Assembly: GCF_000234355.1 (NCBI RefSeq)
Contig: NZ_AGQV01000001.1
Coordinates: 186,001 to 250,000, forward strand
DNA from: Gluconobacter morbifer G707
GTDB lineage: Bacteria > Pseudomonadota > Alphaproteobacteria > Acetobacterales > Acetobacteraceae
DNA length: 64,000 nt
Direction of reading: 5' to 3'
In this document: positions 1 to 64,000 of the stretch, one piece after another
How the letters are laid out: the number at the start of each line of letters is the position of its first letter
Position numbering within the stretch: position 1 is the stretch's first letter
The notes under the pieces: generated by a model
What the model saw: only the letters and a program-made list of their open reading frames with translations
Databases searched by the model: none
What the model was told of the DNA's origin: nothing
Program-made: the position numbers and the translations under genes

Positions 1-189
1 CGTTTTCAGGAAAAGGGGAAAGGGAGGCACAAAGATGTTCCCGGTCGTCATGGAATAATGATCCCTGTGCGGGGGCGGTCATGAGTGGGTGGAGTAAGTC
101 CCGTGACGGAAAAGAAAATTGTTTTCATGGAATATGGAGAAAGAAAACCGTATTCTGCCGTCAATTGACGCGATGTCCTGAAAGTCCTG

Positions 190-648
190 ATGATGAAGTC
201 CGCGCTGTTTCTGACGATTTTCTGTCTGTCTGCCACATCTGCTCTGGCGGCGTCGGACGGGAAAGCTCTTTATACGGGCAAATGTGCCGTCTGCCATCAG
301 GCTGGAGGCATGGGGTCTCCGGGCCAGTTTCCGCCACTCCGGGAACGCGTCGGGAAAATTGCGGCCTCTCCTGAAGGGCGGGCCTATCTCGCGACTGTTC
401 TGGTCAATGGCCTTCATGGGCCGCTTACGGCAGCCGGCAGCCATTATGCAGGCTTCATGCCGTCCTTCGGATCAGTCTCGGATGAAGACATTGCCGCTGT
501 GCTGACCTATGTAGCGTCTCTGGGCTCAAGGAAAGATGCGCCTGCCATTTCGGTGGATGACGTCAAGGCAGCGCGAGCAACCCCGAAAAAGGCCAAGGAG
601 ATCCTGTCGCAGCGGCAGGCGCTGGAAGCTGAACATCCTCTTCCCTGA
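190..648 (+). CDS. small c-type cytochrome, periplasmic
   Basis: A 152-residue class I c-type cytochrome. Residues 1-21 form a signal peptide ending in SALAA. The single haem-binding motif is CAVCH (C32, C35, H36), and M90 in GFMPSFG is the likely sixth ligand. It probably carries electrons in the periplasm between a membrane-bound quinone or dehydrogenase system and a terminal oxidase, the usual role of such small cytochromes in acetic acid bacteria; the specific partner cannot be read here. A second ATG follows the first directly, so the start may be one codon later. The preceding 189 bases hold no convincing gene; a frame open from base 1 to a stop at 82-84 could be the tail of an upstream gene cut by the window edge. 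Confidence 0.85.
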   Translation: MMKSALFLTIFCLSATSALAASDGKALYTGKCAVCHQAGGMGSPGQFPPLRERVGKIAASPEGRAYLATVLVNGLHGPLTAAGSHYAGFMPSFGSVSDEDIAAVLTYVASLGSRKDAPAISVDDVKAARATPKKAKEILSQRQALEAEHPLP

Positions 649-1203
649 GCGGAAAATGACACTTTTTGAAAGGTTTCAAACGGGATTTCGTCTTGTAGGG
701 CAGCCCGGAGCGTGCGTAGGGTAAATGAAAATCGCAATGTGAAATCACTGTCTGGAGGGGGAAATCGTGGCTTATCTGGAAACTTTACCGCTAAACAGCT
801 CGCGTCTGTCTGTTCCGCTGTCCTCGCCCCTGGCCACGCGTGCCCCCGGGCGGCCGGTTAATCAGATGCTGAAGGAGACTATCCTCTCCGCTATCGCCAA
901 AGTCCTGACGGAAAATGGGTATCAGGGTCTGACAATCAGTCGGGTTGCGAAGGCGGGAGGCGTCTCCACGGCAACCGTTTACCGGCGCTGGCCAACGAAG
1001 CAGGCCATGTTCTTCGATGCCATCCGTCAGTGGCGTGATGAACTGACGCCACAGGCCGACACAGGAAGTTTCCTCGGAGATGTGGATACTCTGATTGAAG
1101 CGCGGATCCGCTTTCTGGCCACCCCTCTGGGACGGACAGAGGTGGTCCCCATTTTTCGGACAGGGCGATAAGCTATCATCTGGCCTGAACGAGGACGGGT
1201 TTT

Positions 1204-1515
1204 ATGGGCAAGGTTACGCGGAAACGGTATGCGGCAGAGTTCAAGTCACGGGTTGCGCTGGAGGCGATCCGTGGGGAACTGACGCTGGCGGAACTGGCTT
1301 CGAAACATGGGGTACATCAGACGATGATCGCCCAGTGGAAACGGCAGGCGATCGAGGGGATGGCGGCGACCTTTTCCGGGAAGACGGTGGCTGAGCCCCC
1401 GGTCAGCCCAGCTGACGTGGAGAAACTGCACGCGAAGATAGGCGAACTTCTCGTGGAACGGGATTTTTTGCGGGATGCCTCTGCTCGGTTGGGCGTGATC
1501 AGAGGCGGCAGATGA
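1204..1515 (+). CDS. IS3-family transposase OrfA (helix-turn-helix subunit)
   Basis: A 103-residue OrfA. Residues 8-50 form the DNA-binding helix-turn-helix (RYAAEFKSRVALEAI, then LAELASKHGVHQTMIAQWK), followed by a leucine-zipper-like segment at about 70-92. It recognises the element ends and multimerises with OrfAB. The stop codon overlaps the ATG of orfB. At 1464-1470 the sequence T TTT TTG sits exactly in the X XXY YYZ register of this frame. A -1 slip there enters a frame that is open straight into orfB, so a fused OrfAB transposase can be made. Confidence 0.9.
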   Translation: MGKVTRKRYAAEFKSRVALEAIRGELTLAELASKHGVHQTMIAQWKRQAIEGMAATFSGKTVAEPPVSPADVEKLHAKIGELLVERDFLRDASARLGVIRGGR

Positions 1516-2390
1516 TTGACCCGAAGCGAGCGCGTCTGCCGATAATCCGGCAATGCACGCTGCTGCAACTCAACCGGTCGGGCGTCTACTATCGGCCTGT
1601 GCCACAGAGCGAGGCCAATCTGGAGCTGATGCGGCTGATCGACGCCCAGTTCTTGGAAACGCCCTATTATGGCTCACGGCAGATGACATGGCATCTGCGC
1701 CGCCTGGGACATGAAGTGGGCCGCAAGCGGGTCCGGCGGCTCATGGCGATCATGGGCCTGCGGGCGATCTACCAGAAGCCGCGCACGACCGTGCCCCATC
1801 CGGAGCATCGGAAATATCCATATCTGCTACGGGATCTGGTCATCAATCGGCCTGACCAGGTCTGGTGTTCCGATATCACATATATTCCCATGAAACGGGG
1901 ATTTCTTTATCTCGTGGCGATCATGGACTGGTTCACGCGCAAGGTCCTGTCCTGGCGTCTGTCGAACACGATGGACGTGGAGTTCTGTATCGAGGCGCTA
2001 CAGGATGCCCTCATGCGCTATGGCGCCCCGGACATTTTCAATACTGACCAGGGGTCGCAATTTACGACACCCCGTTTCAGCGGGATACTGGAAGAGCGTC
2101 AGATCCGCATCAGCATGGATGGGCGCGGTCGCTGGCTGGACAACGTGTTCATCGAGCGCCTGTGGCGGTCGCTGAAATACGAATGCGTCTACCTGTACGC
2201 GTTCGAGACCGGATCAGAGCTGAGGGCCGGGCTTGGCAGATGGATCGCCCATTATAACGAAAGGCGTCCGCATACGGCGCTGGCTGGACGAACGCCCGAT
2301 GAGGCGTATCATGACGTGCCGACGCCATCTGGTCCGGGGTTAACCCCGGACCAGATGGCCAACAGCAACGCCGTCAGAAGGGCGGCATAA
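1512..2390 (+). CDS. IS3-family transposase OrfB (DDE catalytic domain)
   Basis: A 292-residue rve-type integrase domain. An HTH_21-like segment (YYGSRQMTWHLRRLG, KRVRRLMAIMGL) precedes the catalytic core. The DDE residues are visible in CSDITYIP, in FNTDQGSQFT, and in FIERLWRSLKYE. The C-terminal WIAHYNERRPHTALAGRTP is the usual IS3 ending. The frame is -1 relative to orfA and overlaps it by four bases. Expression probably depends on the slippery heptamer upstream, although separate translation from ATG 1512 is also possible. No disabling lesion is visible. Confidence 0.92.
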   Translation: MIDPKRARLPIIRQCTLLQLNRSGVYYRPVPQSEANLELMRLIDAQFLETPYYGSRQMTWHLRRLGHEVGRKRVRRLMAIMGLRAIYQKPRTTVPHPEHRKYPYLLRDLVINRPDQVWCSDITYIPMKRGFLYLVAIMDWFTRKVLSWRLSNTMDVEFCIEALQDALMRYGAPDIFNTDQGSQFTTPRFSGILEERQIRISMDGRGRWLDNVFIERLWRSLKYECVYLYAFETGSELRAGLGRWIAHYNERRPHTALAGRTPDEAYHDVPTPSGPGLTPDQMANSNAVRRAA

Positions 2391-2766
2391 CAACAACCGG
2401 GTATAGCTTATCAAGCCCGCAAAACTGTCCGAACGGACGGGACCACCTCAGACTTACGGGACGCTTCTGGGAGAAGCCGTGCATGATCCGGAGTTCGGGC
2501 GCGTCCTGCGGGAAGTCAGTATCGAGCCGGCATGGCAGCAGATGCAATGTTTCCTTGAGCGGGCAAGGCTGCGTGGGGAGCCTGTCTTCGCCTGCCATCC
2601 GGATACGGCGCTGGACATCCTGCTGAGTACGATCCACTTCCGAGCTATGGCCCTACTTTGTTCGGAAACGGTGGAGACCGAGCAGAATATCCGTGATGTC
2701 AGGGCGCTTGCTCGGAGCCTGATGACGCATTGAACGGATCGGCAATCGGAAAGATGCTGCTCCGCG

Positions 2767-5034
2767 TCAGAAACTGCAGGAAATGCGCCCGCCGATAAAG
2801 CGGGGTGTCCCAGGAATATAGAAGTAGTTTGTGGTCGCCATACCGCCGCTTTCGAAATAGCTGCGGTTCAGTATGTTAGTGGCGTAGATCGTGGCTTCCC
2901 ACTTGCCGGAAGCGGGATGGATGCTGGCATGGGCTCCCAGCAGGAAATAGGGGGGCAGCCGGTAGAACCCCGTGCCACCCACGGCAATGGCCTGACTGTC
3001 ACGGTAGGACCAGTCCGGACCGAAATCGATTCCGAGCGTCCGTGTCAGGGACTGGCGCCATTCCGCCTGACCGTTGAGGGTCAGCTTGGGCTGGCCGTTA
3101 TCCACCCCGGCAAAGTTGGTGCTGATGTTTTTCCAGACGCCTGTCTTGGCGTAATAGGCATTTGTTTCAGCGCGGTTGACGTTCAGGAAGTCCTGATAAT
3201 TGCCACGCTGCCAGCCGATATTCTGCGTCACGAAAATATGGCGGACCGGATGGAATTCGATCGTGCCTTCGAAACCCCAGCTCTCGGATTTGGGGACGCT
3301 CGTGATTTCACTTAAAGGACCATAATTCGGGATCAGAACCGTGCCGACGACCTGCTGGTTGTGAAAATCATTATAGAAAGCCGCGCCGTTTAACCGGAGC
3401 CGGCCGGGCAGGGGATCACTCTTGAAGCCCACTTCATAGGTCAGGACACTTTCAGGGCGAAAAGAATTGAGCTGGGCCTGGATCTGCGTGTTGTTGGCGG
3501 AAAAGCCACCGGGTTTGAAGCCCTTGCTCATCTTGTAATAAACGAGCGTGTTCTGGGTTGCCTGCCAGGAAATTCCGACCTGCCCGGCAAACTGGGCGGA
3601 TGCCGTGCTTTCAGGCAGAAAAGTCTGGGTGGTGCCACCGAAAATCTGGGATTGGAAAGACGTCAGGGCGCGGTCATCGATTTCATGAAGAAGCCCGGCG
3701 AACAGAGTGATCCGGTGGGGCAGGCGATAGCTGACATGCCCGAACTCGGACGTGCTTTCCTGATTCATGCCAAAAGACGTGGCCATCATGTAACCGCGTG
3801 CGGCATAATCCGTATAATCAAAGAAGAACCTCTGCTTCATACGGCTGCGCTGGTAAAAGGCGCCGACGACCCATTGAAACGGATTTTCGGAATTGCTCGA
3901 CCCCAGACGAAGTTCCTGCGTGAAGGTATTGGCGCTGATCGTCCGATAGGTGTCGGCTTCTGAAAGAGCCGTGGCGTCCTGATCGGTATATTCACCTTCG
4001 CGTTCAGTCTCGAAAGCGCTGACAGAGGTGAGTTTCGCAAAGCCGAAATCATGATCCACATGCAGGTCCCAGCCCCAGAACTGGTTGTGTTCGCTGGGCT
4101 TGAGTGTCCGGGGACGGCCGACCAGGTCTGCGAACTGAGGGCGGATCGACCATTCGGCCTGGCCGCCCGAAAGTGTCGGAAGAGTGGTGGCCCCGATCAG
4201 CCGGTGGATAGGAACGCCGGTAACGACCTGACTGTTATCCTGCACGAAATGCCCCGACAGAAGAATGGTCGTTCGGCTGTCCGGTCGCCAGCGCAGCTTG
4301 CCACGGAGGGCCCAGGAATCCGCATCGCCTAGATGCGCTCCCGTCACCGGATCCTGCTGCCATCCTCCTCCCTGTCTTGTCTGTCCGGCCAGCCGGAAAT
4401 CCAGTCCTTTTGCGAGAGGGCCGGAAACGTAAGCTTCGCTCCGGCTGCGGGCATAGGATGCAATGTCCTGACTGGCGCCATAATGCCATGTATCTGTCGG
4501 ATCGGCGGTGTGGAAACGGACCTCGCCACCCGTATCGGACTGACCATGCGTTGTGCCGACAGGACCGGGGGTGACAGTGGCATCGGCAAGATCGAACATC
4601 AGTCCACTGGACATGGTCGAAAAGGCAAAAGGAACGTCGTCGAAATACGTCAGGACGGTCGGCAGGTTGTTCTGGGTGAAGTCATTGAAACCTGCCCCGC
4701 GGAGGTAGAAATTGGTCGAGGCCGTTCCATTGATGGACTGGATGGTGAGGTTGGGAGCGACACGTTCCATGTCCCGAAGGGTAACAACCCCACGCTCGAT
4801 CAGTCTTTCGGCTGTCAGTCTTGTATCGGCATCAGCCTTGTGCTGTGCGGCCTGAAAGGCAAAATCGGTTCGGCGCGCCGTGACGGAAATGGTTTCTGCC
4901 TGCCGGGCTCGAACATTTTTCGGAGGGGCCGGGTGTGACAGGCCGTGATGGGGTTTTGCGACGCGGGAAGCTGCCAGTGCCGTTGATGTGCTGAGGAGAC
5001 CTGCGCCCAGAAGAAGCGCCTTGCGGAACGGCAT
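2767..5034 (-). CDS. TonB-dependent outer-membrane receptor
   Basis: A 755-residue receptor. The signal peptide covers residues 1-22 (cleavage near STALAA). A TonB-box-like ETISVTA follows near residue 50, then a plug domain (LRDMERVAPNLTIQSINGT, FYLRGAGFNDFTQNNLPTV) and a long beta-barrel ending in the aromatic residue of ISCSF. It imports a ligand across the outer membrane using TonB energy. The ligand is not evident: no siderophore synthesis or sugar genes flank it and no Fur-like box is visible upstream. A 10-bp-arm inverted repeat lies 40-75 bases upstream of the start and may be its operator. The downstream neighbour is the IS-broken tetR, convergent with it. Confidence 0.85.
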   Translation of the reverse strand: MPFRKALLLGAGLLSTSTALAASRVAKPHHGLSHPAPPKNVRARQAETISVTARRTDFAFQAAQHKADADTRLTAERLIERGVVTLRDMERVAPNLTIQSINGTASTNFYLRGAGFNDFTQNNLPTVLTYFDDVPFAFSTMSSGLMFDLADATVTPGPVGTTHGQSDTGGEVRFHTADPTDTWHYGASQDIASYARSRSEAYVSGPLAKGLDFRLAGQTRQGGGWQQDPVTGAHLGDADSWALRGKLRWRPDSRTTILLSGHFVQDNSQVVTGVPIHRLIGATTLPTLSGGQAEWSIRPQFADLVGRPRTLKPSEHNQFWGWDLHVDHDFGFAKLTSVSAFETEREGEYTDQDATALSEADTYRTISANTFTQELRLGSSNSENPFQWVVGAFYQRSRMKQRFFFDYTDYAARGYMMATSFGMNQESTSEFGHVSYRLPHRITLFAGLLHEIDDRALTSFQSQIFGGTTQTFLPESTASAQFAGQVGISWQATQNTLVYYKMSKGFKPGGFSANNTQIQAQLNSFRPESVLTYEVGFKSDPLPGRLRLNGAAFYNDFHNQQVVGTVLIPNYGPLSEITSVPKSESWGFEGTIEFHPVRHIFVTQNIGWQRGNYQDFLNVNRAETNAYYAKTGVWKNISTNFAGVDNGQPKLTLNGQAEWRQSLTRTLGIDFGPDWSYRDSQAIAVGGTGFYRLPPYFLLGAHASIHPASGKWEATIYATNILNRSYFESGGMATTNYFYIPGTPRFIGGRISCSF

Positions 5035-5073
5035 GAGGGTAAAAAGTCTCCGACAGGATATAAAGAATTTATG

Positions 5074-5109
5074 TGTTAAATACTGTAGAATGCGGAATTG
5101 TATTTAACA
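5074..5109. repeat. 10-bp perfect inverted repeat upstream of the TonB receptor gene
   Basis: TGTTAAATAC at 5074-5083 is followed after 16 bases by its exact complement at 5100-5109. It lies between the end of the diguanylate-cyclase-like gene and the start of the receptor gene, both on the minus strand. No U-tract follows on the minus strand, so it is not a standard terminator. A regulator-binding site for the receptor promoter is more likely. The cognate protein is unknown. Confidence 0.5.
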
Positions 5110-5210
5110 AAAAATTTCAGAGCAGCGATTGTTCTGGATTGACGGGCAGGTATCCCGGAATTTTTCTGCCCAAGGCAACGTAAGAGAGCAGGAGGCATGT
5201 AACGGGAGAA

Positions 5211-6980
5211 TCAGGAGCACAGGAGGACGGACTTCATGTCGTCTTTGGATAAGATATTCCCGGTATGGAATTTGATGTCCTCCCGTGAGAGCGGGGGATA
5301 TAAAAAGCTTCCCTGAATATAATCGCATCCCAGAGCAACTATTTTACGGTAATCGGATTGCGTTTCGATCCCTCCGATGGCCGATTTCATACCAACCTTA
5401 TGGATGATATCGATAATATTCCCAAGAACTGAGAGGTCCTCGGAGTTTTCCTGGAAGATGAAGGATGGTAGTTTGAGCCATTCAAAAGACAGGGCTCTCA
5501 GGCGGAACAGGCTTTTCATGCTGAAATCATCTGCGTCGAGCATCAGGTGAACACCGCTTGCCCGGAGCCGTCTGAAACAGTCTTCCATGCTTCTGTTGAT
5601 CCGCTCGGGAAGGGATTTTCCTTTGATGGACAGGAGGACTTTTGCCGCGCAGGCCGTATTATTTTCCAGAAGGGTGCAAACATTCCTTATGAAATCCTGG
5701 TTCTGGAAAACTGAAACATCAACCTCCAGGATGAGCATCGAAAAATCAACGTTCTGCTCGGCTAGGTACTGGATATCCTGCACGATCCTCTGAAATGCCA
5801 GAATATGAAACAGGGGTGACAGGTGAAGATCTTCCGAAACGAGGGAAGAAATATCTCCCTGTCCTGGCAGAAGCGGAATATGAGGCCAGTATGCTCTGAT
5901 CTCAAAAGAGATGCTTCGTGTTGCCGGAGAAAATACAGGATAGTAGAGGAAATGAATACCGCCCGGGCGTAGGGTATCCGCGACGGCTTTCTTGACTGTC
6001 GTTTCTCTTTCCACTTCGGACTTCATGTCCGGCTTGTAATGCTGTACCCGGTTTTTCCCCGCTCTCTTGGCCACATACAGGGCTAGGTCAGCACATTTCA
6101 GAAGCTCTTTCTCTTTGGCAGCTGTATGCTCGGCATAGGCGTATCCGATGCTTGCGCTACAGTAATGGGTCATGTCCCGTGTCCGGAAGCGAAACCGCAC
6201 GGCGGACAGTACTTTCTCCAGAAACGGCTGGAATTCGGTTACGTCATTGCTCTTCATGAGAAGAGCAAATTCGTCCCCCCCAATGCGGCCGATGAAGCAG
6301 TCATCATTCTGGAATTTCTGCAACTGGCGGGAAAATTTCTGAAGAAGACGATCACCGGAAGCATGGCCGGATGTATCGTTCACGGTCTTGAAGAAATCGA
6401 TATCCAGCAATGCCAGACAGACAAAGCGGTGCCCATCAGCCCGGATAAATTTCCGTAGCTTGTGAGTGAAATGATGCCGGTTGGGAATCTGTGTCAGGGA
6501 GTCGGTATTGGCCGCTTTGAGAAGGTCTTTCCGGCTTTTCCGAAGCTTCTCTTCGGCTGTCTTACGAGACGTGATGTCAAAGCGGATGGCGACGTAATTC
6601 GTGATTTTTCCTGAACCTGAACGACGAGGAACAATAGTTGTGTCCACCCAGTAGAAAGAACCATCCTTGCGGCGGTTACAGATTTCGCCGTGCCAGACTT
6701 TTCCTTGTGCAATCGTCCGATAGATCGTGCGAAAGAAATTACGATCATGCCGTCCGGAACGAAGCATCCGGTGATCATTTCCGATCAGTTCCTCACGGAC
6801 ATACCCGCTTATCTGGACGAATTTCTCGTTTACGGACTGAATGATACCCTTGGTGTCCGTAACCGCGACGATTGCGGAGCAGTTCAGGGCATGCAGAACA
6901 AAGGAATCATGCGCACCTCCTGCCCAAGATCGGAGTGGGATCAGGGAGTTTTCGTAGAACTGGTCGGGGTCTTCCTTCAC
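5211..6980 (-). CDS. PAS-GGDEF-EAL protein; diguanylate cyclase with degenerate EAL domain
   Basis: A 589-residue soluble signalling protein. A PAS domain spans about residues 30-140 (VTDTKGIIQSVNEKFVQISGY; PAC-like ITNYVAIRFDIT). A GGDEF domain follows at about 155-325 with an intact GGDEF at 234-238. The position of the inhibitory RxxD, five residues before GGDEF, reads NDDC, so product feedback inhibition is probably absent. The C-terminal EAL domain is recognisable but inactive by sequence: the EAL position reads EIR, the DDFG loop reads DDFS, and the KID lysine is lost (KLP). It most likely makes c-di-GMP from GTP in response to a PAS-sensed signal, with the EAL part perhaps only binding c-di-GMP. 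The start is GTG and no clear ribosome site is visible. Confidence 0.82.
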   Translation of the reverse strand: MKEDPDQFYENSLIPLRSWAGGAHDSFVLHALNCSAIVAVTDTKGIIQSVNEKFVQISGYVREELIGNDHRMLRSGRHDRNFFRTIYRTIAQGKVWHGEICNRRKDGSFYWVDTTIVPRRSGSGKITNYVAIRFDITSRKTAEEKLRKSRKDLLKAANTDSLTQIPNRHHFTHKLRKFIRADGHRFVCLALLDIDFFKTVNDTSGHASGDRLLQKFSRQLQKFQNDDCFIGRIGGDEFALLMKSNDVTEFQPFLEKVLSAVRFRFRTRDMTHYCSASIGYAYAEHTAAKEKELLKCADLALYVAKRAGKNRVQHYKPDMKSEVERETTVKKAVADTLRPGGIHFLYYPVFSPATRSISFEIRAYWPHIPLLPGQGDISSLVSEDLHLSPLFHILAFQRIVQDIQYLAEQNVDFSMLILEVDVSVFQNQDFIRNVCTLLENNTACAAKVLLSIKGKSLPERINRSMEDCFRRLRASGVHLMLDADDFSMKSLFRLRALSFEWLKLPSFIFQENSEDLSVLGNIIDIIHKVGMKSAIGGIETQSDYRKIVALGCDYIQGSFLYPPLSREDIKFHTGNILSKDDMKSVLLCS

Positions 6981-7138
6981 ACTGTCAGGCTTTCCGGTTG
7001 CGCTACCATACCTTAGAAGGGAAAGGTTAAGGAATGTTTAAAACTATATTTACTCAAAAGAGATAATTTTCAGGCTGGAGAAATAACTCTGAACAGGACA
7101 CGGGAATATACTCGTGGCCTGTTGTTGTATTCCCCAAC

Positions 7139-7198
7139 AAAAAATCCGGATACTTCAAAAACATGTTTTTTATGTTTTTGTATCAATGAATATCCGGA
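7139..7198 (-). terminator. rho-independent terminator after the polysaccharide export gene
   Basis: Read on the minus strand, TCCGGATA (7198-7191) pairs with TATCCGGA (7152-7145) and is followed by six T (7144-7139). Inside the loop a second inverted pair, CAAAAACAT with ATGTTTTTG, extends the stem. It lies just downstream of the export lipoprotein stop codon at 7211. Confidence 0.75.
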
Positions 7199-7210
7199 GA
7201 AAATTCTGTC

Positions 7211-8461
7211 TTAGCGAGCGATCCATGCAGCAGTGATGGCCGGGCTGATTAGGGTGCTGATCAGCTGGTTGAACTTGTAGAATCGGTTTGTCTTGGCATT
7301 GGCGATCAGCAGGACGTCCTTGCTTTTCATGGGGATACGCTGGGCCAAGAAATAATTGGCCGGATTCATCATGTCGAGCTTGTAGACTACCGGAACGCCC
7401 AGCGGTGTCGCAGGTGTCGTCAGCCCCAGCTGTTTCGCGGCAACGGAGTCTTCAAACCGGAACAGGAAGACGGCGTTGGGATCAGCGCTGGAGTCTTTGG
7501 GACCGCCAATCCGTGCCATGGCTTCGGCCAGTGACAGTTGCGGGGACCTGAATGGCGTTTCCGTGACGCCTTTGCCTGCCGCTCCGAAGACGGTGTACGT
7601 ACGGGGCTGGTAGACGACATGAATCCTGTCTCCGGGGCGGGCGCGGATGTCTTCATACGGATGGGATTCAAGTGTTCCGAGATCCGTAGCGCCAATCTGG
7701 TTGCCCCGGACCAGTTCGACATGCGTATCTTCCGGCGGGTATTCCGACCCGCCGGCGATAGCGACGACATCCGACAGCCGCTCCTGTGCTGTACTCAGGA
7801 CGACGCGACCAGGCCGATGCACTTCGCCAGATACGATAACCGTGTTGGCAATATCGCTGGCGATCCTGACCATGACCTGCGGGTTCTGGGATTTTCCAGC
7901 CAGATTACGGCGGATCTGTTCTGCAACGATCTGCGGTGTCAGGCCTGCGACATGCATCTGACCTACATAAGGAATGGCAATCGTTCCATCGGCTTCCACC
8001 TCGGTCGGAGGAAGATTCTGATGGGTTACGCCTGCTCCCCCCGATCCCCCCCCAGATATTCCTCCGCCTTCCATGGCCCCTCCACCGCTGCTGGGAAGAG
8101 AAGCCGCACTATCTCCGCCTGAAGAAAACAGCCCGCTGCCTAGTTCGAAAATGGTAATCGTTAGGACATCACCGGGGCCAATCCTGTCATTGTGCGCCAC
8201 GGGGTTGTTGGCGCTGTCCATGCTCGAAATCAGTGGCGGCACCTCTGACGCAAGAATGGTAGTCAGCTGCGGGGTGACAGGCAGGATTTCGAAACCCAGT
8301 GTATTCGAATTCTGGTTTCTGGCCGCATTCAGGACGCCGCTTTCCGTTGGCGCGCTTTCGGGAATGGTGTTGCATCCTCCCGCCGTCAGAAGGGCCAGCA
8401 GTGAAAGACCGCTCATGAAGCGTTGCATGGAAGTGAGGCGCAAAGTGGACGAAGCGGGCAT
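7211..8461 (-). CDS. polysaccharide export outer-membrane lipoprotein (Wza/KpsD/GumB type)
   Basis: A 416-residue export protein. A lipoprotein signal ends at LLTAGGC, making C30 the lipidated residue. A Poly_export domain follows (RIGPGDVLTITIFELG ... VEADGTIAIPYVGQM), then two SLBB-type segments (VSGEVHRPGRVVLS and FGAAGKGVTETPF). Such proteins form the outer-membrane exit channel for capsule or exopolysaccharide. A glycine/serine-rich stretch of roughly 35 residues interrupts the Poly_export domain near residues 110-145; this is unusual and probably a flexible surface loop. An alternative start at 8428 would shorten the signal peptide by 11 residues. It shares a minus-strand block with the GT4 and lipid-envelope genes upstream and faces the kps genes across the region, which supports a role in capsule export. 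Confidence 0.85.
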   Translation of the reverse strand: MPASSTLRLTSMQRFMSGLSLLALLTAGGCNTIPESAPTESGVLNAARNQNSNTLGFEILPVTPQLTTILASEVPPLISSMDSANNPVAHNDRIGPGDVLTITIFELGSGLFSSGGDSAASLPSSGGGAMEGGGISGGGSGGAGVTHQNLPPTEVEADGTIAIPYVGQMHVAGLTPQIVAEQIRRNLAGKSQNPQVMVRIASDIANTVIVSGEVHRPGRVVLSTAQERLSDVVAIAGGSEYPPEDTHVELVRGNQIGATDLGTLESHPYEDIRARPGDRIHVVYQPRTYTVFGAAGKGVTETPFRSPQLSLAEAMARIGGPKDSSADPNAVFLFRFEDSVAAKQLGLTTPATPLGVPVVYKLDMMNPANYFLAQRIPMKSKDVLLIANAKTNRFYKFNQLISTLISPAITAAWIAR

Positions 8462-8583
8462 GCGGCGTTTGGCCTTCCAGAGTAGATAAGTCAGCGCTCA
8501 TGCGCCGGACATGGCTGCAAAGCAGGAGAGGGATTAGCGGAAAAGAGGGGGAAGAGGTAAGTCCCTTAGGGCAGGTGTCGTCA

Positions 8584-9735
8584 TTAACATGTTTCCAGAA
8601 CCGTTCTGTAAAAACTCTTCAGGCGTCTGGCGTAATCGGATTGCGTGAATTTGTCGGCGCGCCTGAGTCCGGCCTTGATCAGCTTCATCCTGAGAGCCTT
8701 ATCCCCGTCAAGGCGTGAAAATGCGTTCGTCAATGCATCTGTGTCCATGGGGGGGACGAGAAGTGCCGCATCTCCGGCAATTTCCTCTGTGGCATGTCCC
8801 TGGCTTGTGATGACCGGCGTGCCGAGTGTCATGGCTTCGATGATCGGCAGTCCAAAACCTTCTGCCAGGGAGGGAAAGACGATAGCATGCGCTTCCATGA
8901 TGGTGCGGATCAGGGCCGGACGAGGGCACCAAGAGACGATCCTGACACGCTCGGGAGCCGGGTGAGTGTGCAGGGCTGACATTTCCTCGGCTGCTCCGAA
9001 ACCGGGTGTTCCGATCAGCGTCAGGGGGCGCAGGGAACGCGAACGGCCATGTGCTTCGATGATCCGTCCGATGTTCTTGCGGCGCTCAAGGGAGCCGAAA
9101 TACAGATAACCATCAGCGGGGCAGGGAGCCGGAGCAGAGCGGGCCCTCTGCAGGAGTGTCGGAGGAAAGGAGACCGCCTGTGACAGCACAGTGATGCGCT
9201 CGGGCGGGATCTGCAGAGTGGCGACCAGATCTTTCCGGACAGCATTGGAAACCGTCACGATGGCTGTGGCCCGGGAACAGCATTCCTGCAGGAGGCGCCG
9301 CATCTCGGTTGTGGAGAAGGCCCCGAATTCCGGATGGAGAAGGGGAATCAGGTCATGGATGGTGACGACATTCGGTATGCCTTCCCAAGTCAGGGGTAAA
9401 GGATAGGTCCAGTGCATCAGATCAGGTGAGGAGGCACTCCGGAGGCGTGTGAATCTATGGAAGGTACGGCTGCGGACCGTGGCTGTCCGGTACACGTCTT
9501 TCACAAGATAGTGACCGTCTCTTAGGCGCACTGTCCGCGCCGGAGCGATGGAACGAAGGAAGCGTGCGGCTTTTTCCAGCGGGCGATGAGCATGCGTACC
9601 GGGAAGGGCGTCGTCTTGCAGCCAGACAGGCGTGTCACCTGCCATCTGGCAGCTTTCCGCCAGCACGGAAGCGTACGTCGCTACGCCAGTTCCGTCGGTA
9701 CGACTGACGGTACGTGTATCAAGACCGATCCGCAC
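8584..9735 (-). CDS. glycosyltransferase family 4
   Basis: A 383-residue GT-B retaining glycosyltransferase. The N-terminal acceptor domain begins MRIGLDTRTVSRTDGTGVATY. The C-terminal nucleotide-sugar domain carries LYFGSLERRKNIGRIIEA and FPSLAEGFGLPIIEAMTLGTPV, the latter holding the E-x7-E type donor-binding motif. It would transfer a sugar from an NDP-sugar to a glycan intermediate at the cytoplasmic face. The start is GTG, six bases after the stop of the hydroxylase gene, so the two are probably cotranscribed. Donor and acceptor cannot be read from sequence. Confidence 0.87.
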   Translation of the reverse strand: MRIGLDTRTVSRTDGTGVATYASVLAESCQMAGDTPVWLQDDALPGTHAHRPLEKAARFLRSIAPARTVRLRDGHYLVKDVYRTATVRSRTFHRFTRLRSASSPDLMHWTYPLPLTWEGIPNVVTIHDLIPLLHPEFGAFSTTEMRRLLQECCSRATAIVTVSNAVRKDLVATLQIPPERITVLSQAVSFPPTLLQRARSAPAPCPADGYLYFGSLERRKNIGRIIEAHGRSRSLRPLTLIGTPGFGAAEEMSALHTHPAPERVRIVSWCPRPALIRTIMEAHAIVFPSLAEGFGLPIIEAMTLGTPVITSQGHATEEIAGDAALLVPPMDTDALTNAFSRLDGDKALRMKLIKAGLRRADKFTQSDYARRLKSFYRTVLETC

Positions 9736-9741
9736 CGGGTT

Positions 9742-10323
9742 TCAGCGCCGTTTGCGCAGTTTCGTTCCGACGATATGGTCCCAGACGGAAGAACTGACGC
9801 CGAAATTGGTTTCAGGAGCCGCGAAGTGATGCACGAGATGGTGCCGCCGCAGAAGATTCAGCGGCCACTGGCGCATGGGATACTGATGACAGGCATAATG
9901 GATCAGGTCGTACAGGATGTAGCCTGCCAGAAAACCGGTGAAAACAGCCCGTCCGTCATGACCATCCAGAAACGAGGCGATCAGCCAAAGAAGGGCGGCA
10001 ATGGGAATGGTCACGCTGAGCGGCATCATGTTCCGTTGGGCATCCGCCGGGTCATCATGGTGATTGCCATGGATGATGAAGATCAGCTTCCGGCCCGCAG
10101 AAGACTGGAGGTTGAGGTGAAACAGGAACCGGTGCGCCAGATACTCCGTGATACTCCAGATCGTCAGCCCTGCCAGGAAAAGACCGGTAAAGCGCAGGAC
10201 TGGCATGGGAAATGACAGGTGGCATGCCAGTAGGAAAACCAGGGCCCAGACAGGCAAAAATACCTTCATGGGCATGAAGGTCAGGCATTCAAGCCAATTG
10301 TTCCTGAATAACCTGACGGACAT
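9742..10323 (-). CDS. fatty acid hydroxylase / sterol desaturase superfamily membrane enzyme
   Basis: A 193-residue membrane di-iron hydroxylase. Three to four hydrophobic segments surround histidine clusters HRFLFH, HGNHHDDP, HYACHQ and RRHHLVHH, the metal ligands of this superfamily. The spacing resembles fatty-acid 2-hydroxylases of the Scs7/FA2H type, which hydroxylate acyl chains of ceramides or lipid A; acetic acid bacteria are known for 2-hydroxy fatty acids. The ATG at 10323 is chosen because GAGAG lies about seven bases upstream; the frame stays open 42 codons further up without a ribosome site. It sits between a phosphoglycerol-transferase-like gene and a GT4, which points to an envelope lipid or glycolipid role. 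The exact substrate is inferred. Confidence 0.8.
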   Translation of the reverse strand: MSVRLFRNNWLECLTFMPMKVFLPVWALVFLLACHLSFPMPVLRFTGLFLAGLTIWSITEYLAHRFLFHLNLQSSAGRKLIFIIHGNHHDDPADAQRNMMPLSVTIPIAALLWLIASFLDGHDGRAVFTGFLAGYILYDLIHYACHQYPMRQWPLNLLRRHHLVHHFAAPETNFGVSSSVWDHIVGTKLRKRR

Positions 10324-10530
10324 GTTTCGGGTCTCTCGTTTCAACTCTGTCAATCGTTCCCAGTGTCCGCAACGAATGGGGGAAAAAGGGGTTCTTTTCC
10401 GAAATTTCAGGCACCACCCGGCCCTGCTCTGAGCATGACCCAATGCCATCTGGCACGAAATCTAGACATTTTTGTGGGTGTGTCTATCGAAGCACTGAAA
10501 AGCAAAGAAAATTATGTGTCACAATGTAAC

Positions 10531-11991
10531 CTATCTGCCACGACAATTGCCTGTTTCCAGTCCCAGCTCTTCAAGCAAAAGATGATGAAGGGCGGCCGGG
10601 GAAAGATCCCTATGGATGGAGGAACGTGACCGGGGCTGTCCATAACGCCGGAGCAAATACGGGGTCTGGCGCGCGGCGACGGGCATATTGACGCCCGGGA
10701 TGGACGGACGATGGTCTCCGAAAAAGACCAGTACGGCTTTTTTCCCACATGCGGTCAGTTCCTGGTCCAGCTTGTCCAGAAGGGCGTCACCATGGCGCAG
10801 ATGGGCAAGATAGGCGTCCAGCGGACTGTCGCTATTCGCCCGGCCTTTGTGCCAAGGTCCATGGTTCTCCATCGTGACTGTGTAGATCAGTCTGCGTTCG
10901 GGAGAAGGGTCGTGAATCATTGTGGTCAGTTCACGTCCGATGGCTGCATCGCTGACATACGGGCCGTGGTAGTCAGAAGCGGTGAAGGTCTCTGTCGAGA
11001 TTACCCGGTTGAAACCCATCTGTGGCATGAGGGTCTGCCGGTCGTAGAAGCGCATGTCATGAGGGTGAAGAAAGACACGTTTTCCAAACAGGCGGGACAG
11101 GCGGTTGGGAAGGGCGAGGGATAGTTCGCCACGGGCACTCAGGAATGGATCATAGGACCGGAAACCCAGTTCCTGTTCGGTCCGTCCGAAAAGGACGGCA
11201 TATTCCGTCCGCATGGTATAGGCGCCGAACCCGCTCACCTCCAGATTGCCGGAAACCGTATCCTGTGTTTCCGCTGTCAGGCGCGATAGTGTGGAAAGAG
11301 GCGGCAACGCTGTTCCAAGAACGAGCGTCTGCGGATCCGCAAAGGATTCACACTGCACGATGATGACGAGATCCACATTGGGCGCATCGTCCGCGGGGAA
11401 TGGAGAACAGGGAAGAGGATTGTGCTCCCCGTGCCAGCGTAGACCATAGATTACAAGTGTTGCCAGAAGGCCGAAGCGGGGCAGGTCTGCGGGGAGGTCG
11501 GGGCGGAGCATGAAGGTGCGCCGCCACCGTGTGTTCCACAGGATGTAAAAGGTACCTCCCGAGATCAAGACAAAACAGAGCCCTGCCATTCTCTGGAATG
11601 GACTGAAATGGACGGTTTCAAAAAGAAGGACGCCCAGAGCCAGTGGAAGCATCAGAAGAGTGATCGCCAGTGGTCGGGGAACCGCATCCAGATAAAAACG
11701 CGGATACCGGAGGAAGGAGGATGCGACGGCGACATCACTGAAGATCAGTGACTCTCCCAGAACCCGCTTCTTCAGAATGGAAGAAACCGTCAGCAGGGCA
11801 ACCAGCAGGATTGTTCCCCCGGCTGCCAGCCAGGGATTTCCGGTTGCGGCAACCAGCAGGCCGTACAGCCCCGCAGCAAGAAAATCACGTGGAAAACCGT
11901 CGATAAAAGACGGGAAACGTCCGGAAGCCCGGCTGTCAACTAGGATAACGCCCAGAAGTGCCACTATAGCGGCAGAAACAAAATCAGACAT
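10531..11991 (-). CDS. LTA-synthase/MdoB-like phosphoglycerol transferase (alkaline phosphatase superfamily)
   Basis: A 486-residue protein with about five membrane segments in the first 185 residues, then an extracytoplasmic sulfatase-fold domain. Visible active-site elements are the metal glutamate in IVQCESFADP, the nucleophile region GFGAYTMRTEYAVLFG (threonine), METHGPW-like MENHGPW, and the metal pair in FFGDHRPS. Relatives move phosphoglycerol (LtaS, MdoB/OpgB) or phosphoethanolamine onto glycans or lipids in the periplasm. The last residues are basic and the stop is about 200 bases before the hydroxylase gene, so the two may be separately transcribed. In this neighbourhood, modification of a capsule, periplasmic glucan or glycolipid is the likeliest role. 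Confidence 0.78.
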   Translation of the reverse strand: MSDFVSAAIVALLGVILVDSRASGRFPSFIDGFPRDFLAAGLYGLLVAATGNPWLAAGGTILLVALLTVSSILKKRVLGESLIFSDVAVASSFLRYPRFYLDAVPRPLAITLLMLPLALGVLLFETVHFSPFQRMAGLCFVLISGGTFYILWNTRWRRTFMLRPDLPADLPRFGLLATLVIYGLRWHGEHNPLPCSPFPADDAPNVDLVIIVQCESFADPQTLVLGTALPPLSTLSRLTAETQDTVSGNLEVSGFGAYTMRTEYAVLFGRTEQELGFRSYDPFLSARGELSLALPNRLSRLFGKRVFLHPHDMRFYDRQTLMPQMGFNRVISTETFTASDYHGPYVSDAAIGRELTTMIHDPSPERRLIYTVTMENHGPWHKGRANSDSPLDAYLAHLRHGDALLDKLDQELTACGKKAVLVFFGDHRPSIPGVNMPVAARQTPYLLRRYGQPRSRSSIHRDLSPAALHHLLLEELGLETGNCRGR

Positions 11992-12125
11992 TTCCTAATA
12001 TTTTCATTCAATCTGCCCCAGAATTGCCCGGAAGCCATCTTTTTATAAGAGAAGGTTTTGGATAGAACCGGCTCTCTATGGCACTTTGAAGTTGGCGGGG
12101 CAATTTTGATTATCGGGTCTTCAGA

Positions 12126-13847
12126 ATGCAGGGCATCAAACGGAATGCCAGACCCCATGCCATGCTGAACCCGTTAAGACTTCCTCCCGCCCGGTTTCAT
12201 GACGTCCCTTCGCTGGGGCGGATTGTGGCGCCATGGCCCGAAGTGCCTTCTGCTGTCGGTAAGGGAACGAACACCCTTGAGCGCCTGCGGACAGAGCGGC
12301 TTGGGGGGACGTTCTGGAGGCCGCAGGCGGCCGGACACGGCCCAGTGCCCCATCTCGTGTCCCTGTTGTCCGATAATCCGTCAGGTCTGGAACTAATTCG
12401 TCGTCTGACGGAGCGCTTTGGCGCGCAGTCTGTCCTGGTGATTGCTGGAGAGGCTGTCACGTCCGTTCTGCCGGTGGAGGCAGGCGTCCATATCCTGCGC
12501 AATGTGGAGCCGCATAGCCTTCTGTGCCGGACGGGTCATGTCTGGGCTCTGGATGTCGACGACTGGGCCATGCTCGGGCTGGTTCATGGCTGTACCGTCA
12601 CTGTCCTGAACGGTGCCGTGGAAACACGTCTTCACCCGTCTGATCTGGAGCACTGGCTAAGGAACGGGATCGTCTGGCGCAGTCCTTTCACACAGGATAG
12701 GCTGGACCTCGAGGACGCCATCGAGGTGTTGTCCGATGCCCGGCGGTTCTGGGAGCAGACACGGGGGATTGGGGTCTGTGTCGGTATGGCCTGGTGGAAA
12801 CGGGCGCGGATGGCGCAGTTTCTGGACGGTCCTTTTCCACCGCCTGTCTTCCGCAGGACAGCGAAAGCGGCGGTGCGCGCAGCCTGCGCTCGAAACGGGG
12901 AGATCGCGGTCTGGACCAGTCGCGTGCCGCCCGGTCTGCGCAGACAGGCGCATCGCGCCGGGAATGGTGTGCGGCAGGTCGAGGATGGCTTTCTGCGCTC
13001 GGTCGGCTTGGGGAGCGATCTTCTGCCACCCTCCTCGATCGTGATTGACGGGAGGGGGATCTATTTCGATCCGTCCCGCCCCAGTGATCTTGAGCACCTC
13101 TTGGCGACCACGGAATTCACGCCTTCCCTTCGGGACAGGGCGCGACGGCTGACAAAAACGCTGGTTGAGCGCAACATCTCCAAATACGGCGCAGATGCAG
13201 CGGCTGGTCCGGCATTTCAGGCAGCGCCAGGACAGACGGTTATTCTCGTGCCCGGGCAGGTTGGAGATGATCTGTCTATCCGTCTGGGATGCTGTGACGT
13301 CAGGGACAATCTTTCTCTGCTTCAGACGGTTCGGGCGCGGAATCCGCAGGCTTACGTAATTTTCCGCCCGCATCCGGATGTGGATGCGGGGCACCGCGCC
13401 GGAGCCATTCCCGACCGACAGGCGTTGCTTCATGCAGACAAGGTACTGCGCGGCGGCGCCATGACGGCCCTGATCCGGCAGGTGGATGAAGTTCACACCA
13501 TGACCTCGCTGGCGGGCTTCGAGGCTCTGCTGCGCGGAAAGAAAACCGTGACCTACGGACAGCCGTTCTATGCCGGGTGGAGCCTGACGCGGGACATGGC
13601 GCCTCCTGTGTCACGGCGTGGACGTATGCTGCTTCTGGAAGACCTCGTGGCGGCGACGCTCATTCTTTACCCTTGTTATCTGGACCCCGTGACCCGGTTG
13701 CCCTGTGGACCCGAAATCCTGATCCAGCGCCTGTCGCAGTCTGAACTGTGGCAACCGGGTCTGGTAATCCGCCTGCGTCGGTTGCAGGGGCGCCTGCGCC
13801 GTCGCCTGTCGCGACTGCTGATGTTACTGAAAAGAGACATGCCATGA
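12126..13847 (+). CDS. kpsC: KpsC-like capsule Kdo transferase with one intact and one vestigial module
   Basis: A 573-residue protein of the KpsC/LipB capsule family, which builds the poly-beta-Kdo linker on the lipid anchor of group 2 type capsules. Residues about 225-560 match one full module: VEDGFLRSVGLGSDLLPPSS, IYFDPSRPSDLE, VILVPGQVGDDLSI, FRPHPDVDAG, and VHTMTSLAGFEALLRGKKTV. The first 220 residues look like a decayed copy of the other module: a GFEALLAGK-type helix is still visible as AMLGLVHGCTVTVLNG, but the ExGFxRS and HPD motifs are absent. Classical KpsC is about 675 residues with two active modules. The start is uncertain; ATG 12162 is also possible. The stop overlaps the kpsS start (ATGA), indicating translational coupling. 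Confidence 0.82.
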   Translation: MQGIKRNARPHAMLNPLRLPPARFHDVPSLGRIVAPWPEVPSAVGKGTNTLERLRTERLGGTFWRPQAAGHGPVPHLVSLLSDNPSGLELIRRLTERFGAQSVLVIAGEAVTSVLPVEAGVHILRNVEPHSLLCRTGHVWALDVDDWAMLGLVHGCTVTVLNGAVETRLHPSDLEHWLRNGIVWRSPFTQDRLDLEDAIEVLSDARRFWEQTRGIGVCVGMAWWKRARMAQFLDGPFPPPVFRRTAKAAVRAACARNGEIAVWTSRVPPGLRRQAHRAGNGVRQVEDGFLRSVGLGSDLLPPSSIVIDGRGIYFDPSRPSDLEHLLATTEFTPSLRDRARRLTKTLVERNISKYGADAAAGPAFQAAPGQTVILVPGQVGDDLSIRLGCCDVRDNLSLLQTVRARNPQAYVIFRPHPDVDAGHRAGAIPDRQALLHADKVLRGGAMTALIRQVDEVHTMTSLAGFEALLRGKKTVTYGQPFYAGWSLTRDMAPPVSRRGRMLLLEDLVAATLILYPCYLDPVTRLPCGPEILIQRLSQSELWQPGLVIRLRRLQGRLRRRLSRLLMLLKRDMP

Positions 13848-15223
13848 TGACGGTTCCTCCGGAAACCAGTCTGCCTCCGCGTCCCGAGCCGGAGCTGGCA
13901 ACACGCCGGTTCCTGTTGCTTCAGGGGCTGATGGGACCGTTTTTCGAGCGGGTGGGACGACGTCTGCTGGATGAAGGGTATGGCGTTACCAAGATCAACT
14001 TCAATGGTGGAGACCGGCTGTTCTGGCGTCTGCCGGACGGGGTGGACTATCGCGGAACGCTGCAGGCCTGGCCGGATTATCTGAAGCGGTTCATTCAGCA
14101 GGAGGGCATCACCGATGTTCTGCTGTTCGGAGACTGCCGGGTTCATCACGCTGCTGCGCTGGAGGTCTGTCGGGATCTGCATGTGCCGGTGCATGTCTTC
14201 GAGGAAGGATATCTCCGCCCGGACTGGGTGACACTGGAACTTGGTGGAGTGAACGGTCATTCCAAGCTCCCCCGCGATCCGGAATATTATCTGGAGGAAG
14301 CATCCCATCTTCCGCCCGCGCCCGTGCATAAGCCGGTTCCTTCTTCCTTCCGTCGCCGGGCGGCTGAAGGTATTGCCTATAATACGGCCGATATCCTGAC
14401 GCGCTGGTATTATCCGTACTGGACCAACCACCGCCCGTGGCACCCCATTGTCGAAGGGTTCGGCTGGCTTCGTCGTCTGTCGGGCCGTCGGGAAGCCGCG
14501 CAGCGCAGTGAGGAAACGATGCGTCGGCTGAAGGCAAGCGGCGCACCCTACATGCTTTTTCCCCTTCAGTTGAATGCCGATGCCCAGATCAGGCTGCATT
14601 CCGGTTTCAGCGGAGTGCAGGAAGCGATCGAGCGTGTCATTACCTCCTTCGCCGCCGCTGCCCCGCAGGAAATGCGACTGATCATTAAAGAACATCCCCT
14701 TGATAACGGGATGCATGACTGGCGGCGGATCATCGCGAAAATCGCGCGGCGTCATGGGGTTCTTGGGCGTATCGGCTATGTAGAGAAAGGCGATATCGCT
14801 TTGATGGTCCGCGAGGCGAAAGGCGTTGTGACTATCAACAGCACGACGGGAACCCTGGCTATTGCGTCAGGTGTGCCCGTCATCACCATGGGGCAGGCGA
14901 TCTACAATATTCCGGGTATTACCCATCAGGGCAGCCTTGACGGGTTCTGGACTAGCCCCCAGGCTCCTGATCCCGAGGTTTTCGCGGCTTTCCGGCGTGT
15001 CTTGATCGAATACTGTCTTGTTCCCGGCGGCTTCTTTTCGGAAACGGGTCTGAACACGCTGATCGAGGCGGTCATAAAGCGGCTTGAACGCCATTGTCCC
15101 ATCCGCTTCGCCATGGCGATGGAAGAGAAGGGCGAGAACGTCGCCGCCTGGGACTGCCTGCGCGATCCGATCCTCGGTTTTTCCAGTCGGCTGGCCGATA
15201 TCGTGGGGGCCTCTTCGGAATGA
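13844..15223 (+). CDS. kpsS: KpsS-like capsule polysaccharide biosynthesis protein (first Kdo transferase)
   Basis: A 459-residue KpsS family protein. Family motifs are clear: FLLLQGLMGPFFERVG, INFNGGDRLFWRLP, LLFGDCRVHH, VFEEGYLRPDWVTLE, GVNGHSKLPRDPEYY, IIKEHPLDNG, and VVTINSTTGTLAIASG. KpsS adds the first beta-Kdo to the lysophosphatidylglycerol anchor, after which KpsC extends the linker at the cytoplasmic membrane. The ATG at 13844 overlaps the kpsC stop; the frame is open 32 codons upstream, but that part overlaps kpsC and reads as low-complexity. The stop overlaps the following GT4 start. The three genes form one coupled unit. No kpsM, kpsT or kpsE lies in this window. Confidence 0.9.
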   Translation: MMTVPPETSLPPRPEPELATRRFLLLQGLMGPFFERVGRRLLDEGYGVTKINFNGGDRLFWRLPDGVDYRGTLQAWPDYLKRFIQQEGITDVLLFGDCRVHHAAALEVCRDLHVPVHVFEEGYLRPDWVTLELGGVNGHSKLPRDPEYYLEEASHLPPAPVHKPVPSSFRRRAAEGIAYNTADILTRWYYPYWTNHRPWHPIVEGFGWLRRLSGRREAAQRSEETMRRLKASGAPYMLFPLQLNADAQIRLHSGFSGVQEAIERVITSFAAAAPQEMRLIIKEHPLDNGMHDWRRIIAKIARRHGVLGRIGYVEKGDIALMVREAKGVVTINSTTGTLAIASGVPVITMGQAIYNIPGITHQGSLDGFWTSPQAPDPEVFAAFRRVLIEYCLVPGGFFSETGLNTLIEAVIKRLERHCPIRFAMAMEEKGENVAAWDCLRDPILGFSSRLADIVGASSE

Positions 15224-16422
15224 CGACGCCGTCCACGGTCTATCTGCTCGATATCTCCCGTATCCTGGCCCGCGCCGAAGAGGCGGTTCCGACGGGGATC
15301 GACCGCGTGGAACTGACTTATGCGCGTTACCTTCTGGCACATCGTCCGGACCGTGTCCTGTTCTGTGCCCTGCACCCGATCGGCGTAATGGGGGGAATTA
15401 CGACGGAACTGGCGGCAGAGTTGGTTTCAGCGCTTGCGGCGAAATGGGACGAGCAGGCGCAGGACATTTCTGTCTCGAAGCTGAAGCAGAAGATCCGCCG
15501 GACGCTTCTGTTGCAGCGCCTGCCGAAAAGACCGGGTCTGGTTCATCTGCTGGTGTCCCATCACCATCTGACCCGCCCCCGTGCCATCCAGTCGCTTCTG
15601 AAGCGGACCGGTGCGCGTTTCGTGCCGATGATCCAGGACCTTATTCCGCTGGAGTTTCCGGAATACGCCCGGCCGAAGGAGCCCGCGCGTCATGCCGAGC
15701 GCATGAAGACGGTGGCGCGGTTCGCGGATGCGGTAATCGTGACGTCCACGGCGGTTCGTCAGTCGCTTGAGCGCTGGCTGAAGGAAAAGGAAGACCGGAC
15801 GCTTCCGGTCTGGCACGTGCCGCTGGGCGTCGCAGATGTGTCGGGGACGGATATCACGTCTGCAACCGTGCCTGTTCCTGTCCGGCCCTATTTCGTGTGT
15901 CTCAGCACCATCGAGCCGCGCAAGAACCATCTGCTGCTGCTGAATGTCTGGCGTCGGATGGTAGAGCAGATGGGCAACAGGGCGCCCATGCTGATCGTGA
16001 TCGGTAAGCGGGGCTGGGAGAACGAGAACGTCGTGGACATGCTGGAGCGCTGTCCGGCGCTCAAGGGAAATGTCATTGAGTACAATGTCCTGTCTGATCA
16101 GGATGTGATCAAACTGCTCAGATACAGCCAGGGACTGTTGTTTCCATCCTTTACGGAGGGGTTCGGGCTGCCGTTGGTGGAAGCCCTGTCGCTCGGGGTG
16201 CCGGCTATCGCGTCCGATATTTCCGTCCTGCGGGAGATCAGCGGGAATGTGGCCGAATATCTTGATCCACTGGATGGTCCCGCCTGGCAGAAGGTTATTC
16301 TGGAGTTTGCGGAAAATGGTCCGCGTCGGCAGGAACAGATCCGCCGCCTTGATGGGTGGAAGCCCGTGAGCTGGGATGACAGCATCGCACAGGCATTGGC
16401 AGTGATCGAAGGCGCGTTCTGA
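15220..16422 (+). CDS. glycosyltransferase family 4, third gene of the kps unit
   Basis: A 400-residue GT-B glycosyltransferase. The N-terminal part starts MTTPSTVYLLDISRILARA. The C-terminal donor domain has VCLSTIEPRKNHLLLLNVW, FPSFTEGFGLPLVEALSLGVP and the usual E-x7-E arrangement. The ATGA overlap with kpsS at 15220 sets the start and implies coupling. It is a distant relative of the two GT4 genes at 27.3-30.2 kb, sharing the STIE-RKNH-L and EGxGLPxxESL blocks. It probably transfers an early sugar of the capsule repeat or an adaptor residue next to the Kdo linker. Its donor is unknown. Confidence 0.87.
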   Translation: MTTPSTVYLLDISRILARAEEAVPTGIDRVELTYARYLLAHRPDRVLFCALHPIGVMGGITTELAAELVSALAAKWDEQAQDISVSKLKQKIRRTLLLQRLPKRPGLVHLLVSHHHLTRPRAIQSLLKRTGARFVPMIQDLIPLEFPEYARPKEPARHAERMKTVARFADAVIVTSTAVRQSLERWLKEKEDRTLPVWHVPLGVADVSGTDITSATVPVPVRPYFVCLSTIEPRKNHLLLLNVWRRMVEQMGNRAPMLIVIGKRGWENENVVDMLERCPALKGNVIEYNVLSDQDVIKLLRYSQGLLFPSFTEGFGLPLVEALSLGVPAIASDISVLREISGNVAEYLDPLDGPAWQKVILEFAENGPRRQEQIRRLDGWKPVSWDDSIAQALAVIEGAF

Positions 16423-16451
16423 CCGCATCCAGAGGGAGTGTCACGTGGGCG

Positions 16452-17135
16452 TCAGAGTTCGGCCCACTGGCGCAACAGGTTGTGGTAGGTGGAGGTCAGG
16501 CCCAGAACGGCGGGATGGTCGTCAGGCAGGGCTTTGCGCGTTTCAATGATCGAACAGTCGAATTCGTAAAGCAGGGCCCGCTTCGTGTCGTCCCGGACCA
16601 TGGACTGGGACCAGAAGAAAGACGCCCAGCGGCTGCCGCGTGTGACCCTGCTGACGCTGTGCAGGCTCGTGGACGGATAGAGAACCATATGTCCCGCCGG
16701 TAGCTTCACGCTCTGATGGCCATACGTATCCTGGATGACCAGTTCGCCGCCGTCATATTCGTCCGGCTCCGTCAGGAACAGGGTGGAGGAAACATCCGTC
16801 CGGATGCGGAATCCCGCGCCAGGAATGGGCCGGATGGCGTTATCCACATGCGCGTTGAAATGCATTCCCGTATCGTAGCGGTTGAACAGGGGCGGAAAAA
16901 CCCTCAGGGGGAAGGCCGCACTATTGAACGTCGAGTTCCGTCCCAGCGCACGGAGGATGATTTCTCCCAGTTCCCGGCATTCGGCAGAGTCCTGCGGGAT
17001 CTGGAGATTGAGCTTCGCTTTGGCAGATTGCTCTCCTGCCGTGACGCGTCCGTCCGTCCATGTCGCGGCTTCCAGACGCTGGCGGCAGTACCGGACCTCC
17101 TCGGCGGACAGAACGTCTGGAATATGAAGCAGCAT
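16452..17135 (-). CDS. PKHD-type Fe(II)/2-oxoglutarate hydroxylase (PiuC/YbiX-like)
   Basis: A 227-residue dioxygenase, the normal size for the PiuC/YbiX family. Iron ligands are H96, D98 and H159 (HVDNA and SLHSVSR), and R169 is the likely 2-oxoglutarate contact. The start at 17135 is fixed by GGAGG nine bases upstream; the frame stays open 64 codons further, but that stretch has no family similarity. PiuC genes are usually iron-regulated and lie beside TonB siderophore receptors. Here no receptor is adjacent, but a Fur-like palindrome sits 54 bases upstream of the start. The physiological substrate of the family is not settled. Confidence 0.85.
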
Positions 17136-17188
17136 TGGTATGATCCTCCGGGCGGTAGAAAGCTGTTTCTGGCAAACGATACTGATAT

Positions 17189-17203
17189 TGAGAATAACTC
17201 TCA
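17189..17203. promoter_or_regulatory. Fur-like box upstream of the PiuC-like gene
   Basis: TGAGAATAACTCTCA is a 7-1-7 palindrome with one departure from the common Fur pattern TGAGAATNATTCTCA. A preceding GATACTGATAT extends the Fur-like character. It is 54-68 bases upstream of the hydroxylase ATG, where a repressor would block the promoter. Iron-dependent repression is inferred from the motif and the gene family. Confidence 0.65.
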
Positions 17204-17320
17204 TAAAGAAATATCTAGAAGTGTTCAGGATCAGGTGCAAACCGGATAACGAAGAAAACGGAAAGTCGGGAATGGCCTGTGAATCCCTCCGCTGACGGGA
17301 AAAGCCGGAGTGATTGGATC

Positions 17321-17352
17321 TTGACATGACCCTCCCCCCGGGGGGATAGGGG
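17321..17352 (+). promoter_or_regulatory. promoter with a C6G6 palindromic operator for the metal-efflux operon
   Basis: TTGACA (17321-17326) is a consensus -35 element. Eighteen bases on lies GATAGG (17345-17350) as a weak -10. The spacer contains CCCTCCCCCCGGGGGGATAGGG (17331-17352), whose core CCCCCCGGGGGG is a perfect palindrome. G/C-tract operators inside promoters are typical of CsoR/RcnR-family repressors, and the downstream gene encodes one. Transcription from this promoter would begin at or next to the GTG start codon, giving a nearly leaderless message. Confidence 0.6.
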
Positions 17353-17355
17353 AAT

Positions 17356-17619
17356 GTGGCGCATCATTATCCCGAAATCGAGAAACGTCTGCGGCAGGCA
17401 TGTGGTCATCTGGCTGGCATCCTGGCCATGATGGAGGACCGGCAGGATTGCCAGCAGCTTGTCCAGCAGCTTCAGGCCGTCGAAGGATCCATCCACAAGG
17501 CCAAGCGCCTCCTGATCGAGGAGCATGTCGGGCATTGCATCCTCGAGAGCCTGTCGCATGGAGACATGGATAGCGAAGAAGCGCGGGAGAAAATCGCCTC
17601 GCTGGTCAAATATCTCTAG
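17356..17619 (+). CDS. CsoR/RcnR-family metal-sensing repressor
   Basis: An 87-residue all-helical regulator. C32, H57 and C61 occupy the W-X-Y metal positions with the 25- and 4-residue spacings of CsoR-type sensors. H3 and H4 add N-terminal ligands as in RcnR-like Ni/Co sensors. Residues 11-22 ([12 protein letters not shown]) show an unusual C and H where the family normally has I/E-G-Q. Metal binding should release it from the G/C-tract operator just upstream and derepress the RND operon that follows after 10 bases. The start is GTG; an upstream out-of-frame ATG at 17354 is not used. Cu(I) versus Ni/Co cannot be settled from sequence. Confidence 0.82.
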
Positions 17620-17629
17620 CGGGCGCGGG

Positions 17630-18919
17630 ATGGAGAGCCGGTTTTTCTTTCAGAAGAAAACATCCAGATGGACGGTTTTGCGGGTGCTGACCGGTTTGGC
17701 CATGTTCTGCCAGGCTGTGGACGCACATGCTGCGGCGGGCGGCGAGCTGACGGCGCCGCTGACGGTTCATGATGCCATCGCCGCCGCCTGGGAAAATGAT
17801 CCGGTTCGCACCGAACTGAAAACCAACCGCGATTCCGCCGAGGCCCGTTCGAAAGCCGCGCAATCCTGGTTCGCTGGCGGCCCGACCCTCGAAGCCCAGT
17901 ATTATGATGACCGGATCAGCGGCGAACCGCATGGTTACGTGACATGGCAGGGAGGGGTATCTGTGCCGCTCTGGCTGCCGGGGCAGGGTACGGCGACTGA
18001 AAACGTCGCCCGGGCTGAAGCGCAGACAGCGGTGATGAAGCTGGATGTGGAGCGCATGGCAGTTGCCGTGCGCGTCGTGGATGCGTCGGGTGCCGCCATC
18101 ATGGCTCTCCGGCGGGAAACGGCGGCCGCAGCGACCGTCGCGGCCCTGACGCGTATTCGCTCGGATGTAGGGCGGGCTGAACGTGCTGGAGAAGTGGCCG
18201 CGGCAGACCGCCAGGCCGTGGAAGCGCAGCTCGCACAGGCGCAGACGGAGCGCGATATGGCGAGGGAGGAAATCGAGACTACGAAAAGTGCCCTGCGCAT
18301 CCTGACGGGCCTGCCCGGTATTCCTGACATCACGCAGGCAGATAATCGCTGGCTGATCCGGACGCGCGCCAGTGATGCGCGCTGGGTGGAAGACATCGAT
18401 CCTCGCGTGCGGGCCACGCATCAGGCCTCTCTGGCCGCGCAAGACCAGATGAAGCTGGCGCGCAAAAGCTACATGCCCAATCCGGAAGTTGGGATCGAGG
18501 CGATCGATCAGGGGCAGTACCAGAGCCCATGGGATACACAGGTCGGGGTGAATGTCCGGATTCCGCTGCCCAGTGAAGTGACGAACACCCCCATCGTTTC
18601 AGCGGCGAAAGATCGTATGGCAGCTGCAACTCGACAGGAAATCGAGGCCCGGCGCGCCGTCAGGAACGAAATGGCGCAGGTTCGGGCGCGGCTGGTTGCG
18701 GCGACGGGTGCGCTGACGAACAGCCGCATCGAAGCCAGCAGCATGTTGCGCCGGGCGGATGAGATGGAGCGTTCCTGGCATGTGGGCGAAACGCCCCTCA
18801 TCGAGGCATTGAGGGCGAGAATGGATGCCTACCGGGCGTTGCTTGACCTTAACCGGGCGGAAATTGCATGGCACGGAGCCATCATCCGGATGGGTATTGC
18901 GACGGGAACCATTCCGTGA
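17630..18919 (+). CDS. outer-membrane factor of RND metal efflux (CzcC/CusC/TolC type)
   Basis: A 429-residue outer-membrane efflux protein. A basic N-terminus and hydrophobic segment end at VDAHAAAGG, a signal peptide. Two repeated helical halves with long alanine-rich coiled coils follow (residues about 95-215 and 255-410), as in CzcC/TolC channels. No lipobox cysteine is present. It forms the trimeric exit duct for the adjacent adaptor and pump. The ATG at 17630 is ten bases after the regulator stop. Its TGA overlaps the GTG of the adaptor gene, so the operon is translationally coupled. Confidence 0.85.
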   Translation: MESRFFFQKKTSRWTVLRVLTGLAMFCQAVDAHAAAGGELTAPLTVHDAIAAAWENDPVRTELKTNRDSAEARSKAAQSWFAGGPTLEAQYYDDRISGEPHGYVTWQGGVSVPLWLPGQGTATENVARAEAQTAVMKLDVERMAVAVRVVDASGAAIMALRRETAAAATVAALTRIRSDVGRAERAGEVAAADRQAVEAQLAQAQTERDMAREEIETTKSALRILTGLPGIPDITQADNRWLIRTRASDARWVEDIDPRVRATHQASLAAQDQMKLARKSYMPNPEVGIEAIDQGQYQSPWDTQVGVNVRIPLPSEVTNTPIVSAAKDRMAAATRQEIEARRAVRNEMAQVRARLVAATGALTNSRIEASSMLRRADEMERSWHVGETPLIEALRARMDAYRALLDLNRAEIAWHGAIIRMGIATGTIP

Positions 18920-20073
18920 AGGTTTTTCTTTTTCTGGCTGGAATCTCCGTCTTGCTGCTGCCCCCGTCATCACGGGCGGCCTCTCCGCCCTGGCTTCAGC
19001 CGCAGACCCTGTCTTTCGAAGCCAGGCAAAGCGAGCATCTGGTGACGCAGCCCGCCCGGACGGGCACGCTGCATGAAACGGTGTCCGCCATGGCGACTGT
19101 CAGCGCCGACCTGTCCCGGACGGTCCTGATCCGCCCGACGGGAGATGGAAAGGTGACGGATGTTCTGGTGACGCCGGGGCAGAGCGTGCATGTCGGGCAG
19201 CCTCTCATCAACTACACCGATCATTCCCTACATGTTCTGGCGCTGCAGTCCCGGCAGATGCACGCAGCACTGCTCTCCGCACAGGCAGCGCTGTCCGAGG
19301 CGCAGGTCGCTTATCAGCGTGGGGAAAGCCTGTCGGGCAGTACGGTGTCACGAGGGGAAGTCAAGCGGCGGCAGGCCGCGGTGCAGGAAGCGCGGAGTAT
19401 CGTAGCGGCCCGTGAGGCCGATATCGGCCTCATTGAGCATCGTCTGCATGAAGAGTTCAATTCCGTGACGGAAAGAGTCGTGAAGGATGAAGATTCGAGC
19501 CTGATTTCTCCCGTCAATGGGGTCGTGCAGTCTCTTCAGACGGCCGTTGCGGCGGATGTGATGCCGGGCCAGCCTGTGGCGACTGTGGTGGATCTCTCGA
19601 CTGTCTGGATCATTGTCCGCCTTCAGGTGGGTGACGTCTCGCGGCTGGGTGTCGGAAGCGGAGTTCTGCTCCGGCCCGCCGGGGATGAAAACGCTCCGGC
19701 CTTGCATGCAACAGTCAGCACGGTCGACGGTGTGGCAGACCCCATGACGGGCCTTCTGCGGGTTGTCTGTGTGGTACACAATCCCGATCCTTCTCTCAGG
19801 CCCGGGACCATGATGGATGCCACGCTGGAAACTACTCACACTGCCAGCGGGGTGATCGTTCCGGCGGCCGCCATCCAGACGGTACAGGGACATGATCTGG
19901 TTTATGTCCAGACCCGAACCGGGGAATTCCAGCCCAATGAGGTCCGCGTCCGTCTGGAGGCGGCTGGTTCGGTTGTGGTGGAGGGAGATCTGAAAGCCGG
20001 TGACCTCGTGGTGACGGATGGCAGCTTTGCCCTGAAATCCATGGCGCTCGTCAGCGGGCTGGATACGGACTGA
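18916..20073 (+). CDS. RND efflux periplasmic adaptor (CzcB/CusB type)
   Basis: A 385-residue membrane-fusion protein. The GTG start at 18916 overlaps the preceding stop (GTGA), and the first 24 residues form a signal peptide (LLLPPSSRAAS). The barrel-sandwich hybrid halves appear as VTDVLVTPGQSVHVGQPLI and LISPVNGVVQSLQTAVAADV; the beta-barrel and membrane-proximal part run to about residue 380 (GDLKAGDLVVTDGSFALKSM). It links the inner-membrane pump to the outer-membrane channel. No methionine-rich N-terminal metal site of the CusB kind is visible, which slightly favours a divalent-metal rather than Cu(I) system. Confidence 0.86.
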   Translation: MKVFLFLAGISVLLLPPSSRAASPPWLQPQTLSFEARQSEHLVTQPARTGTLHETVSAMATVSADLSRTVLIRPTGDGKVTDVLVTPGQSVHVGQPLINYTDHSLHVLALQSRQMHAALLSAQAALSEAQVAYQRGESLSGSTVSRGEVKRRQAAVQEARSIVAAREADIGLIEHRLHEEFNSVTERVVKDEDSSLISPVNGVVQSLQTAVAADVMPGQPVATVVDLSTVWIIVRLQVGDVSRLGVGSGVLLRPAGDENAPALHATVSTVDGVADPMTGLLRVVCVVHNPDPSLRPGTMMDATLETTHTASGVIVPAAAIQTVQGHDLVYVQTRTGEFQPNEVRVRLEAAGSVVVEGDLKAGDLVVTDGSFALKSMALVSGLDTD

Positions 20074-20082
20074 CGCAACCGG

Positions 20083-23000
20083 ATGTTTGAACTGTTCCAG
20101 ACCAACCGTCTTGTCGTTCTGGGGTTGCTGGCCGCGGTGCTGGCCGGATGCCTGATGACGGTGCCGGGTCTTCCGGTCGAGCCCGTGCCGGATATTTCTC
20201 CGCGGCAGGTTCTGGTGTCTGTTACAGCTCCGGGGCTGGCGACTGAACAGGTTGAGCGGCTGATCACCTTTCCCATGGAGGCGGGCCTGACCGGAATTCC
20301 CGGGACGAGGGATCTGCGCTCAGTGTCGCGGTCGGGCGTGTCGGTCGTCTATCTCGAGTTCGATGATGGAACGGATATCGATCTGGACCGTGCCCGCGTA
20401 TCCGAACGACTTCAAAGCGTCCGGGAAAACATGACCATACCGGGTGTCAGCGTCGCGATGGGACCACTCGCGACCGGTATGGGCGAGATCATGCAGCTTC
20501 AGATTGGCGGAGCGGGTTCTTCCCTCACGGATCTGAACCGCATGATGACCTGGACAGTGGCGCCGCAGCTCCGGCTGGTGCCGGGGGTGGTGGATGTCAA
20601 CGTCAATGGTGGCGCGGCGGAGACGTTCCAGGTGGCGCTGGACCCGGCGCGTCTGCTGGCGCTCGGGGTGACAGTGGGGGATGTCTGCCGCGCCGTGGAT
20701 GACAACAATGCCACTGCAGGCGGCGGATGGATCGTTCATCATGCCGAGCAGGAAGTCGTTGTCGGGCGTGCGCTGGTCGGCAGTCTGGATGATTTTGCTG
20801 CCATCCCGGTCAAGCTGGGACAGGACGGGCAGGCCATCCGCCTGCGAGATGTTGGTACTGTAAGGCTGGGTGCCAGAACACGGCTTGGGGCGGTCACGCG
20901 GGATGGAAAGGGCGAGGCCGTGGTCGGCGTCGTCATGATGCAGCAGGGAGCGAGCTCGAACGCCGTTCTGGCCGCTATCCGGCAGGCGCTTCCTGCCATC
21001 CGCCAGTCTCTGCCGCCCGGGGTCACGCTTGAGCCATTCTACAGCCGGGCAACCCTGACCGGACAGACGATCCGGACCGTGAAGGAAAATCTTCTGCTCG
21101 GAGCGGTTCTAGTTTTGGGCGTCCTGTTCGTGGTGCTGGGGGACTGGCGTGCGGCGGCGGTGATTGCCTCCGTCATCCCGGCGGCGCTGCTGATGGCGAT
21201 GGCCGGCATGAGGTTTTTCGGTGTTTCGGCAAACCTGCTAAGCCTTGGTGCGATCGATTTTGGCATGATCGTGGACAGCTCGCTGGTCGTGATCGAGTAT
21301 CTGATGGTGGAGCGTGAACGGCAGCAGGACCGTTCCCTGTCGCTGCTAGTAGCGGATGCCGCACGGGCCGTGGCCCGTCCGGTCAGTTTCGCCATCTTTG
21401 TCATCATCATGGTCTATCTGCCGATCCTGACCCTCCAGGGCGTGGAAGGGAAAATGTTTCGCCCCATGGCCGAGACTGTCATCATGGCGCTCCTAGCCTC
21501 GCTGGCATATTGCTTTGTCTGTGTCCCCGTGCTGGCGGCACTGATCATGGGTCACAGTCGTCCCCACCGGGAAACGGGTTTCGTCCGGCTCCTGCGGCGG
21601 TATTACGAACCAGGGCTGCGCTGGACGGAAGAACATGGCGGCAAGCTGATCCTCTTCACCGCATGTGCATTCCTGCTCGGCGTGTTTCTGGCGTCCCGGC
21701 TGGGGGGCGAATTCGTTCCCCAGCTTGAAGAGGGATCGCTTGTCCTGACGTCCACCCGGCTGCCCAGCGCCTCGCTTGCCACTGTTCTGCAGGGCGTAAC
21801 GGAGCAGGAAAAGATCCTGCGCTCCTTTCCGGAAGTCAGCACCGTCGTCAGCAATACGGGAACGGCCGCTATTCCGACCGACCCGATGGGCACGAACGAG
21901 ACGGATACATTCGTGTTCCTGAAGCCGAGATCGGAATGGAAGACGGCCTCCTCGCAGACCGCGCTGGTGGAAGCGATGGATGACGCCCTGCATCATCGTC
22001 TGCCTTCGGCGGCCTATTCCTGGTCCCAACCGATTCAGATGCGGATGGACGATCTGCTGTCAGGAGTGCGAACGCAGCTCGCCGTTTCGATTTACGGGGA
22101 GGATCTGTCGGTCCTGAGCCGGCTGGCGGATCAGGTGGCTGCAGCAATCCGTGGTGTGCCGGGGGCGGCGGATGTGGCGTCACAGGTCTCGGGACAGGTG
22201 CCGTTCCTGAACGTGGATATCAATCGCGATGCGGCGGCGCGGCTGGGCGTAACGGTGCAGGACATCCTGACCGCTGTGGAAGTGATTGGGGGGCATATCG
22301 GTCATCCGGTGACCGTCAGCAATGCAATCATCCCCACGGAAATCACGATGCGCCCCGATGCGGTGTCTTCCCCGGAAAAGATCGGGCGGCTTCAGATCCG
22401 GCGGTCGGACGGGCTGGGCTGGGTCCTGTTGTCTGAAGTGGCGCATGTCGCGCTTGTGGATGGTCCCCCCAGCATCACGCGGGACAATATCCGCCGCCGT
22501 CTCGTCGTGCAGGCCAATGTCCGCGGGCGGGATGTCAGTTCGTTCGTGGCTGCGGCGCAGAAGGCTGTGGAGCAGCAGGTAAAAATGCCCCCCGGTTACC
22601 GGGTGGTCTGGAGCGGGCAGTTCCGGAACATGCAATCTGCCCTGCGGCGGCTTGCCATCGTGGTGCCGCTCTCCCTGGGGCTGATTTTTCTGCTGCTGCT
22701 GGCAGCTTTGGGCTCGATGCAGGCCGCTGCGCTGGTTTTCGTCAACCTGCCCGTTGCTGCGACGGGGGGGATCATCGCTCTGACCCTGCGCGGGCTGCCC
22801 TTTAGTATCGCGGCGGGGATCGGGTTCATCGCTCTGTTCGGCGTAGCGATCCTCAACGGGGTCGTGCTGGCGAGTCAGATCAGGATTTTCCGTCGTGAGG
22901 GAATGCGCGCGGCAGAGGCAGCGTTCCAGGGGGCGCGAGCGCGTTTCCGTCCCGTCATAGCCACGGCCTCCGTCGCCAGTCTGGGTTTCTTTCCGATGGC

Positions 23001-23136
23001 CTTTTCGAATGGATCGGGCGCCGAAGTCGAGCGTCCGCTGGCGACGGTGGTGATCGGCGGGCTTGTGTCCTCGACGCTCCTGACGCTGTTCGTCCTGCCC
23101 ACCCTCTATGCCCGGTTCTTCGGCAGGCAGGACTGA
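20083..23136 (+). CDS. HME-family RND heavy-metal efflux pump (CzcA/CusA type)
   Basis: A 1017-residue inner-membrane proton/metal antiporter with twelve membrane segments and two large periplasmic loops. It has the RND start (FQTNRLVVLGLLAAVLAG ... VEPVPDISPRQV) and the family segment EEGSLVLTSTRLPSAS. The TM4 motif reads AIDFGMIVDSSLVVIE, a DFG-x3-D pattern typical of divalent-cation exporters such as CzcA/CnrA rather than the CusA pattern. It would expel a metal ion from periplasm or cytoplasm through the adjacent channel. It ends 13 bases before the convergent porin gene. The metal remains unassigned: the regulator ligands would allow Cu(I), Ni or Co. Confidence 0.88.
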   Translation: MFELFQTNRLVVLGLLAAVLAGCLMTVPGLPVEPVPDISPRQVLVSVTAPGLATEQVERLITFPMEAGLTGIPGTRDLRSVSRSGVSVVYLEFDDGTDIDLDRARVSERLQSVRENMTIPGVSVAMGPLATGMGEIMQLQIGGAGSSLTDLNRMMTWTVAPQLRLVPGVVDVNVNGGAAETFQVALDPARLLALGVTVGDVCRAVDDNNATAGGGWIVHHAEQEVVVGRALVGSLDDFAAIPVKLGQDGQAIRLRDVGTVRLGARTRLGAVTRDGKGEAVVGVVMMQQGASSNAVLAAIRQALPAIRQSLPPGVTLEPFYSRATLTGQTIRTVKENLLLGAVLVLGVLFVVLGDWRAAAVIASVIPAALLMAMAGMRFFGVSANLLSLGAIDFGMIVDSSLVVIEYLMVERERQQDRSLSLLVADAARAVARPVSFAIFVIIMVYLPILTLQGVEGKMFRPMAETVIMALLASLAYCFVCVPVLAALIMGHSRPHRETGFVRLLRRYYEPGLRWTEEHGGKLILFTACAFLLGVFLASRLGGEFVPQLEEGSLVLTSTRLPSASLATVLQGVTEQEKILRSFPEVSTVVSNTGTAAIPTDPMGTNETDTFVFLKPRSEWKTASSQTALVEAMDDALHHRLPSAAYSWSQPIQMRMDDLLSGVRTQLAVSIYGEDLSVLSRLADQVAAAIRGVPGAADVASQVSGQVPFLNVDINRDAAARLGVTVQDILTAVEVIGGHIGHPVTVSNAIIPTEITMRPDAVSSPEKIGRLQIRRSDGLGWVLLSEVAHVALVDGPPSITRDNIRRRLVVQANVRGRDVSSFVAAAQKAVEQQVKMPPGYRVVWSGQFRNMQSALRRLAIVVPLSLGLIFLLLLAALGSMQAAALVFVNLPVAATGGIIALTLRGLPFSIAAGIGFIALFGVAILNGVVLASQIRIFRREGMRAAEAAFQGARARFRPVIATASVASLGFFPMAFSNGSGAEVERPLATVVIGGLVSSTLLTLFVLPTLYARFFGRQD

Positions 23137-23149
23137 CGCGCCGGAGTGC

Positions 23150-25168
23150 TTACTGGAAGGGTAGGTAACGGAAGTCGAAGAAGATCTGGCTCATGCTGGT
23201 ATGCGGGTCGCCACCAATTCCTTTCCAAATTTCCCGCCGGGAATAGGCCAGCTGCGTACCGCCTTCGACTGTCCCGAAACGTCCCTTGAAGAAGCGCCAC
23301 CAGGCGCCGATGGTGATTTCCGAGACTGCGCGCGTATTGGCCGTGCAACTCAGGGCTGACAGTTCCTGAAGGCACCCGGCGTTCGAATATCCCGGGTTTC
23401 CGTAGCCGTAGGGGCTTCCGTTTGAATCGAACCAGGAATGGCCGACGCGCTGTGTCCCTGCATAGCCATATACGTCGATCCGCTGGTTGGGGTGGGCGAT
23501 GACGCCCGCCTGTGCCTGGACGCCGAAGAGCGGGTCCGGTGCGCCATTGGCCTTCAGGGTGGCATCCGGCAGCAGGACCGAGCCGTAGCGGTTGATTCCC
23601 CACCCGGCGAGACCGGCCATGCGAATTTCCAGCTTGCCGGGAATGACCGGGAGAATCATGGAGCCTCCCGCACCACCACCGATGGCAGTCTCGTTATGAC
23701 CACTGTGGCCCATGCTGACGCGGTCATGAGGGAAATGGAGAATGCCTTCCACTTCGTAATGCCCCCATGTCGGGTCGTAGGCGACCTTGCCGATGACGTC
23801 GGGCGCGATTTCGTTGGAGAAATTGGCGGTGTCATTCGTCAGACCGACGCCGTTTTCTCCCAGTGTCACGATGGCGCCATTGGGCATGGAGACGGTGCCA
23901 TTGCTGGCGCTGAAGCCTGTCGTGTCATACAGCGTGGCCGGATTTTCGATGGAGAAACCAGCCCAGAGTCGATGGTCAAAGAAATCCTTCACGACACGGA
24001 CCTGCCATTGCCGCGCCCAGGTCTGGCCTGCCAGCATGGAAGATTCGATCGTTTCCGGAAGGCTTTCCTGACGGGCGACGATGCCGGCTCGTCCCGGTGT
24101 CAGCAGGCTCCAGGCCTGACCGCCCAGCAGATGCCATCCTGCCTTGTTGTCATCAAAGGCGATGTAGGCCTGCCTGAGGCGGAAGGAGTAGCTGTTACTT
24201 TCATACGGATCGGTCGTATCCGCGCCCGCGCCGAAGTCGGATTCGAAGAAACCGGAGATCGTGGACTCAGAGTTGATGTTGCCGCGCGCCAGAAGGGAAA
24301 GACGGCTGTAGCGCGCGCCCCCCGTGAAGTTGTTGGTATGATAACGCGGATCGTTCGGATACGGCATATCCTGCCAGTAATTGAACGTGTCGGAGGCGAC
24401 ATGCCTGTTTTCCAGCACGGACGCCGTATCGACAAAGCCGCCGAGCATGAGCGAAACCGGACCCAGATGGAAAACGCCATGGTCACCCACGGCGCCTGCG
24501 GACTGGGCGCCAATGGTTTCGCGTGGATGCGGGCCGACGCCGTTTTCCGCGAAATGGACCATGACATCTTCGGAGCGTCGTCCTCGGACGGCCACCTGCG
24601 TAGAGGTTCCGTGGTCGATGAGCCCTCTGCCTGTCGGGTCGAGGGTGACCCGGTCCCGCTGCGCGGTAGGGGCATTGGTATTGGTAGCTACCGTTCCAGC
24701 GTCCGGGGCAGGGGAGGCATTCGGGCTGGAAGGAGCAGCCGTGAAAGCAGTGGCGCCGGTTGTTTCCGTGGCGGCCGGTCCGTTGTTGGCTGCGGTGCGG
24801 GTAGACTGGCGGACAGGCGTATGTGACTCTGTCGCAAGGCGTGTGGGCGTTTTCAGGGAGTGACTGGCCGTAACGGTATTCGTGGCATGATTCGTCACGC
24901 TGGCACGGGTCGGACCTTGCAGGCTCCGGTGCCTGGCCATTTCCGTGCGCAGAAGCATCATGTCATGATTGATCTGGCGCTGTTCCTCCTGGACATGGGC
25001 CTGAGCCGCCTGGAGGCGGTTCATTTCCTGTTCCATGCGGCTGACGATATCATCGTCGGCATGGGCTTCCGGGAGCCATACAAAGACCCCGAGGGCCGTG
25101 CCCAGAAGCAGTAATCCACGGGCGGTCCGATGGGAGCACCGCAGAGCAGGAGAAGGGGAGAGGGACAA
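23150..25168 (-). CDS. DcaP-like outer-membrane porin with N-terminal coiled coil
   Basis: A 672-residue outer-membrane protein. The signal peptide ends near PEAHADDD (residue 37). A heptad-rich coiled coil follows (SRMEQEMNRLQAAQAHVQEE, about residues 42-80), then a low-complexity Ala/Thr/Pro/Asn linker to about 180. The barrel carries DcaP-like strands such as FHLGPVSLMLGGFVDTAS, RYSRLSLLARGNIN, GFFESDF, YSFRLRQAYIAFD and LLGGQAWSLLTPGR, and ends DFRYLPFQ. DcaP porins are trimeric channels linked to dicarboxylate or other organic-anion uptake, and the next gene upstream is an L-lactate permease. Substrate is inferred only from family and neighbour. Confidence 0.75.
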   Translation of the reverse strand: MSLSPSPALRCSHRTARGLLLLGTALGVFVWLPEAHADDDIVSRMEQEMNRLQAAQAHVQEEQRQINHDMMLLRTEMARHRSLQGPTRASVTNHATNTVTASHSLKTPTRLATESHTPVRQSTRTAANNGPAATETTGATAFTAAPSSPNASPAPDAGTVATNTNAPTAQRDRVTLDPTGRGLIDHGTSTQVAVRGRRSEDVMVHFAENGVGPHPRETIGAQSAGAVGDHGVFHLGPVSLMLGGFVDTASVLENRHVASDTFNYWQDMPYPNDPRYHTNNFTGGARYSRLSLLARGNINSESTISGFFESDFGAGADTTDPYESNSYSFRLRQAYIAFDDNKAGWHLLGGQAWSLLTPGRAGIVARQESLPETIESSMLAGQTWARQWQVRVVKDFFDHRLWAGFSIENPATLYDTTGFSASNGTVSMPNGAIVTLGENGVGLTNDTANFSNEIAPDVIGKVAYDPTWGHYEVEGILHFPHDRVSMGHSGHNETAIGGGAGGSMILPVIPGKLEIRMAGLAGWGINRYGSVLLPDATLKANGAPDPLFGVQAQAGVIAHPNQRIDVYGYAGTQRVGHSWFDSNGSPYGYGNPGYSNAGCLQELSALSCTANTRAVSEITIGAWWRFFKGRFGTVEGGTQLAYSRREIWKGIGGDPHTSMSQIFFDFRYLPFQ

Positions 25169-25373
25169 CTACGCACTCCATGTCAAAAGATGACAGGAGT
25201 AGTTGCACGAATTTGTGAATCGTTCTGCTAAAAAAGATTTTCAGTGCGCTTTCCCTGTCGGAGAGACGCACGATTGCGTCACTCCAGAATCGGGCGCGCC
25301 TTCTTTCAGGAGAACGCGGCCGATCGTTTTCACTGCGTTTCAGGGTACGAGACCAGAGAGATGCTCAGAGAAG

Positions 25374-27008
25374 TCAGAGAAGATAGACTTCTATTGTCGT
25401 GATGACACCGATCAGAATGGCAAGAATAATGCTGCATTTCAGGGTAAAATGCAGCAGTTCGCCTTCCTTGCCCACAGGCCCGACGGCTGCGGAGGCCACG
25501 GCAATTGATTGCGGGGAGATCATCTTGCCGATGGCGCCCCCAACTGTGTTCGCACCCACCAGAACTTCGCTGCTGACGCCGATCTGCCGGCCCGTGGCGG
25601 CCTGTAGACCTCCGAATAGGGCATCCGAGGATGTGTCCGATCCGGTCAGGAAGACGCCGAGCCAGCCCAGAAGGGAGGCGAAGAACGTAAAGGCGCTGCC
25701 TGTCCGGGCAAGAACGAGGGCCAGCGTGGTGGATAGGCCGGAATAATTTGCCAGAAAGGCGAAGGCCAGCACCATTCCGATGGCGTAGATGGGAATGGCG
25801 AGCTCCCGGAGCGTGTCACCAAAGGTCTGGAAAGCTGCTGTCGGTTTCATCTTCAAAGCAAGAACCGAAACAATCCCGGCAAGCAGGATGGCTGTTCCTA
25901 CGGAGGCCAACAGATCCAACTTGAAGACGGCATGGTAGGGCGTTGCCATCTCTATGACCGGCGGCATCTTTACGACGCGGTCATGCAGACCGGGAAAGGC
26001 AAAGATCAGGGTTGTCCAGCTGAGTGGGCCATCTGCCGTGAACAGGGCCTTGAAGGGGCGAATGCTCCACAGGGCGACGAAGAATGTCAGGATGATGAAG
26101 GGTGATCAGGCACGAAAGATCTGGCGTGGGGTGAAAGTATCTTTCGGGGAAGCCGTAAGGGGTTTTTCCGGGGACTGAAACTTGAAGATGTTTTTGGGCT
26201 GCCAGAATTTCAGAAAAACCGGAAGAATGACGAGCGTCATGAGTGGCGCGATGATGTCTGGAAGCTCCGGGCCAAGGAAAACTGCCGTACCTGTCTGGAT
26301 CAGGGCGAAACTGTCGCCGGCCACCACAATGGCGGGCCATGTTTCCCGGATGCCCCGGACGCCGTCCGCTACGGCGACGAGCCAGAAGGGAATGAGAAAT
26401 GCGATGAGGAAGAGCTGTTCCACTACAGTCCGGCCGACTTCGGCGGGATCAGCCCCGATGACCTGTGCCCCCACGATGACCGGAATGCCCATGGCTCCGA
26501 AAGCGCCCGGCGCAGCATTGGCGATCAAACACAGACCTGCCGCGTAGAGAGCTGGCACACCCAAGCCTACCAGCAGGGCCGTCGTGATGGCCACGGGCGC
26601 GCCGAAACCGGCGGCGCCTTCCAGGAATGCGCCAAAAGCATAGGCCACGAGCAGGATCTGGATCCGTTGGTCTTCCGAAACGGACGCGATGGAGTGACGG
26701 ATGATGTCAAACTGACCCGTGCGTACGGAAACCTTGTAGAGAAAAACGGCGCCGATGATGATCCATGAAATGGGCCATAATCCATAAGCGAAACCGTAGA
26801 GACAGGCAGAAAGCGCCATCAGAACGGGCATGCCATAGCACGCAATGGCCAGTGCCAGCGTCAGACTGACAGTAATCGTACAGGCGATATGACCTTTCAG
26901 GCGCAGATACAGCAATGCAAAAAAGAAAAACAGGATTGGAATCAGGGCGACAAGACCGGAAATCCATATGTTTCCGATGGGATCGTAAACCTGTGTCCAT
27001 AACGACAT
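25374..27008 (-). pseudogene. lldP: L-lactate permease gene with one in-frame nonsense codon
   Basis: The conceptual product is about 544 residues, the usual LldP size, with twelve or more membrane segments that import lactate with protons. The start at 27008 follows GGAGA by seven bases. The N-terminal part is normal ([23 protein letters not shown] ... [18 protein letters not shown]) up to TPRQIFRA. The next codon is TGA (26106-26108, minus strand), and the same frame continues [19 protein letters not shown] to the end ([31 protein letters not shown]). Known LldP proteins read RAW(S/T)PF here, so a TGG codon became TGA by one base. No frame change is present. Truncation after about 300 residues should abolish transport unless the codon is read through or is a sequence error. 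Confidence 0.88.
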
Positions 27009-27337
27009 TGAAAAATCTCCCGGACTTAAAAAATAAGCGTTCAATAAAAAGAGAGGTATAAACTTATTTTTACAGCGGGATTAAAGGCATCACTTCGGAT
27101 ATCGGCAAAGGATTCCTGAAGGATTTATGATAACATTTGTGATATTTGTTACAATACTCAAGAATAGGATATTTTTAACATTTTTATTTCGTTTAAATTT
27201 TATAGAATTTATTTACTTTTCATTTAAGTGCTTTTTGTTTGACTGTCTCGGAATTTGATATTCTTCTTTAAGAAAAGGCCGGCATTTCGGCGGGATGACA
27301 GTATGCGGAAACGGGGCTTGGAGAGTATTTCCTGGCG
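27009..27337. other. AT-rich gene-free region upstream of lldP, with a strong hairpin at its far end
   Basis: The part 27009-27260 is clearly AT-rich against the GC-rich surroundings and should hold the lldP promoter; I could not pick a confident -35/-10 pair. At 27320-27353 GGAGAGTATTTCCT and its near-perfect complement form a 14-bp stem with a 6-base loop that covers the end of the GT4 pseudogene. No T-run follows on the minus strand, so it may stabilise an mRNA end rather than terminate. A weaker GC hairpin followed by TTTTCTTT on the minus strand (about 27268-27292) could be the actual terminator. Confidence 0.4.
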
Positions 27338-28709
27338 TCAGGAAATGCTCTCCAAAATGATCCTGGCGCTGTCTGTCCATGGGACGGGTTTGAAGCGGGA
27401 ACGGACCTGTTCTGTCCATTCGCCGAGAGCGGTCTGGTTTGTGATGGTGTCGTGGATGAGGCGGTAGGCGTCGTTGGTGTCGCGGGGATTGAAATAGTGC
27501 GTGAGGCTGCCGCCGGCTTCGGGGATGGAGGTCGTGCCGGAGGCCACGCAGGGGCGTCCCATGCTCAGGCTTTCCGTCACGGGCAGGCCCCAGCCTTCGA
27601 AGAAGGAGGGAAAGACGGTGAAGCTGCAATCGGCGTAGAGACGGCGCAGTTCGGCGTCGGTCGGGTTCTGGATGAAGCGGATCTTGCCGTTGAGCCAGCG
27701 GGCGTTTTCGAGCTGCTGCATGAGATCGGAAACGAGCCATCCCTCCCGGCCGGCGAAGACGAGGGTGGGGACCTGGTCTTCGGGCAGGTCTTCGAGAAGC
27801 CTGCGCCAGACACGGAAGAGCAGGGCGTGGTTCTTGCGGGCCTCGATGGTGGAGACGAACAGGACGTAGGGTCCGGTCACGAGGGGTTCGGTGGCGACGG
27901 GCATGTCGGCGAGGCCGAAGCCTGTGCCCAGCGGAATGGACTGGACGGTGATGGAAGTGCCGATGTCCTGTTCTGTCAGATAGGACTGTACGTCCGCGGC
28001 CGTGGCCTTGCTGTTGGCGAAAATGACGTCGGCCAGGGGCAGGACGGCGCGGTGCCAGGCGCGGAGATGTTGTGATGATGCCGCGGTCGCACCATTCGGG
28101 GCAGCGGACCGGCACGAGATCATGCATCAGCAGGCCATAGGACATGCGCAGGTCATCGCGCATCCAGCGGATGGTGTGGATGTAGTTCCGGTGGTGCCAC
28201 GGGGCGCCGAGGGTCAGGAACACGTCACCGGGGCGGGCGGCGTCCGCCAGTTTCGTGCCCTCCATGTACTGTCCGGACCGGCCAGCGTTACGACGCTGGC
28301 TCAGCTTCCGCTGTCCGGCGCGCAGGGCCAGCCGCCCCAGCGTGGCGGGGAGGGTGCGCAGGCCGGCGAACGCCCGGCCTTCCGCCTGAAGGAAGGTGGA
28401 CAGGACCTTTTCGGACGGCACCCTGTCGATGGATGGTGTGACGGGAGGGAGGGCTGCGGCTGAACCGCCTTTTCCCTTTCCATCGCCTGCCATGATCTGG
28501 CGGAACAGGGTTTCCACAACGGCCCAGTTCACGGTCCGGAAGTCGTGGGGGTGAGTGGCGTCCGGGCCGCGCCGGACGAACTGGACATTTTCACTGCGGA
28601 GGGTGCGCAGGGCTGCGCTGATCTCGAACACGACGCGCTGGATGCCGCTCGGCCTCCCGTGGTGCAGGAGATGGAACAGCAGATCGTCAATGTCGATCCA
28701 CAGGATCAT
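27338..28709 (-). pseudogene. glycosyltransferase family 4, frameshifted
   Basis: The gene begins MILWIDIDDLLFHLLHHGRP at 28709 and is intact in frame to LVPVRCPEWCDR. Near 28,080 the meaningful frame changes: it resumes in the next frame as SSQHLRAWHRAVLPLADVIF and runs to the end through VSTIEARKNHALLFRVWRRL, LVSDLMQQLEN and FPSFFEGWGLPVTESL. One extra G in CGCGGC would explain it. The shared blocks with the gene immediately upstream (28709-30166) show that the two are tandem paralogues. The start overlaps the upstream stop by four bases. It is either a decayed gene or a sequencing error; no slippery sequence suggests programmed shifting. Confidence 0.8.
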
Positions 28710-30166
28710 GATGTTCTTTCACTCAGGTAAGCCGTGTGGCAGGCGTCCAGGACGGCATCGGTCGTGCGTTCCCACGGGACAGGCTGGAACTGTGTGCGGA
28801 CCTCTTCCTGCCAACGGGCCAGCCCCTCGCGGTCCGTGATGGTGTCGCGGACAACGCGATAGGCGTCGTCGATGTCTTCCGGGTCGAAGTAGCGCGTCAG
28901 GGGGCCACCTGCTTCGGGGATGGAGGTGGAGTTCGAGGCGATGCAGGGTTTGCCGTTCACGAGGCTTTCCGTAACGGGCAGGCCCCAGCCTTCATACAGG
29001 GAGGGGAACAGCGTGAAGAGGCAGCCCTCGTAGAGGTGGGACAGTTCCTCATCGGTCGGATTGTTCAGGAGACGGATCTTGCCGCGCAGCCACTCGGTGT
29101 TTTCAAGCTGCTGCATGAGGTCGGAGACCAGCCAGCCGACACGGCCGGCAAAAACCAGCGTCGGGACTTCCTCGCGCGGCAGGTCGGTCACCAGACGGCG
29201 CCAGATGCGGAAAGCCAGCAGATGGTTTTTCCGCGCCTCGATGGTGGAGACGAACAGGACGTAGCTTCCCGGAGCGGGCAGGCCCCTGGGACGATCGTCC
29301 TGAACGCGGCGCGGCGGGCCGAAACCGCTGCCGATGGGAATGGTCTGAACCGGGGCGAGCAGCTTCAGGCGATGCTGGCGGGCGTAGTCTTCCACGCTGC
29401 GGGCGGTGGCGTTGCTGATGGCCAGCAGGCGGCCGCACTGGGGCAGCGTGGTGTCGAGCCAGTGGCGGAAATCCCGGATCAGGGACAGGGCGCACCATTC
29501 GGGACGCACCGCCGGGATGAGATCGTAAAGCAGCAGGACGGGCTGGATGCCATAGACCTGTCGCATCCGGGCCAGACGTTCCCCGAAATCCGGCTCGGAC
29601 CAGGCGGCTCCCAGAATCAGGAAAATGTCCCCGCGCTGCGGTGCGCTGGCGGAGACCGGGGCCGGATCGGGGGTGACGGAAGCGGGCTGTGGTGCCGGTG
29701 CGGGAGAGGCGGCGGCCGGGGAACGGCGCAGGCGCGAGCGGACATAGCGGCGCAGGAGCTGAAGCGCGCGGAGCTGGTTGACGGCAATGTTCAGCAGGGG
29801 GCGGGCCAGCTCGGGGGGGAGGCTCTCCAGCCGCCGGATCACACCATGGCGCAGGCGCCGGATGAGGGCGCCGGGCGACCGCATGGGGGAAGACGCGGCT
29901 GTGGTGTCGGGGATGACTTTTTCATCCGTCCGGACGGCGAACAGGGCGTCCAGATCCTCGAAGGAGACGGGTGTGAGCAGGTCGCCGTCCACCTGTCCGC
30001 GACGGGCTAGGACGATGCGGCCGATCCCCGGCATGGAGGCGGCCTGCTGGCGGATGACGCGAAGGATTTCAAAAACGAGGCGCTGGATTCCGCTGGGGCG
30101 GGCGTTTTTCTCGAAGTACTGGAAGATGTCTTCGACGTCGATCCAGATTGTATAATCTTCGCTCAT
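28706..30166 (-). CDS. glycosyltransferase family 4, intact tandem paralogue
   Basis: A 486-residue protein starting MSEDYTIWIDVEDIFQYFEK; the ATG at 30166 is chosen because the paralogue begins with the same WIDxxD block, and 31 further upstream codons look non-coding. A proline/alanine-rich linker lies near residues 165-200 (ASPAPAPQPASVTPDPAP). The C-terminal GT-B donor domain has FVSTIEARKNHLLAFRIW, LVFAGRVGWLVSDLMQQLEN and FPSLYEGWGLPVTESLVNGKP. It would add a sugar to the glycan built by the neighbouring cluster. Its stop overlaps the start of the frameshifted paralogue by four bases. Donor specificity is unknown. Confidence 0.85.
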   Translation of the reverse strand: MSEDYTIWIDVEDIFQYFEKNARPSGIQRLVFEILRVIRQQAASMPGIGRIVLARRGQVDGDLLTPVSFEDLDALFAVRTDEKVIPDTTAASSPMRSPGALIRRLRHGVIRRLESLPPELARPLLNIAVNQLRALQLLRRYVRSRLRRSPAAASPAPAPQPASVTPDPAPVSASAPQRGDIFLILGAAWSEPDFGERLARMRQVYGIQPVLLLYDLIPAVRPEWCALSLIRDFRHWLDTTLPQCGRLLAISNATARSVEDYARQHRLKLLAPVQTIPIGSGFGPPRRVQDDRPRGLPAPGSYVLFVSTIEARKNHLLAFRIWRRLVTDLPREEVPTLVFAGRVGWLVSDLMQQLENTEWLRGKIRLLNNPTDEELSHLYEGCLFTLFPSLYEGWGLPVTESLVNGKPCIASNSTSIPEAGGPLTRYFDPEDIDDAYRVVRDTITDREGLARWQEEVRTQFQPVPWERTTDAVLDACHTAYLSERTS

Positions 30167-30516
30167 GCGTCCGGAGTAGCCTCGGGCTGGCCGGCGGGAG
30201 CGCCGGTCTGTCAAACGGTGGTAGGGCGTTCTGTAGAATAAAGGCCGCTTCCGGAGCAAGCAATCCCGGGCATTGACTGGAACACTGGGGCGTTCGGATC
30301 GGTGGATGTTATGTTTGTTTCTGGAAATTTCCGTTTGTTGAATCTGAATTTGTGGCGATTATTTGCTGTTTCGGACAGATCATCCGGCATTTAAAATCTT
30401 ATGTGACAAAAAACCTGCAAACGTGACTGCACGCGATGGCCTGAAAGTGTTAATCCCGCACAAACCCTGATCTTTATCTTCGCTCCTGTGCCCAATTTCT
30501 GAGAAACCGTTCTGCC
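30167..30516. other. divergent intergenic region between the GT4 pair and the glycan operon
   Basis: These 350 bases contain no convincing gene. The middle (30300-30420) is AT-rich and must hold promoters for both directions, but I see no clear consensus pair or operator. The stretch CGGCCGGCGGGAGCGCCGG near 30190-30210 can form a GC hairpin close to the minus-strand GT4 start. Confidence 0.4.
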
Positions 30517-32673
30517 ATGCCGTTTTCGACCGAGAGTGCTGCTGACATCGTCCGGCTGTTCCGTACAGGCCTTGGAAGAAGGCCGGAGCCCGCGGCTCTC
30601 GCTCATTTTGCGGCCCTGATGGAAGACGGGGCAACGTTTCACGACATGGCGCATATCATCGCGGGGTCGCCGGAATTCCGTCAGCTTCATGGTGGCGAGG
30701 ATGTCTGCGATGCGCGATACGTGTCGTTCCTTTACCAGAACGGTCTGGACCGGACGCCTGATCCGCAGGGAGAGGCCAACCTCATGGCGGCCCCGAACCG
30801 GGGCGATGCGCTGGTGATTGTTGCCGGATCGGACGAGGCGCGTGCGCGGACCGATCTGTATGCGCTGCTTTATCCCGAAGGTGCGCCACCGCAGGATGAC
30901 ATGGCCTACAAGGCGTGGCTGCTGCGTTATGACCGGCTGTCCCCGACCGATCAGCTGGCCATCGGACGGCATATCGACCGGGAGATGTCCACGCGGCCGA
31001 CATTTTCCCTGATGGTGCAGGTCCGCGATCACCGGCTGGACCTTCTGGAGGAAACGGTCGCGTCCCTGGAGGCGCAGATCTATCCCAACTGGACGCTGAT
31101 CGTGGTTTATCCCGAGAACCTGCGACCGGGTGTGCGCACGCATCTGCGGGAGATCGTGAAGCGCGTGCCCGGACTGGTGGGCGTGGAAGTTCCGTCCCAT
31201 CAGGGTGTTGAAGACCGCTGGCGGCGCGCGCTGGACGCGGCGACGGGTGATTTCTGCGCGTTCCTGGAGCCGGGCGACCAGCTTTCACGGACGGCGCTTT
31301 ATGAATTTGCGGTGGCCATCGTCAGGCAGCCCGATCTTGTCCTTCTTTATTGTGACGAGGACCGTCTGGGCAGTGACGGGCAGCGCTGTCATCCGTCTTT
31401 CAAGACGGGATGGAACCGGGATCTTGCCTATGCGGGCGATGTGATCGGGCAGCTTGCGATGTTCAGGCGCGAGCGGATCGTGGCTGTTGGTGGTATCCGT
31501 GAGGATGCGGGTAGCTTTGCGCGGTATGACCTGCTGCTGCGGGTGACGGAAGATGTGCCGGCGGCCTGTATCCATCATCTGCCGCGTCTTCTGTTCCATC
31601 GGGGACGGACGCCGGGTCTGCCACTGATGTTCCCGCTTGTGCGGGCGACGCGGCAGCATCCTGAAATGCGGCGTGTGGTTCTGCGGCATCTGCGGGAAAG
31701 CCATCCGGATTTTGTCTTCGAGGATGTCTATATCGGCGGGAATGTCTGGCCGCGGATCGTCTATCCGATGGACAAAACGCCGCTGGTCTCGATCATCATT
31801 CCGACCCGGGACAAGTTCAGGCTGCTCGAGCGTTGCGTTTCCAGTCTTCTGACGCTGACCGGGTATCAGAATTTCGAGGTGCTGATTGCCGATAATGGCA
31901 GCACTAACCCGGAGATGCTTGATCTTCTGCGGCGTCTGGGGCGTGATCCGCGGCTGACGGTGCAGCGTCTTGCCACGCCTTTCAACTGGTCGGCCCTCAA
32001 CAACAGGATGGTCCGTCAGGCGAAGGGAGACATGCTGCTCTTCCTCAATGACGATACCGAGATCCTTGAGGAGGGGTGGCTGACGGAGATGGTGTCACTG
32101 GCGCAGCAGTCCGGTGTCGGCGTGGTGGGAGCGCGGCTGTCCTATCCGGACGGGACGTTGCAGCATGGCGGCATGGTTCTGACGGAGCGCGGACCCAAGC
32201 ATATCCTGCGCAGCGCGGCGGAGGATGATCCCGGTTATCTGGGGCAGCTTGTCCTGACGCGGGATCTGATGGCTGTGACGGGGGCCTGCATGCTTGTGCC
32301 GCGTCCGGTTTTCGACCAGGCGGGCGGCTTTGACGAGACATTCCCCCTGACCTGCAACGACGTGGATTTCTGTCTGCGCGTGAGGAAGGAAGGGCTGCGT
32401 GTTGTCTGGACGCCCCATGCCACGCTGATGCACGTGGATGGGGGAACGCGCGGGCGGGACGGGACGGCGCGGAACCTGTTCAATGCCTGCGTGGATGTCG
32501 GGCGACTGCTGGAGCGGTGGGAGAAGGTCATGCTCAACGATCCTTTCCTCAATGCCAATCTCGAGGCCACGGATTATGCGCTGCGGCTGGCGACGCCTCC
32601 CCGCGCGCCGAAGCCCTGGCGCCGGCGGGGCCTCCGCCGCGAGGTGCCGGCCCGTGTCGCGCTGACCTCCTGA
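30517..32673 (+). CDS. double-domain glycosyltransferase family 2 with N-terminal DUF4214-like repeats
   Basis: A 718-residue protein. Residues 1-105 show two DUF4214-like repeats (IVRLFRTGLGRRPEPAALAHF and FLYQNGLDRTPDPQGEAN). A first GT2-like domain spans about 160-390 (FSLMVQVRDHRLDLLEETVAS, LEPGDQL, LYCDEDRL). A second, clearer GT-A domain spans about 415-690 (PLVSIIIPTRDKFRLLERCV, ADNGSTNPEM, LFLNDDTEI with its DXD-like site, NDVDFCLRVRKEGLRVVW). Such two-domain GT2 enzymes elongate rhamnan or other O-antigen/capsule chains. Gene order and strand join it with the heptose genes downstream. Strong GC content and codon use match the neighbours. Confidence 0.85.
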   Translation: MPFSTESAADIVRLFRTGLGRRPEPAALAHFAALMEDGATFHDMAHIIAGSPEFRQLHGGEDVCDARYVSFLYQNGLDRTPDPQGEANLMAAPNRGDALVIVAGSDEARARTDLYALLYPEGAPPQDDMAYKAWLLRYDRLSPTDQLAIGRHIDREMSTRPTFSLMVQVRDHRLDLLEETVASLEAQIYPNWTLIVVYPENLRPGVRTHLREIVKRVPGLVGVEVPSHQGVEDRWRRALDAATGDFCAFLEPGDQLSRTALYEFAVAIVRQPDLVLLYCDEDRLGSDGQRCHPSFKTGWNRDLAYAGDVIGQLAMFRRERIVAVGGIREDAGSFARYDLLLRVTEDVPAACIHHLPRLLFHRGRTPGLPLMFPLVRATRQHPEMRRVVLRHLRESHPDFVFEDVYIGGNVWPRIVYPMDKTPLVSIIIPTRDKFRLLERCVSSLLTLTGYQNFEVLIADNGSTNPEMLDLLRRLGRDPRLTVQRLATPFNWSALNNRMVRQAKGDMLLFLNDDTEILEEGWLTEMVSLAQQSGVGVVGARLSYPDGTLQHGGMVLTERGPKHILRSAAEDDPGYLGQLVLTRDLMAVTGACMLVPRPVFDQAGGFDETFPLTCNDVDFCLRVRKEGLRVVWTPHATLMHVDGGTRGRDGTARNLFNACVDVGRLLERWEKVMLNDPFLNANLEATDYALRLATPPRAPKPWRRRGLRREVPARVALTS

Positions 32674-32789
32674 CGGGGTTTTTCCGTCTTCCCTCCGGCT
32701 TTTCGTTCTGACCTGAAGAGACCTGAAGAAATAAAGATGTCCTGTCCTGCTGTTCCGCTTTTCCGTTCCGTCGCGGAGTATTCTGTCTC

Positions 32790-34007
32790 GTGAGTGATGT
32801 GACCGTGCGTCAGTGCGCCATTCTGGTGGGGGGTCTTGGCACACGTCTGGGGGCGCTGACCCGGACGCTGCCCAAGCCGCTCATGTCCTGTGGCGACCGG
32901 CCCTTTCTGGCGTGGCTGATGCGGGAAATGCAGCGTTTTGGCGTGGAGGACTTCGTCCTGCTGGCGGGGCATCTCTCGACGGAGATCGAGCGGGCGGTGG
33001 ACCAGATCCGGGCTTTCCTGCCGAAGCCGGCGAAGATCACGATCAGCGTGGAGCCGTTCCGGGCCGGGACGGGGGGGGCGCTGTATCATGCCCGCGCGCA
33101 TCTTCAGGAGCGTTTCCTGCTCTGTAACGGGGATTCCCTGTTTTCCTGCAACCTGTCGCGGTTCCTGTCGCGTGCGCGCCAGGGAAACTGGATGCTGCTG
33201 CGTGCGGTCGAGGATCTGGACCGGTACGGGGAAGTCCGTCTGGCGCAGGACGGGGAACATGTGGCGTCTTTTCATCCCAAGGCCGAGCAGCCGGGGCGGG
33301 CGGGGCTGATCAATAGCGGGATCTATCTGTTCGATCATACCGTCTTCAGTCATCTGACGCCGGACTGTTCGCTGGAGCAGGACGTGCTGCCGGCACTGGC
33401 GGCGGAAGGGTCCCTGCGCGGCATGGAGCTGACCGGATATTTCCGGGATATTGGTCTGCCGGGCGATCTTAAGGCGGCGGGACGGGAACTGCCCGAGGTT
33501 CTGCGGCGTCCGGCCGTGTTCCTCGATCGGGACGGCGTCATCAACCGGGACCATGGCTGGGTCGGCACGCGGGAGCGTTTCGATTGGGAGCCGGGTGTTC
33601 TGGATGCCATCGCGCGGATGACGGAGAGCGGGCATCATGTCTTCATCGTCACCAACCAGTCCGGTGTGGCGCGCGGGCTGTATTCCGAAGAGGATCTTCA
33701 GGCCCTGATGGGGTGGGTGATCGGGGTGGTGCGTGCGCATGGCGGTACGATCGACGACTGGCGGTACTGCCCGATCCATTCCGAGGCTGTGGTGGAGCGG
33801 TACCGGGGGAACAGTCCTGACCGCAAGCCTGAACCGGGCATGATCCTTGACCTGTTGCGGCGGTGGGAGCTGGACCCGGCGCGCTGCGTGATGTTCGGGG
33901 ACCAGCCCTCCGACATGCAGGCCGCCAGTGCCGCCGGTATTGAAGGTGTCCGCGTTGGTCCGTCCAGTCTGGCTGATCTGATTTCCGAAAGAGAGGCGTT
34001 CCTGTGA
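32790..34007 (+). CDS. fused heptose-1-phosphate guanylyltransferase (HddC-like) and heptose bisphosphate phosphatase (GmhB-like)
   Basis: A 405-residue fusion. Residues 1-230 are a sugar nucleotidyltransferase: ILVGGLGTRLGALTRTLPKPLM, LLCNGDSLFS, and NSGIYLFD. Residues 238-405 are a HAD phosphatase: FLDRDGVINRD, IVTNQSGVARG, RKPEPGM, GDQPSDMQAA. Together they would dephosphorylate D-glycero-D-manno-heptose 1,7-bisphosphate and convert the 1-phosphate to GDP-heptose. The GmhB zinc loop is incomplete: CPIHSEA keeps a Cys and a His, but the later CxC before RKP reads SPD. The start is GTG, with GGAG eleven bases upstream. It overlaps the kinase gene by four bases. A GDP-mannose role for the first domain is possible. 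Confidence 0.82.
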   Translation: MSDVTVRQCAILVGGLGTRLGALTRTLPKPLMSCGDRPFLAWLMREMQRFGVEDFVLLAGHLSTEIERAVDQIRAFLPKPAKITISVEPFRAGTGGALYHARAHLQERFLLCNGDSLFSCNLSRFLSRARQGNWMLLRAVEDLDRYGEVRLAQDGEHVASFHPKAEQPGRAGLINSGIYLFDHTVFSHLTPDCSLEQDVLPALAAEGSLRGMELTGYFRDIGLPGDLKAAGRELPEVLRRPAVFLDRDGVINRDHGWVGTRERFDWEPGVLDAIARMTESGHHVFIVTNQSGVARGLYSEEDLQALMGWVIGVVRAHGGTIDDWRYCPIHSEAVVERYRGNSPDRKPEPGMILDLLRRWELDPARCVMFGDQPSDMQAASAAGIEGVRVGPSSLADLISEREAFL

Positions 34008-35092
34008 ACAGCGATCCTCATACACGCTCGTCCCATACACGTCCGATTGCCGGGACGCGGAATGCTGTTCGCGCGCGCGTGCCGCTCCGTCTGGGGCTGG
34101 CCGGTGGCGGGACGGATCTCAGTCCTTATTGTGACGATTTCGGCGGGGCGGTCCTGAACACGACCATCGACCGCTATGCCTATGCCTTCATTGAGCGGTC
34201 GACGGATGGAAACGTCCATTTCGTGGCTCCGGATGTGGGGATGGATGAAGCGTTTGACCCGCAGGACATCAATGAAACCGTTCTGGACCAGGCAAAGCTC
34301 AGGCTTCATGCCGGGGTTCTGGTGGGGATCAGCCGTCGTTTTTCGGTGTCGGTGGAGCCGTGGCGCATCACGTCTTTCGTGGATGCGCCGCCGGGATCGG
34401 GGCTGGGATCGTCCTCTGCGCTGGTCGTGGCGCTGGTGGAGGCGTTTGTCAGTCTGCTCCAGCTTCCGCTTGGTCCGTATGATGTGGCGCATCTGGCCTA
34501 TGAGATCGAGCGGATCGATCTGGGGCTTCAGGGCGGCAAGCAGGACCAGTATGCGGGGACGTTTGGCGGGATGAACTTCATCGAGTTCCTGGCGCAGGAC
34601 CGGGTGGTTGTTAACCCGCTGCGGCTGTCCAGCCGGATCCGCAATGAGGTCGAGACGTCTCTGGTCATTGCCTTTACGGGCGTATCGCGGGCGTCGGCTG
34701 ACATCATTGCCGAGCAACGCAGTGGCCTGCTGAAGGTGACGGAAGAGACCATGCGCAACATGCACCGCCTCAAGCAGGATGCGCATGACATGAAGAACGC
34801 CCTCCTGCGCGGGGAGGTGGCCCATATGGCCGAGATCCTGAACCGGTCGTGGGAAGCGAAGAAGAACACGGCGCGCGGTATCTCCAATCCGCTGATCGAG
34901 ACGCTCTATGGGCAGGCGATGGCGGATGGTGCGATTGGCGGGAAGGTCTCGGGTGCCGGTGGCGGTGGTTTCATGATGTTCATCGTGCCGCCGGATCGCC
35001 GGGTGCAGGTGATCCGTGGTCTGAATGGTGCCGGCGCGCAGGCGGGTGGCGTGCATCTCGTGACGGAAGGAGCCGAGACATGGCTGAGCTGA
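34004..35092 (+). CDS. hddA: GHMP-family D-glycero-alpha-D-manno-heptose-7-phosphate kinase
   Basis: A 362-residue GHMP kinase. It has the HddA-type opening RVPLRLGLAGGGTDLSPYCDDFGG, the ATP loop DAPPGSGLGSSSALVVA, KQDQYAGTFGGMN, and the C-terminal GKVSGAGGGGFMMF. It phosphorylates heptose-7-phosphate at C1. With the preceding fused enzyme it forms three consecutive steps of the GDP-D-glycero-D-manno-heptose pathway; the isomerase GmhA is not in this window. The start overlaps the preceding stop by four bases, and its 3' end overlaps the next gene by 13 bases. A fucose-kinase-like role is less likely given the partner gene. Confidence 0.85.
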   Translation: MNSDPHTRSSHTRPIAGTRNAVRARVPLRLGLAGGGTDLSPYCDDFGGAVLNTTIDRYAYAFIERSTDGNVHFVAPDVGMDEAFDPQDINETVLDQAKLRLHAGVLVGISRRFSVSVEPWRITSFVDAPPGSGLGSSSALVVALVEAFVSLLQLPLGPYDVAHLAYEIERIDLGLQGGKQDQYAGTFGGMNFIEFLAQDRVVVNPLRLSSRIRNEVETSLVIAFTGVSRASADIIAEQRSGLLKVTEETMRNMHRLKQDAHDMKNALLRGEVAHMAEILNRSWEAKKNTARGISNPLIETLYGQAMADGAIGGKVSGAGGGGFMMFIVPPDRRVQVIRGLNGAGAQAGGVHLVTEGAETWLS

Positions 35093-38000
35093 AGCCGGCG
35101 ACGGATGACAGGCCGTCCACGGACAGGATCATGTGGAACGACGGGGAACGGCGCGTTGGGGATGAGCGTCTGCCCATCGGGGAGCCGGCTGTCGAGAAGC
35201 ATGTCCGTGCGCTGATCGAGGATCAGCTGGCGCAGGCCATGGGGCGTGTTTTTCAGGTGGAGGAACGGAGCCGTCATCTGGAGCGTCTGGTCGCGCGGGA
35301 GCCGGTTTCGGAGCATGACATCCAGTCCCTGACGCACAGCAATGCAGAGCTGCGCAACCAGCTTCAGCAGCTCCAGTCCGAGCATCGGCTTCTGCTTCAG
35401 TCCACGGCATGGCGCGTGGGGCGGCGGGTGCGGGATCTGGCCCAGCGGTATCCGGCCTTTGCCCGTCATGCGCGCCGGGCTGTCAAGCTGGCGTACTGGA
35501 CGCTGACGCTGCGTCTGTGGTCCCGGATCCGGGTGCGGCAGGGCGCGAAGAAGGGGATCGCGCTTCTGGCGCAGTCGCTGCTGTTCGATGCGGAGTGGTA
35601 TTGCAGACGGTATGCGGCACTCCTGCCGCCCGGGACTGATCCGGTGGTTCATTATTACTGGATAGGGGCGGCGCAGGGGCTGGACCCGCATCCGCTGTTC
35701 AGCAGCAGCTGGTACACTTCTGCCCTGCCGGTTGAGGCGGCGATCAATCCGCTTGTCCATTACATCACCCATCAGGGACGCAGCACGCCGGACCCGCATC
35801 CGCTGTTTGATACGGGGTTCTACCTGAAGCAAGCGGGGAAAATTCCGGCTGACCGTACGCCGCTGGAGGATTTCCTTGCCCGGCCGGCCGGGGATGCGGT
35901 CAGGCCGAACCCTGTTTTCGATCCGGTGGCGTATGCTGAGGAATATGCGTCCAAGCTGAAAGGCGGGATCAATCCGCTGCTGCATTATGCCGCGGAAGGG
36001 GAAGCCGGCGGGTTCTGGCCGCATCCGCTGTTTGATCCGGCGTGGTATACGGCGCGCCATCCGGCGGCCGTGGAGTTCGGGGCGCTGGCGCATTACCTGC
36101 GGGAAGAGAAATGCGCGAAGGGTGTGGCCTGTTCCGAGCATATGGAGCAGCTGGGGGACAAGACGCTGTCCCTGCCGTTCTCGCTGTCATTCCCGGAGGA
36201 AAGTGATCCGGAAGTCTCGATCATCATTCCGGTCTATGGCCATTATTACGATACCTGGCGTTGCCTTGCGTCCGTGATGCTGCTGACGCGCAAGGTGACG
36301 TATGAGGTCATCGTTGCCGATGACCGTCCGTCGCGACCGATTGCGTCCCTTCTGGGTGCGCAGGGTGTGGTGCTGGTCATCAACACCGAAAATCTCGGCT
36401 TTCTGGGTAACAGCAACGCGGCTGCGCGGCGGGCGCGGGGCCGGGAGCTGATGTTCCTGAACAATGACACGACCGTCGGGGAAAACTGGCTGGCTCCGAT
36501 GCTGTCGGTCATGAAGGCGGACCCGCGGGTGGGCGTTGTGGGCTGCAAGCTGCTGAACGGTGATGGCACCGTGCAGGAGGCGGGTGGCATCATTTACGGA
36601 ACCGGCTGGGGCGATCCGTTCGGCAAGAATGACCGGGCGGACCGGGGCTGTTATAATTATGTCCGTGACGTGGATGTGGTGACGGGGGCGTGTTTCCTTG
36701 TCCGCCGTCATCTGTTCGAGGAAATGGGCGGGTTTGATGGCCGTTATGCTCCGGCTTTCTATGAGGAGTTCGACCTCGCCACCAGCATCCGGGATGCGGG
36801 ATACCGGGTGGTGTACCAGCCTGCGAGCCGTGTCCGCCATCATGGCAGCGCGTCCTATGGCACGGAGATGCGCGACAGGCAGACGCTGAAGAACCATGCG
36901 ACCTTCTGCCGCAAGTGGCAGACGCTCTTGGCGACGCAGCCTGCGCCGGATACGTCCGGCTTCCTGAGCCGGGAGCGGCCGTCTCCGCGGGGCATCATCC
37001 TTGTCATTGATGACAAGGTGCCGGAATATGACAAGCATGCCGGTGCGGTCACGCTGTTCCAGTACCTGCGTCTCATGCGGGAGCTGGGTCTGCGGGTGAT
37101 CTATGCCCCGCAGGATGGCAAGCCGCTGGAGCCTTACACGACTGCTCTCCAGCAGCTTGGCATTGAAGTCCTTCACGCGCCGGACCGGCTGGACCGGTGG
37201 CTGCGGGCCTATGGGCTTTATGTGGATTTCATCTGGACGGCCCGGCCGGATGTGACGTTCCCGATCCTGTCGCAGCTTCGCCGCCATACCGGCGCGCCGA
37301 TCCTGTATTACACCCATGACCTGCATTACCTGCGGGAGATGCGCCGTTACGAACTGGAAGGCAGCATCTGGGCGCTTCAGGAATCCCAGCGGCTCAAGCC
37401 GATGGAACTGAAGATCTTCGATGTCGTCGATCATGTCCTGACGCCGAGCCGGGAGGAAAAGCGCGATATTTTCGCCGAAGTGCCGCATGCGAATGTCACG
37501 GTTGTGCCGCCCTATCTGTTCGGTGACACGGACCTGACGGACGCGCCGGCCGATTTCGCGAGCCGCAGGGATCTGATCTTCGTGGGGGGCTTCGACCACA
37601 CGCCCAATGTGGACGCTGCGGTCTGGCTGGGTCAGGAGATCATGCCGCTGGTCTGGGAGAAGCATCCGGACAGCACGCTGTGGATCGTGGGGAACGTGCC
37701 GCCGCCGAATGTGCAGGCGCTGGCGTCGGAGCGGGTGAAGGTGACGGGATTTGTGCCGGAACTGGAGCCCTATTTTGAAAAGGCGCGCGTTTCGGTCAAT
37801 CCGCTGCGTTACGGGGCGGGCGTCAAGGGCAAGATCGTCACGTCATTGCAGGCGGGTATTCCGGTTGTCACCACCACCTGCGGCAATGAGGGCATCCAGC
37901 TTGCGGACGGGGAAGAGGCGCTGATTGCCGATACGTCCGAGGATATTGCGCAGGCGGTCATCCGGCTTCTGGATGACGAGGCGCTGTGCCGGACGCTGAT

Positions 38001-38601
38001 CCGGTCCGGGGCGGAGGTGGTGCGGATGCGCTTTTCCGCCAGCCGGGCGCGGGAGATCCTGCGGAATGTTCTGGGGGATGCGCTCTGCCCGGTCTGTGGC
38101 AGCCGTCCGCGGCAGGAGCGTCACGCGGATGGGGACTGGCGCCTGGGGCTGCACTGCACGAATTGCGGAGTGGATAACCGTGGCGCCGGTGTGGCGCAGG
38201 TTCTGGTGGTGCCGTGGCACCGGCAGCGGGTCAACACCGTGCGTGAGGCGCTGCCGTATCTGCGGGATCTGCGGATCCATGAATTTGGCAAAGACGATGC
38301 GTTCCGCGCCACCCTGTCGGGGCTGGCGGGATATACCTGTTCCGAAAAGGTCATCAGCGGACTGTTTTACGAAGACGGCGTGATTGATCTGTTCCTCAGT
38401 CCTGATGGGCAGGTGCAGGATTTGCCGACGCTGCATCGTGTCCTGAAGCCGGGCGGGCGATATATCTGCGCGGTCATGGATCAGGTGGACGAAACGGCGC
38501 AGTCCCTGCGGGATGCGGGCTTTCAGGCCACGGTGCATGACATTGACATGCCCGACCGGGAGGGGCCGTCCCTGCGGATCATTGAAGCCATACGGAGCTG
38601 A
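35080..38601 (+). CDS. three-module protein: GT2, GT4 and C-terminal methyltransferase-like domain
   Basis: A 1173-residue multidomain protein; ATG 35080 has AAGGAG eight bases upstream and overlaps hddA. A coiled coil lies near 40-105. Four repeats of the pattern HPLFDxxWY...NPLxHY occupy about 190-340. A GT2 domain spans about 370-620 (EVSIIIPVYGHYYDTWRCL, LMFLNNDTTVG, YEEFDLATSIRDAGYRVVY). A GT4 domain follows at about 640-990 (ILVIDDKVPEYDKHAGAVTL, LIFVGGFDHTPNVDAAVWL, NPLRYGAGVKGKIVTSL). The last about 170 residues hold a two-CxxC zinc-ribbon (CPVCGSR ... CTNCGVD) and a SAM-methyltransferase-like tail (LHRVLKPGGRYICAVM). It could add two sugars and methylate the product. A methyltransferase GxGxG loop is not obvious, so that activity is uncertain. 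Confidence 0.8.
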   Translation: MAELKPATDDRPSTDRIMWNDGERRVGDERLPIGEPAVEKHVRALIEDQLAQAMGRVFQVEERSRHLERLVAREPVSEHDIQSLTHSNAELRNQLQQLQSEHRLLLQSTAWRVGRRVRDLAQRYPAFARHARRAVKLAYWTLTLRLWSRIRVRQGAKKGIALLAQSLLFDAEWYCRRYAALLPPGTDPVVHYYWIGAAQGLDPHPLFSSSWYTSALPVEAAINPLVHYITHQGRSTPDPHPLFDTGFYLKQAGKIPADRTPLEDFLARPAGDAVRPNPVFDPVAYAEEYASKLKGGINPLLHYAAEGEAGGFWPHPLFDPAWYTARHPAAVEFGALAHYLREEKCAKGVACSEHMEQLGDKTLSLPFSLSFPEESDPEVSIIIPVYGHYYDTWRCLASVMLLTRKVTYEVIVADDRPSRPIASLLGAQGVVLVINTENLGFLGNSNAAARRARGRELMFLNNDTTVGENWLAPMLSVMKADPRVGVVGCKLLNGDGTVQEAGGIIYGTGWGDPFGKNDRADRGCYNYVRDVDVVTGACFLVRRHLFEEMGGFDGRYAPAFYEEFDLATSIRDAGYRVVYQPASRVRHHGSASYGTEMRDRQTLKNHATFCRKWQTLLATQPAPDTSGFLSRERPSPRGIILVIDDKVPEYDKHAGAVTLFQYLRLMRELGLRVIYAPQDGKPLEPYTTALQQLGIEVLHAPDRLDRWLRAYGLYVDFIWTARPDVTFPILSQLRRHTGAPILYYTHDLHYLREMRRYELEGSIWALQESQRLKPMELKIFDVVDHVLTPSREEKRDIFAEVPHANVTVVPPYLFGDTDLTDAPADFASRRDLIFVGGFDHTPNVDAAVWLGQEIMPLVWEKHPDSTLWIVGNVPPPNVQALASERVKVTGFVPELEPYFEKARVSVNPLRYGAGVKGKIVTSLQAGIPVVTTTCGNEGIQLADGEEALIADTSEDIAQAVIRLLDDEALCRTLIRSGAEVVRMRFSASRAREILRNVLGDALCPVCGSRPRQERHADGDWRLGLHCTNCGVDNRGAGVAQVLVVPWHRQRVNTVREALPYLRDLRIHEFGKDDAFRATLSGLAGYTCSEKVISGLFYEDGVIDLFLSPDGQVQDLPTLHRVLKPGGRYICAVMDQVDETAQSLRDAGFQATVHDIDMPDREGPSLRIIEAIRS

Positions 38602-38625
38602 GATTTTTTCTCCTCCGCAGGCTGT

Positions 38626-38675
38626 AAAAAAAGCCGCTCTCTTCGGTTTTCGACACCGGAGAGAGCGGCTTTTTT
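38626..38675. terminator. bidirectional rho-independent terminator
   Basis: A run of seven A, then GCCGCTCTCTTCGG, a nine-base loop, CCGGAGAGAGCGGC and a run of T. The 14-bp stem has one G-U pair. It separates the plus-strand glycan operon from the convergent minus-strand gmd-reductase pair and can end transcription both ways. Confidence 0.9.
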
Positions 38676-38699
38676 CATGAGGACTTGCTCAGGGGCGTG

Positions 38700-39617
38700 T
38701 CAGGGCGAGACGGGTGTGACGCGGTTCAGGCAGTCTTCGTAGATGTCTTTCAGGGTCTGTTCCCATGGGATTTTTGGCACCCAGCCCAGCATTTCGCGGG
38801 CATGGGCGGCATTGCCGGCCGCGACGGGAATGTCTGAGGGGCGCAGGCGTTCAGGGTCCGTTGTGATGGAAGCGCTGATGCCGCTGAGGGCCAGAAGATC
38901 ATCGAGGATGGAGCGGATCGAGCGGGACTGGCCGGAGCAGAGATTGAGAATGCTGCCGGGTGGTACCATCCTGTCAGCTATCAGCGCGTCCACATAGGCG
39001 TCACAGACGTCCCGGACGTCCAGGAAGTCCCTTTTGGCGTCCAGATTGCCGACGCGGATTTCCGGTGGCTGAAATCCTTTGGCGATGCGGGCGATCTGGG
39101 AGGCGAAGGCGGGGGCCACGAAATTCGGCGACTGGCCGGGGCCGGTATGATTGAAGGGGCGCATCCGCACGGCCCGCAGTCCTTCCTGCGCCATGGCGCC
39201 CAGCGCGAGGTCGGCGGCGGCCTTGGTTGCGGCGTAGGGGTTGGCGGGCGCCAGGGCAGCCCGTTCGTCCAGCGGGTGTCCCTGCTGGAATGTCAGGCCA
39301 TAGGTCTCGGCCGTGGAGGCGAACAGGAAAATGCCGTCCGGGGCGTGGCGCAGCATGGCGCGCGCGACGTTCAGCGTGCCGTGCAGGTTCACGGTCCAGG
39401 CATGATCCGGATTGTGGCGCGCTGCGCCGATGGTGGAAATGGCGGCGAGGTGGATGCAGTGATCCGGCCGGCCGGCCGAAACGATGCTTTCCACCGCCGT
39501 GACGTCGGTGATGTCCGGGATGACAGGCAGGATCTCGATCCCGGGGCAGCGCGCCTTCAGGCGGCGCGCAAGATGCTGGCCGACGAAGCCGCGAAGACCT
39601 GTGATGAGAATGCGCAT
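38700..39617 (-). CDS. rmd: GDP-4-keto-6-deoxy-D-mannose reductase-like extended SDR
   Basis: A 305-residue extended SDR. The Rossmann motif is GLRGFVGQHL at residues 7-16, the active site is YAATK with serines in FLFASTAETYG, and PFNHTGPGQSPNFVAP is typical of Rmd-like enzymes. It reduces the 4-keto group of GDP-4-keto-6-deoxymannose, most likely to GDP-D-rhamnose. The start at 39617 is 13 bases after the gmd stop; the 15 upstream codons overlap gmd. With gmd it forms a two-gene operon. If the upstream dehydratase accepts GDP-heptose, the product could instead be a GDP-6-deoxyheptose; sequence alone cannot tell. Confidence 0.8.
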   Translation of the reverse strand: MRILITGLRGFVGQHLARRLKARCPGIEILPVIPDITDVTAVESIVSAGRPDHCIHLAAISTIGAARHNPDHAWTVNLHGTLNVARAMLRHAPDGIFLFASTAETYGLTFQQGHPLDERAALAPANPYAATKAAADLALGAMAQEGLRAVRMRPFNHTGPGQSPNFVAPAFASQIARIAKGFQPPEIRVGNLDAKRDFLDVRDVCDAYVDALIADRMVPPGSILNLCSGQSRSIRSILDDLLALSGISASITTDPERLRPSDIPVAAGNAAHAREMLGWVPKIPWEQTLKDIYEDCLNRVTPVSP

Positions 39618-39630
39618 GACGTGATCCGTT

Positions 39631-41483
<1,853 letters not shown>

Positions 41484-42449
41484 ATGTCCGAGATGAGGAA
41501 TCCGACGCGGCTTCCGTCCTGTCCGGTCTATGAGATGATCAGGCCGGCGCCTGCAAAGAGTTTCGTGCTGCACCGGCATGATTATCCGGCTGACTGCGCG
41601 CGGTGGAATTATCATCCTGAATACGAGCTTCATCTGATTACCGCCAGTCACGGGCGGTATGTGGTGGGGGATTTCGTCGGGTCTTTCGGGCCGGGGAATC
41701 TGGTACTGGTGGGGCCGGATCTTCCGCATAACTGGCTGAGCGACATTCCGCCGCATGAGGTGGTGTCCGGGCGCGACCTGGTGTTGCAGATCCAGTCGGA
41801 GTGGTTGCAGGGGCTTGTCGCGCTCTGCCCTGAATTCGGGGGGGTATCCCGGCTGTTGCAGGACGCTGCGAACGGTGTGGAGTTTTTCGGGCCGCGGCTT
41901 GAGGCGCTGAGGCGTCGGATGGTTGCGCTGGAGCAGGCTGATGAGGGCCGGCGGGTTGCGATGGTGATTGCCCTGCTGGTGGAACTGGCCGCCACGCCGA
42001 GGCGGGTTCTGTGCCTTGGGCGGAGCATGGGGGTGTCCGGTCTTGATGAAATGGGGACGATGGACATGACCATCCGCCATCTGCTCTCCAGCGATCTGCG
42101 GGAGGTGAGCCAGGCGGATGTGGCCCGGCGGGCGCGGATGAGTCCTTCCGGATTTTCCCGGCTTTTCCAGCAGGCGACGGGCAATACGTTCACAGCTTTC
42201 GTCCGGAGGCTCCGGATCAGCCGGGCCTGCGAACTGCTGGTGACGACCCGGCATTCCATTGCGGTTGTGGGGGCGGAAGCGGGGTTCAGTAACCTGTCGA
42301 ACTTCAATCGCTATTTCCTGAAGGAAAAGCGGGTGACGCCGAAGCAGTATCGACGCGATGCCCTTCAGGCTATGGCGGGAAAATCCCAGTTTTCAAATAA
42401 GGGAAAAGAAGAATCAGCGGGAGTGCTGATGTCATTATTCATTAAATAA
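41484..42449 (+). CDS. AraC-family transcriptional regulator
   Basis: About 321 residues from ATG 41484, which has GGAG seven bases upstream; an ATG at 41433 would add 17 residues without a ribosome site. The N-terminal cupin-like sensing domain contains LHRHDYPADCARWNYHPEYELH and GPDLPHNWLSD. The C-terminal double helix-turn-helix is clear: VARRARMSPSGFSRLFQQAT and IAVVGAEAGFSNLSNFNRYF, then VTPKQYRR. It resembles sugar or polyol catabolic activators. The SDR gene follows on the same strand and the MFS-xylitol dehydrogenase pair is opposite, so it probably controls this pentitol module in response to a polyol. Confidence 0.85.
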   Translation: MSEMRNPTRLPSCPVYEMIRPAPAKSFVLHRHDYPADCARWNYHPEYELHLITASHGRYVVGDFVGSFGPGNLVLVGPDLPHNWLSDIPPHEVVSGRDLVLQIQSEWLQGLVALCPEFGGVSRLLQDAANGVEFFGPRLEALRRRMVALEQADEGRRVAMVIALLVELAATPRRVLCLGRSMGVSGLDEMGTMDMTIRHLLSSDLREVSQADVARRARMSPSGFSRLFQQATGNTFTAFVRRLRISRACELLVTTRHSIAVVGAEAGFSNLSNFNRYFLKEKRVTPKQYRRDALQAMAGKSQFSNKGKEESAGVLMSLFIK

Positions 42450-42573
42450 GAAATAAATGCATCCGTAAAAACAATGTTATTTCTTTTTGTCTGTTATATA
42501 TGGTGTGGTTATTAAGGTATTTCAGCACTTATTACTGCAATATGGTTTCTGTTTAACCGAAAGGAGATGTCTC

Positions 42574-43365
42574 ATGGATATGGGGCTCAAGGGAAAAGTT
42601 GCCGTTATTACGGGATCGAGCGCAGGTATCGGGCTGGCCATTGCGGAAGGGTTCGCGCAGGAGGGCGCCAGTGTCGTTCTCGTGGCCCGTCAGCAGGAGA
42701 AGCTGGACGAGGCCGAGCGGGCCATACAGGGCAAGCATGATGTGCGGATTCTGACGGTAGCGGCGGATGTGGCGACGCCGGAGGGTATCCAGAAGGTCGT
42801 CAGCGCTGTTGAGGACACGTTCGGTGGTGCGGATATTCTCATTAACAATGCCGGAACGGGGTCCAATGAGACCATCATGGAGGCGCCGGACGAGAAGTGG
42901 CAGTTCTACTGGGATCTGCATGTGATGGCGGCGGTGCGGCTGGCGCGCGGGCTGGTTCCGGGAATGCGGAAGCGGGGTGGGGGCGCGATCATCCACAATG
43001 CGTCGATCTGTGCCGTGCAGCCCCTGTGGTACGAGCCGATCTACAATGTCACCAAGGCGGCGCTGATGATGTTTTCCAAGACGCTGGCGACGGAGGTCAT
43101 CAAGGACAATATCCGTGTGAACTGCGTCAATCCCGGACTCATCCTGACACCGGACTGGATCAAGACGGCGAAGGAGCTGACGCGTGACAAGGGTGGAGAC
43201 TGGGAAGGGTATCTTCAGTCGGTTGCGGATGAACATGCGCCCATCAAGCGGTTTGCTTCTCCGGAGGAACTGGCGAATTTCTTCGTGTTCCTGTGTTCGG
43301 ACAAGGCGTCCTACAGTGTGGGTTCGGCCTATTTCGTTGATGGTGGAATGCTGAAGACGCTTTAG
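42574..43365 (+). CDS. classical short-chain dehydrogenase/reductase, probably polyol/sugar
   Basis: A 263-residue classical SDR. Motifs are TGSSAGIG at residues 14-21, NNAG, the catalytic serine in NASIC and YNVTK. NCVNPGLILTPDW follows. The start at 42574 has a perfect AAAGGAG eight bases upstream. It oxidises or reduces an alcohol/ketone with NAD(P); the basic/acidic residue after strand 2 (ARQQEK) favours NADP. Linked to AraC, an MFS carrier and a xylitol-dehydrogenase-like enzyme, it probably handles a pentitol or ketopentose. The exact substrate is not readable. Confidence 0.82.
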   Translation: MDMGLKGKVAVITGSSAGIGLAIAEGFAQEGASVVLVARQQEKLDEAERAIQGKHDVRILTVAADVATPEGIQKVVSAVEDTFGGADILINNAGTGSNETIMEAPDEKWQFYWDLHVMAAVRLARGLVPGMRKRGGGAIIHNASICAVQPLWYEPIYNVTKAALMMFSKTLATEVIKDNIRVNCVNPGLILTPDWIKTAKELTRDKGGDWEGYLQSVADEHAPIKRFASPEELANFFVFLCSDKASYSVGSAYFVDGGMLKTL

Positions 43366-43385
43366 AAAAGTGGGACGGTTTCCCT

Positions 43386-43427
43386 CGGGTCTGGCCGGAT
43401 TGCTGACCAGACCCGGGGGCTGTTTTT
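43386..43427 (+). terminator. rho-independent terminator after the SDR gene
   Basis: CGGGTCTGG and CCAGACCCG form a 9-bp stem around a 12-base loop; GGGGCTG and TTTTT follow on the plus strand. It lies between the converging SDR and MFS genes. Confidence 0.8.
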
Positions 43428-44785
43428 CAGGCAAGGCTGCTTTCCGTGCCTTCAGGATTGTTCGCTTCGGCGATCTTGGCGTGTGAAATGACATCCGCGG
43501 CGTGGAAGCCTCTGGGCTGTTCCAGGCGGATGAAGCAGGTCAGGATGGCGGCGAAGAAATACAGCGCTGCATAGACGATGACGACGCCCTGCGTGCCGTA
43601 TTCTTCCACGAAGACCGTGGCCAGAGCGGGGCCGATGAAATTGCTCAGACCGCCGCCGAGGTTCTGGACCGAGACAGCCGCACCCTGGTTCTGCGGGGCG
43701 AGGATCGGGAAGATGGCGCCCATCGGGACGAAGGATGTGATGGTCAGGGCGAAGAACAGCGCACCGATGATGGCGATGGTCATGTTGCCGGGTGCGGAGT
43801 GTGGCAGGTAGTAGAAGAGCAGCGTTGCGCAGCCGCATCCGACGAACCCGGCCCACCGCATCTGCCGCATCCAGCCGATGCGGTCACCGATGATGCCCCA
43901 CATCACGTTGGTGAAAGGCTGCACGAGGAAGACCACGCCGTAGATGCGCAGCCATTGCGACATGGTGAAGCCGCCTTCGGCCGAGGTGTAGAACAGGGGC
44001 ATGATGGCCGGGAAGCCGAATAGCGACAGGTTGCAGATGACGCGGGTGACGAGCGCCAGGGCGATGTCCCGGTTTTCGACGATCAGGGTCAGGCCGCGGC
44101 TGATTTCCTTGAGCTGGGCGCTCAGGCTGTGGGCCGAGGTTTCGATCTTCGCGGCTGCGTTGCCCGGGATGTCGCGGATGGCGACAAGAGCGAGGAGGCC
44201 GCCTGCCAGGACCCAGACGAGGGAAAGCCACAGGGTCGGGACGAAGCCGATGGCCGGGATCGTGAAGCTGGGGAGGAACGCGGCGATGATGCCGTAGCCG
44301 ATCGTGAACATGGACCAGACCCAGCCGATGGCGGAGGCCAGCCTGTGTTCAGGGGTGCGCTGTACGATCCAGAAGAAGAAGGCATAGAAAAACAGGGGAT
44401 ACGCAAAGCCCCGCAGGCCGTAGAAGAACAGCATCAGCGGGAAGCTGTGATGCTGGATTCCGAATGTGAGGAAGGCGATGTGACAGACCACCCACCAGAC
44501 GGTGCCGATCGCCATGATGCGTCTTGGGCCGTACACTTCGGCGAGGACACCGGAGAGCCAGCTCGCGATGGCGGCGGTGGCGCCATAGACGGTGAAGAGC
44601 AGACCGGCCTGGGAGGGGGAAAAGCCGATGCTGGTCACGTATTTTGCGAGGAAGGCGACCTCGATTCCGTCACCTGTCATGTAAAGGGCTACGGCGATGT
44701 AGCCCCAGAGCAGGATGACAGGCATTCCCCAGACGATATGGGATTTGGTGCTGTCTTCGTGGTGCGTGAGAGGAGTGGCACTCAT
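43427..44785 (-). CDS. MFS transporter, polyol (ribitol/RbtT-like) type
   Basis: About 452 residues with twelve membrane segments. The start at 44785 is preferred because GGAGG lies about ten bases upstream; ATG 44794 would sit one base from it. It resembles the RbtT/CsbX branch (MTGDGIEVAFLAKYVTSIGFS, SWLSGVLAEVYGPRRIM, YGLRGFAYPLFFYAFFFWI). It is 45 bases downstream of the xylitol-dehydrogenase-like gene and probably cotranscribed. It would take up a pentitol across the inner membrane for oxidation in the cytoplasm. Confidence 0.82.
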   Translation of the reverse strand: MSATPLTHHEDSTKSHIVWGMPVILLWGYIAVALYMTGDGIEVAFLAKYVTSIGFSPSQAGLLFTVYGATAAIASWLSGVLAEVYGPRRIMAIGTVWWVVCHIAFLTFGIQHHSFPLMLFFYGLRGFAYPLFFYAFFFWIVQRTPEHRLASAIGWVWSMFTIGYGIIAAFLPSFTIPAIGFVPTLWLSLVWVLAGGLLALVAIRDIPGNAAAKIETSAHSLSAQLKEISRGLTLIVENRDIALALVTRVICNLSLFGFPAIMPLFYTSAEGGFTMSQWLRIYGVVFLVQPFTNVMWGIIGDRIGWMRQMRWAGFVGCGCATLLFYYLPHSAPGNMTIAIIGALFFALTITSFVPMGAIFPILAPQNQGAAVSVQNLGGGLSNFIGPALATVFVEEYGTQGVVIVYAALYFFAAILTCFIRLEQPRGFHAADVISHAKIAEANNPEGTESSLA

Positions 44786-44830
44786 GTTCGTCATGCCTCC
44801 GATACTATCCGCGCGGAAAGGGCGGTTGCG

Positions 44831-45874
44831 TTACTGGGGGAGCGTGATCTGGAGTTTCACATCGGTCGGGCGGGCAGAGGCCGCGCGTTCGAAGGCTGCG
44901 ATGCTGTCATCGAATGCGAACGTGTCCGAGATCAGGGGTTTGAGATCGACCTTGCCGGACGCGATGAGGGCGATGGCGCGCTCATAGACATTCGCGTAGC
45001 GGAAAACCGTTTCCATGCGGATTTCCTTGGCCTGGGCCGCGACGAGGTCGAACGGGATCTTCTCCACGGGCATGCCGACGAATACGACGGTTCCGCCAGG
45101 GCGGACGCAGGAAAAGACATCGTCATAGGCGCCGGGGAAACCGCTGGCCTCGAAAACGACGTCTGCGCCCCAGTCTGCGCCGCACTGCCGGGAGATGGCG
45201 TCACGGGGGCGACCCTCCCGGACATTGAGGGGCACGAGGCCTTTGTACTGCGCGGCGATTTCGAGTTTCGGGGCGGCGATGTCGGAAATGAAGACGGTGC
45301 CTGCGCCGGAGGCGAGGGCGGCCAGGGCGGTCATGAGCCCGATGGGGCCGCAGCCGGTTACGAGGCAGGTGTCACCCGGTTTGATCGCCGCCTTGACGGC
45401 GGCCTGCACGCCGATGGCGAAAGGCTCGACCATTGCGCCTTCTGCGAAGGACACATGATCCGGCAGGCGGTATGTGAACGCTGCCGGGTGAACGACAGTC
45501 GGGGTCAGGCAGCCATGGACCGGAGGTGTGGCCCAGAATGTCACGGCGGGGTCCACGTTGTAGATCCCCATCTTGGACGCGCGGGAGATGGGGTCGGGGA
45601 TGCCGGGCTCCATGCAGACGCGGTCCCCGACCTTCAGGCTGGTGACACTGGCGCCGGTCTCCACGATGACGCCAGCGGCCTCATGGCCCAGCACCATGGG
45701 TTCATTCACCACGAAATGCCCGATGCGGCCGTGGGTGTAATAGTGAACGTCACTGCCGCATATTCCGACCGTATGGATGGAGATTCTCACATCATTCGGG
45801 CCCAGAGTATCAGGAACAGTGATATCGCGAAGGGAGAGAACGCCTTTGCGTTCCAGGACGAGAGCTTGAGCCAT
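44831..45874 (-). CDS. xylitol/sorbitol dehydrogenase-like zinc alcohol dehydrogenase
   Basis: A 347-residue medium-chain dehydrogenase. The catalytic zinc ligands are C in [11 protein letters not shown] and E in GHEAAG, and the later E in MVEPFAIG. The NAD site is [18 protein letters not shown]. The lobe that normally holds four structural-zinc cysteines ([19 protein letters not shown]) has only the first, so the structural zinc is missing, as in sorbitol-dehydrogenase-type members. It most likely oxidises xylitol or another polyol to the ketose with NAD+. It heads a two-gene operon with the MFS transporter. Xylitol is the best guess from family resemblance. Confidence 0.84.
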
Positions 45875-46346
45875 ATTGGACCTTTGCGCGCTTGGAAGCG
45901 GCCTGTCTGATCGTTGGAATGGCTATCTTGAGCGCTACAGATGAAAAAGATCTAGCCTCGGATTTTCCGCAGAATAATACTTCCTTGCAGAGGGCCTGTT
46001 TTCTGCAGTCTGTGAAGAATCTCACATCTATATGATATTTTATGACTAGGGCTGTTATTTTGGGCGCCTGTCATGCGAAAGGGCCGGAAGCATGGTGCAA
46101 TGTCCCAGTTTTCCGGGACGGATGGCGAGAGTACCGGGAGGATCATCGGTGCCGGGGCTTCCGGCAGGTGCCGGGGTTGTGAATGCGGGACGTGACGGTC
46201 TCTGGATGCCGTTTGCGGAGGTCTGTTGAGGGACCGTGGCGAGATCAGGTTTTTTACATAATCCTTCCTGATCCATATTGCCGTGTCCTGATGAAACTCC
46301 GTGCTGTCTCGCGCCTATAAGCCTTCATGTCGCGAGAGGAAACGCC
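45875..46346. other. divergent intergenic region, no gene seen
   Basis: These 472 bases separate the xylitol-dehydrogenase-like gene from a small membrane-protein gene. I find no supported gene. Small inverted repeats are present: GTCCC...GGGAC around 46102-46119, and TCTCGCG (46307-46313) with CGCGAGA (46331-46337). The second overlaps the GAGAGG ribosome site of the small gene and could mask it. No clear promoter pair is assigned. Confidence 0.4.
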
Positions 46347-46523
46347 ATGAGAAACCGTTGGGCTGTAATGGGTATCGTTATTCTGGCCGCGCTGCTGGTG
46401 GGGCTTATGCTGTGGATGAGAAGTCCGGCTCCGGTGACGCCCGCCGAGAACCACACCAAAAATGTTGCACCGCAGGCGATGCTCTGGGGCGGGGATGTCA
46501 GGACGCTGGTTCTGGCGGCTTGA
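46347..46523 (+). CDS. small single-pass membrane protein, unknown function
   Basis: A 58-residue product starting MRNRWAVMGIVILAALLVGL. One membrane helix spans about residues 6-24 behind a positively charged N-terminus, so the remaining Pro/Ala-rich 32 residues should face the periplasm. GAGAGG lies seven bases before the ATG. The frame is open 23 codons further upstream, but that part has no ribosome site. I do not recognise a family. The ribosome site can pair with an upstream CGCGAGA complement. It may be a real small protein or a chance frame; coding support is moderate. Confidence 0.45.
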   Translation: MRNRWAVMGIVILAALLVGLMLWMRSPAPVTPAENHTKNVAPQAMLWGGDVRTLVLAA

Positions 46524-46691
46524 GAGCGCCAGCCGTGCGGTGTGCTGGTGTTTCCGGCAGCCGGGCGGCGCGGTTGGCGGGCTTCGAAGCCCTGCGGTAC
46601 GGACGAGAGCTTCCGGGTCGGTGAGGGGCCGGAGTTCCACAAGGACGTGCGGCTACGGGTGTCTGGACTGATGATCGGTGTGTGATGGCGG

Positions 46692-47945
46692 TTATGAGCG
46701 CATGCTGATGGAATTTCGCACCAGGAGAAGCGACAGTATGCCTGCGACGACAAGGGCGGCGGAGCATGTGTACCACGCCATGTCGAAACGGCCGGTGTAA
46801 GAGACGATATAGCCTGTCACGATCGGGGCAAGCAGACCCAGAGAGTTGCTGCAGGTCAGGGTGACGCCTGTGACGGTGCCGATCCTGTCGCCTTCTTCGA
46901 CAAGGTCGGTCAGGAGGGCCGTGTTAGCGCCATTTGCGGCGATCAGGCAGGCGAGTGAGCCCGCCAGGACCAGCAGGATGGGGGTCATGGTGTGGCATGA
47001 CGGCAGAAGCCCGATCGTTGAGGCGCCCATCAGGCAGATGGCTACGATGAAGCGCCGGCGGGGCGGGTGAATGCCTTTGCGGAAGACAAGATATTCGAGC
47101 GCGCGTCCGATGACGACTGCGCCGGCGGACGCGGCAAGGTAACACAGGGCCGTCCGGTTGCCTGTTCCGGTGATGTCGATGTGAAGTTCGTGGATCAGGT
47201 AGAGCGGCATCCAGGACATCACGAGGAACGTCAGGTAGTTCTGGGTACACTGGACGACAAGGACGCCGATGAAGGAGGCGGAGCGGAACAGGTTTTTGAC
47301 AGAGGCGAAAGAGAAGGCCGTGCGTGAGGACGTGGCTTCTTTTTCCGGCGGTGCGCGATAGACCTGCCACCAGACCGCTGCCCAGACCAGTCCGATGATG
47401 CCAAGGGCCACGAATTCGAAGCGCCAGCCGAACAGGTCGATCAGGTAGGCGCCTGCGATCGTGCCGCCTGCGAGGCCGAGCTGCATTCCGGTCAGCAGGA
47501 TTGTCATGACCGAGCCGCGCTCCCGGGGGAGAGCCCAGTTGCGGACCACTGTTGCGCCGACGCCGAAGGTCGGGGCTTCACCCACGCCCAGCAGGACGCG
47601 CATCATCAGGAACTGGACGATATTGTGCGTCATGCCGCCCAGCATCATGGCGAAGGACCAGACCGTGACGGCCAGGCTGCCGATCCGGCGTGCGCCCACG
47701 CGGTCCAGCAGGATGGTCGAAGGAAGGTTGAGCAGGAAATATGACCACAGGAAGCTTGACGAGACCCAGCCCATCTGGACCGGAGAGAGGCTGAATTCCT
47801 TGCCGAGCGAGGGAAGGGCGATGGAAAGTGCGGCCCTGTCACCGTAGCTGATGACGTACATCAGGAAGACCAGGAAGAAGAATATGTAGCGGGAAGGAAC
47901 GTTCCGGAACCGGGATGTCACGGTCATGGTCTTGCCTGTCATCAT
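46692..47945 (-). CDS. MFS transporter, anion:cation symporter (ACS) type
   Basis: A 417-residue twelve-helix carrier. ISYGDRAALSIALPSLGKEF and GWVSSSFLWSYFLLNLPSTIL are ACS-family features seen in hexonate, tartrate and phthalate carriers; the loop LLDRVGARR follows helix 2. GGAGG lies eight bases upstream of the start. It is the last of a minus-strand series pxpB-pxpC-pxpA-DMT-MFS, 98 bases after the DMT gene. It could import 5-oxoproline or another carboxylate for the pxp enzymes, but it may be transcribed independently. The substrate is inferred from position only. Confidence 0.8.
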   Translation of the reverse strand: MMTGKTMTVTSRFRNVPSRYIFFFLVFLMYVISYGDRAALSIALPSLGKEFSLSPVQMGWVSSSFLWSYFLLNLPSTILLDRVGARRIGSLAVTVWSFAMMLGGMTHNIVQFLMMRVLLGVGEAPTFGVGATVVRNWALPRERGSVMTILLTGMQLGLAGGTIAGAYLIDLFGWRFEFVALGIIGLVWAAVWWQVYRAPPEKEATSSRTAFSFASVKNLFRSASFIGVLVVQCTQNYLTFLVMSWMPLYLIHELHIDITGTGNRTALCYLAASAGAVVIGRALEYLVFRKGIHPPRRRFIVAICLMGASTIGLLPSCHTMTPILLVLAGSLACLIAANGANTALLTDLVEEGDRIGTVTGVTLTCSNSLGLLAPIVTGYIVSYTGRFDMAWYTCSAALVVAGILSLLLVRNSISMRS

Positions 47946-48043
47946 GCTGCCGACCTCCTGCTGTTTCGGGTGTTGCGGGACTGTCCCTGAAAGGAACAGT
48001 CAGTATGGGAAAAGGGGTGGGATGAAGCCGGGACGGGGCAAGG

Positions 48044-48967
48044 TCAGGAGCCCTCTGCCGCGTCCACGGTGCCGAGGACGGCCGTGCGGACCGCTGCCGG
48101 ACGATCATGACGCAGCATCCAGATGCCCGATCCGATGATCAGCAGGGCGCCGGCCAGCATTGCGATACCGGGGATTTCGCCGAAGCCGAGCCAGCCGATC
48201 AGCGCCGCCCAGAGCAGGCCCGTATAGGCGAACGGGCCAATGGCGGAGACCTGTGCGGAGGCGAAGGCTTCTGTCTGGAGGACCTGTGCGATACCGGCGA
48301 AGGCGCCGACCACGACAAGGCAGAGCGCGTCTTTCAGGCCGGGCATGATCCCGATGAAAGGGAGGGGGGCGGCTGTCATGACCGTCATGAGGATGGCCTG
48401 CCACAGGGCGATCGTCGTGCTGGCCTCGGTGGCGGAAAGCTGGCGGATCTGCATCGTGGTCAGAGCGCCGACGGCGCCCTGCGCGAGTGCGATGAGGTAG
48501 ATGATGGTCGAGACGGACCCGGCTGCGCCTGTGTTGAGGAGGCCCTTGCCGAGCGCGACAACAACCACGCCGGAAAACCCGATGAGGACTGCGATCCAGC
48601 GCTGCAGGCCGGGGCGTTCATGCAGAAGGGGAATGGACAGCAGGACGAGGAAGAGCGGCTGCGTGTAGGAGAGGACCTGCTGTTCCGCCAGGGGGAGGCG
48701 CGTGACGGTCACGACGACCATGATCATGCTGATCAGACCGATGACCGAGCGGAGAAGATGGCCTTGGAAATGATGCGTTCTGAGAACGATCTTCGTGCGT
48801 GAGGCGATGATGAGGACGAACGGGAGAGAAAACAGGTTACGGAAGAAAATGATTTCCAGGGCCGGAAGCCGTGATCCCGTCAGTTTCTGCAGGGCGTTGA
48901 GGGCTGCCGTGAAGAAGGTTGCCGATGCGAGCAGCAGTGCGCCGCGTTTCAGATCATGCTTCATCAT
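48044..48967 (-). CDS. DMT-superfamily (EamA) transporter
   Basis: A 307-residue protein with ten predicted membrane helices in two EamA repeats (LLASATFFTAALNALQKLTG at the start; YLIALAQGAVGALTTMQIRQ beginning the second). Such carriers move amino acids, purines or other metabolites, usually outwards. GAGGT lies seven bases before the start. It lies 161 bases downstream of pxpA. An 11-bp inverted repeat fills that gap, so it may have its own regulated promoter. The specific solute is unknown. Confidence 0.8.
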   Translation of the reverse strand: MMKHDLKRGALLLASATFFTAALNALQKLTGSRLPALEIIFFRNLFSLPFVLIIASRTKIVLRTHHFQGHLLRSVIGLISMIMVVVTVTRLPLAEQQVLSYTQPLFLVLLSIPLLHERPGLQRWIAVLIGFSGVVVVALGKGLLNTGAAGSVSTIIYLIALAQGAVGALTTMQIRQLSATEASTTIALWQAILMTVMTAAPLPFIGIMPGLKDALCLVVVGAFAGIAQVLQTEAFASAQVSAIGPFAYTGLLWAALIGWLGFGEIPGIAMLAGALLIIGSGIWMLRHDRPAAVRTAVLGTVDAAEGS

Positions 48968-49008
48968 GAAATCAACCTCGATGCACGATACTGATGCAGC
49001 GGTGCTTT

Positions 49009-49102
49009 GCAGCGAACTGGGACAATCTGGTGACCTGCCGGAATGACTATGTTTTGAAAACGTAATGCAGATTCCGCAGCCTGAGGCATAGCAGTTCGCT
49101 GC
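49009..49102. repeat. 11-bp inverted repeat in the gap between pxpA and the DMT transporter
   Basis: GCAGCGAACTG at 49009-49019 recurs as its exact complement at 49092-49102, 72 bases apart. The pair flanks what should be the DMT gene promoter (start codon at 48967). It may be two operator half-sites joined by a DNA loop, or a long mRNA stem after pxpA. No T-run follows. Confidence 0.45.
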
Positions 49103-49128
49103 GACGTGATATGAAATTCTTATGGATG

Positions 49129-49896
49129 TCAGTCATCCAGGCGGCAGGCGGGGGTGAGAATGGCGCCGGTGGCCTCGATTTCCGCCCGGATGGCTCTGGC
49201 GAGTTCCAGGGAACCGGGTGTGTCGCTGTGGACGAGAATGGACTTCGCCTTCACGGGCAGGCGGGAGCCGGTGGCCGTTGTGACCGAGCCGTCTTCAAGG
49301 AACTGCCAGACGCGGGCGCGGATGGCGGACAGGTCGTGGATGACGGCGCCGGGCTGACCGCGGGGGACGAGTGTGCCCTGATCGGTATAGGCGCGGTCGG
49401 CGAGGAAGAGGGTCCGGGTCCGCAGTCCCGCTTTTTCCGCTGCACGTTCAGTCAGCTGGCCTGACATGCAGAAGACGGTCAGTTCACGGTCCAGGGCGGC
49501 GATGGCGCGTGTCAGGCGCAGGGCCAGGGCTTCATCGGCGTTGGCCATGTTGCCGAAGGCGGCATGGTAGCTGACATGCGTCACTCGGTGGCCGTGAAGG
49601 GCGGCTAGGCTCTGGAGAGCGCCGATCTGGTAAACCATCATGGATTCCATATCGGCGTCGGAGACCGTCATGGCGCGCCGTCCGAAGCCCATCAGATCCG
49701 GCAGGCCCGGATGAGCGCCGATTCCGACGCCCTTTTCTTTCGCCTTGCGGACTGTCTCGTTCATGATCGCGTAATCACCGGCATGAAAGCCGCAGGCGAT
49801 GTTCGCGGAAGAGACAACGTCCATCAGTCCGTCATCATCGGCAATTTTCCAGCGGCCGAAACCTTCACCCATGTCGGAATTGAGGTCGATTTTCAT
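49129..49896 (-). CDS. pxpA: 5-oxoprolinase subunit A (LamB/YcsF family)
   Basis: A 255-residue LamB/YcsF protein of normal length. Signatures are MKIDLNSDMGEGFGRW, SSANIACGFHAGDY, IGAHPGLPDLMGFGRR, YQIGALQSLAALHG and the closing ILVHSDTPGSLELARAI. It is one of three subunits that hydrolyse 5-oxoproline to glutamate with ATP. Its start overlaps the pxpC stop by four bases. The order pxpB-pxpC-pxpA matches the Escherichia coli operon. Confidence 0.92.
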   Translation of the reverse strand: MKIDLNSDMGEGFGRWKIADDDGLMDVVSSANIACGFHAGDYAIMNETVRKAKEKGVGIGAHPGLPDLMGFGRRAMTVSDADMESMMVYQIGALQSLAALHGHRVTHVSYHAAFGNMANADEALALRLTRAIAALDRELTVFCMSGQLTERAAEKAGLRTRTLFLADRAYTDQGTLVPRGQPGAVIHDLSAIRARVWQFLEDGSVTTATGSRLPVKAKSILVHSDTPGSLELARAIRAEIEATGAILTPACRLDD

Positions 49897-50897
49897 GCTT
49901 TGCTTCCGATTCTGCTGCCGTTGCGGGACTGGGCGGACTGACGGTAGAGGGTCGCCATCATGCGCAGATCATCAAGATAGGCCCTGATGGGCTGCATGGC
50001 GGCGATGCCTGTCTGGTGGTCGACGTCCTGAAAGCGGATCCGGGTTCCGATGCGTGCCTGGGCGAGGCGCCAGAGATCGGCTTCGATCACGGTGGCGATA
50101 CGGGGATAACCGCCGGCCGTATTAGCGTCGGCAAGCTGCACGATGGGTTCACCGGCGGGTGGAACCTGCACGATGCCGGGGATGATGCCGTAGGACCGCA
50201 GTTCCACCCGTTTCTGCAGGCTCAGGGGCGCACCGCTGAGACGGTAGCCCACGCGGTTGCTCTGCGGGGTGATGCGCCAGGCTTCCTCCCAGAAACGCTT
50301 CCGGGACTCTTCATCGAAGCGCAGATAATCCGTGCCCGGGATGGCGCGCAGGGTGATGGTTTTTTCGCCTGCTGATGCGCTTCCCAGAACGGCGGAAGGT
50401 GAAACGGCGCCGTATCCTGACAGAATGGTCGTTGCGGGATGTGTTTCCAGTGTGTCGCCGGTTTCGAGAAAGCGTCCGTCAAGGCCGCCGAAGCCGCCAC
50501 GGAGCTGTGTGCTGCGCGAGCCGAGAACGACCGGTACCTGGATGCCGCCGCCGAGGCAGACATATCCACGGGCGCCTGCTGACGGGATACCGATGCGCAG
50601 GACCTGTCCGGCCTGAGCGGTGGCCACGGACCAAGACAGGACCGGCTCACCGTCCAGTTCGAGCGGAGCAGTGATCCCGGTGACGGCGAAGTTGGTTGGC
50701 GTTTCGAACCTGATGACGAAGGGGTAGGTCTGCAGTTCGATGCAGGCGGCGTCCGGTTCGTTGCCGAGAAGCGTATTGCCGATCTGGAGGGCCAGCGGGT
50801 CCATGACACCGGAGCTGCCGACGCCGAGATTGCGGTATCCCGGACGTCCCGGATCCTGCACGGTGTTGAGCGGTGCGGTCTCGAGGATCGTGATCAC
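49893..50897 (-). CDS. pxpC: 5-oxoprolinase subunit C / biotin-dependent carboxyltransferase-like protein
   Basis: A 334-residue KipA/PxpC protein (AHS2 domain), related to allophanate hydrolase subunit 2 and urea amidolyase. Family motifs include TVQDPGRPGYRNLGVGSSG, MDPLALQIGNTLLGN, AYVCLGGGI-like GYVCLGGGIQVPVVLGSRS, and YGIIPGIVQVPPAGEPIV. It works with PxpB and PxpA to open 5-oxoproline. The family name carboxyltransferase and the divergent accB-accC genes leave open a biotin-linked reaction. Four-base overlaps on both sides show tight coupling. Confidence 0.92.
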   Translation of the reverse strand: MITILETAPLNTVQDPGRPGYRNLGVGSSGVMDPLALQIGNTLLGNEPDAACIELQTYPFVIRFETPTNFAVTGITAPLELDGEPVLSWSVATAQAGQVLRIGIPSAGARGYVCLGGGIQVPVVLGSRSTQLRGGFGGLDGRFLETGDTLETHPATTILSGYGAVSPSAVLGSASAGEKTITLRAIPGTDYLRFDEESRKRFWEEAWRITPQSNRVGYRLSGAPLSLQKRVELRSYGIIPGIVQVPPAGEPIVQLADANTAGGYPRIATVIEADLWRLAQARIGTRIRFQDVDHQTGIAAMQPIRAYLDDLRMMATLYRQSAQSRNGSRIGSKA

Positions 50898-51589
50898 AGG
50901 TCGATGCTTTCCGGATAAAAGCGGATGCGGTCCCCGATGGCGAAGAGGGAGGGAGGCTTCCGGTGAGGATCGAAAAGGCAGATTTCGGTGTAACCGATCG
51001 AATTCCAGCCATTCGGTCCGGTCAGGGCGGAGATCCCGGCCTGCATGCCGCCGATTGTCACGGTGCCGGCTGGCATGTTCAGGGAGGGGACGGATTTGCG
51101 CGGGGTGGCGATGCGTGGGTCCAGCCCGTGCAGATAGCCGAAGCCGGGTGCGCTGCCGACGGCGCAGACCGTATATTCCCCGGCGTGATGGAGGGCGATG
51201 ACCTCCTCGGGGGACAGGCCGGTATGGGCTGCGACGGCTGCCAGATCGTCTCCGCGCTCGCCCCCGTACTGGACGCCGATGTCGAAGACGCGGCCTTCGA
51301 TCTGCAGGGGGGGTAATGTCTCCCAGGCTTCGCGCAGCCAGTGTACGATCCGTTCCGGCTGTTCGGGGGGCTGGGAGAAAATCAGCAGGAGATTGGTCAC
51401 GCCCGGGACGAGTTCCTGAATGTCGGGGCGTTTTTCAGCATGGGCGATGAGGGCCCAGATACGCTGCTGCTGGGTCATGGTGAATGCGCCGGGCGCCTCG
51501 AACAGCATGGCGCGCGTGCCCATCATGCTGATGACGGGGGCGCTGGAGTCCTGATGCTGGTCCAGCAGGTGTCGCGTATCGGAGCTCAA
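50894..51589 (-). CDS. pxpB: 5-oxoprolinase subunit B (KipI/PxpB)
   Basis: A 231-residue AHS1-domain protein. Motifs are VPGVTNLLLIF near residue 60, VQYGGERGDDLAAVA, APGFGYLHGLDPRIATPRK, and AGTVTIGGMQAGI. It pairs with PxpC to form the carboxylate-activating half of 5-oxoprolinase. It is the first gene of the minus-strand pxp operon. Its promoter should lie in the 51,590-51,900 region, which carries two 19-bp direct repeats. Confidence 0.92.
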   Translation of the reverse strand: MSSDTRHLLDQHQDSSAPVISMMGTRAMLFEAPGAFTMTQQQRIWALIAHAEKRPDIQELVPGVTNLLLIFSQPPEQPERIVHWLREAWETLPPLQIEGRVFDIGVQYGGERGDDLAAVAAHTGLSPEEVIALHHAGEYTVCAVGSAPGFGYLHGLDPRIATPRKSVPSLNMPAGTVTIGGMQAGISALTGPNGWNSIGYTEICLFDPHRKPPSLFAIGDRIRFYPESIDL

Positions 51590-51903
51590 GGCATTCAGTT
51601 CCCGGGGCTATGACAGGTTCTGTCGCCGTCAATGATTCCATCATCGAGGCGGTATCGTAACGATATGTCTGACGGGCACCGTGGTGACCAGAGGCATTTG
51701 AGGTTTAATGTCATCGGATTATCTTATGGGTCATGTCGAGGTGGTTCGGCTTCCATCGGATTATGTTATGGGGCAAGAACGAACTGCTCTTGGTGTTTGT
51801 AAAACAACTCCATTAGCCTCGACAGAATATTATACCGGAGGGGCCGTATTCCATGCGGTCCGGTCGGTGATTTCCCTTTATTCCAGAAATGGGTCCCATT
51901 CGC
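51590..51903. promoter_or_regulatory. divergent control region of the pxp operon and the biotin-carrier operon
   Basis: About 314 bases between pxpB and the SDR gene. It holds no gene. Two 19-bp direct repeats lie at 51712-51730 and 51754-51772, centred 42 bp (four helical turns) apart, about 125-180 bases from each start codon. The spacing suits a regulator acting on both directions. No confident -35/-10 pair is assigned for either operon. Confidence 0.6.
51712..51772. repeat. pair of 19-bp direct repeats, candidate operators
   Basis: CATCGGATTATCTTATGGG (51712-51730) and CATCGGATTATGTTATGGG (51754-51772) differ at one base. Their complement shares 15 fixed positions of CCCATANNAYAATCCKATG with a site at 56305-56323 between aspC and aspA. 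Same-direction spacing of 42 bp suggests cooperative binding on one face of the helix. Confidence 0.7.
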
Positions 51904-52659
51904 ATGAGCAATACTCCTTATCGCACCGCTCTCGTTACTGGCGCTTCTTCCGGGATTGGCGCTGCCATCGTGCGCCGGCTGAGCGAAAGCGGCATCAAGG
52001 TTCATGCTCTGGCGCGGGATGCAAAGCGTCTTGAAGATCTGGCCAAGGAGACGGGCTGCGTTCCTCACGCCGTCAGCGTGTCGGATCAGGCCGGTCTGGA
52101 GGCTCTGCTCAGCGGTCTGGAAATCGATGTGCTGGTCAACAATGCCGGTCAGTCCCGCACGGGCAACATCACCAAGACCACGCCGGAAGACATCGATGCC
52201 CTGGTTGATGTGAACCTGCGTGCGGTTCTGCAGCTTACGCGTCTGGTCGTGGCGGGCATGATCGAGCGTGATCGTGGGCATATCGTCAATATCAGCTCGA
52301 TTGCCGGGCATTATGCCTTTGCGGGTGGCAACACCGTTTATCATGCGACCAAGGCAGGGGTGCATTCGCTGTCCCAGCAGCTGCGCTGTGATCTGTTCGG
52401 GCGCCACATCCGCGTGACGGAAGTTTCTCCGGCCCGTGTGGAGACCGAGGTTTTTGGCCGTCTGATCGGTGACATGGCCGAGGCGAAGAAGCGTTTCTTT
52501 GACGAGTACGAGTCCCTGCTGCCGGAAGACATTGCAAATTCCGTTGCCTTTGCCGTTCTGGCGCCCCAGCGCATGAATGTCAGTTTCATGGAAGTGCTGC
52601 CCACGATGCAGGTGGTCGGCGGCCTGAATTTTGCGAAGAAAACCTCTACCCCGGCATGA
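51904..52659 (+). CDS. classical short-chain dehydrogenase/reductase, first gene of the biotin-carrier operon
   Basis: About 251 residues. Motifs are TGASSGIG near the N-terminus, NNAG, NISSIAG with the catalytic serine and YHATK. It resembles 3-hydroxy acid dehydrogenases of the YdfG type (EDIDALVDVNLRAVLQLTR; ISPARVETEVFG-like VSPARVETEVF). ATG 51889 is an alternative start; neither has a clear ribosome site. Its stop overlaps the accB-like start (ATGA). It might act on the alcohol or keto form of the operon substrate. The substrate is not known. Confidence 0.78.
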   Translation: MSNTPYRTALVTGASSGIGAAIVRRLSESGIKVHALARDAKRLEDLAKETGCVPHAVSVSDQAGLEALLSGLEIDVLVNNAGQSRTGNITKTTPEDIDALVDVNLRAVLQLTRLVVAGMIERDRGHIVNISSIAGHYAFAGGNTVYHATKAGVHSLSQQLRCDLFGRHIRVTEVSPARVETEVFGRLIGDMAEAKKRFFDEYESLLPEDIANSVAFAVLAPQRMNVSFMEVLPTMQVVGGLNFAKKTSTPA

Positions 52660-53108
52660 CGGCCGTGGATATTGCGCAGATCAAACGCCTGATCGACCTT
52701 ATGTCCCGGGCTCCGGTTGCGGAGCTTGAGATTGAGGAAAACGGATGGAAAATCCGTCTGGCACGTGGAGCGGGGGATGCGGGGGCGGTAACGCCTTCCG
52801 TGGCTTCTGTGCCTGCATCCGTGCTGGAACAGGTGGTTCCCGCCAAGGCTGCGCCGGTGGCGTCTTCCGGGGCGGACGTGATCATTACTGCGCCGTCCTA
52901 TGGTGTCTTTCATCTGGCACCTGCTCCGGATGCTTCGCCCTATGTGACCGTCGGTCAGGAGATCGAGGCCGGGCAGCAGGTCGGGCTGCTGGAGGCCATG
53001 AAGGTTTTCAACCCCGTGCGTGCGACAGCGCCGGGAAGAATCGCCGAGGTTCTGGTGGATGCGGGTACGGAAGTGGAGGAGGGGACGCCCCTGTTCCGGT
53101 TGGCATGA
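52656..53108 (+). CDS. biotin carboxyl carrier protein (AccB type)
   Basis: A 150-residue carrier. The N-terminal helical part ([14 protein letters not shown]) and Ala/Pro/Val-rich linker (about 40-70) lead to a biotinyl domain with the target lysine in [11 protein letters not shown] (residue about 115). It carries carboxybiotin from the adjacent biotin carboxylase to a carboxyltransferase. Most cells have one AccB for fatty acid synthesis; this copy sits in an operon opposite pxpBCA and is probably dedicated to that pathway. Both ends overlap neighbours by four bases. Confidence 0.88.
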
Positions 53109-54472
53109 GTGATATGCAGCGTTTCAGAAGAGTCCTGATTGCCAATCGCGGCGAAATAGCTTTGCGCATCCAGCGCGCCTGCCGTCAGCTTGGTCTGGAG
53201 ACGGTGGCTGTCCATTCGGAAGCTGATGCCGACAGCCGTCATGTGCGCGAGGCGGATATTGCCCTCTGTATTGGTCCGGCTGCGGCTTCGAAGAGCTATC
53301 TCGATGCGGACGGGTTGCTTCTTGCCGCGAAAGTGACCCGGGCGGATGCGATACATCCGGGGTATGGGTTCCTGTCGGAAAATGCGGACTTTGCTGATGC
53401 CGTGGAAGCGGCGGGTCTGACGTTCATTGGCCCGACGGGCGCGTCCATTCGCATGATGGGTGACAAGATCACCGCAAAGCGTGCCATGCAGGAGGCCGGC
53501 GTGCCCTGTGTTCCTGGTTCTGACGGACCGTTGCCTGCGGCGGCGGCAGAGGTGCGGGCCATTGCGCAGGCGGTTGGTTTTCCTGTGATCGTCAAGGCGT
53601 CAGGCGGTGGCGGCGGTCGCGGGATGCGGGTGGTGCATGGTCTGGATGAACTGGAAGAGGCTGTTTCCCTCACCGCGAAAGAGGCGCAGCAGGCATTCGG
53701 AAATCCGACGCTGTATCTCGAACGGTACATGCAGAAGCCCCGTCATGTTGAAATCCAGGTTCTGTGCGATACGCATGGTACGGCCTTGTGGCTCGGAGCG
53801 CGGGACTGCTCTTTGCAGCGGCGGCATCAGAAGGTTCTGGAAGAAGCGCCTGCGCCCGGTATTCCGCCGGAGACCATTGCGGAGATCGGGGAGCGCTGTG
53901 CCCGGGCCTGTCGTCAGATCGGCTATCGCGGGGCGGGGACGTTCGAGTTCCTGTATGAAGACGGGATTTTTGCATTCATCGAGATGAATACCCGTGTGCA
54001 GGTCGAGCATCCCGTGACCGAGGAAATCACCGGCATCGATATTGTTGCGCAGCAGCTGCGCATTGCACAGGGTGAGGCGCTGGCCTTCCGGCAGGAGGAT
54101 GTCCGGATGCATGGCCATGCGATCGAGTGCCGTCTTAATGCCGAGGATGCGAAAACCTTCCTGCCGTCCCCCGGAACCGTGACGCGGTGGGACCTTCCGG
54201 GTGGGCCGGGCGTCCGGATCGATACGCATGTGGTCAACGGTTATACGGTTCAGCCTTATTATGATTCCCTGATCGGGAAGATCATCAGCTATGGCGCGAG
54301 CCGGGATGAAGCCATTGCCCGGATGCGGATTGCATTGGCGGAAATGTGCGTCGAGGGAATTTCGACGAATATTGGCCTGCACCAGGCGCTGCTGGATGAT
54401 CCGCAGTTCCGGAAGGGTGGCGTGAATATCCACTATCTGGAGCGCTGGCTGGCAGAAAGGGCGGATTCATGA
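53105..54472 (+). CDS. biotin carboxylase (AccC type)
   Basis: A 455-residue biotin carboxylase of standard size. [20 protein letters not shown] begins the N-domain; the ATP-grasp domain has [35 protein letters not shown], and [22 protein letters not shown], with the catalytic residues intact. It uses ATP and bicarbonate to carboxylate the biotin of the preceding carrier. The start overlaps the accB stop by four bases, and its own stop overlaps the next gene. A second copy distinct from the housekeeping accC is likely. Confidence 0.9.
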
Positions 54473-54903
54473 AAACTTCGGAAAAGCGTGGTCCTGCTTT
54501 CGACGTGCTGCCTTCGCCAGAGGACATCAGCCAGATCGCGGTCTGGATGCAGCAGGCAGGGCTTGAGACGCTGGAGCTGTCTGACGGTAAAGGGGCGCGG
54601 CTGTTTCTTCGGGTGGCAGGTGGGTCGGTCAGCAGGCCGATCCCGCATGAAGAAACGGCGCCAGCCGAGCCTTCAGCACGTGGCATTGCGGTCAAGGCGC
54701 CCTATTTCGGGCATCTCGGCCTGACCGGGCTGGCAAAGCCGGGGAAAATTGTAAAACGGGATGATGTTCTGGCGTTTCTGACGCTGGGAAATCTTCAGAT
54801 TCCCGTACAGGCGCCCATGGATGGAACTGTTGTGGATGTTCTCGGACAGGATGGTGAACTGGCCGGTTATGGGGCCGTCATCCTGCATCTGGAACCGGCA
54901 TAG
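54469..54903 (+). CDS. AccB-like carrier lacking the biotinylation lysine
   Basis: A 144-residue protein laid out like the AccB two genes upstream. It has an N-terminal helix ([30 protein letters not shown]), a short Pro/Ala linker, then a barrel-sandwich domain ([21 protein letters not shown] ... [17 protein letters not shown]). The hairpin that should read EAMK-V reads TLGNL, with Asn in place of the biotinyl lysine. It cannot be biotinylated at the usual site. It may be a structural or regulatory partner of the carboxylase. It overlaps accC by four bases and ends the operon. Confidence 0.8.
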
Positions 54904-54923
54904 CCTGACGCAGGCTTGCCGGC

Positions 54924-54950
54924 CCCTCCCGGACAGGGAGGGTTTTTTTT
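54924..54950 (+). terminator. rho-independent terminator after the biotin-carrier operon
   Basis: CCCTCCC, a five-base loop and GGGAGGG are followed by eight T. The stem starts 20 bases after the last stop codon. A second hairpin without a T-run (GAGGAAGCC...GGCTTCCTC, 54969-54992) lies next to the end of the convergent aspC. Confidence 0.9.
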
Positions 54951-55001
54951 GATCTGTTCTTTTGGGGTGAGGAAGCCTTTCGGGGCTTCCTCATGGCACG
55001 C

Positions 55002-56204
55002 TCAGCTGAGGGAGGTTACGAACTCGGCAATGCGGCGGCAGCCTTCTTTCAGCGTTTCCGGGTCGGTGGCGTAGGAAATGCGGAAGAACGGGCTCATGCC
55101 GTAGGCACCGCCCTGAACGGAGGCGACCTGTTTTTCCTCCAGAAGGGCCATGACGAAATCTGCATCCGTCTTGAGGTGGCGTCCTTTGGGGGTTGTCTTG
55201 CCGAGACAGGGTGCGATTTCCGGATAGACATAGAACGCGCCCTGCGGGGTATGGCAGGTCACGCCGGGGATGGCGTTGAGCAGTCCGACCACAAGGTCGC
55301 GTCGTGCCTGATATTCCGCGGCGCGGTCTTTCAGGAAATCCTGTGGCCCTTCGAGCGCCGCGATGGCTGCGGCCTGTGCCATGGTGTTGATGCCGCTGGT
55401 GGACTGGCCCTGCATGTTGTTCATGGCAGCGATCAGGTTGCGCGGGCCGCCGCAGTAACCGACGCGCCAGCCCGTCATGGCGTAGCTTTTGGAGACGCCG
55501 TTTACGGTCAGCACGCGGTCTTTCAGGCGGGGTTCGACTTCTGCGAGCGTGCAGAACTCGAAGTCGTCATAGACGAGGTGTTCGTAAATATCGTCCGTCA
55601 TGATCCACACATGGGGATGCTTCAGCAGGACGGCGGCGATGTCTTCCATCGCTTCACGGGGGCAGCAGGCGCCGGTCGGATTGTTGGGGAAGTTCAGGAC
55701 GAGCCATTTGGTCTTCGGGGTGATGGCGGCATCCAGGGCTTTCGCGGACAGTCTGAAATTGTCGGAGGCGGGGCAGGGAACCTGTACGATTTTCGCTCCG
55801 CAGAGGCGGGCGATGTCCGAATAGCTGATCCAGTATGGTGTTGGCAGAACGACTTCGTCGCCGGTGTTGCAGGTGGCCATCATCGCATCGAAGATGATCT
55901 GCTTGGCGCCATTGCCGACGAGGATTTCATCCAGGGCATAATCCAGATGATTTTCGCGGAGGAATTTGGCCTGTATGGCTTTTTTCAGGGCCGGTTTGCC
56001 GTCCTGCGGGGGATATTTGGTGTCGCCTCCGCGCGCGGCGTTCACTGCGGCTTCGATGACGTGCGGCGGGGTGGGGAAATCCGGCTCGCCGGATGACAGG
56101 CTGACGATCTTGAGGCCTTCCGCCTTGAGTTCGCGTGCCTTGTCGGTCATGGCGGCAGATGCCGAAACCCCGATTCCGTTCAGTCGATCAGCAAAGCCAG
56201 GCAT
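55002..56204 (-). CDS. aspC: aspartate aminotransferase (class I, PLP-dependent)
   Basis: A 400-residue aminotransferase of the AspC Ib type. SLSSGEPDFPTPPHV at the N-terminus, LNFPNNPTGAC, the PLP lysine in NGVSKSYAMTGWRVGY, and FRISYATD near the end are present. It interconverts aspartate/2-oxoglutarate and oxaloacetate/glutamate. Start 56204 is set by GGAGAG eight bases upstream; the frame stays open 35 codons further without one. It is divergent from aspA, and a perfect CCCCATA/TATGGGG palindrome lies between them. Confidence 0.9.
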   Translation of the reverse strand: MPGFADRLNGIGVSASAAMTDKARELKAEGLKIVSLSSGEPDFPTPPHVIEAAVNAARGGDTKYPPQDGKPALKKAIQAKFLRENHLDYALDEILVGNGAKQIIFDAMMATCNTGDEVVLPTPYWISYSDIARLCGAKIVQVPCPASDNFRLSAKALDAAITPKTKWLVLNFPNNPTGACCPREAMEDIAAVLLKHPHVWIMTDDIYEHLVYDDFEFCTLAEVEPRLKDRVLTVNGVSKSYAMTGWRVGYCGGPRNLIAAMNNMQGQSTSGINTMAQAAAIAALEGPQDFLKDRAAEYQARRDLVVGLLNAIPGVTCHTPQGAFYVYPEIAPCLGKTTPKGRHLKTDADFVMALLEEKQVASVQGGAYGMSPFFRISYATDPETLKEGCRRIAEFVTSLS

Positions 56205-56303
56205 TGATGTCTCTCCGTTGCCGCGTGGATCATTGCGCATATGCGTGTCGCGGCTATCGTAAATCGTTTCGCATCTGCCAAGATAGCGCCGAAAATTGTC
56301 TGG

Positions 56304-56326
56304 CCCCATATGACAATCCTATGGGG
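56304..56326. promoter_or_regulatory. palindromic LysR-type site between aspC and aspA
   Basis: CCCCATA and TATGGGG are separated by nine bases. The core is ATA-N9-TAT, a T-N11-A LysR-type pattern similar to the NAC consensus. It also fits the 19-bp motif CCCATANNAYAATCCKATG shared with the two repeats upstream of pxpB. It is about 100 bases from the aspC start and 113 from the aspA start. Confidence 0.65.
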
Positions 56327-56438
56327 TTGAATCGAATACGTAATAATAAGGTCTGGAAGGGTCAGGGGTGACAGTCTCCTGATGGCCCTTGTCATGAAAG
56401 GGCGTGCTCGGGTTCAATCACAGATCTGGATATCCAAA

Positions 56439-57881
56439 ATGATGACATCTGCCGTCCAGCCAGACGTTCGTATCGAGCGGGATCTGCTTGGTGAAATGCC
56501 GATACCGGCCAATGCGCTCTGGGGCGTGCATACGCGCCGTGCCGTTGAGAATTTCCCGATCAGTGGCGAGCCGGTGGGCGCATTTCCGGACTTCATCCGC
56601 AGCTTCATCACCATCAAGCGCGCTGCGGCACGGGCGAACAGGGCGCTGGGATATCTGGATCCGGAACGGGCCGATCTGATTGAAACGGCCTGCAGCCTGC
56701 TGCTGGAACGGACCGATTACAGCCGGGATTTCATTGTCGATGCCATGCAGGGGGGGGCAGGCACGTCCACCAACATGAATGTCAATGAAGTCATCGCCAA
56801 TGTCGCTCTCAAACTGGCGGGGCGGGAGCCCGGTGACTATGGGGTTCTGCACCCGAACGACCATGTCAACATGGCGCAGTCCACCAATGATGTTTATCCC
56901 ACCGCGTTGAGGCTTGGCGTGCTGGACGCAACGCAGCCGCTGCTTGCCGCGCTGGATGGGCTTGCACAGAGTCTTGGAGAAAAGGCCCTGACATTTTCCC
57001 CGATCCTGAAAGTCGGGCGGACCCAGCTCCGGGACGCGGTTCCGATGACGCTGGGTCAGGAATTCAGGGCGTTCCAGAGCGCGATCGAGACGGAAATCCG
57101 GCAGATCCGGGAGCAGTCCGCAGCTTTTCTGGACGTCAATCTCGGGGGAACGGCCATCGGGACGGGTCTGAACACAGACCCGCGTTATGCCGATATGGTT
57201 CTTGAGGAACTCCGGGACCTGACTGGTCTGCCGATCAGAGCTGCCGCCGACAGGATCGAAGCGACGTCAGACGTGGGCGTTTTCGTACTCTTCTCGGGTG
57301 TGCTCAAGAGGCTGGCTCTCAAGCTATCCAAGATTTCCAGTGATCTGCGTCTGCTTTCGAGCGGGCCGCGGGCCGGTCTGGGAGAGATCATTCTGCCGGC
57401 CGTTCAGGCCGGGTCGTCGATCATGCCGGGGAAGGTCAATCCGGTGATCCCGGAAGCGGTCAACCAGGTTGCCTATCTGGTGGCGGGATATGACGTGACG
57501 CTGACCATGTGCGCGGAGGGCGGGCAGTTTCAGCTGAACCCGTTCGAACCCATGATCGGTTACTGTCTCTTTTCGTCTCTGAAGACGTTGACGTCCGCCG
57601 TCGAACTTCTGACGACGAAATGCATCTCGGGCATTGTGGCGGATGCGGAGCGCTGTGCGTATCTGTTCAGCCGCAATATTGCGATTGTCACGGCTCTTGT
57701 GCCGGTTCTGGGATATGATTTCTGTGCCGGAATTGCCCGCCGGGCCTTGGCTGAGAACCGGACGGTGACGGAACTGGTTCTTCAGGAAAAGCTGTTGTCC
57801 AGGGAGGAGCTGGCCGTGCTCCTGCAGCCGGAGCTGCTGACGCGGCCGAATGTCGGAAGGGCCGGCGCTGTTATTCCGTAG
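56439..57881 (+). CDS. aspA: aspartate ammonia-lyase
   Basis: About 480 residues of the fumarase/aspartase superfamily. It has RIERDLLGEMPIPANALWGVHT-type opening residues, MQGGAGTSTNMNVNEV, HPNDHVNMAQSTNDVYPTA and the catalytic loop GSSIMPGKVNPVIPEAVNQV, the PE after NPV favouring aspartase over fumarase C. It releases ammonium from aspartate to give fumarate. The start at 56439 is uncertain; the frame extends upstream to 56382 with no better ribosome site. The 3' end overlaps the convergent lysR by 11 bases. Confidence 0.88.
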   Translation: MMTSAVQPDVRIERDLLGEMPIPANALWGVHTRRAVENFPISGEPVGAFPDFIRSFITIKRAAARANRALGYLDPERADLIETACSLLLERTDYSRDFIVDAMQGGAGTSTNMNVNEVIANVALKLAGREPGDYGVLHPNDHVNMAQSTNDVYPTALRLGVLDATQPLLAALDGLAQSLGEKALTFSPILKVGRTQLRDAVPMTLGQEFRAFQSAIETEIRQIREQSAAFLDVNLGGTAIGTGLNTDPRYADMVLEELRDLTGLPIRAAADRIEATSDVGVFVLFSGVLKRLALKLSKISSDLRLLSSGPRAGLGEIILPAVQAGSSIMPGKVNPVIPEAVNQVAYLVAGYDVTLTMCAEGGQFQLNPFEPMIGYCLFSSLKTLTSAVELLTTKCISGIVADAERCAYLFSRNIAIVTALVPVLGYDFCAGIARRALAENRTVTELVLQEKLLSREELAVLLQPELLTRPNVGRAGAVIP

Positions 57882-58812
57882 AGGGATGTGTTCCGGGCCA
57901 GTTTTGGGAGGCGGCCATGGTCTGTGCCAGATCGATCAGGCGTTCGCGGACAGCGACGGAGGCCTCGGTTTCCGGAACCAGGTCCGGAACGCATAGCGAG
58001 ACATTCTCGCTGATGACAGGATTGCGGAGCGAATAGATGCGGGATTTGCCTTCGACCGCGATCCGGCTGGCAACGGACCAGGGCAGGATCGTGCTGCCAA
58101 TGCCTTCCAGGATCGCGCCCTGGAGGGTCGTCAGGGCCTCGATTTCCGCGACGATCGTGGGTTCCAGACTTTTGCGGAGGAAGGCCATGTCTATGGCCTT
58201 GCGGACAAAGTTGTGCGTGGGCGGAACCAGAAGGGGAATATCCGTGATATCCGCCAGCTGTACGGTGTTCTGCCCGTCATGCGGTATTTCGAGGGAGGAG
58301 GGGGCGAGAAGAAAGAATTCTTCCTTCATCAGGGGCGTGAAGCTGACCCCTTTCATGGGGCCGGAGCCATGGATGACTGCCATGTCCAGACGCCCTGTCA
58401 TGACCAGTTCGCTGTAGATGTCGTCAAAGCTTTCGGTGAGATGCAGGACGATACCGGGAAGTTCTTCCCGGACGCGGCGCAGAAGTTCCACCGACAGGGT
58501 GGAGCCGGCGCTGTAGGGCGAAAGTCCGACGGAGACCTTTCCGACAAGGGGACCGGTGCCCTGGATGATCTCGACCATGGCGCGGTCGAACTGTTTGCTG
58601 AGGATCTGTACGTGACGGTAGAGAACGGATCCTGCGATTGTCGGGGTGACGCCGCTTTTGCTGCGGATGACCAGTTTCTGGCGGAAGGCAGTTTCAAGCG
58701 CGGCCAGCTGCTGGCTCAGTGCGGGCTGGGCGATATTCAACAGATCGGCGGCACGGGAAATGCTGCCGAGGTCGATTATCTTCACGAATGCCTGCAAGCG
58801 TCTGATGTCCAA
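57871..58812 (-). CDS. LysR-family regulator, NAC-like
   Basis: A 313-residue LysR regulator. The HTH reads MDIRRLQAFVKIIDLGSISR, then AADLLNIAQPALSQQLAALE, close to Klebsiella NAC as I remember it. The effector domain continues IRSKSGVTPTIAGSVLYRH, VSVGLSPYSAGSTLS, and RLDMAVIHGSGP. NAC activates nitrogen-scavenging genes without a coinducer. Here it adjoins aspA/aspC and a TonB receptor and is the best candidate to bind the 56304 palindrome and the repeats upstream of pxpB. Another effector-responsive LysR role cannot be excluded. Confidence 0.85.
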   Translation of the reverse strand: MDIRRLQAFVKIIDLGSISRAADLLNIAQPALSQQLAALETAFRQKLVIRSKSGVTPTIAGSVLYRHVQILSKQFDRAMVEIIQGTGPLVGKVSVGLSPYSAGSTLSVELLRRVREELPGIVLHLTESFDDIYSELVMTGRLDMAVIHGSGPMKGVSFTPLMKEEFFLLAPSSLEIPHDGQNTVQLADITDIPLLVPPTHNFVRKAIDMAFLRKSLEPTIVAEIEALTTLQGAILEGIGSTILPWSVASRIAVEGKSRIYSLRNPVISENVSLCVPDLVPETEASVAVRERLIDLAQTMAASQNWPGTHPSTE

Positions 58813-59006
58813 CTGGCCGGTTCCCTTATTTTTCCAGAGCCTAATTCGCCATGATCTGCCTCCCGCAACAGAACGTCAATAAAATCGCAAAGGGATGGAT
58901 GATTTTTTAAGGGTGACGGGCGGGCAGGATATCCGGATATTTCCGGGGGCGCATTTCCTCAGAAGAAGAGCGGGCAGCAGGGGAAAATCGTTGTTTCGGT
59001 CTGGGA

Positions 59007-59021
59007 ATATAAATAATCTAT
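59007..59021. promoter_or_regulatory. ATA-N9-TAT pattern upstream of the second TonB receptor
   Basis: ATATAAATAATCTAT contains ATA-N9-TAT in the lysR-receptor intergenic region, 79 bases before the receptor start. The flanking CCC...ATG of the stronger motif is absent and the stretch is AT-rich, so it may be chance. Confidence 0.3.
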
Positions 59022-59099
59022 ATGACGCCAAAACATAACGAATACGTACCATACCTTCATGTTCCTGTAACGGGATTCCGGCGGCTTGAGGGGGATGCA

Positions 59100-61577
59100 A
59101 TGTTGAATGGGTCAAATTGGAAACTCTGTCTGGTCGCAGGTGCTGCACTGAGTGCGCTCGTGCCCGATCTGGCCCTGGCGGCGTCAACTGCTACGGCGAC
59201 ATCTACGTCTGTCAGACATCACAAGGTGACCGCCAAGAAGGGCAATGCGGTTCCGGCGCGTGCTGCGCCAGCACATCATGCGCCGACGTCCCTGAATGCT
59301 CATGAGATGGAAAGCATCCATGTCGGTGGGCGACAGACGAATTCTGTCTTTTCTCCCGTTACGGCCCGGCACAGTACGACGCAGGTTACGGTGGTTACGG
59401 GAGCGGAGCTTCTGAAAACCGGTCAGACCAACGTCCTGTCTGCGCTGGCCCAGGCAAACCCGGCTATTACGACGGCCGCTCTTCCCGGCGGCGGTGCAAT
59501 TTCCTTCGTCCAGACCATGCAGCTGCGTGGCCAGTCCCCGGATGATACGCTGATCCTGGTCAATGGGCACCGCCGTCATATCGGTGCGAATTTCAACTCG
59601 AATGCCGGCACGAACTGGGGCAGTGAACCCAGTGATATTTCCCTGATTCCTGTTTCAGCCATCGACCATATCGAGGTCATTACGGAAGGGGCGTCCGCCC
59701 TGTACGGGCAGGATGCCATTGCGGGTGCGGTCAATATCGTTCTCAAGCGCGATACGCATGGTGGCAGCATCAACTTCAAGAACAGTGGCTATTACGCAGG
59801 CGACGGGCAGGGACTTGACGGGTCTGCGAACTATGGCATGGCGATCGGAAACCGGGGCGGTTACCTTGATCTTGCGGCGCAGGTGACACATCAGCTTCCC
59901 ACGACGCGCGGCGGCGATTTCTACGGAACGCTTTTCAGTGATTCGCGTAACGAGACGGCCAATCGCGACGTCCAGCGGGGACTTGGTCTGCCCAAATCGA
60001 CCCTTGAAACCCTGAGCGAGAACCTTTCCGTTCCGCTGGGAAATGGTTTCAGCGTTTACAGTACGTCCACGTTCTCCCATCGTCGGGCCAATGTGGCGGA
60101 AACGTATCGTAGCGCGGCTGACAGCGATACCTGGATCAACACCGATCTGTATCCGAACGGCAACCAGCCTTACATCACCATGGACCAGTATGACTTCGAG
60201 ACGGATAACGGTATCCGGACTCACAAATTCGGGTTCGCCTGGGATGCTTACGTCACATACGGGCGGGATGCCCAGAAATATGGCACGAAGGATTCCGAGA
60301 ACGTTTCTCTGCCGGGAAGCACGCAGACATCGTTTTATGACGGTTCTTCCATTGCATCGGAACTGACAAGCGGTATCCGTGGTTCCCGTTCCTTTCACAC
60401 CGGGCTCCTGCCGCGCCCGATCGATCTGAAATTCGGCGCCGAATACCGGCATGACACGTTCCAGATGACGGAAGGTGAGACGGCTTCCTGGGAAGGGATG
60501 GGGGCCACGGACCATCCGGGTAACGTGCCCATGGCTGTGACCAACCAGAACCGTGATGTCTATGAAGGTTTTGCCAATCTCGACTTCTATGTCACGAAGA
60601 AATGGGAATGGACGCTTGGCGGGCGTGTCGCGAGTTACAACAATCTGGCGACTGTCGAGACCGGTTCGGTTGGAACGCGGTATAACTTCACCAAGCGCTG
60701 GGCTATCCGGGCCAATATCAACAGTGGTTATCGTCCGCCGACGCTGGGTGAAATGTCCTATTTCTATTCGGCGCCTTATCCCGGCTATACGGTTGACCAG
60801 GTTCCGGCCAACAGCACCATTGCCAAATATCTGGGCTCTGGCAGCATGAAGGGTGAATATTCGCGCAGCTACAGCATTGGCCTTGATGCGACGCCGGTTA
60901 ACAACTTCCACATGACGGGAAACCTGTATTACATCGCCATCAATTCCCGTCTTGGCAGCACGAAGACTTACAGCGTTAACACCAGCGACGCTTTTCTTAT
61001 GAATCTGCTTGCGCAAAACAATCTCGAAAGCGCGACGTCACTGTCCTATTACGCCAATCTCTATAACACGCAGACATTTGGCGGGGATTTCAGTGCGGAT
61101 TACACTCTGAAGACCCGGAAACTGGGTCAGTTCAGATTTGCGATGGGGATCAACTTCTCGGATACGGAAATCCGTTCGGCCAGGGACGGTTTCGTCAACG
61201 AGTACACCAAGGAAATGGTGCTGCATTCTGCGCCCAAGAACCGTGAACAGATCAGCGTGAACTGGAATTACGGCAAATGGTCTGTGTTCGTGCAGGAGAT
61301 GCGTTACGGATCGATCGTGTACATGGCGGCTCCGACGGGAGCGGGCAGTGTTCCGTTCATGCAGAATCCGGCGCTCATTACCAATCTTGAGGTGGATTAC
61401 AAGATCCTTCCGCGCTGGACCGTCGGGGTTGGTGCGAATAATCTCGGGAACAAGTATCCGACGCGGATCTCGCCGGCGATTGCGCATACCCAGCAGGGTC
61501 TGTCCAAGTATGCGTCCTATTCGCCCTATGGTTTCAATGGCGGGATGTATTACGTAAAAACCTCGATTGATTTCTGA
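59100..61577 (+). CDS. TonB-dependent outer-membrane receptor
   Basis: An 825-residue receptor. The signal peptide ends near PDLALAAS. A basic Ala/His-rich stretch (residues 30-70) precedes a TonB-box-like MESIHVGG. The plug carries VVTGAELLKTGQTNVLSALA, MQLRGQSPDDTLILVNGHRR and TEGASALYGQDAIAGAVNIVL. The barrel ends in the terminal F of TSIDF. AGGGGG lies six bases before ATG 59100; the 26 codons upstream lack a signal. Divergence from the NAC-like regulator suggests that regulator controls it and that the ligand may be a nitrogen source rather than iron. Confidence 0.87.
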   Translation: MLNGSNWKLCLVAGAALSALVPDLALAASTATATSTSVRHHKVTAKKGNAVPARAAPAHHAPTSLNAHEMESIHVGGRQTNSVFSPVTARHSTTQVTVVTGAELLKTGQTNVLSALAQANPAITTAALPGGGAISFVQTMQLRGQSPDDTLILVNGHRRHIGANFNSNAGTNWGSEPSDISLIPVSAIDHIEVITEGASALYGQDAIAGAVNIVLKRDTHGGSINFKNSGYYAGDGQGLDGSANYGMAIGNRGGYLDLAAQVTHQLPTTRGGDFYGTLFSDSRNETANRDVQRGLGLPKSTLETLSENLSVPLGNGFSVYSTSTFSHRRANVAETYRSAADSDTWINTDLYPNGNQPYITMDQYDFETDNGIRTHKFGFAWDAYVTYGRDAQKYGTKDSENVSLPGSTQTSFYDGSSIASELTSGIRGSRSFHTGLLPRPIDLKFGAEYRHDTFQMTEGETASWEGMGATDHPGNVPMAVTNQNRDVYEGFANLDFYVTKKWEWTLGGRVASYNNLATVETGSVGTRYNFTKRWAIRANINSGYRPPTLGEMSYFYSAPYPGYTVDQVPANSTIAKYLGSGSMKGEYSRSYSIGLDATPVNNFHMTGNLYYIAINSRLGSTKTYSVNTSDAFLMNLLAQNNLESATSLSYYANLYNTQTFGGDFSADYTLKTRKLGQFRFAMGINFSDTEIRSARDGFVNEYTKEMVLHSAPKNREQISVNWNYGKWSVFVQEMRYGSIVYMAAPTGAGSVPFMQNPALITNLEVDYKILPRWTVGVGANNLGNKYPTRISPAIAHTQQGLSKYASYSPYGFNGGMYYVKTSIDF

Positions 61578-61803
61578 TCGACAGACGGCGCCTCCTCAGG
61601 GAGGCTGTTCTGAACGTCGCTTCTATGGCCCGGGCGACGTTCATGATGATGTCGGGCATCTGCCGGAATTGCGGTCTGCCGACGAACGGGCCGGCTAACA
61701 GTTCCTGTGTGGTCGGTGGGCGTTCGAACTGCCTGTCATCTGACGGGTATTATTTTCCGTCAGACCATCCGCTTCGAAAAGCGGGTATTTTGCCGTAGCG
61801 CGA
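61578..61803. other. convergent gap with several hairpins
   Basis: No gene is seen. GCCTCC-TCAG-GGAGGC (about 61590-61606), GAACGTCGC/GCGACGTTC (about 61612-61641) and CTGACGG/CCGTCAG (61740-61763) can fold. None has a strong T-run; they may serve as terminators for the receptor and the tetR gene. Confidence 0.4.
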
Positions 61804-62412
61804 TCAATCGCTGCGGCACAGCCCGTCCAGCAGCACATCCAGCGCGGCCCGGACAGGCTCCGGTCCGACCTTTTCCTCGAGAAGCTGGCCGCTGATTGCC
61901 AGCATGGCCAGACCATGCACCTGCGCCCAGCTTGCTGCTGCCTGCGCGTTGATAGCGACTTTCCGAAAGCTGCCGTCCTGCTGCCCGGTTTCCAGAAGGT
62001 GCAGAAGAATTCCGAATGTGTTCATGGCTGCGTCATGCAACTGCGGATCTATCGTCTTGTCTGCGTCGGAACTGAACATCAGACGGTAAAGACCGGGATT
62101 GCGGAGTGCAAACTCAATACAGGCCTGCGCTGTGACCATGAATTGCTCTCGCGTGGAAGACAGCTTCAGGGACATGGCCTCTGTCATGGTGTCTCCGAGC
62201 CTGACGAAACCGGTCCGGGCCAGTTCCCGCAGCAGCATCTCGCGATCACGGAAGTGCTTGTAGGGGGCTGCGTGACTGACACCTGTTCGCCGTGCCACTT
62301 CCCGTAGCGTGAAGGTCCAGTTCTGGTCTGCGGCCAGCATGGCAAGCGCCGTGTCGATCAGGGCGCGGCGGAGATCTCCGTGATGATAGGGGCGGTCCTT
62401 GGTTTCACTCAT
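61804..62412 (-). CDS. TetR-family repressor
   Basis: A 202-residue TetR regulator. HTH: FTLREVARRTGVSHAAPYKHF at about residues 34-54. The C-terminal part (MVTAQACIEFALRNPGLYRL, MFSSDAD) matches the WHG-type ligand domain. It is divergent from the aldehyde dehydrogenase gene, and two 19-bp near-identical palindromic sites in inverted orientation lie between them. It probably represses itself and the dehydrogenase until an aldehyde or related ligand binds. Confidence 0.87.
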   Translation of the reverse strand: MSETKDRPYHHGDLRRALIDTALAMLAADQNWTFTLREVARRTGVSHAAPYKHFRDREMLLRELARTGFVRLGDTMTEAMSLKLSSTREQFMVTAQACIEFALRNPGLYRLMFSSDADKTIDPQLHDAAMNTFGILLHLLETGQQDGSFRKVAINAQAAASWAQVHGLAMLAISGQLLEEKVGPEPVRAALDVLLDGLCRSD

Positions 62413-62423
62413 TCGTGAGGCCT

Positions 62424-62502
62424 ATGTTTACAGAAGAAACTTTCATTGACACCGGATCGTCATGCTCCATATCCTGCCTGTACAAGTTTCTCCTGTAAAC
62501 AT
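62424..62502. promoter_or_regulatory. two inverted TetR operator sites and a promoter
   Basis: ATGTTTACAGAAGAAACTT (62424-62442) recurs inverted as AAGTTTCTCCTGTAAACAT (62484-62502) with one mismatch; centres are 60 bp apart. Each arm is itself built on GTTT-N7-AAAC, a normal TetR operator shape. TTGACA (62446-62451) and TATCCT (62470-62475, 18-bp spacer) make a plus-strand promoter. The right site overlaps its start point and the left site the tetR leader. Confidence 0.72.
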
Positions 62503-62512
62503 GGAGGACGCG

Positions 62513-63919
62513 ATGTCCGATGTTACTTCTGCTGATCTGCACCGTATTCTCGATCGCCAGCGCGATGCGTTCCTGCATGTTGGTCCACCCGATCTGAAGC
62601 AGCGGCGCGGCGATCTGCGGCGTCTGAAAGCTGAAATCCTGAGGCGGCGGACTGACATCGTGCGCGCGCTGAAAACGGATTTCGGCCAGCGGTCGGAACG
62701 GGAAAGTGCCATTGTGGAACTGATCCCGCTGGTGCAGTCGATCAATTACATGATTCGGCATGTGGGACACTGGATGAAGCCGGAACGTCGGCACGTCTCG
62801 GCTTATTTCCAGTTCGGGCGCGCCTGGGTGCTCCGGCAGCCGGTGGGCGTTGTGGGGATTATTGCGCCTTGGAATTATCCGGTTTCTCTTGCTCTTGTCC
62901 CGCTGGCGACGGCGATTGCCGCCGGCAACCGGGCCATGCTCAAACCGTCAGAATTCACACCGGCCACATCGGCGGTGATCGGCGAGATCGTTCAGGCCGT
63001 CTTTCCGGCGGAGCAGGTTTCCGTCGTCACGGGAGATGGCGAAGTGGGCTCCGCGTTCTCGGCTCTGCCTTTCGATCATATCCTGTTCACTGGCAGCACG
63101 GCGGTTGGAAAGAAGGTTGCTGAGGCGGCGGCGCGTAATCTGACGCCGGTTACGCTTGAACTGGGCGGGAAATCGCCTGTGGTGATCGAGCCCGGCTTTT
63201 CCATGCAGCGGGTGGCGGATCGCGTGGTGTTCGGCAAGCTGACCAATGCCGGGCAGACCTGCATCGCGCCCGATTATGTGCTGGTTCATGAAGACGACAG
63301 GGAGGCTTTTGCCGCTGCCTATCAGGAGGCTGTCAAAGCGCAGCATCCTGGTGGTTATGTGGGATCTTCTGATTATACGGCCATTCTTAATACGCATCAT
63401 TACGAGCGGCTGAGCGGTCTGATCGACAATGCCGAAGCACAGGGGGCGCAGGTTATCCGGCTGGGGAATGATTCACGCGAGGAGCATGTTCTGGCTCCCG
63501 TGCTGCTGCTGGATGTGACGTCGCAGATGACGGTGATGCAGGAGGAAATTTTCGGGCCTGTCCTGCCTGTGCTGACCTATCGGACACTGGATGAAGCGAT
63601 TGCCTTCATCAACGGACGTCCGCGTCCTCTGGCTCTGTATTATTTTGGCGATCACTGTTCTGAACGCGCCCGGGTTCTGACGCGCACGGTTTCAGGAAAC
63701 GTCACCATCAATGGCACCCTGCTGCACATTGCGCAGGATGATCTGCCGTTTGGTGGTGTGGGAGACAGCGGAATCGGGGCGTATCATGGGAAAGAGGGCT
63801 TTATGGCGCTCACGCATGCCCGTGGTGTGTACCGGCAGGGTCGTTTCAATGCGGCGACGCTGCTTCAGCCGCCATTTGGCAAGCTCACAGACGTCATTAC
63901 TGATCTGATCCTGCGCTGA
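62513..63919 (+). CDS. coniferyl-aldehyde-dehydrogenase-like aldehyde dehydrogenase
   Basis: A 468-residue NAD(P)-dependent aldehyde dehydrogenase of the CalB/coniferyl type: IIAPWNYPVSLALVPLATAI, LFTGSTAVGKKV, the glutamate in LELGGKSPVV and the nucleophile in NAGQTCIAPDYV. The start at 62513 follows GGAGGA by about four bases; an ATG at 62501 lies inside the operator. It oxidises a hydrophobic or aromatic aldehyde to the acid. The specific aldehyde is not defined by the context. It is controlled by the divergent TetR gene by arrangement. Confidence 0.85.
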   Translation: MSDVTSADLHRILDRQRDAFLHVGPPDLKQRRGDLRRLKAEILRRRTDIVRALKTDFGQRSERESAIVELIPLVQSINYMIRHVGHWMKPERRHVSAYFQFGRAWVLRQPVGVVGIIAPWNYPVSLALVPLATAIAAGNRAMLKPSEFTPATSAVIGEIVQAVFPAEQVSVVTGDGEVGSAFSALPFDHILFTGSTAVGKKVAEAAARNLTPVTLELGGKSPVVIEPGFSMQRVADRVVFGKLTNAGQTCIAPDYVLVHEDDREAFAAAYQEAVKAQHPGGYVGSSDYTAILNTHHYERLSGLIDNAEAQGAQVIRLGNDSREEHVLAPVLLLDVTSQMTVMQEEIFGPVLPVLTYRTLDEAIAFINGRPRPLALYYFGDHCSERARVLTRTVSGNVTINGTLLHIAQDDLPFGGVGDSGIGAYHGKEGFMALTHARGVYRQGRFNAATLLQPPFGKLTDVITDLILR

Positions 63920-64000
63920 CGACGTGCGTTTGGCTCGGGTATTGCGTCGATGTGGAGTTTGCTGGGGGGTGATGGTGTTGTCGGCAGCCTGATACGCCGG

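Follow-up and report, generated by a model that had tools for sequence, protein, structure and literature searches.

A candidate LysR-type operator shared by the promoters of a pxp-biotin carboxylase cluster and aspC in Gluconobacter morbifer

Introduction

Do three look-alike sequences in neighbouring promoter regions of Gluconobacter morbifer G707 mark a single regulon, and which protein would bind them? They lie in the window, by which we mean the whole stretch of DNA analysed (64,000 nucleotides), where pxp genes, an SDR gene, biotin-carboxylase genes, aspC and a LysR gene stand together (Table 1). An earlier note had taken a 19-bp motif at these sites for one regulatory signal joining lactam (5-oxoproline) and aspartate metabolism under the NAC-like LysR. 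We put the probability at about 0.78 that the motif is the operator of this LysR, with a local regulon over the pxp-acc-SDR-aspC cluster. No description of such a regulon was found in text searches of the open-access literature.

Table 1. Candidate sites, promoter elements and genes, in window coordinates
Feature	Coordinates	Strand	Remarks
SDR-proximal operator core (candidate)	51755..51769	-	ATAACATAATCCGAT; toward SDR reads ATC-N9-TAT; centre 51762
Second operator core (candidate), pxpB-SDR interval	51713..51727	-	ATAAGATAATCCGAT; 42 bp from SDR-proximal core
aspC operator core (candidate)	56308..56322	-	ATA-N9-TAT, ATAGGATTGTCATAT; centre 56315
Fourth operator core (candidate), pxpA-EamA	49109..49123	-	ATAAGAATTTCATAT; ~140 bp upstream of EamA start
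Conserved block AGAACGAACTGCTCTTGG	51776..51793	+	Downstream of SDR-proximal operator
-10-like TAGCCT of SDR	51814..51819	+	TANNNT at offset 43 in 30/31 genomes
-10-like TACGAT of aspC	56256..56261	-	TANNNT at offset 45 in 28/30 genomes
NAC-like LysR, candidate binder	57871..58812	-	Pfam HTH_1 + LysR_substrate; below NCBIfam NAC equivalog cut-off
aspC, aspartate-transaminase-like; proposed target	55002..56204	-	Scores 520.5 bits against an aspartate transaminase model cut-off of 617
SDR, first of SDR-accB-accC-accB2 run; proposed target	51889..52659	+	Model matches
accB1, accC (biotin carboxylase), accB2	52656..54903	+	Presumed co-transcribed with SDR
pxpB, pxpC, pxpA; probable target	49129..51589	-	Transcribed away from interval shared with SDR
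EamA-type transporter; probable target of fourth site	48044..48967	-	Transporter model matches weak only

Motif matches in the window and genome

Exact matches to the 19-bp motif were confirmed at 51712-51730 (-), 51754-51772 (-) and 56305-56323 (+), with 15 of 19 positions identical across all three. The whole genome (2,887,061 bases) holds only these three, and exact matches are not scattered through coding DNA. When up to three mismatches were allowed, the window gave four matches (expected 0.30; none of 100 shuffles had as many), the fourth being the palindromic aspC site read in reverse; the genome gave 11 against 2 for a reversed control pattern, and the seven of these outside the cluster each have three mismatches. 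Both sets of counts are partly circular because the consensus was built from the same three sites, and the single consensus pattern used for the genome search cannot find degenerate sites. The circularity does not touch the evidence from relatives.

Judged by sequence, the motif has at its core a LysR-type operator of the form ATM-N9-TAT (T-N11-A, where M stands for A or C). Since the aspC site has T/C changes near its centre and the pxpB-SDR sites carry ATC/GAT on one half, the sites are variants rather than copies. They lie 101 bp from aspC, 115 bp from aspA, 116 and 158 bp from SDR, and 153 and 195 bp from pxpB (measured there to a chosen homology start, not to a start codon). A further site absent from the earlier note, with the core ATA-N9-TAT, lies upstream of the EamA gene.

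Conservation in close relatives

Site counts in relatives refer to distinct genomes, each counted once. Among close relatives, strict ATA-N9-TAT stands upstream of aspC in 30 of 30 genomes, and a core with a spacer of 9 is found in the pxpB-SDR interval in 30 of 30 (pxpB) and 31 of 31 (SDR). Relatives that retain the genes have the sites as well, and this conservation, together with the T-N11-A core, bears out the view that the three sites are one regulatory signal. Upstream of EamA the spacer-9 core occurs in 23 of 30 genomes and is missing in seven. Spacer 9 was by far the commonest at all four (next-commonest spacer: aspC 14, SDR 15, pxpB 19, EamA 8), and control upstream regions of MFS genes had the core in 1 of 30. 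Spacer 9 was not enriched upstream of lysR (18/31; spacer 11, 19/31) or of tonB (14/21; spacer 11, 15/21) in these close relatives. A possible lysR site was seen in two loci (L052 and L103).

After de-duplication of the aspC promoters to 23, columns averaged 0.90 identity within the 18-nt site, 0.43 over 60 nt upstream of it and 0.63 over 75 nt downstream, and none of 101 non-overlapping windows matched the conservation of the site. The paired pxpB-SDR sites are 36-42 bp apart in relatives where both were located, and the SDR-proximal core is conserved together with a downstream AGANCNAA block. A pattern search of 28 genomes returned at least 31 exact matches; among the matches listed, 30 lie in the cluster by their coordinates and the sole one outside it is G169:C1:1460080.

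Relatives lacking lysR were considered as a control for the aspC site and ruled out. The 11 such genomes in the same genus have only aspC paralogues (49-52% identity), and they offer no clean control because the cluster aspC is absent from them.

The site in the aspC-aspA interval could serve either gene, and loci where the two are apart distinguish them: the site stays with aspC in 12 of 12 genomes, while ATA-N9-TAT is found at aspA in 0 of 14. The site thus follows the moved aspC, so the evidence does not establish aspA, which had been placed under the shared motif, as a target, and the gene was dropped from the regulon.

Promoter geometry beyond the clade

Outside the clade, ATA-N9-TAT was found between lysR and a divergent aspC in 19 of 21 intervals and between lysR and a divergent SDR in 43 of 46. 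Shuffles reached at most 7 of 28 aspC-lysR and 5 of 46 SDR-lysR intervals, in a set that includes some loci of one genome twice. Such sites, each in the interval that lysR shares with a divergent aspC or SDR, span Alpha- and Betaproteobacteria, with other Acetobacteraceae, Burkholderiales and Rhizobiales among them. Full ATA-N9-TAT was missing in five loci (L177, L185, L187, L056 and L057), and the site was found in 0 of 8 tandem aspC-lysR loci without pxp and 0 of 3 Streptomyces loci. It was also found in 0 of 42 Rhizobiales accB1 promoter regions, so control of pxp/acc is not shown in that order.

The sites keep a fixed distance to a -10-like TANNNT hexamer, in close relatives (Table 1) and in the wider groups, where one offset accounts for 23 of 26 and 15 of 16 promoters. 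Site centres are accordingly placed at about -64 for SDR and -66 for aspC, relative to predicted starts near 51826 and 56249, which would give a palindromic T-N11-A site near -65 of the target. Elsewhere in the Acetobacteraceae and in Burkholderiales, aspC promoters contain CAGA...TCTTGG, a sequence akin to the AGAACGAACTGCTCTTGG block; we infer that the block may act as an activator sub-site that overlaps the -35 region.

Could such conserved blocks simply be parts of a core promoter or an RNA leader, with no dedicated regulator needed? Their fixed distance from the hexamer would suit this reading, as would the near-perfect inverted repeat of the aspC site. However, the sites lie upstream of the inferred starts, which puts them outside the predicted transcripts, and the operator halves are retained across clades that differ in the nine inner bases; we regard this explanation as very unlikely indeed. 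The motif is very probably a docking site for one neighbouring regulator, because it is kept beside the same cluster, at the same promoter distance, in distant relatives.

The candidate regulator

The window LysR scores 64.0 bits for Pfam HTH_1 (cut-off 26.6) and 94.7 bits for LysR_substrate (cut-off 28), and 27 orthologues (68-100%) belong to the same family. Of the 80 nearest LysR genes in named genomes, 71 have pxp homologues within ~10 kb, and 68 of these also have accC.

Another regulator of the genome might nevertheless bind the sites as a LysR-type box, T-N11-A being common to LysR regulators generally. The genome has other LysR genes, one of them (32%) near a second pxp cluster, and the sites are kept both in a genome with no relative of this LysR at E <= 1e-40 (G117) and in one whose lysR has an in-frame stop (G366), although these may be recent losses. 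Against such a substitute, which we consider improbable, in other Acetobacteraceae, Burkholderiales and Rhizobiales the site falls in the interval shared with the same lysR clade, the expected place of a LysR protein's own operator.

NAC is the best NCBIfam model of the window LysR, and the NAC operator is ATA-N9-TAT. A nitrogen regulator of NAC type that links lactam with aspartate metabolism and also targets aspA would account for a site between aspC and aspA in the window, and a different, weaker ATA-N9-GAT does lie upstream of separated aspA in 10 of 14 genomes, mostly 46-61 bp from the gene. Yet the separated loci described above favour aspC, and the protein falls below the NAC equivalog cut-off (295 vs 309 bits), as does the Komagataeibacter-type orthologue L047 (298.6 bits). 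A sigma-54 promoter upstream of the gene is a property of NAC: a sigma-54-like match with 1 mismatch was found at E. coli nac, but none turned up, with 2 mismatches or fewer, in the 300 bp preceding the lysR gene of the window. Exact motif matches, moreover, lie in the cluster, both in the single-consensus search of the genome itself and, with the one exception given, among the matches listed for relatives. The missed cut-off and the lack of a sigma-54-like promoter in that region leave global nitrogen control in the manner of NAC without support, and we judge this reading decidedly unlikely; by these exact matches, the regulon looks local, not global. Of the proposal that a NAC-like LysR is the regulator, then, the protein stands as the best candidate, by linkage and by the T-N11-A core, while its identification with NAC does not.

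Over residues 1-65, the cluster LysRs of Variovorax and certain Acetobacteraceae match E. coli NAC at 82-86% identity, and they pass NCBI's NAC model, with ATA-N9-TAT as a candidate operator beside them. Many proteins that databases would call NAC could thus be cluster regulators of a biotin-dependent lactam/amide pathway. Enteric NAC, a global regulator, may itself descend from a local pxp-acc-SDR-aspC regulator; we offer both ideas only tentatively. The LysR tree is a quick one, with E. coli NAC and Cbl on long branches.

Proposed regulon

Under the operator reading that we prefer, ATM-N9-TAT, with its centre near -65, would be occupied by one LysR dimer and the conserved block between operator and -35 region by another, the pair activating, rather than repressing, aspC and SDR-accB-accC-accB2. 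The paired site of the pxpB-SDR interval would also act on pxpBCA, which is read from the opposite strand, and the EamA transporter would be controlled from the fourth site. By acting on aspC, SDR-acc and pxpBCA, the LysR would therefore couple the pxp/biotin-carboxylase pathway to aspC, presumably in nitrogen supply; the inducer is perhaps 5-oxoproline or another amide. In the wider family, where lysR and the gene diverging from it have the operator between them, the general biology of LysR regulators leads one to expect autoregulation.

Three look-alike sequences thereby yield a proposed regulon that is open to testing: its targets are named, it has a candidate operator, and its promoter geometry is shared by Alpha- and Betaproteobacteria. 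At the same time, a poorly understood pxp and biotin-carboxylase cluster is tied to aspC and one candidate regulator. A caution for annotation also follows: proteins of several lineages that pass NCBI's NAC model adjoin this cluster and may not regulate nitrogen globally.

Comparison with known systems

The cluster resembles the pxpABC 5-oxoprolinase in that PxpB and PxpA pass their models (185.6 vs 145.55, and 335.6 vs 226 for the subfamily), and differs from it in that PxpC fails the 5-oxoprolinase equivalog (291.8 vs 500 bits) and accB and accC genes lie within the cluster. Because PxpC misses its cut-off and biotin-carboxylase genes accompany pxp (68 of 80 loci), the lactam chemistry proposed earlier is only partly secure. 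PxpC, PxpB and AccC match parts of the model of the biotin-dependent urea carboxylase, as a split equivalent might, each far under its 1303.85-bit cut-off.

The overall identity of the window LysR to enteric NAC (nitrogen assimilation control) of E. coli is 36.2%, rising to 60.0% in residues 1-65; unlike NAC, the window protein falls under the curated cut-off, is without a sigma-54-like promoter in the region searched, and is tied to one metabolic cluster. The closest parallel in architecture is with LysR regulators such as ThnR, for which a primary T-N11-A site centred near -65 is described (PMC4834489). The window system differs in having sites away from lysR as well (pxpB-SDR and EamA) and a lysR without an enriched site in the clade, and shares with ThnR-like regulators the HTH_1 and LysR_substrate domains, a palindromic T-N11-A site, centres predicted at -64 and -66, and close divergent promoters.

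Motif and predicted regulon

The 19-bp motif is a real LysR-type operator, and its binder is most likely the NAC-like LysR encoded by the cluster itself. Predicted targets are aspC and the SDR-acc run, and probably pxpBCA and EamA as well. The earlier note had proposed a common LysR regulator of 5-oxoproline and aspartate metabolism, acting in part on an aspC-aspA control region; the operator and the candidate regulator stand, while the right-hand site follows aspC rather than aspA.

The positions and pattern reported for the three 19-mers were reproduced, every site being an exact match, with 15 of 19 positions common to all three. The whole-genome scan proposed in the same note returned zero further exact matches; at up to three mismatches there were 11 matches (2 for the reversed control pattern), of which 7 fall outside the cluster, each with three mismatches. 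Since the search pattern was derived from these same three sites, the motif was tested in relatives.

Features of the window, left to right
Feature	Position	Strand
MFS		-
EamA	48044-48967	-
pxpA, pxpC, pxpB	49129-51589	-
Motif	51712-51730	-
Motif	51754-51772	-
SDR	51889-52659	+
accB1, accC, accB2	52656-54903	+
accB2 (second BCCP-like protein)	54469-54903	+
aspC	55002-56204	-
Motif	56305-56323	+
aspA		+
lysR	57871-58812	-
TonB receptor		+

At 49129-54903, PxpBC-type carboxyltransferase genes stand together with biotin carboxylase and BCCP genes of their own; the set resembles a split urea-carboxylase-type enzyme, whose substrate may be other than 5-oxoproline. The Biotin_lipoyl match of accB2 is weak (27.2 bits); the AMK motif is present in accB1 and, by eye, absent from accB2. 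The genome's second pxp cluster (L060, G000:C10:233000-249000) reads TonB-MFS-pxpB-pxpC-pxpA-accB-accC and is bordered by a LysR fragment match (32%); its promoters gave no close match to the motif. In G174 a second pxp cluster (L115, G174:C4:250000-268000) comes with a LysR of its own (41%), and its pxpB is preceded by a site resembling the motif, CATAGGATTGTCCGATGG.

Sites in close relatives

The cluster was mapped in fetched stretches of relatives, counting distinct genomes, and a core of AT[AC]-N9-TAT or ATA-N9-[GT]AT was scored within 250 bp upstream of each gene. Loss of the motif in relatives that keep the genes, an outcome the earlier note had named as adverse, was not seen: the core is present at aspC in 30/30 genomes (all 30 with strict ATA-N9-TAT), at SDR in 31/31 and at pxpB, whose interval is identical to that of SDR, in 30/30. 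It also precedes EamA in 23/30 and MFS in just 1/30, and 9 is the most frequent spacer at each of aspC, SDR, pxpB and EamA. The pxpB-SDR interval carries two sites; in most genomes both were found, at a spacing of 36-42 bp. The pair was not located in stretch L104, nor in the Komagataeibacter-type L047, whose interval is longer by 3 kb and in which a separate scan picked up the other site. Among 23 de-duplicated aspC promoters, mean column identity is 0.90 in the site versus 0.43 over the 60 nt upstream and 0.63 over the 75 nt downstream; none of 101 other, non-overlapping windows is as conserved.

Where aspC and aspA are adjacent (13 genomes), the site lies between them in all 13. Where they are apart (14 genomes), ATA-N9-TAT occurs within 420 bp upstream of aspA in 0/14, whereas aspC keeps it in 12/12 genomes whose aspC upstream region was examined. 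Because the site stays with the moved aspC and is absent at the separated aspA, the shared site is, on this sequence comparison, aspC's. Counting against a clean aspC-only reading is ATA-N9-GAT upstream of aspA in 10 of the 14 separated genomes, mostly 46-61 bp from the gene; this may be either a weaker site or a coincidence.

Distribution and wider family

A LysR match (E <= 1e-60) was found in 39 of 397 sampled family genomes, including 3/14 of the window's own genus; 27 of the 39 are orthologues (68-100%), the remainder matching at 38-44%. The closest named relative of the LysR is from Gluconobacter albidus (92%), which makes Gluconobacter the probable genus of the window. Named genomes were scanned with a LysR alignment, keeping the best 80 loci (neighbours within ~10 kb, homology threshold 50 bits). 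Near lysR, 71 of these have pxp homologues, 68 pxp and accC, and 61 pxp, accC and aspC; 9 have aspC only. ATA-N9-TAT occurs in 26/28 lysR/divergent aspC intervals (shuffle maximum 7) and 43/46 lysR/divergent SDR intervals (shuffle maximum 5); for the remaining spacers between 5 and 15 the highest counts are 7/28 and 6/46. These loci are related, so that the counts are not independent events; after removal of duplicate genomes and window-clade loci, 19/21 aspC-lysR intervals carry the site. Its halves are kept across clades, and the nine inner bases vary between them.

Several observations were counted against the reading. The site is found in 0/42 Rhizobiales accB1 upstream regions, 0/8 tandem aspC-lysR loci and 0/3 Streptomyces loci, and is not enriched upstream of window-clade lysR genes. 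In genome G117 no LysR relative was found (E <= 1e-40), though it keeps cluster and sites; IS3-like transposase reading frames adjoin aspC in the place of lysR (L053, 14500-15864). G366 (L088) keeps its sites although codon 29 of its lysR is an in-frame TAG; its aspC matches as two overlapping pieces, and the cluster looks as though it were decaying. Among the matches listed, G169 has one exact match outside any cluster.

Promoter geometry

Anchored on the site, TANNNT lies 43 bases past TATG at SDR in 30/31 genomes and 45 bases past it at aspC in 28/30; in the wider groups it lies 44 after TAT, placed as at SDR, in 23/26 and 15/16 de-duplicated promoters. With TANNNT taken as the -10 box, the sites would be centred near -64 and -66; LysR primary sites are described in PMC4834489 as T-N11-A centred near -65. 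A second conserved block between site and -10 (AGAACGAANTGCTCTTGG at SDR, CAGA...TCTTGG in other lineages) is a putative activator sub-site covering the -35 region. At pxpB one fixed -10 offset was not found, and the site is followed by a block of lower conservation.

Comparison with known systems

Our search of open-access literature text found no account of this regulon, which does not prove the absence of one. The window LysR scores 295 bits with the NAC equivalog model, under the cut-off of 309. Among ten proteins tested, the L047 orthologue also fails (298.6), and eight others pass, being aspC- or pxp-linked LysRs or E. coli NAC itself; a LysR from a pxp-less locus (L170) passes at 316.7. 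Whereas E. coli nac has a sigma-54-like match with 1 mismatch, none with up to 2 was found in the 300 bp that precede the window lysR, or at 8 of 9 other loci; L217 has one with 2 mismatches. A quick tree places E. coli NAC among the cluster-linked LysRs, but on a long branch; over residues 1-65 its identity is 86.2% to a Variovorax protein, 81.5% to that of L054 and 60.0% to the window protein. Enteric NAC may have descended from a regulator of the pxp-acc-SDR-aspC cluster, and the regulon is a further member of an already known kind of system.
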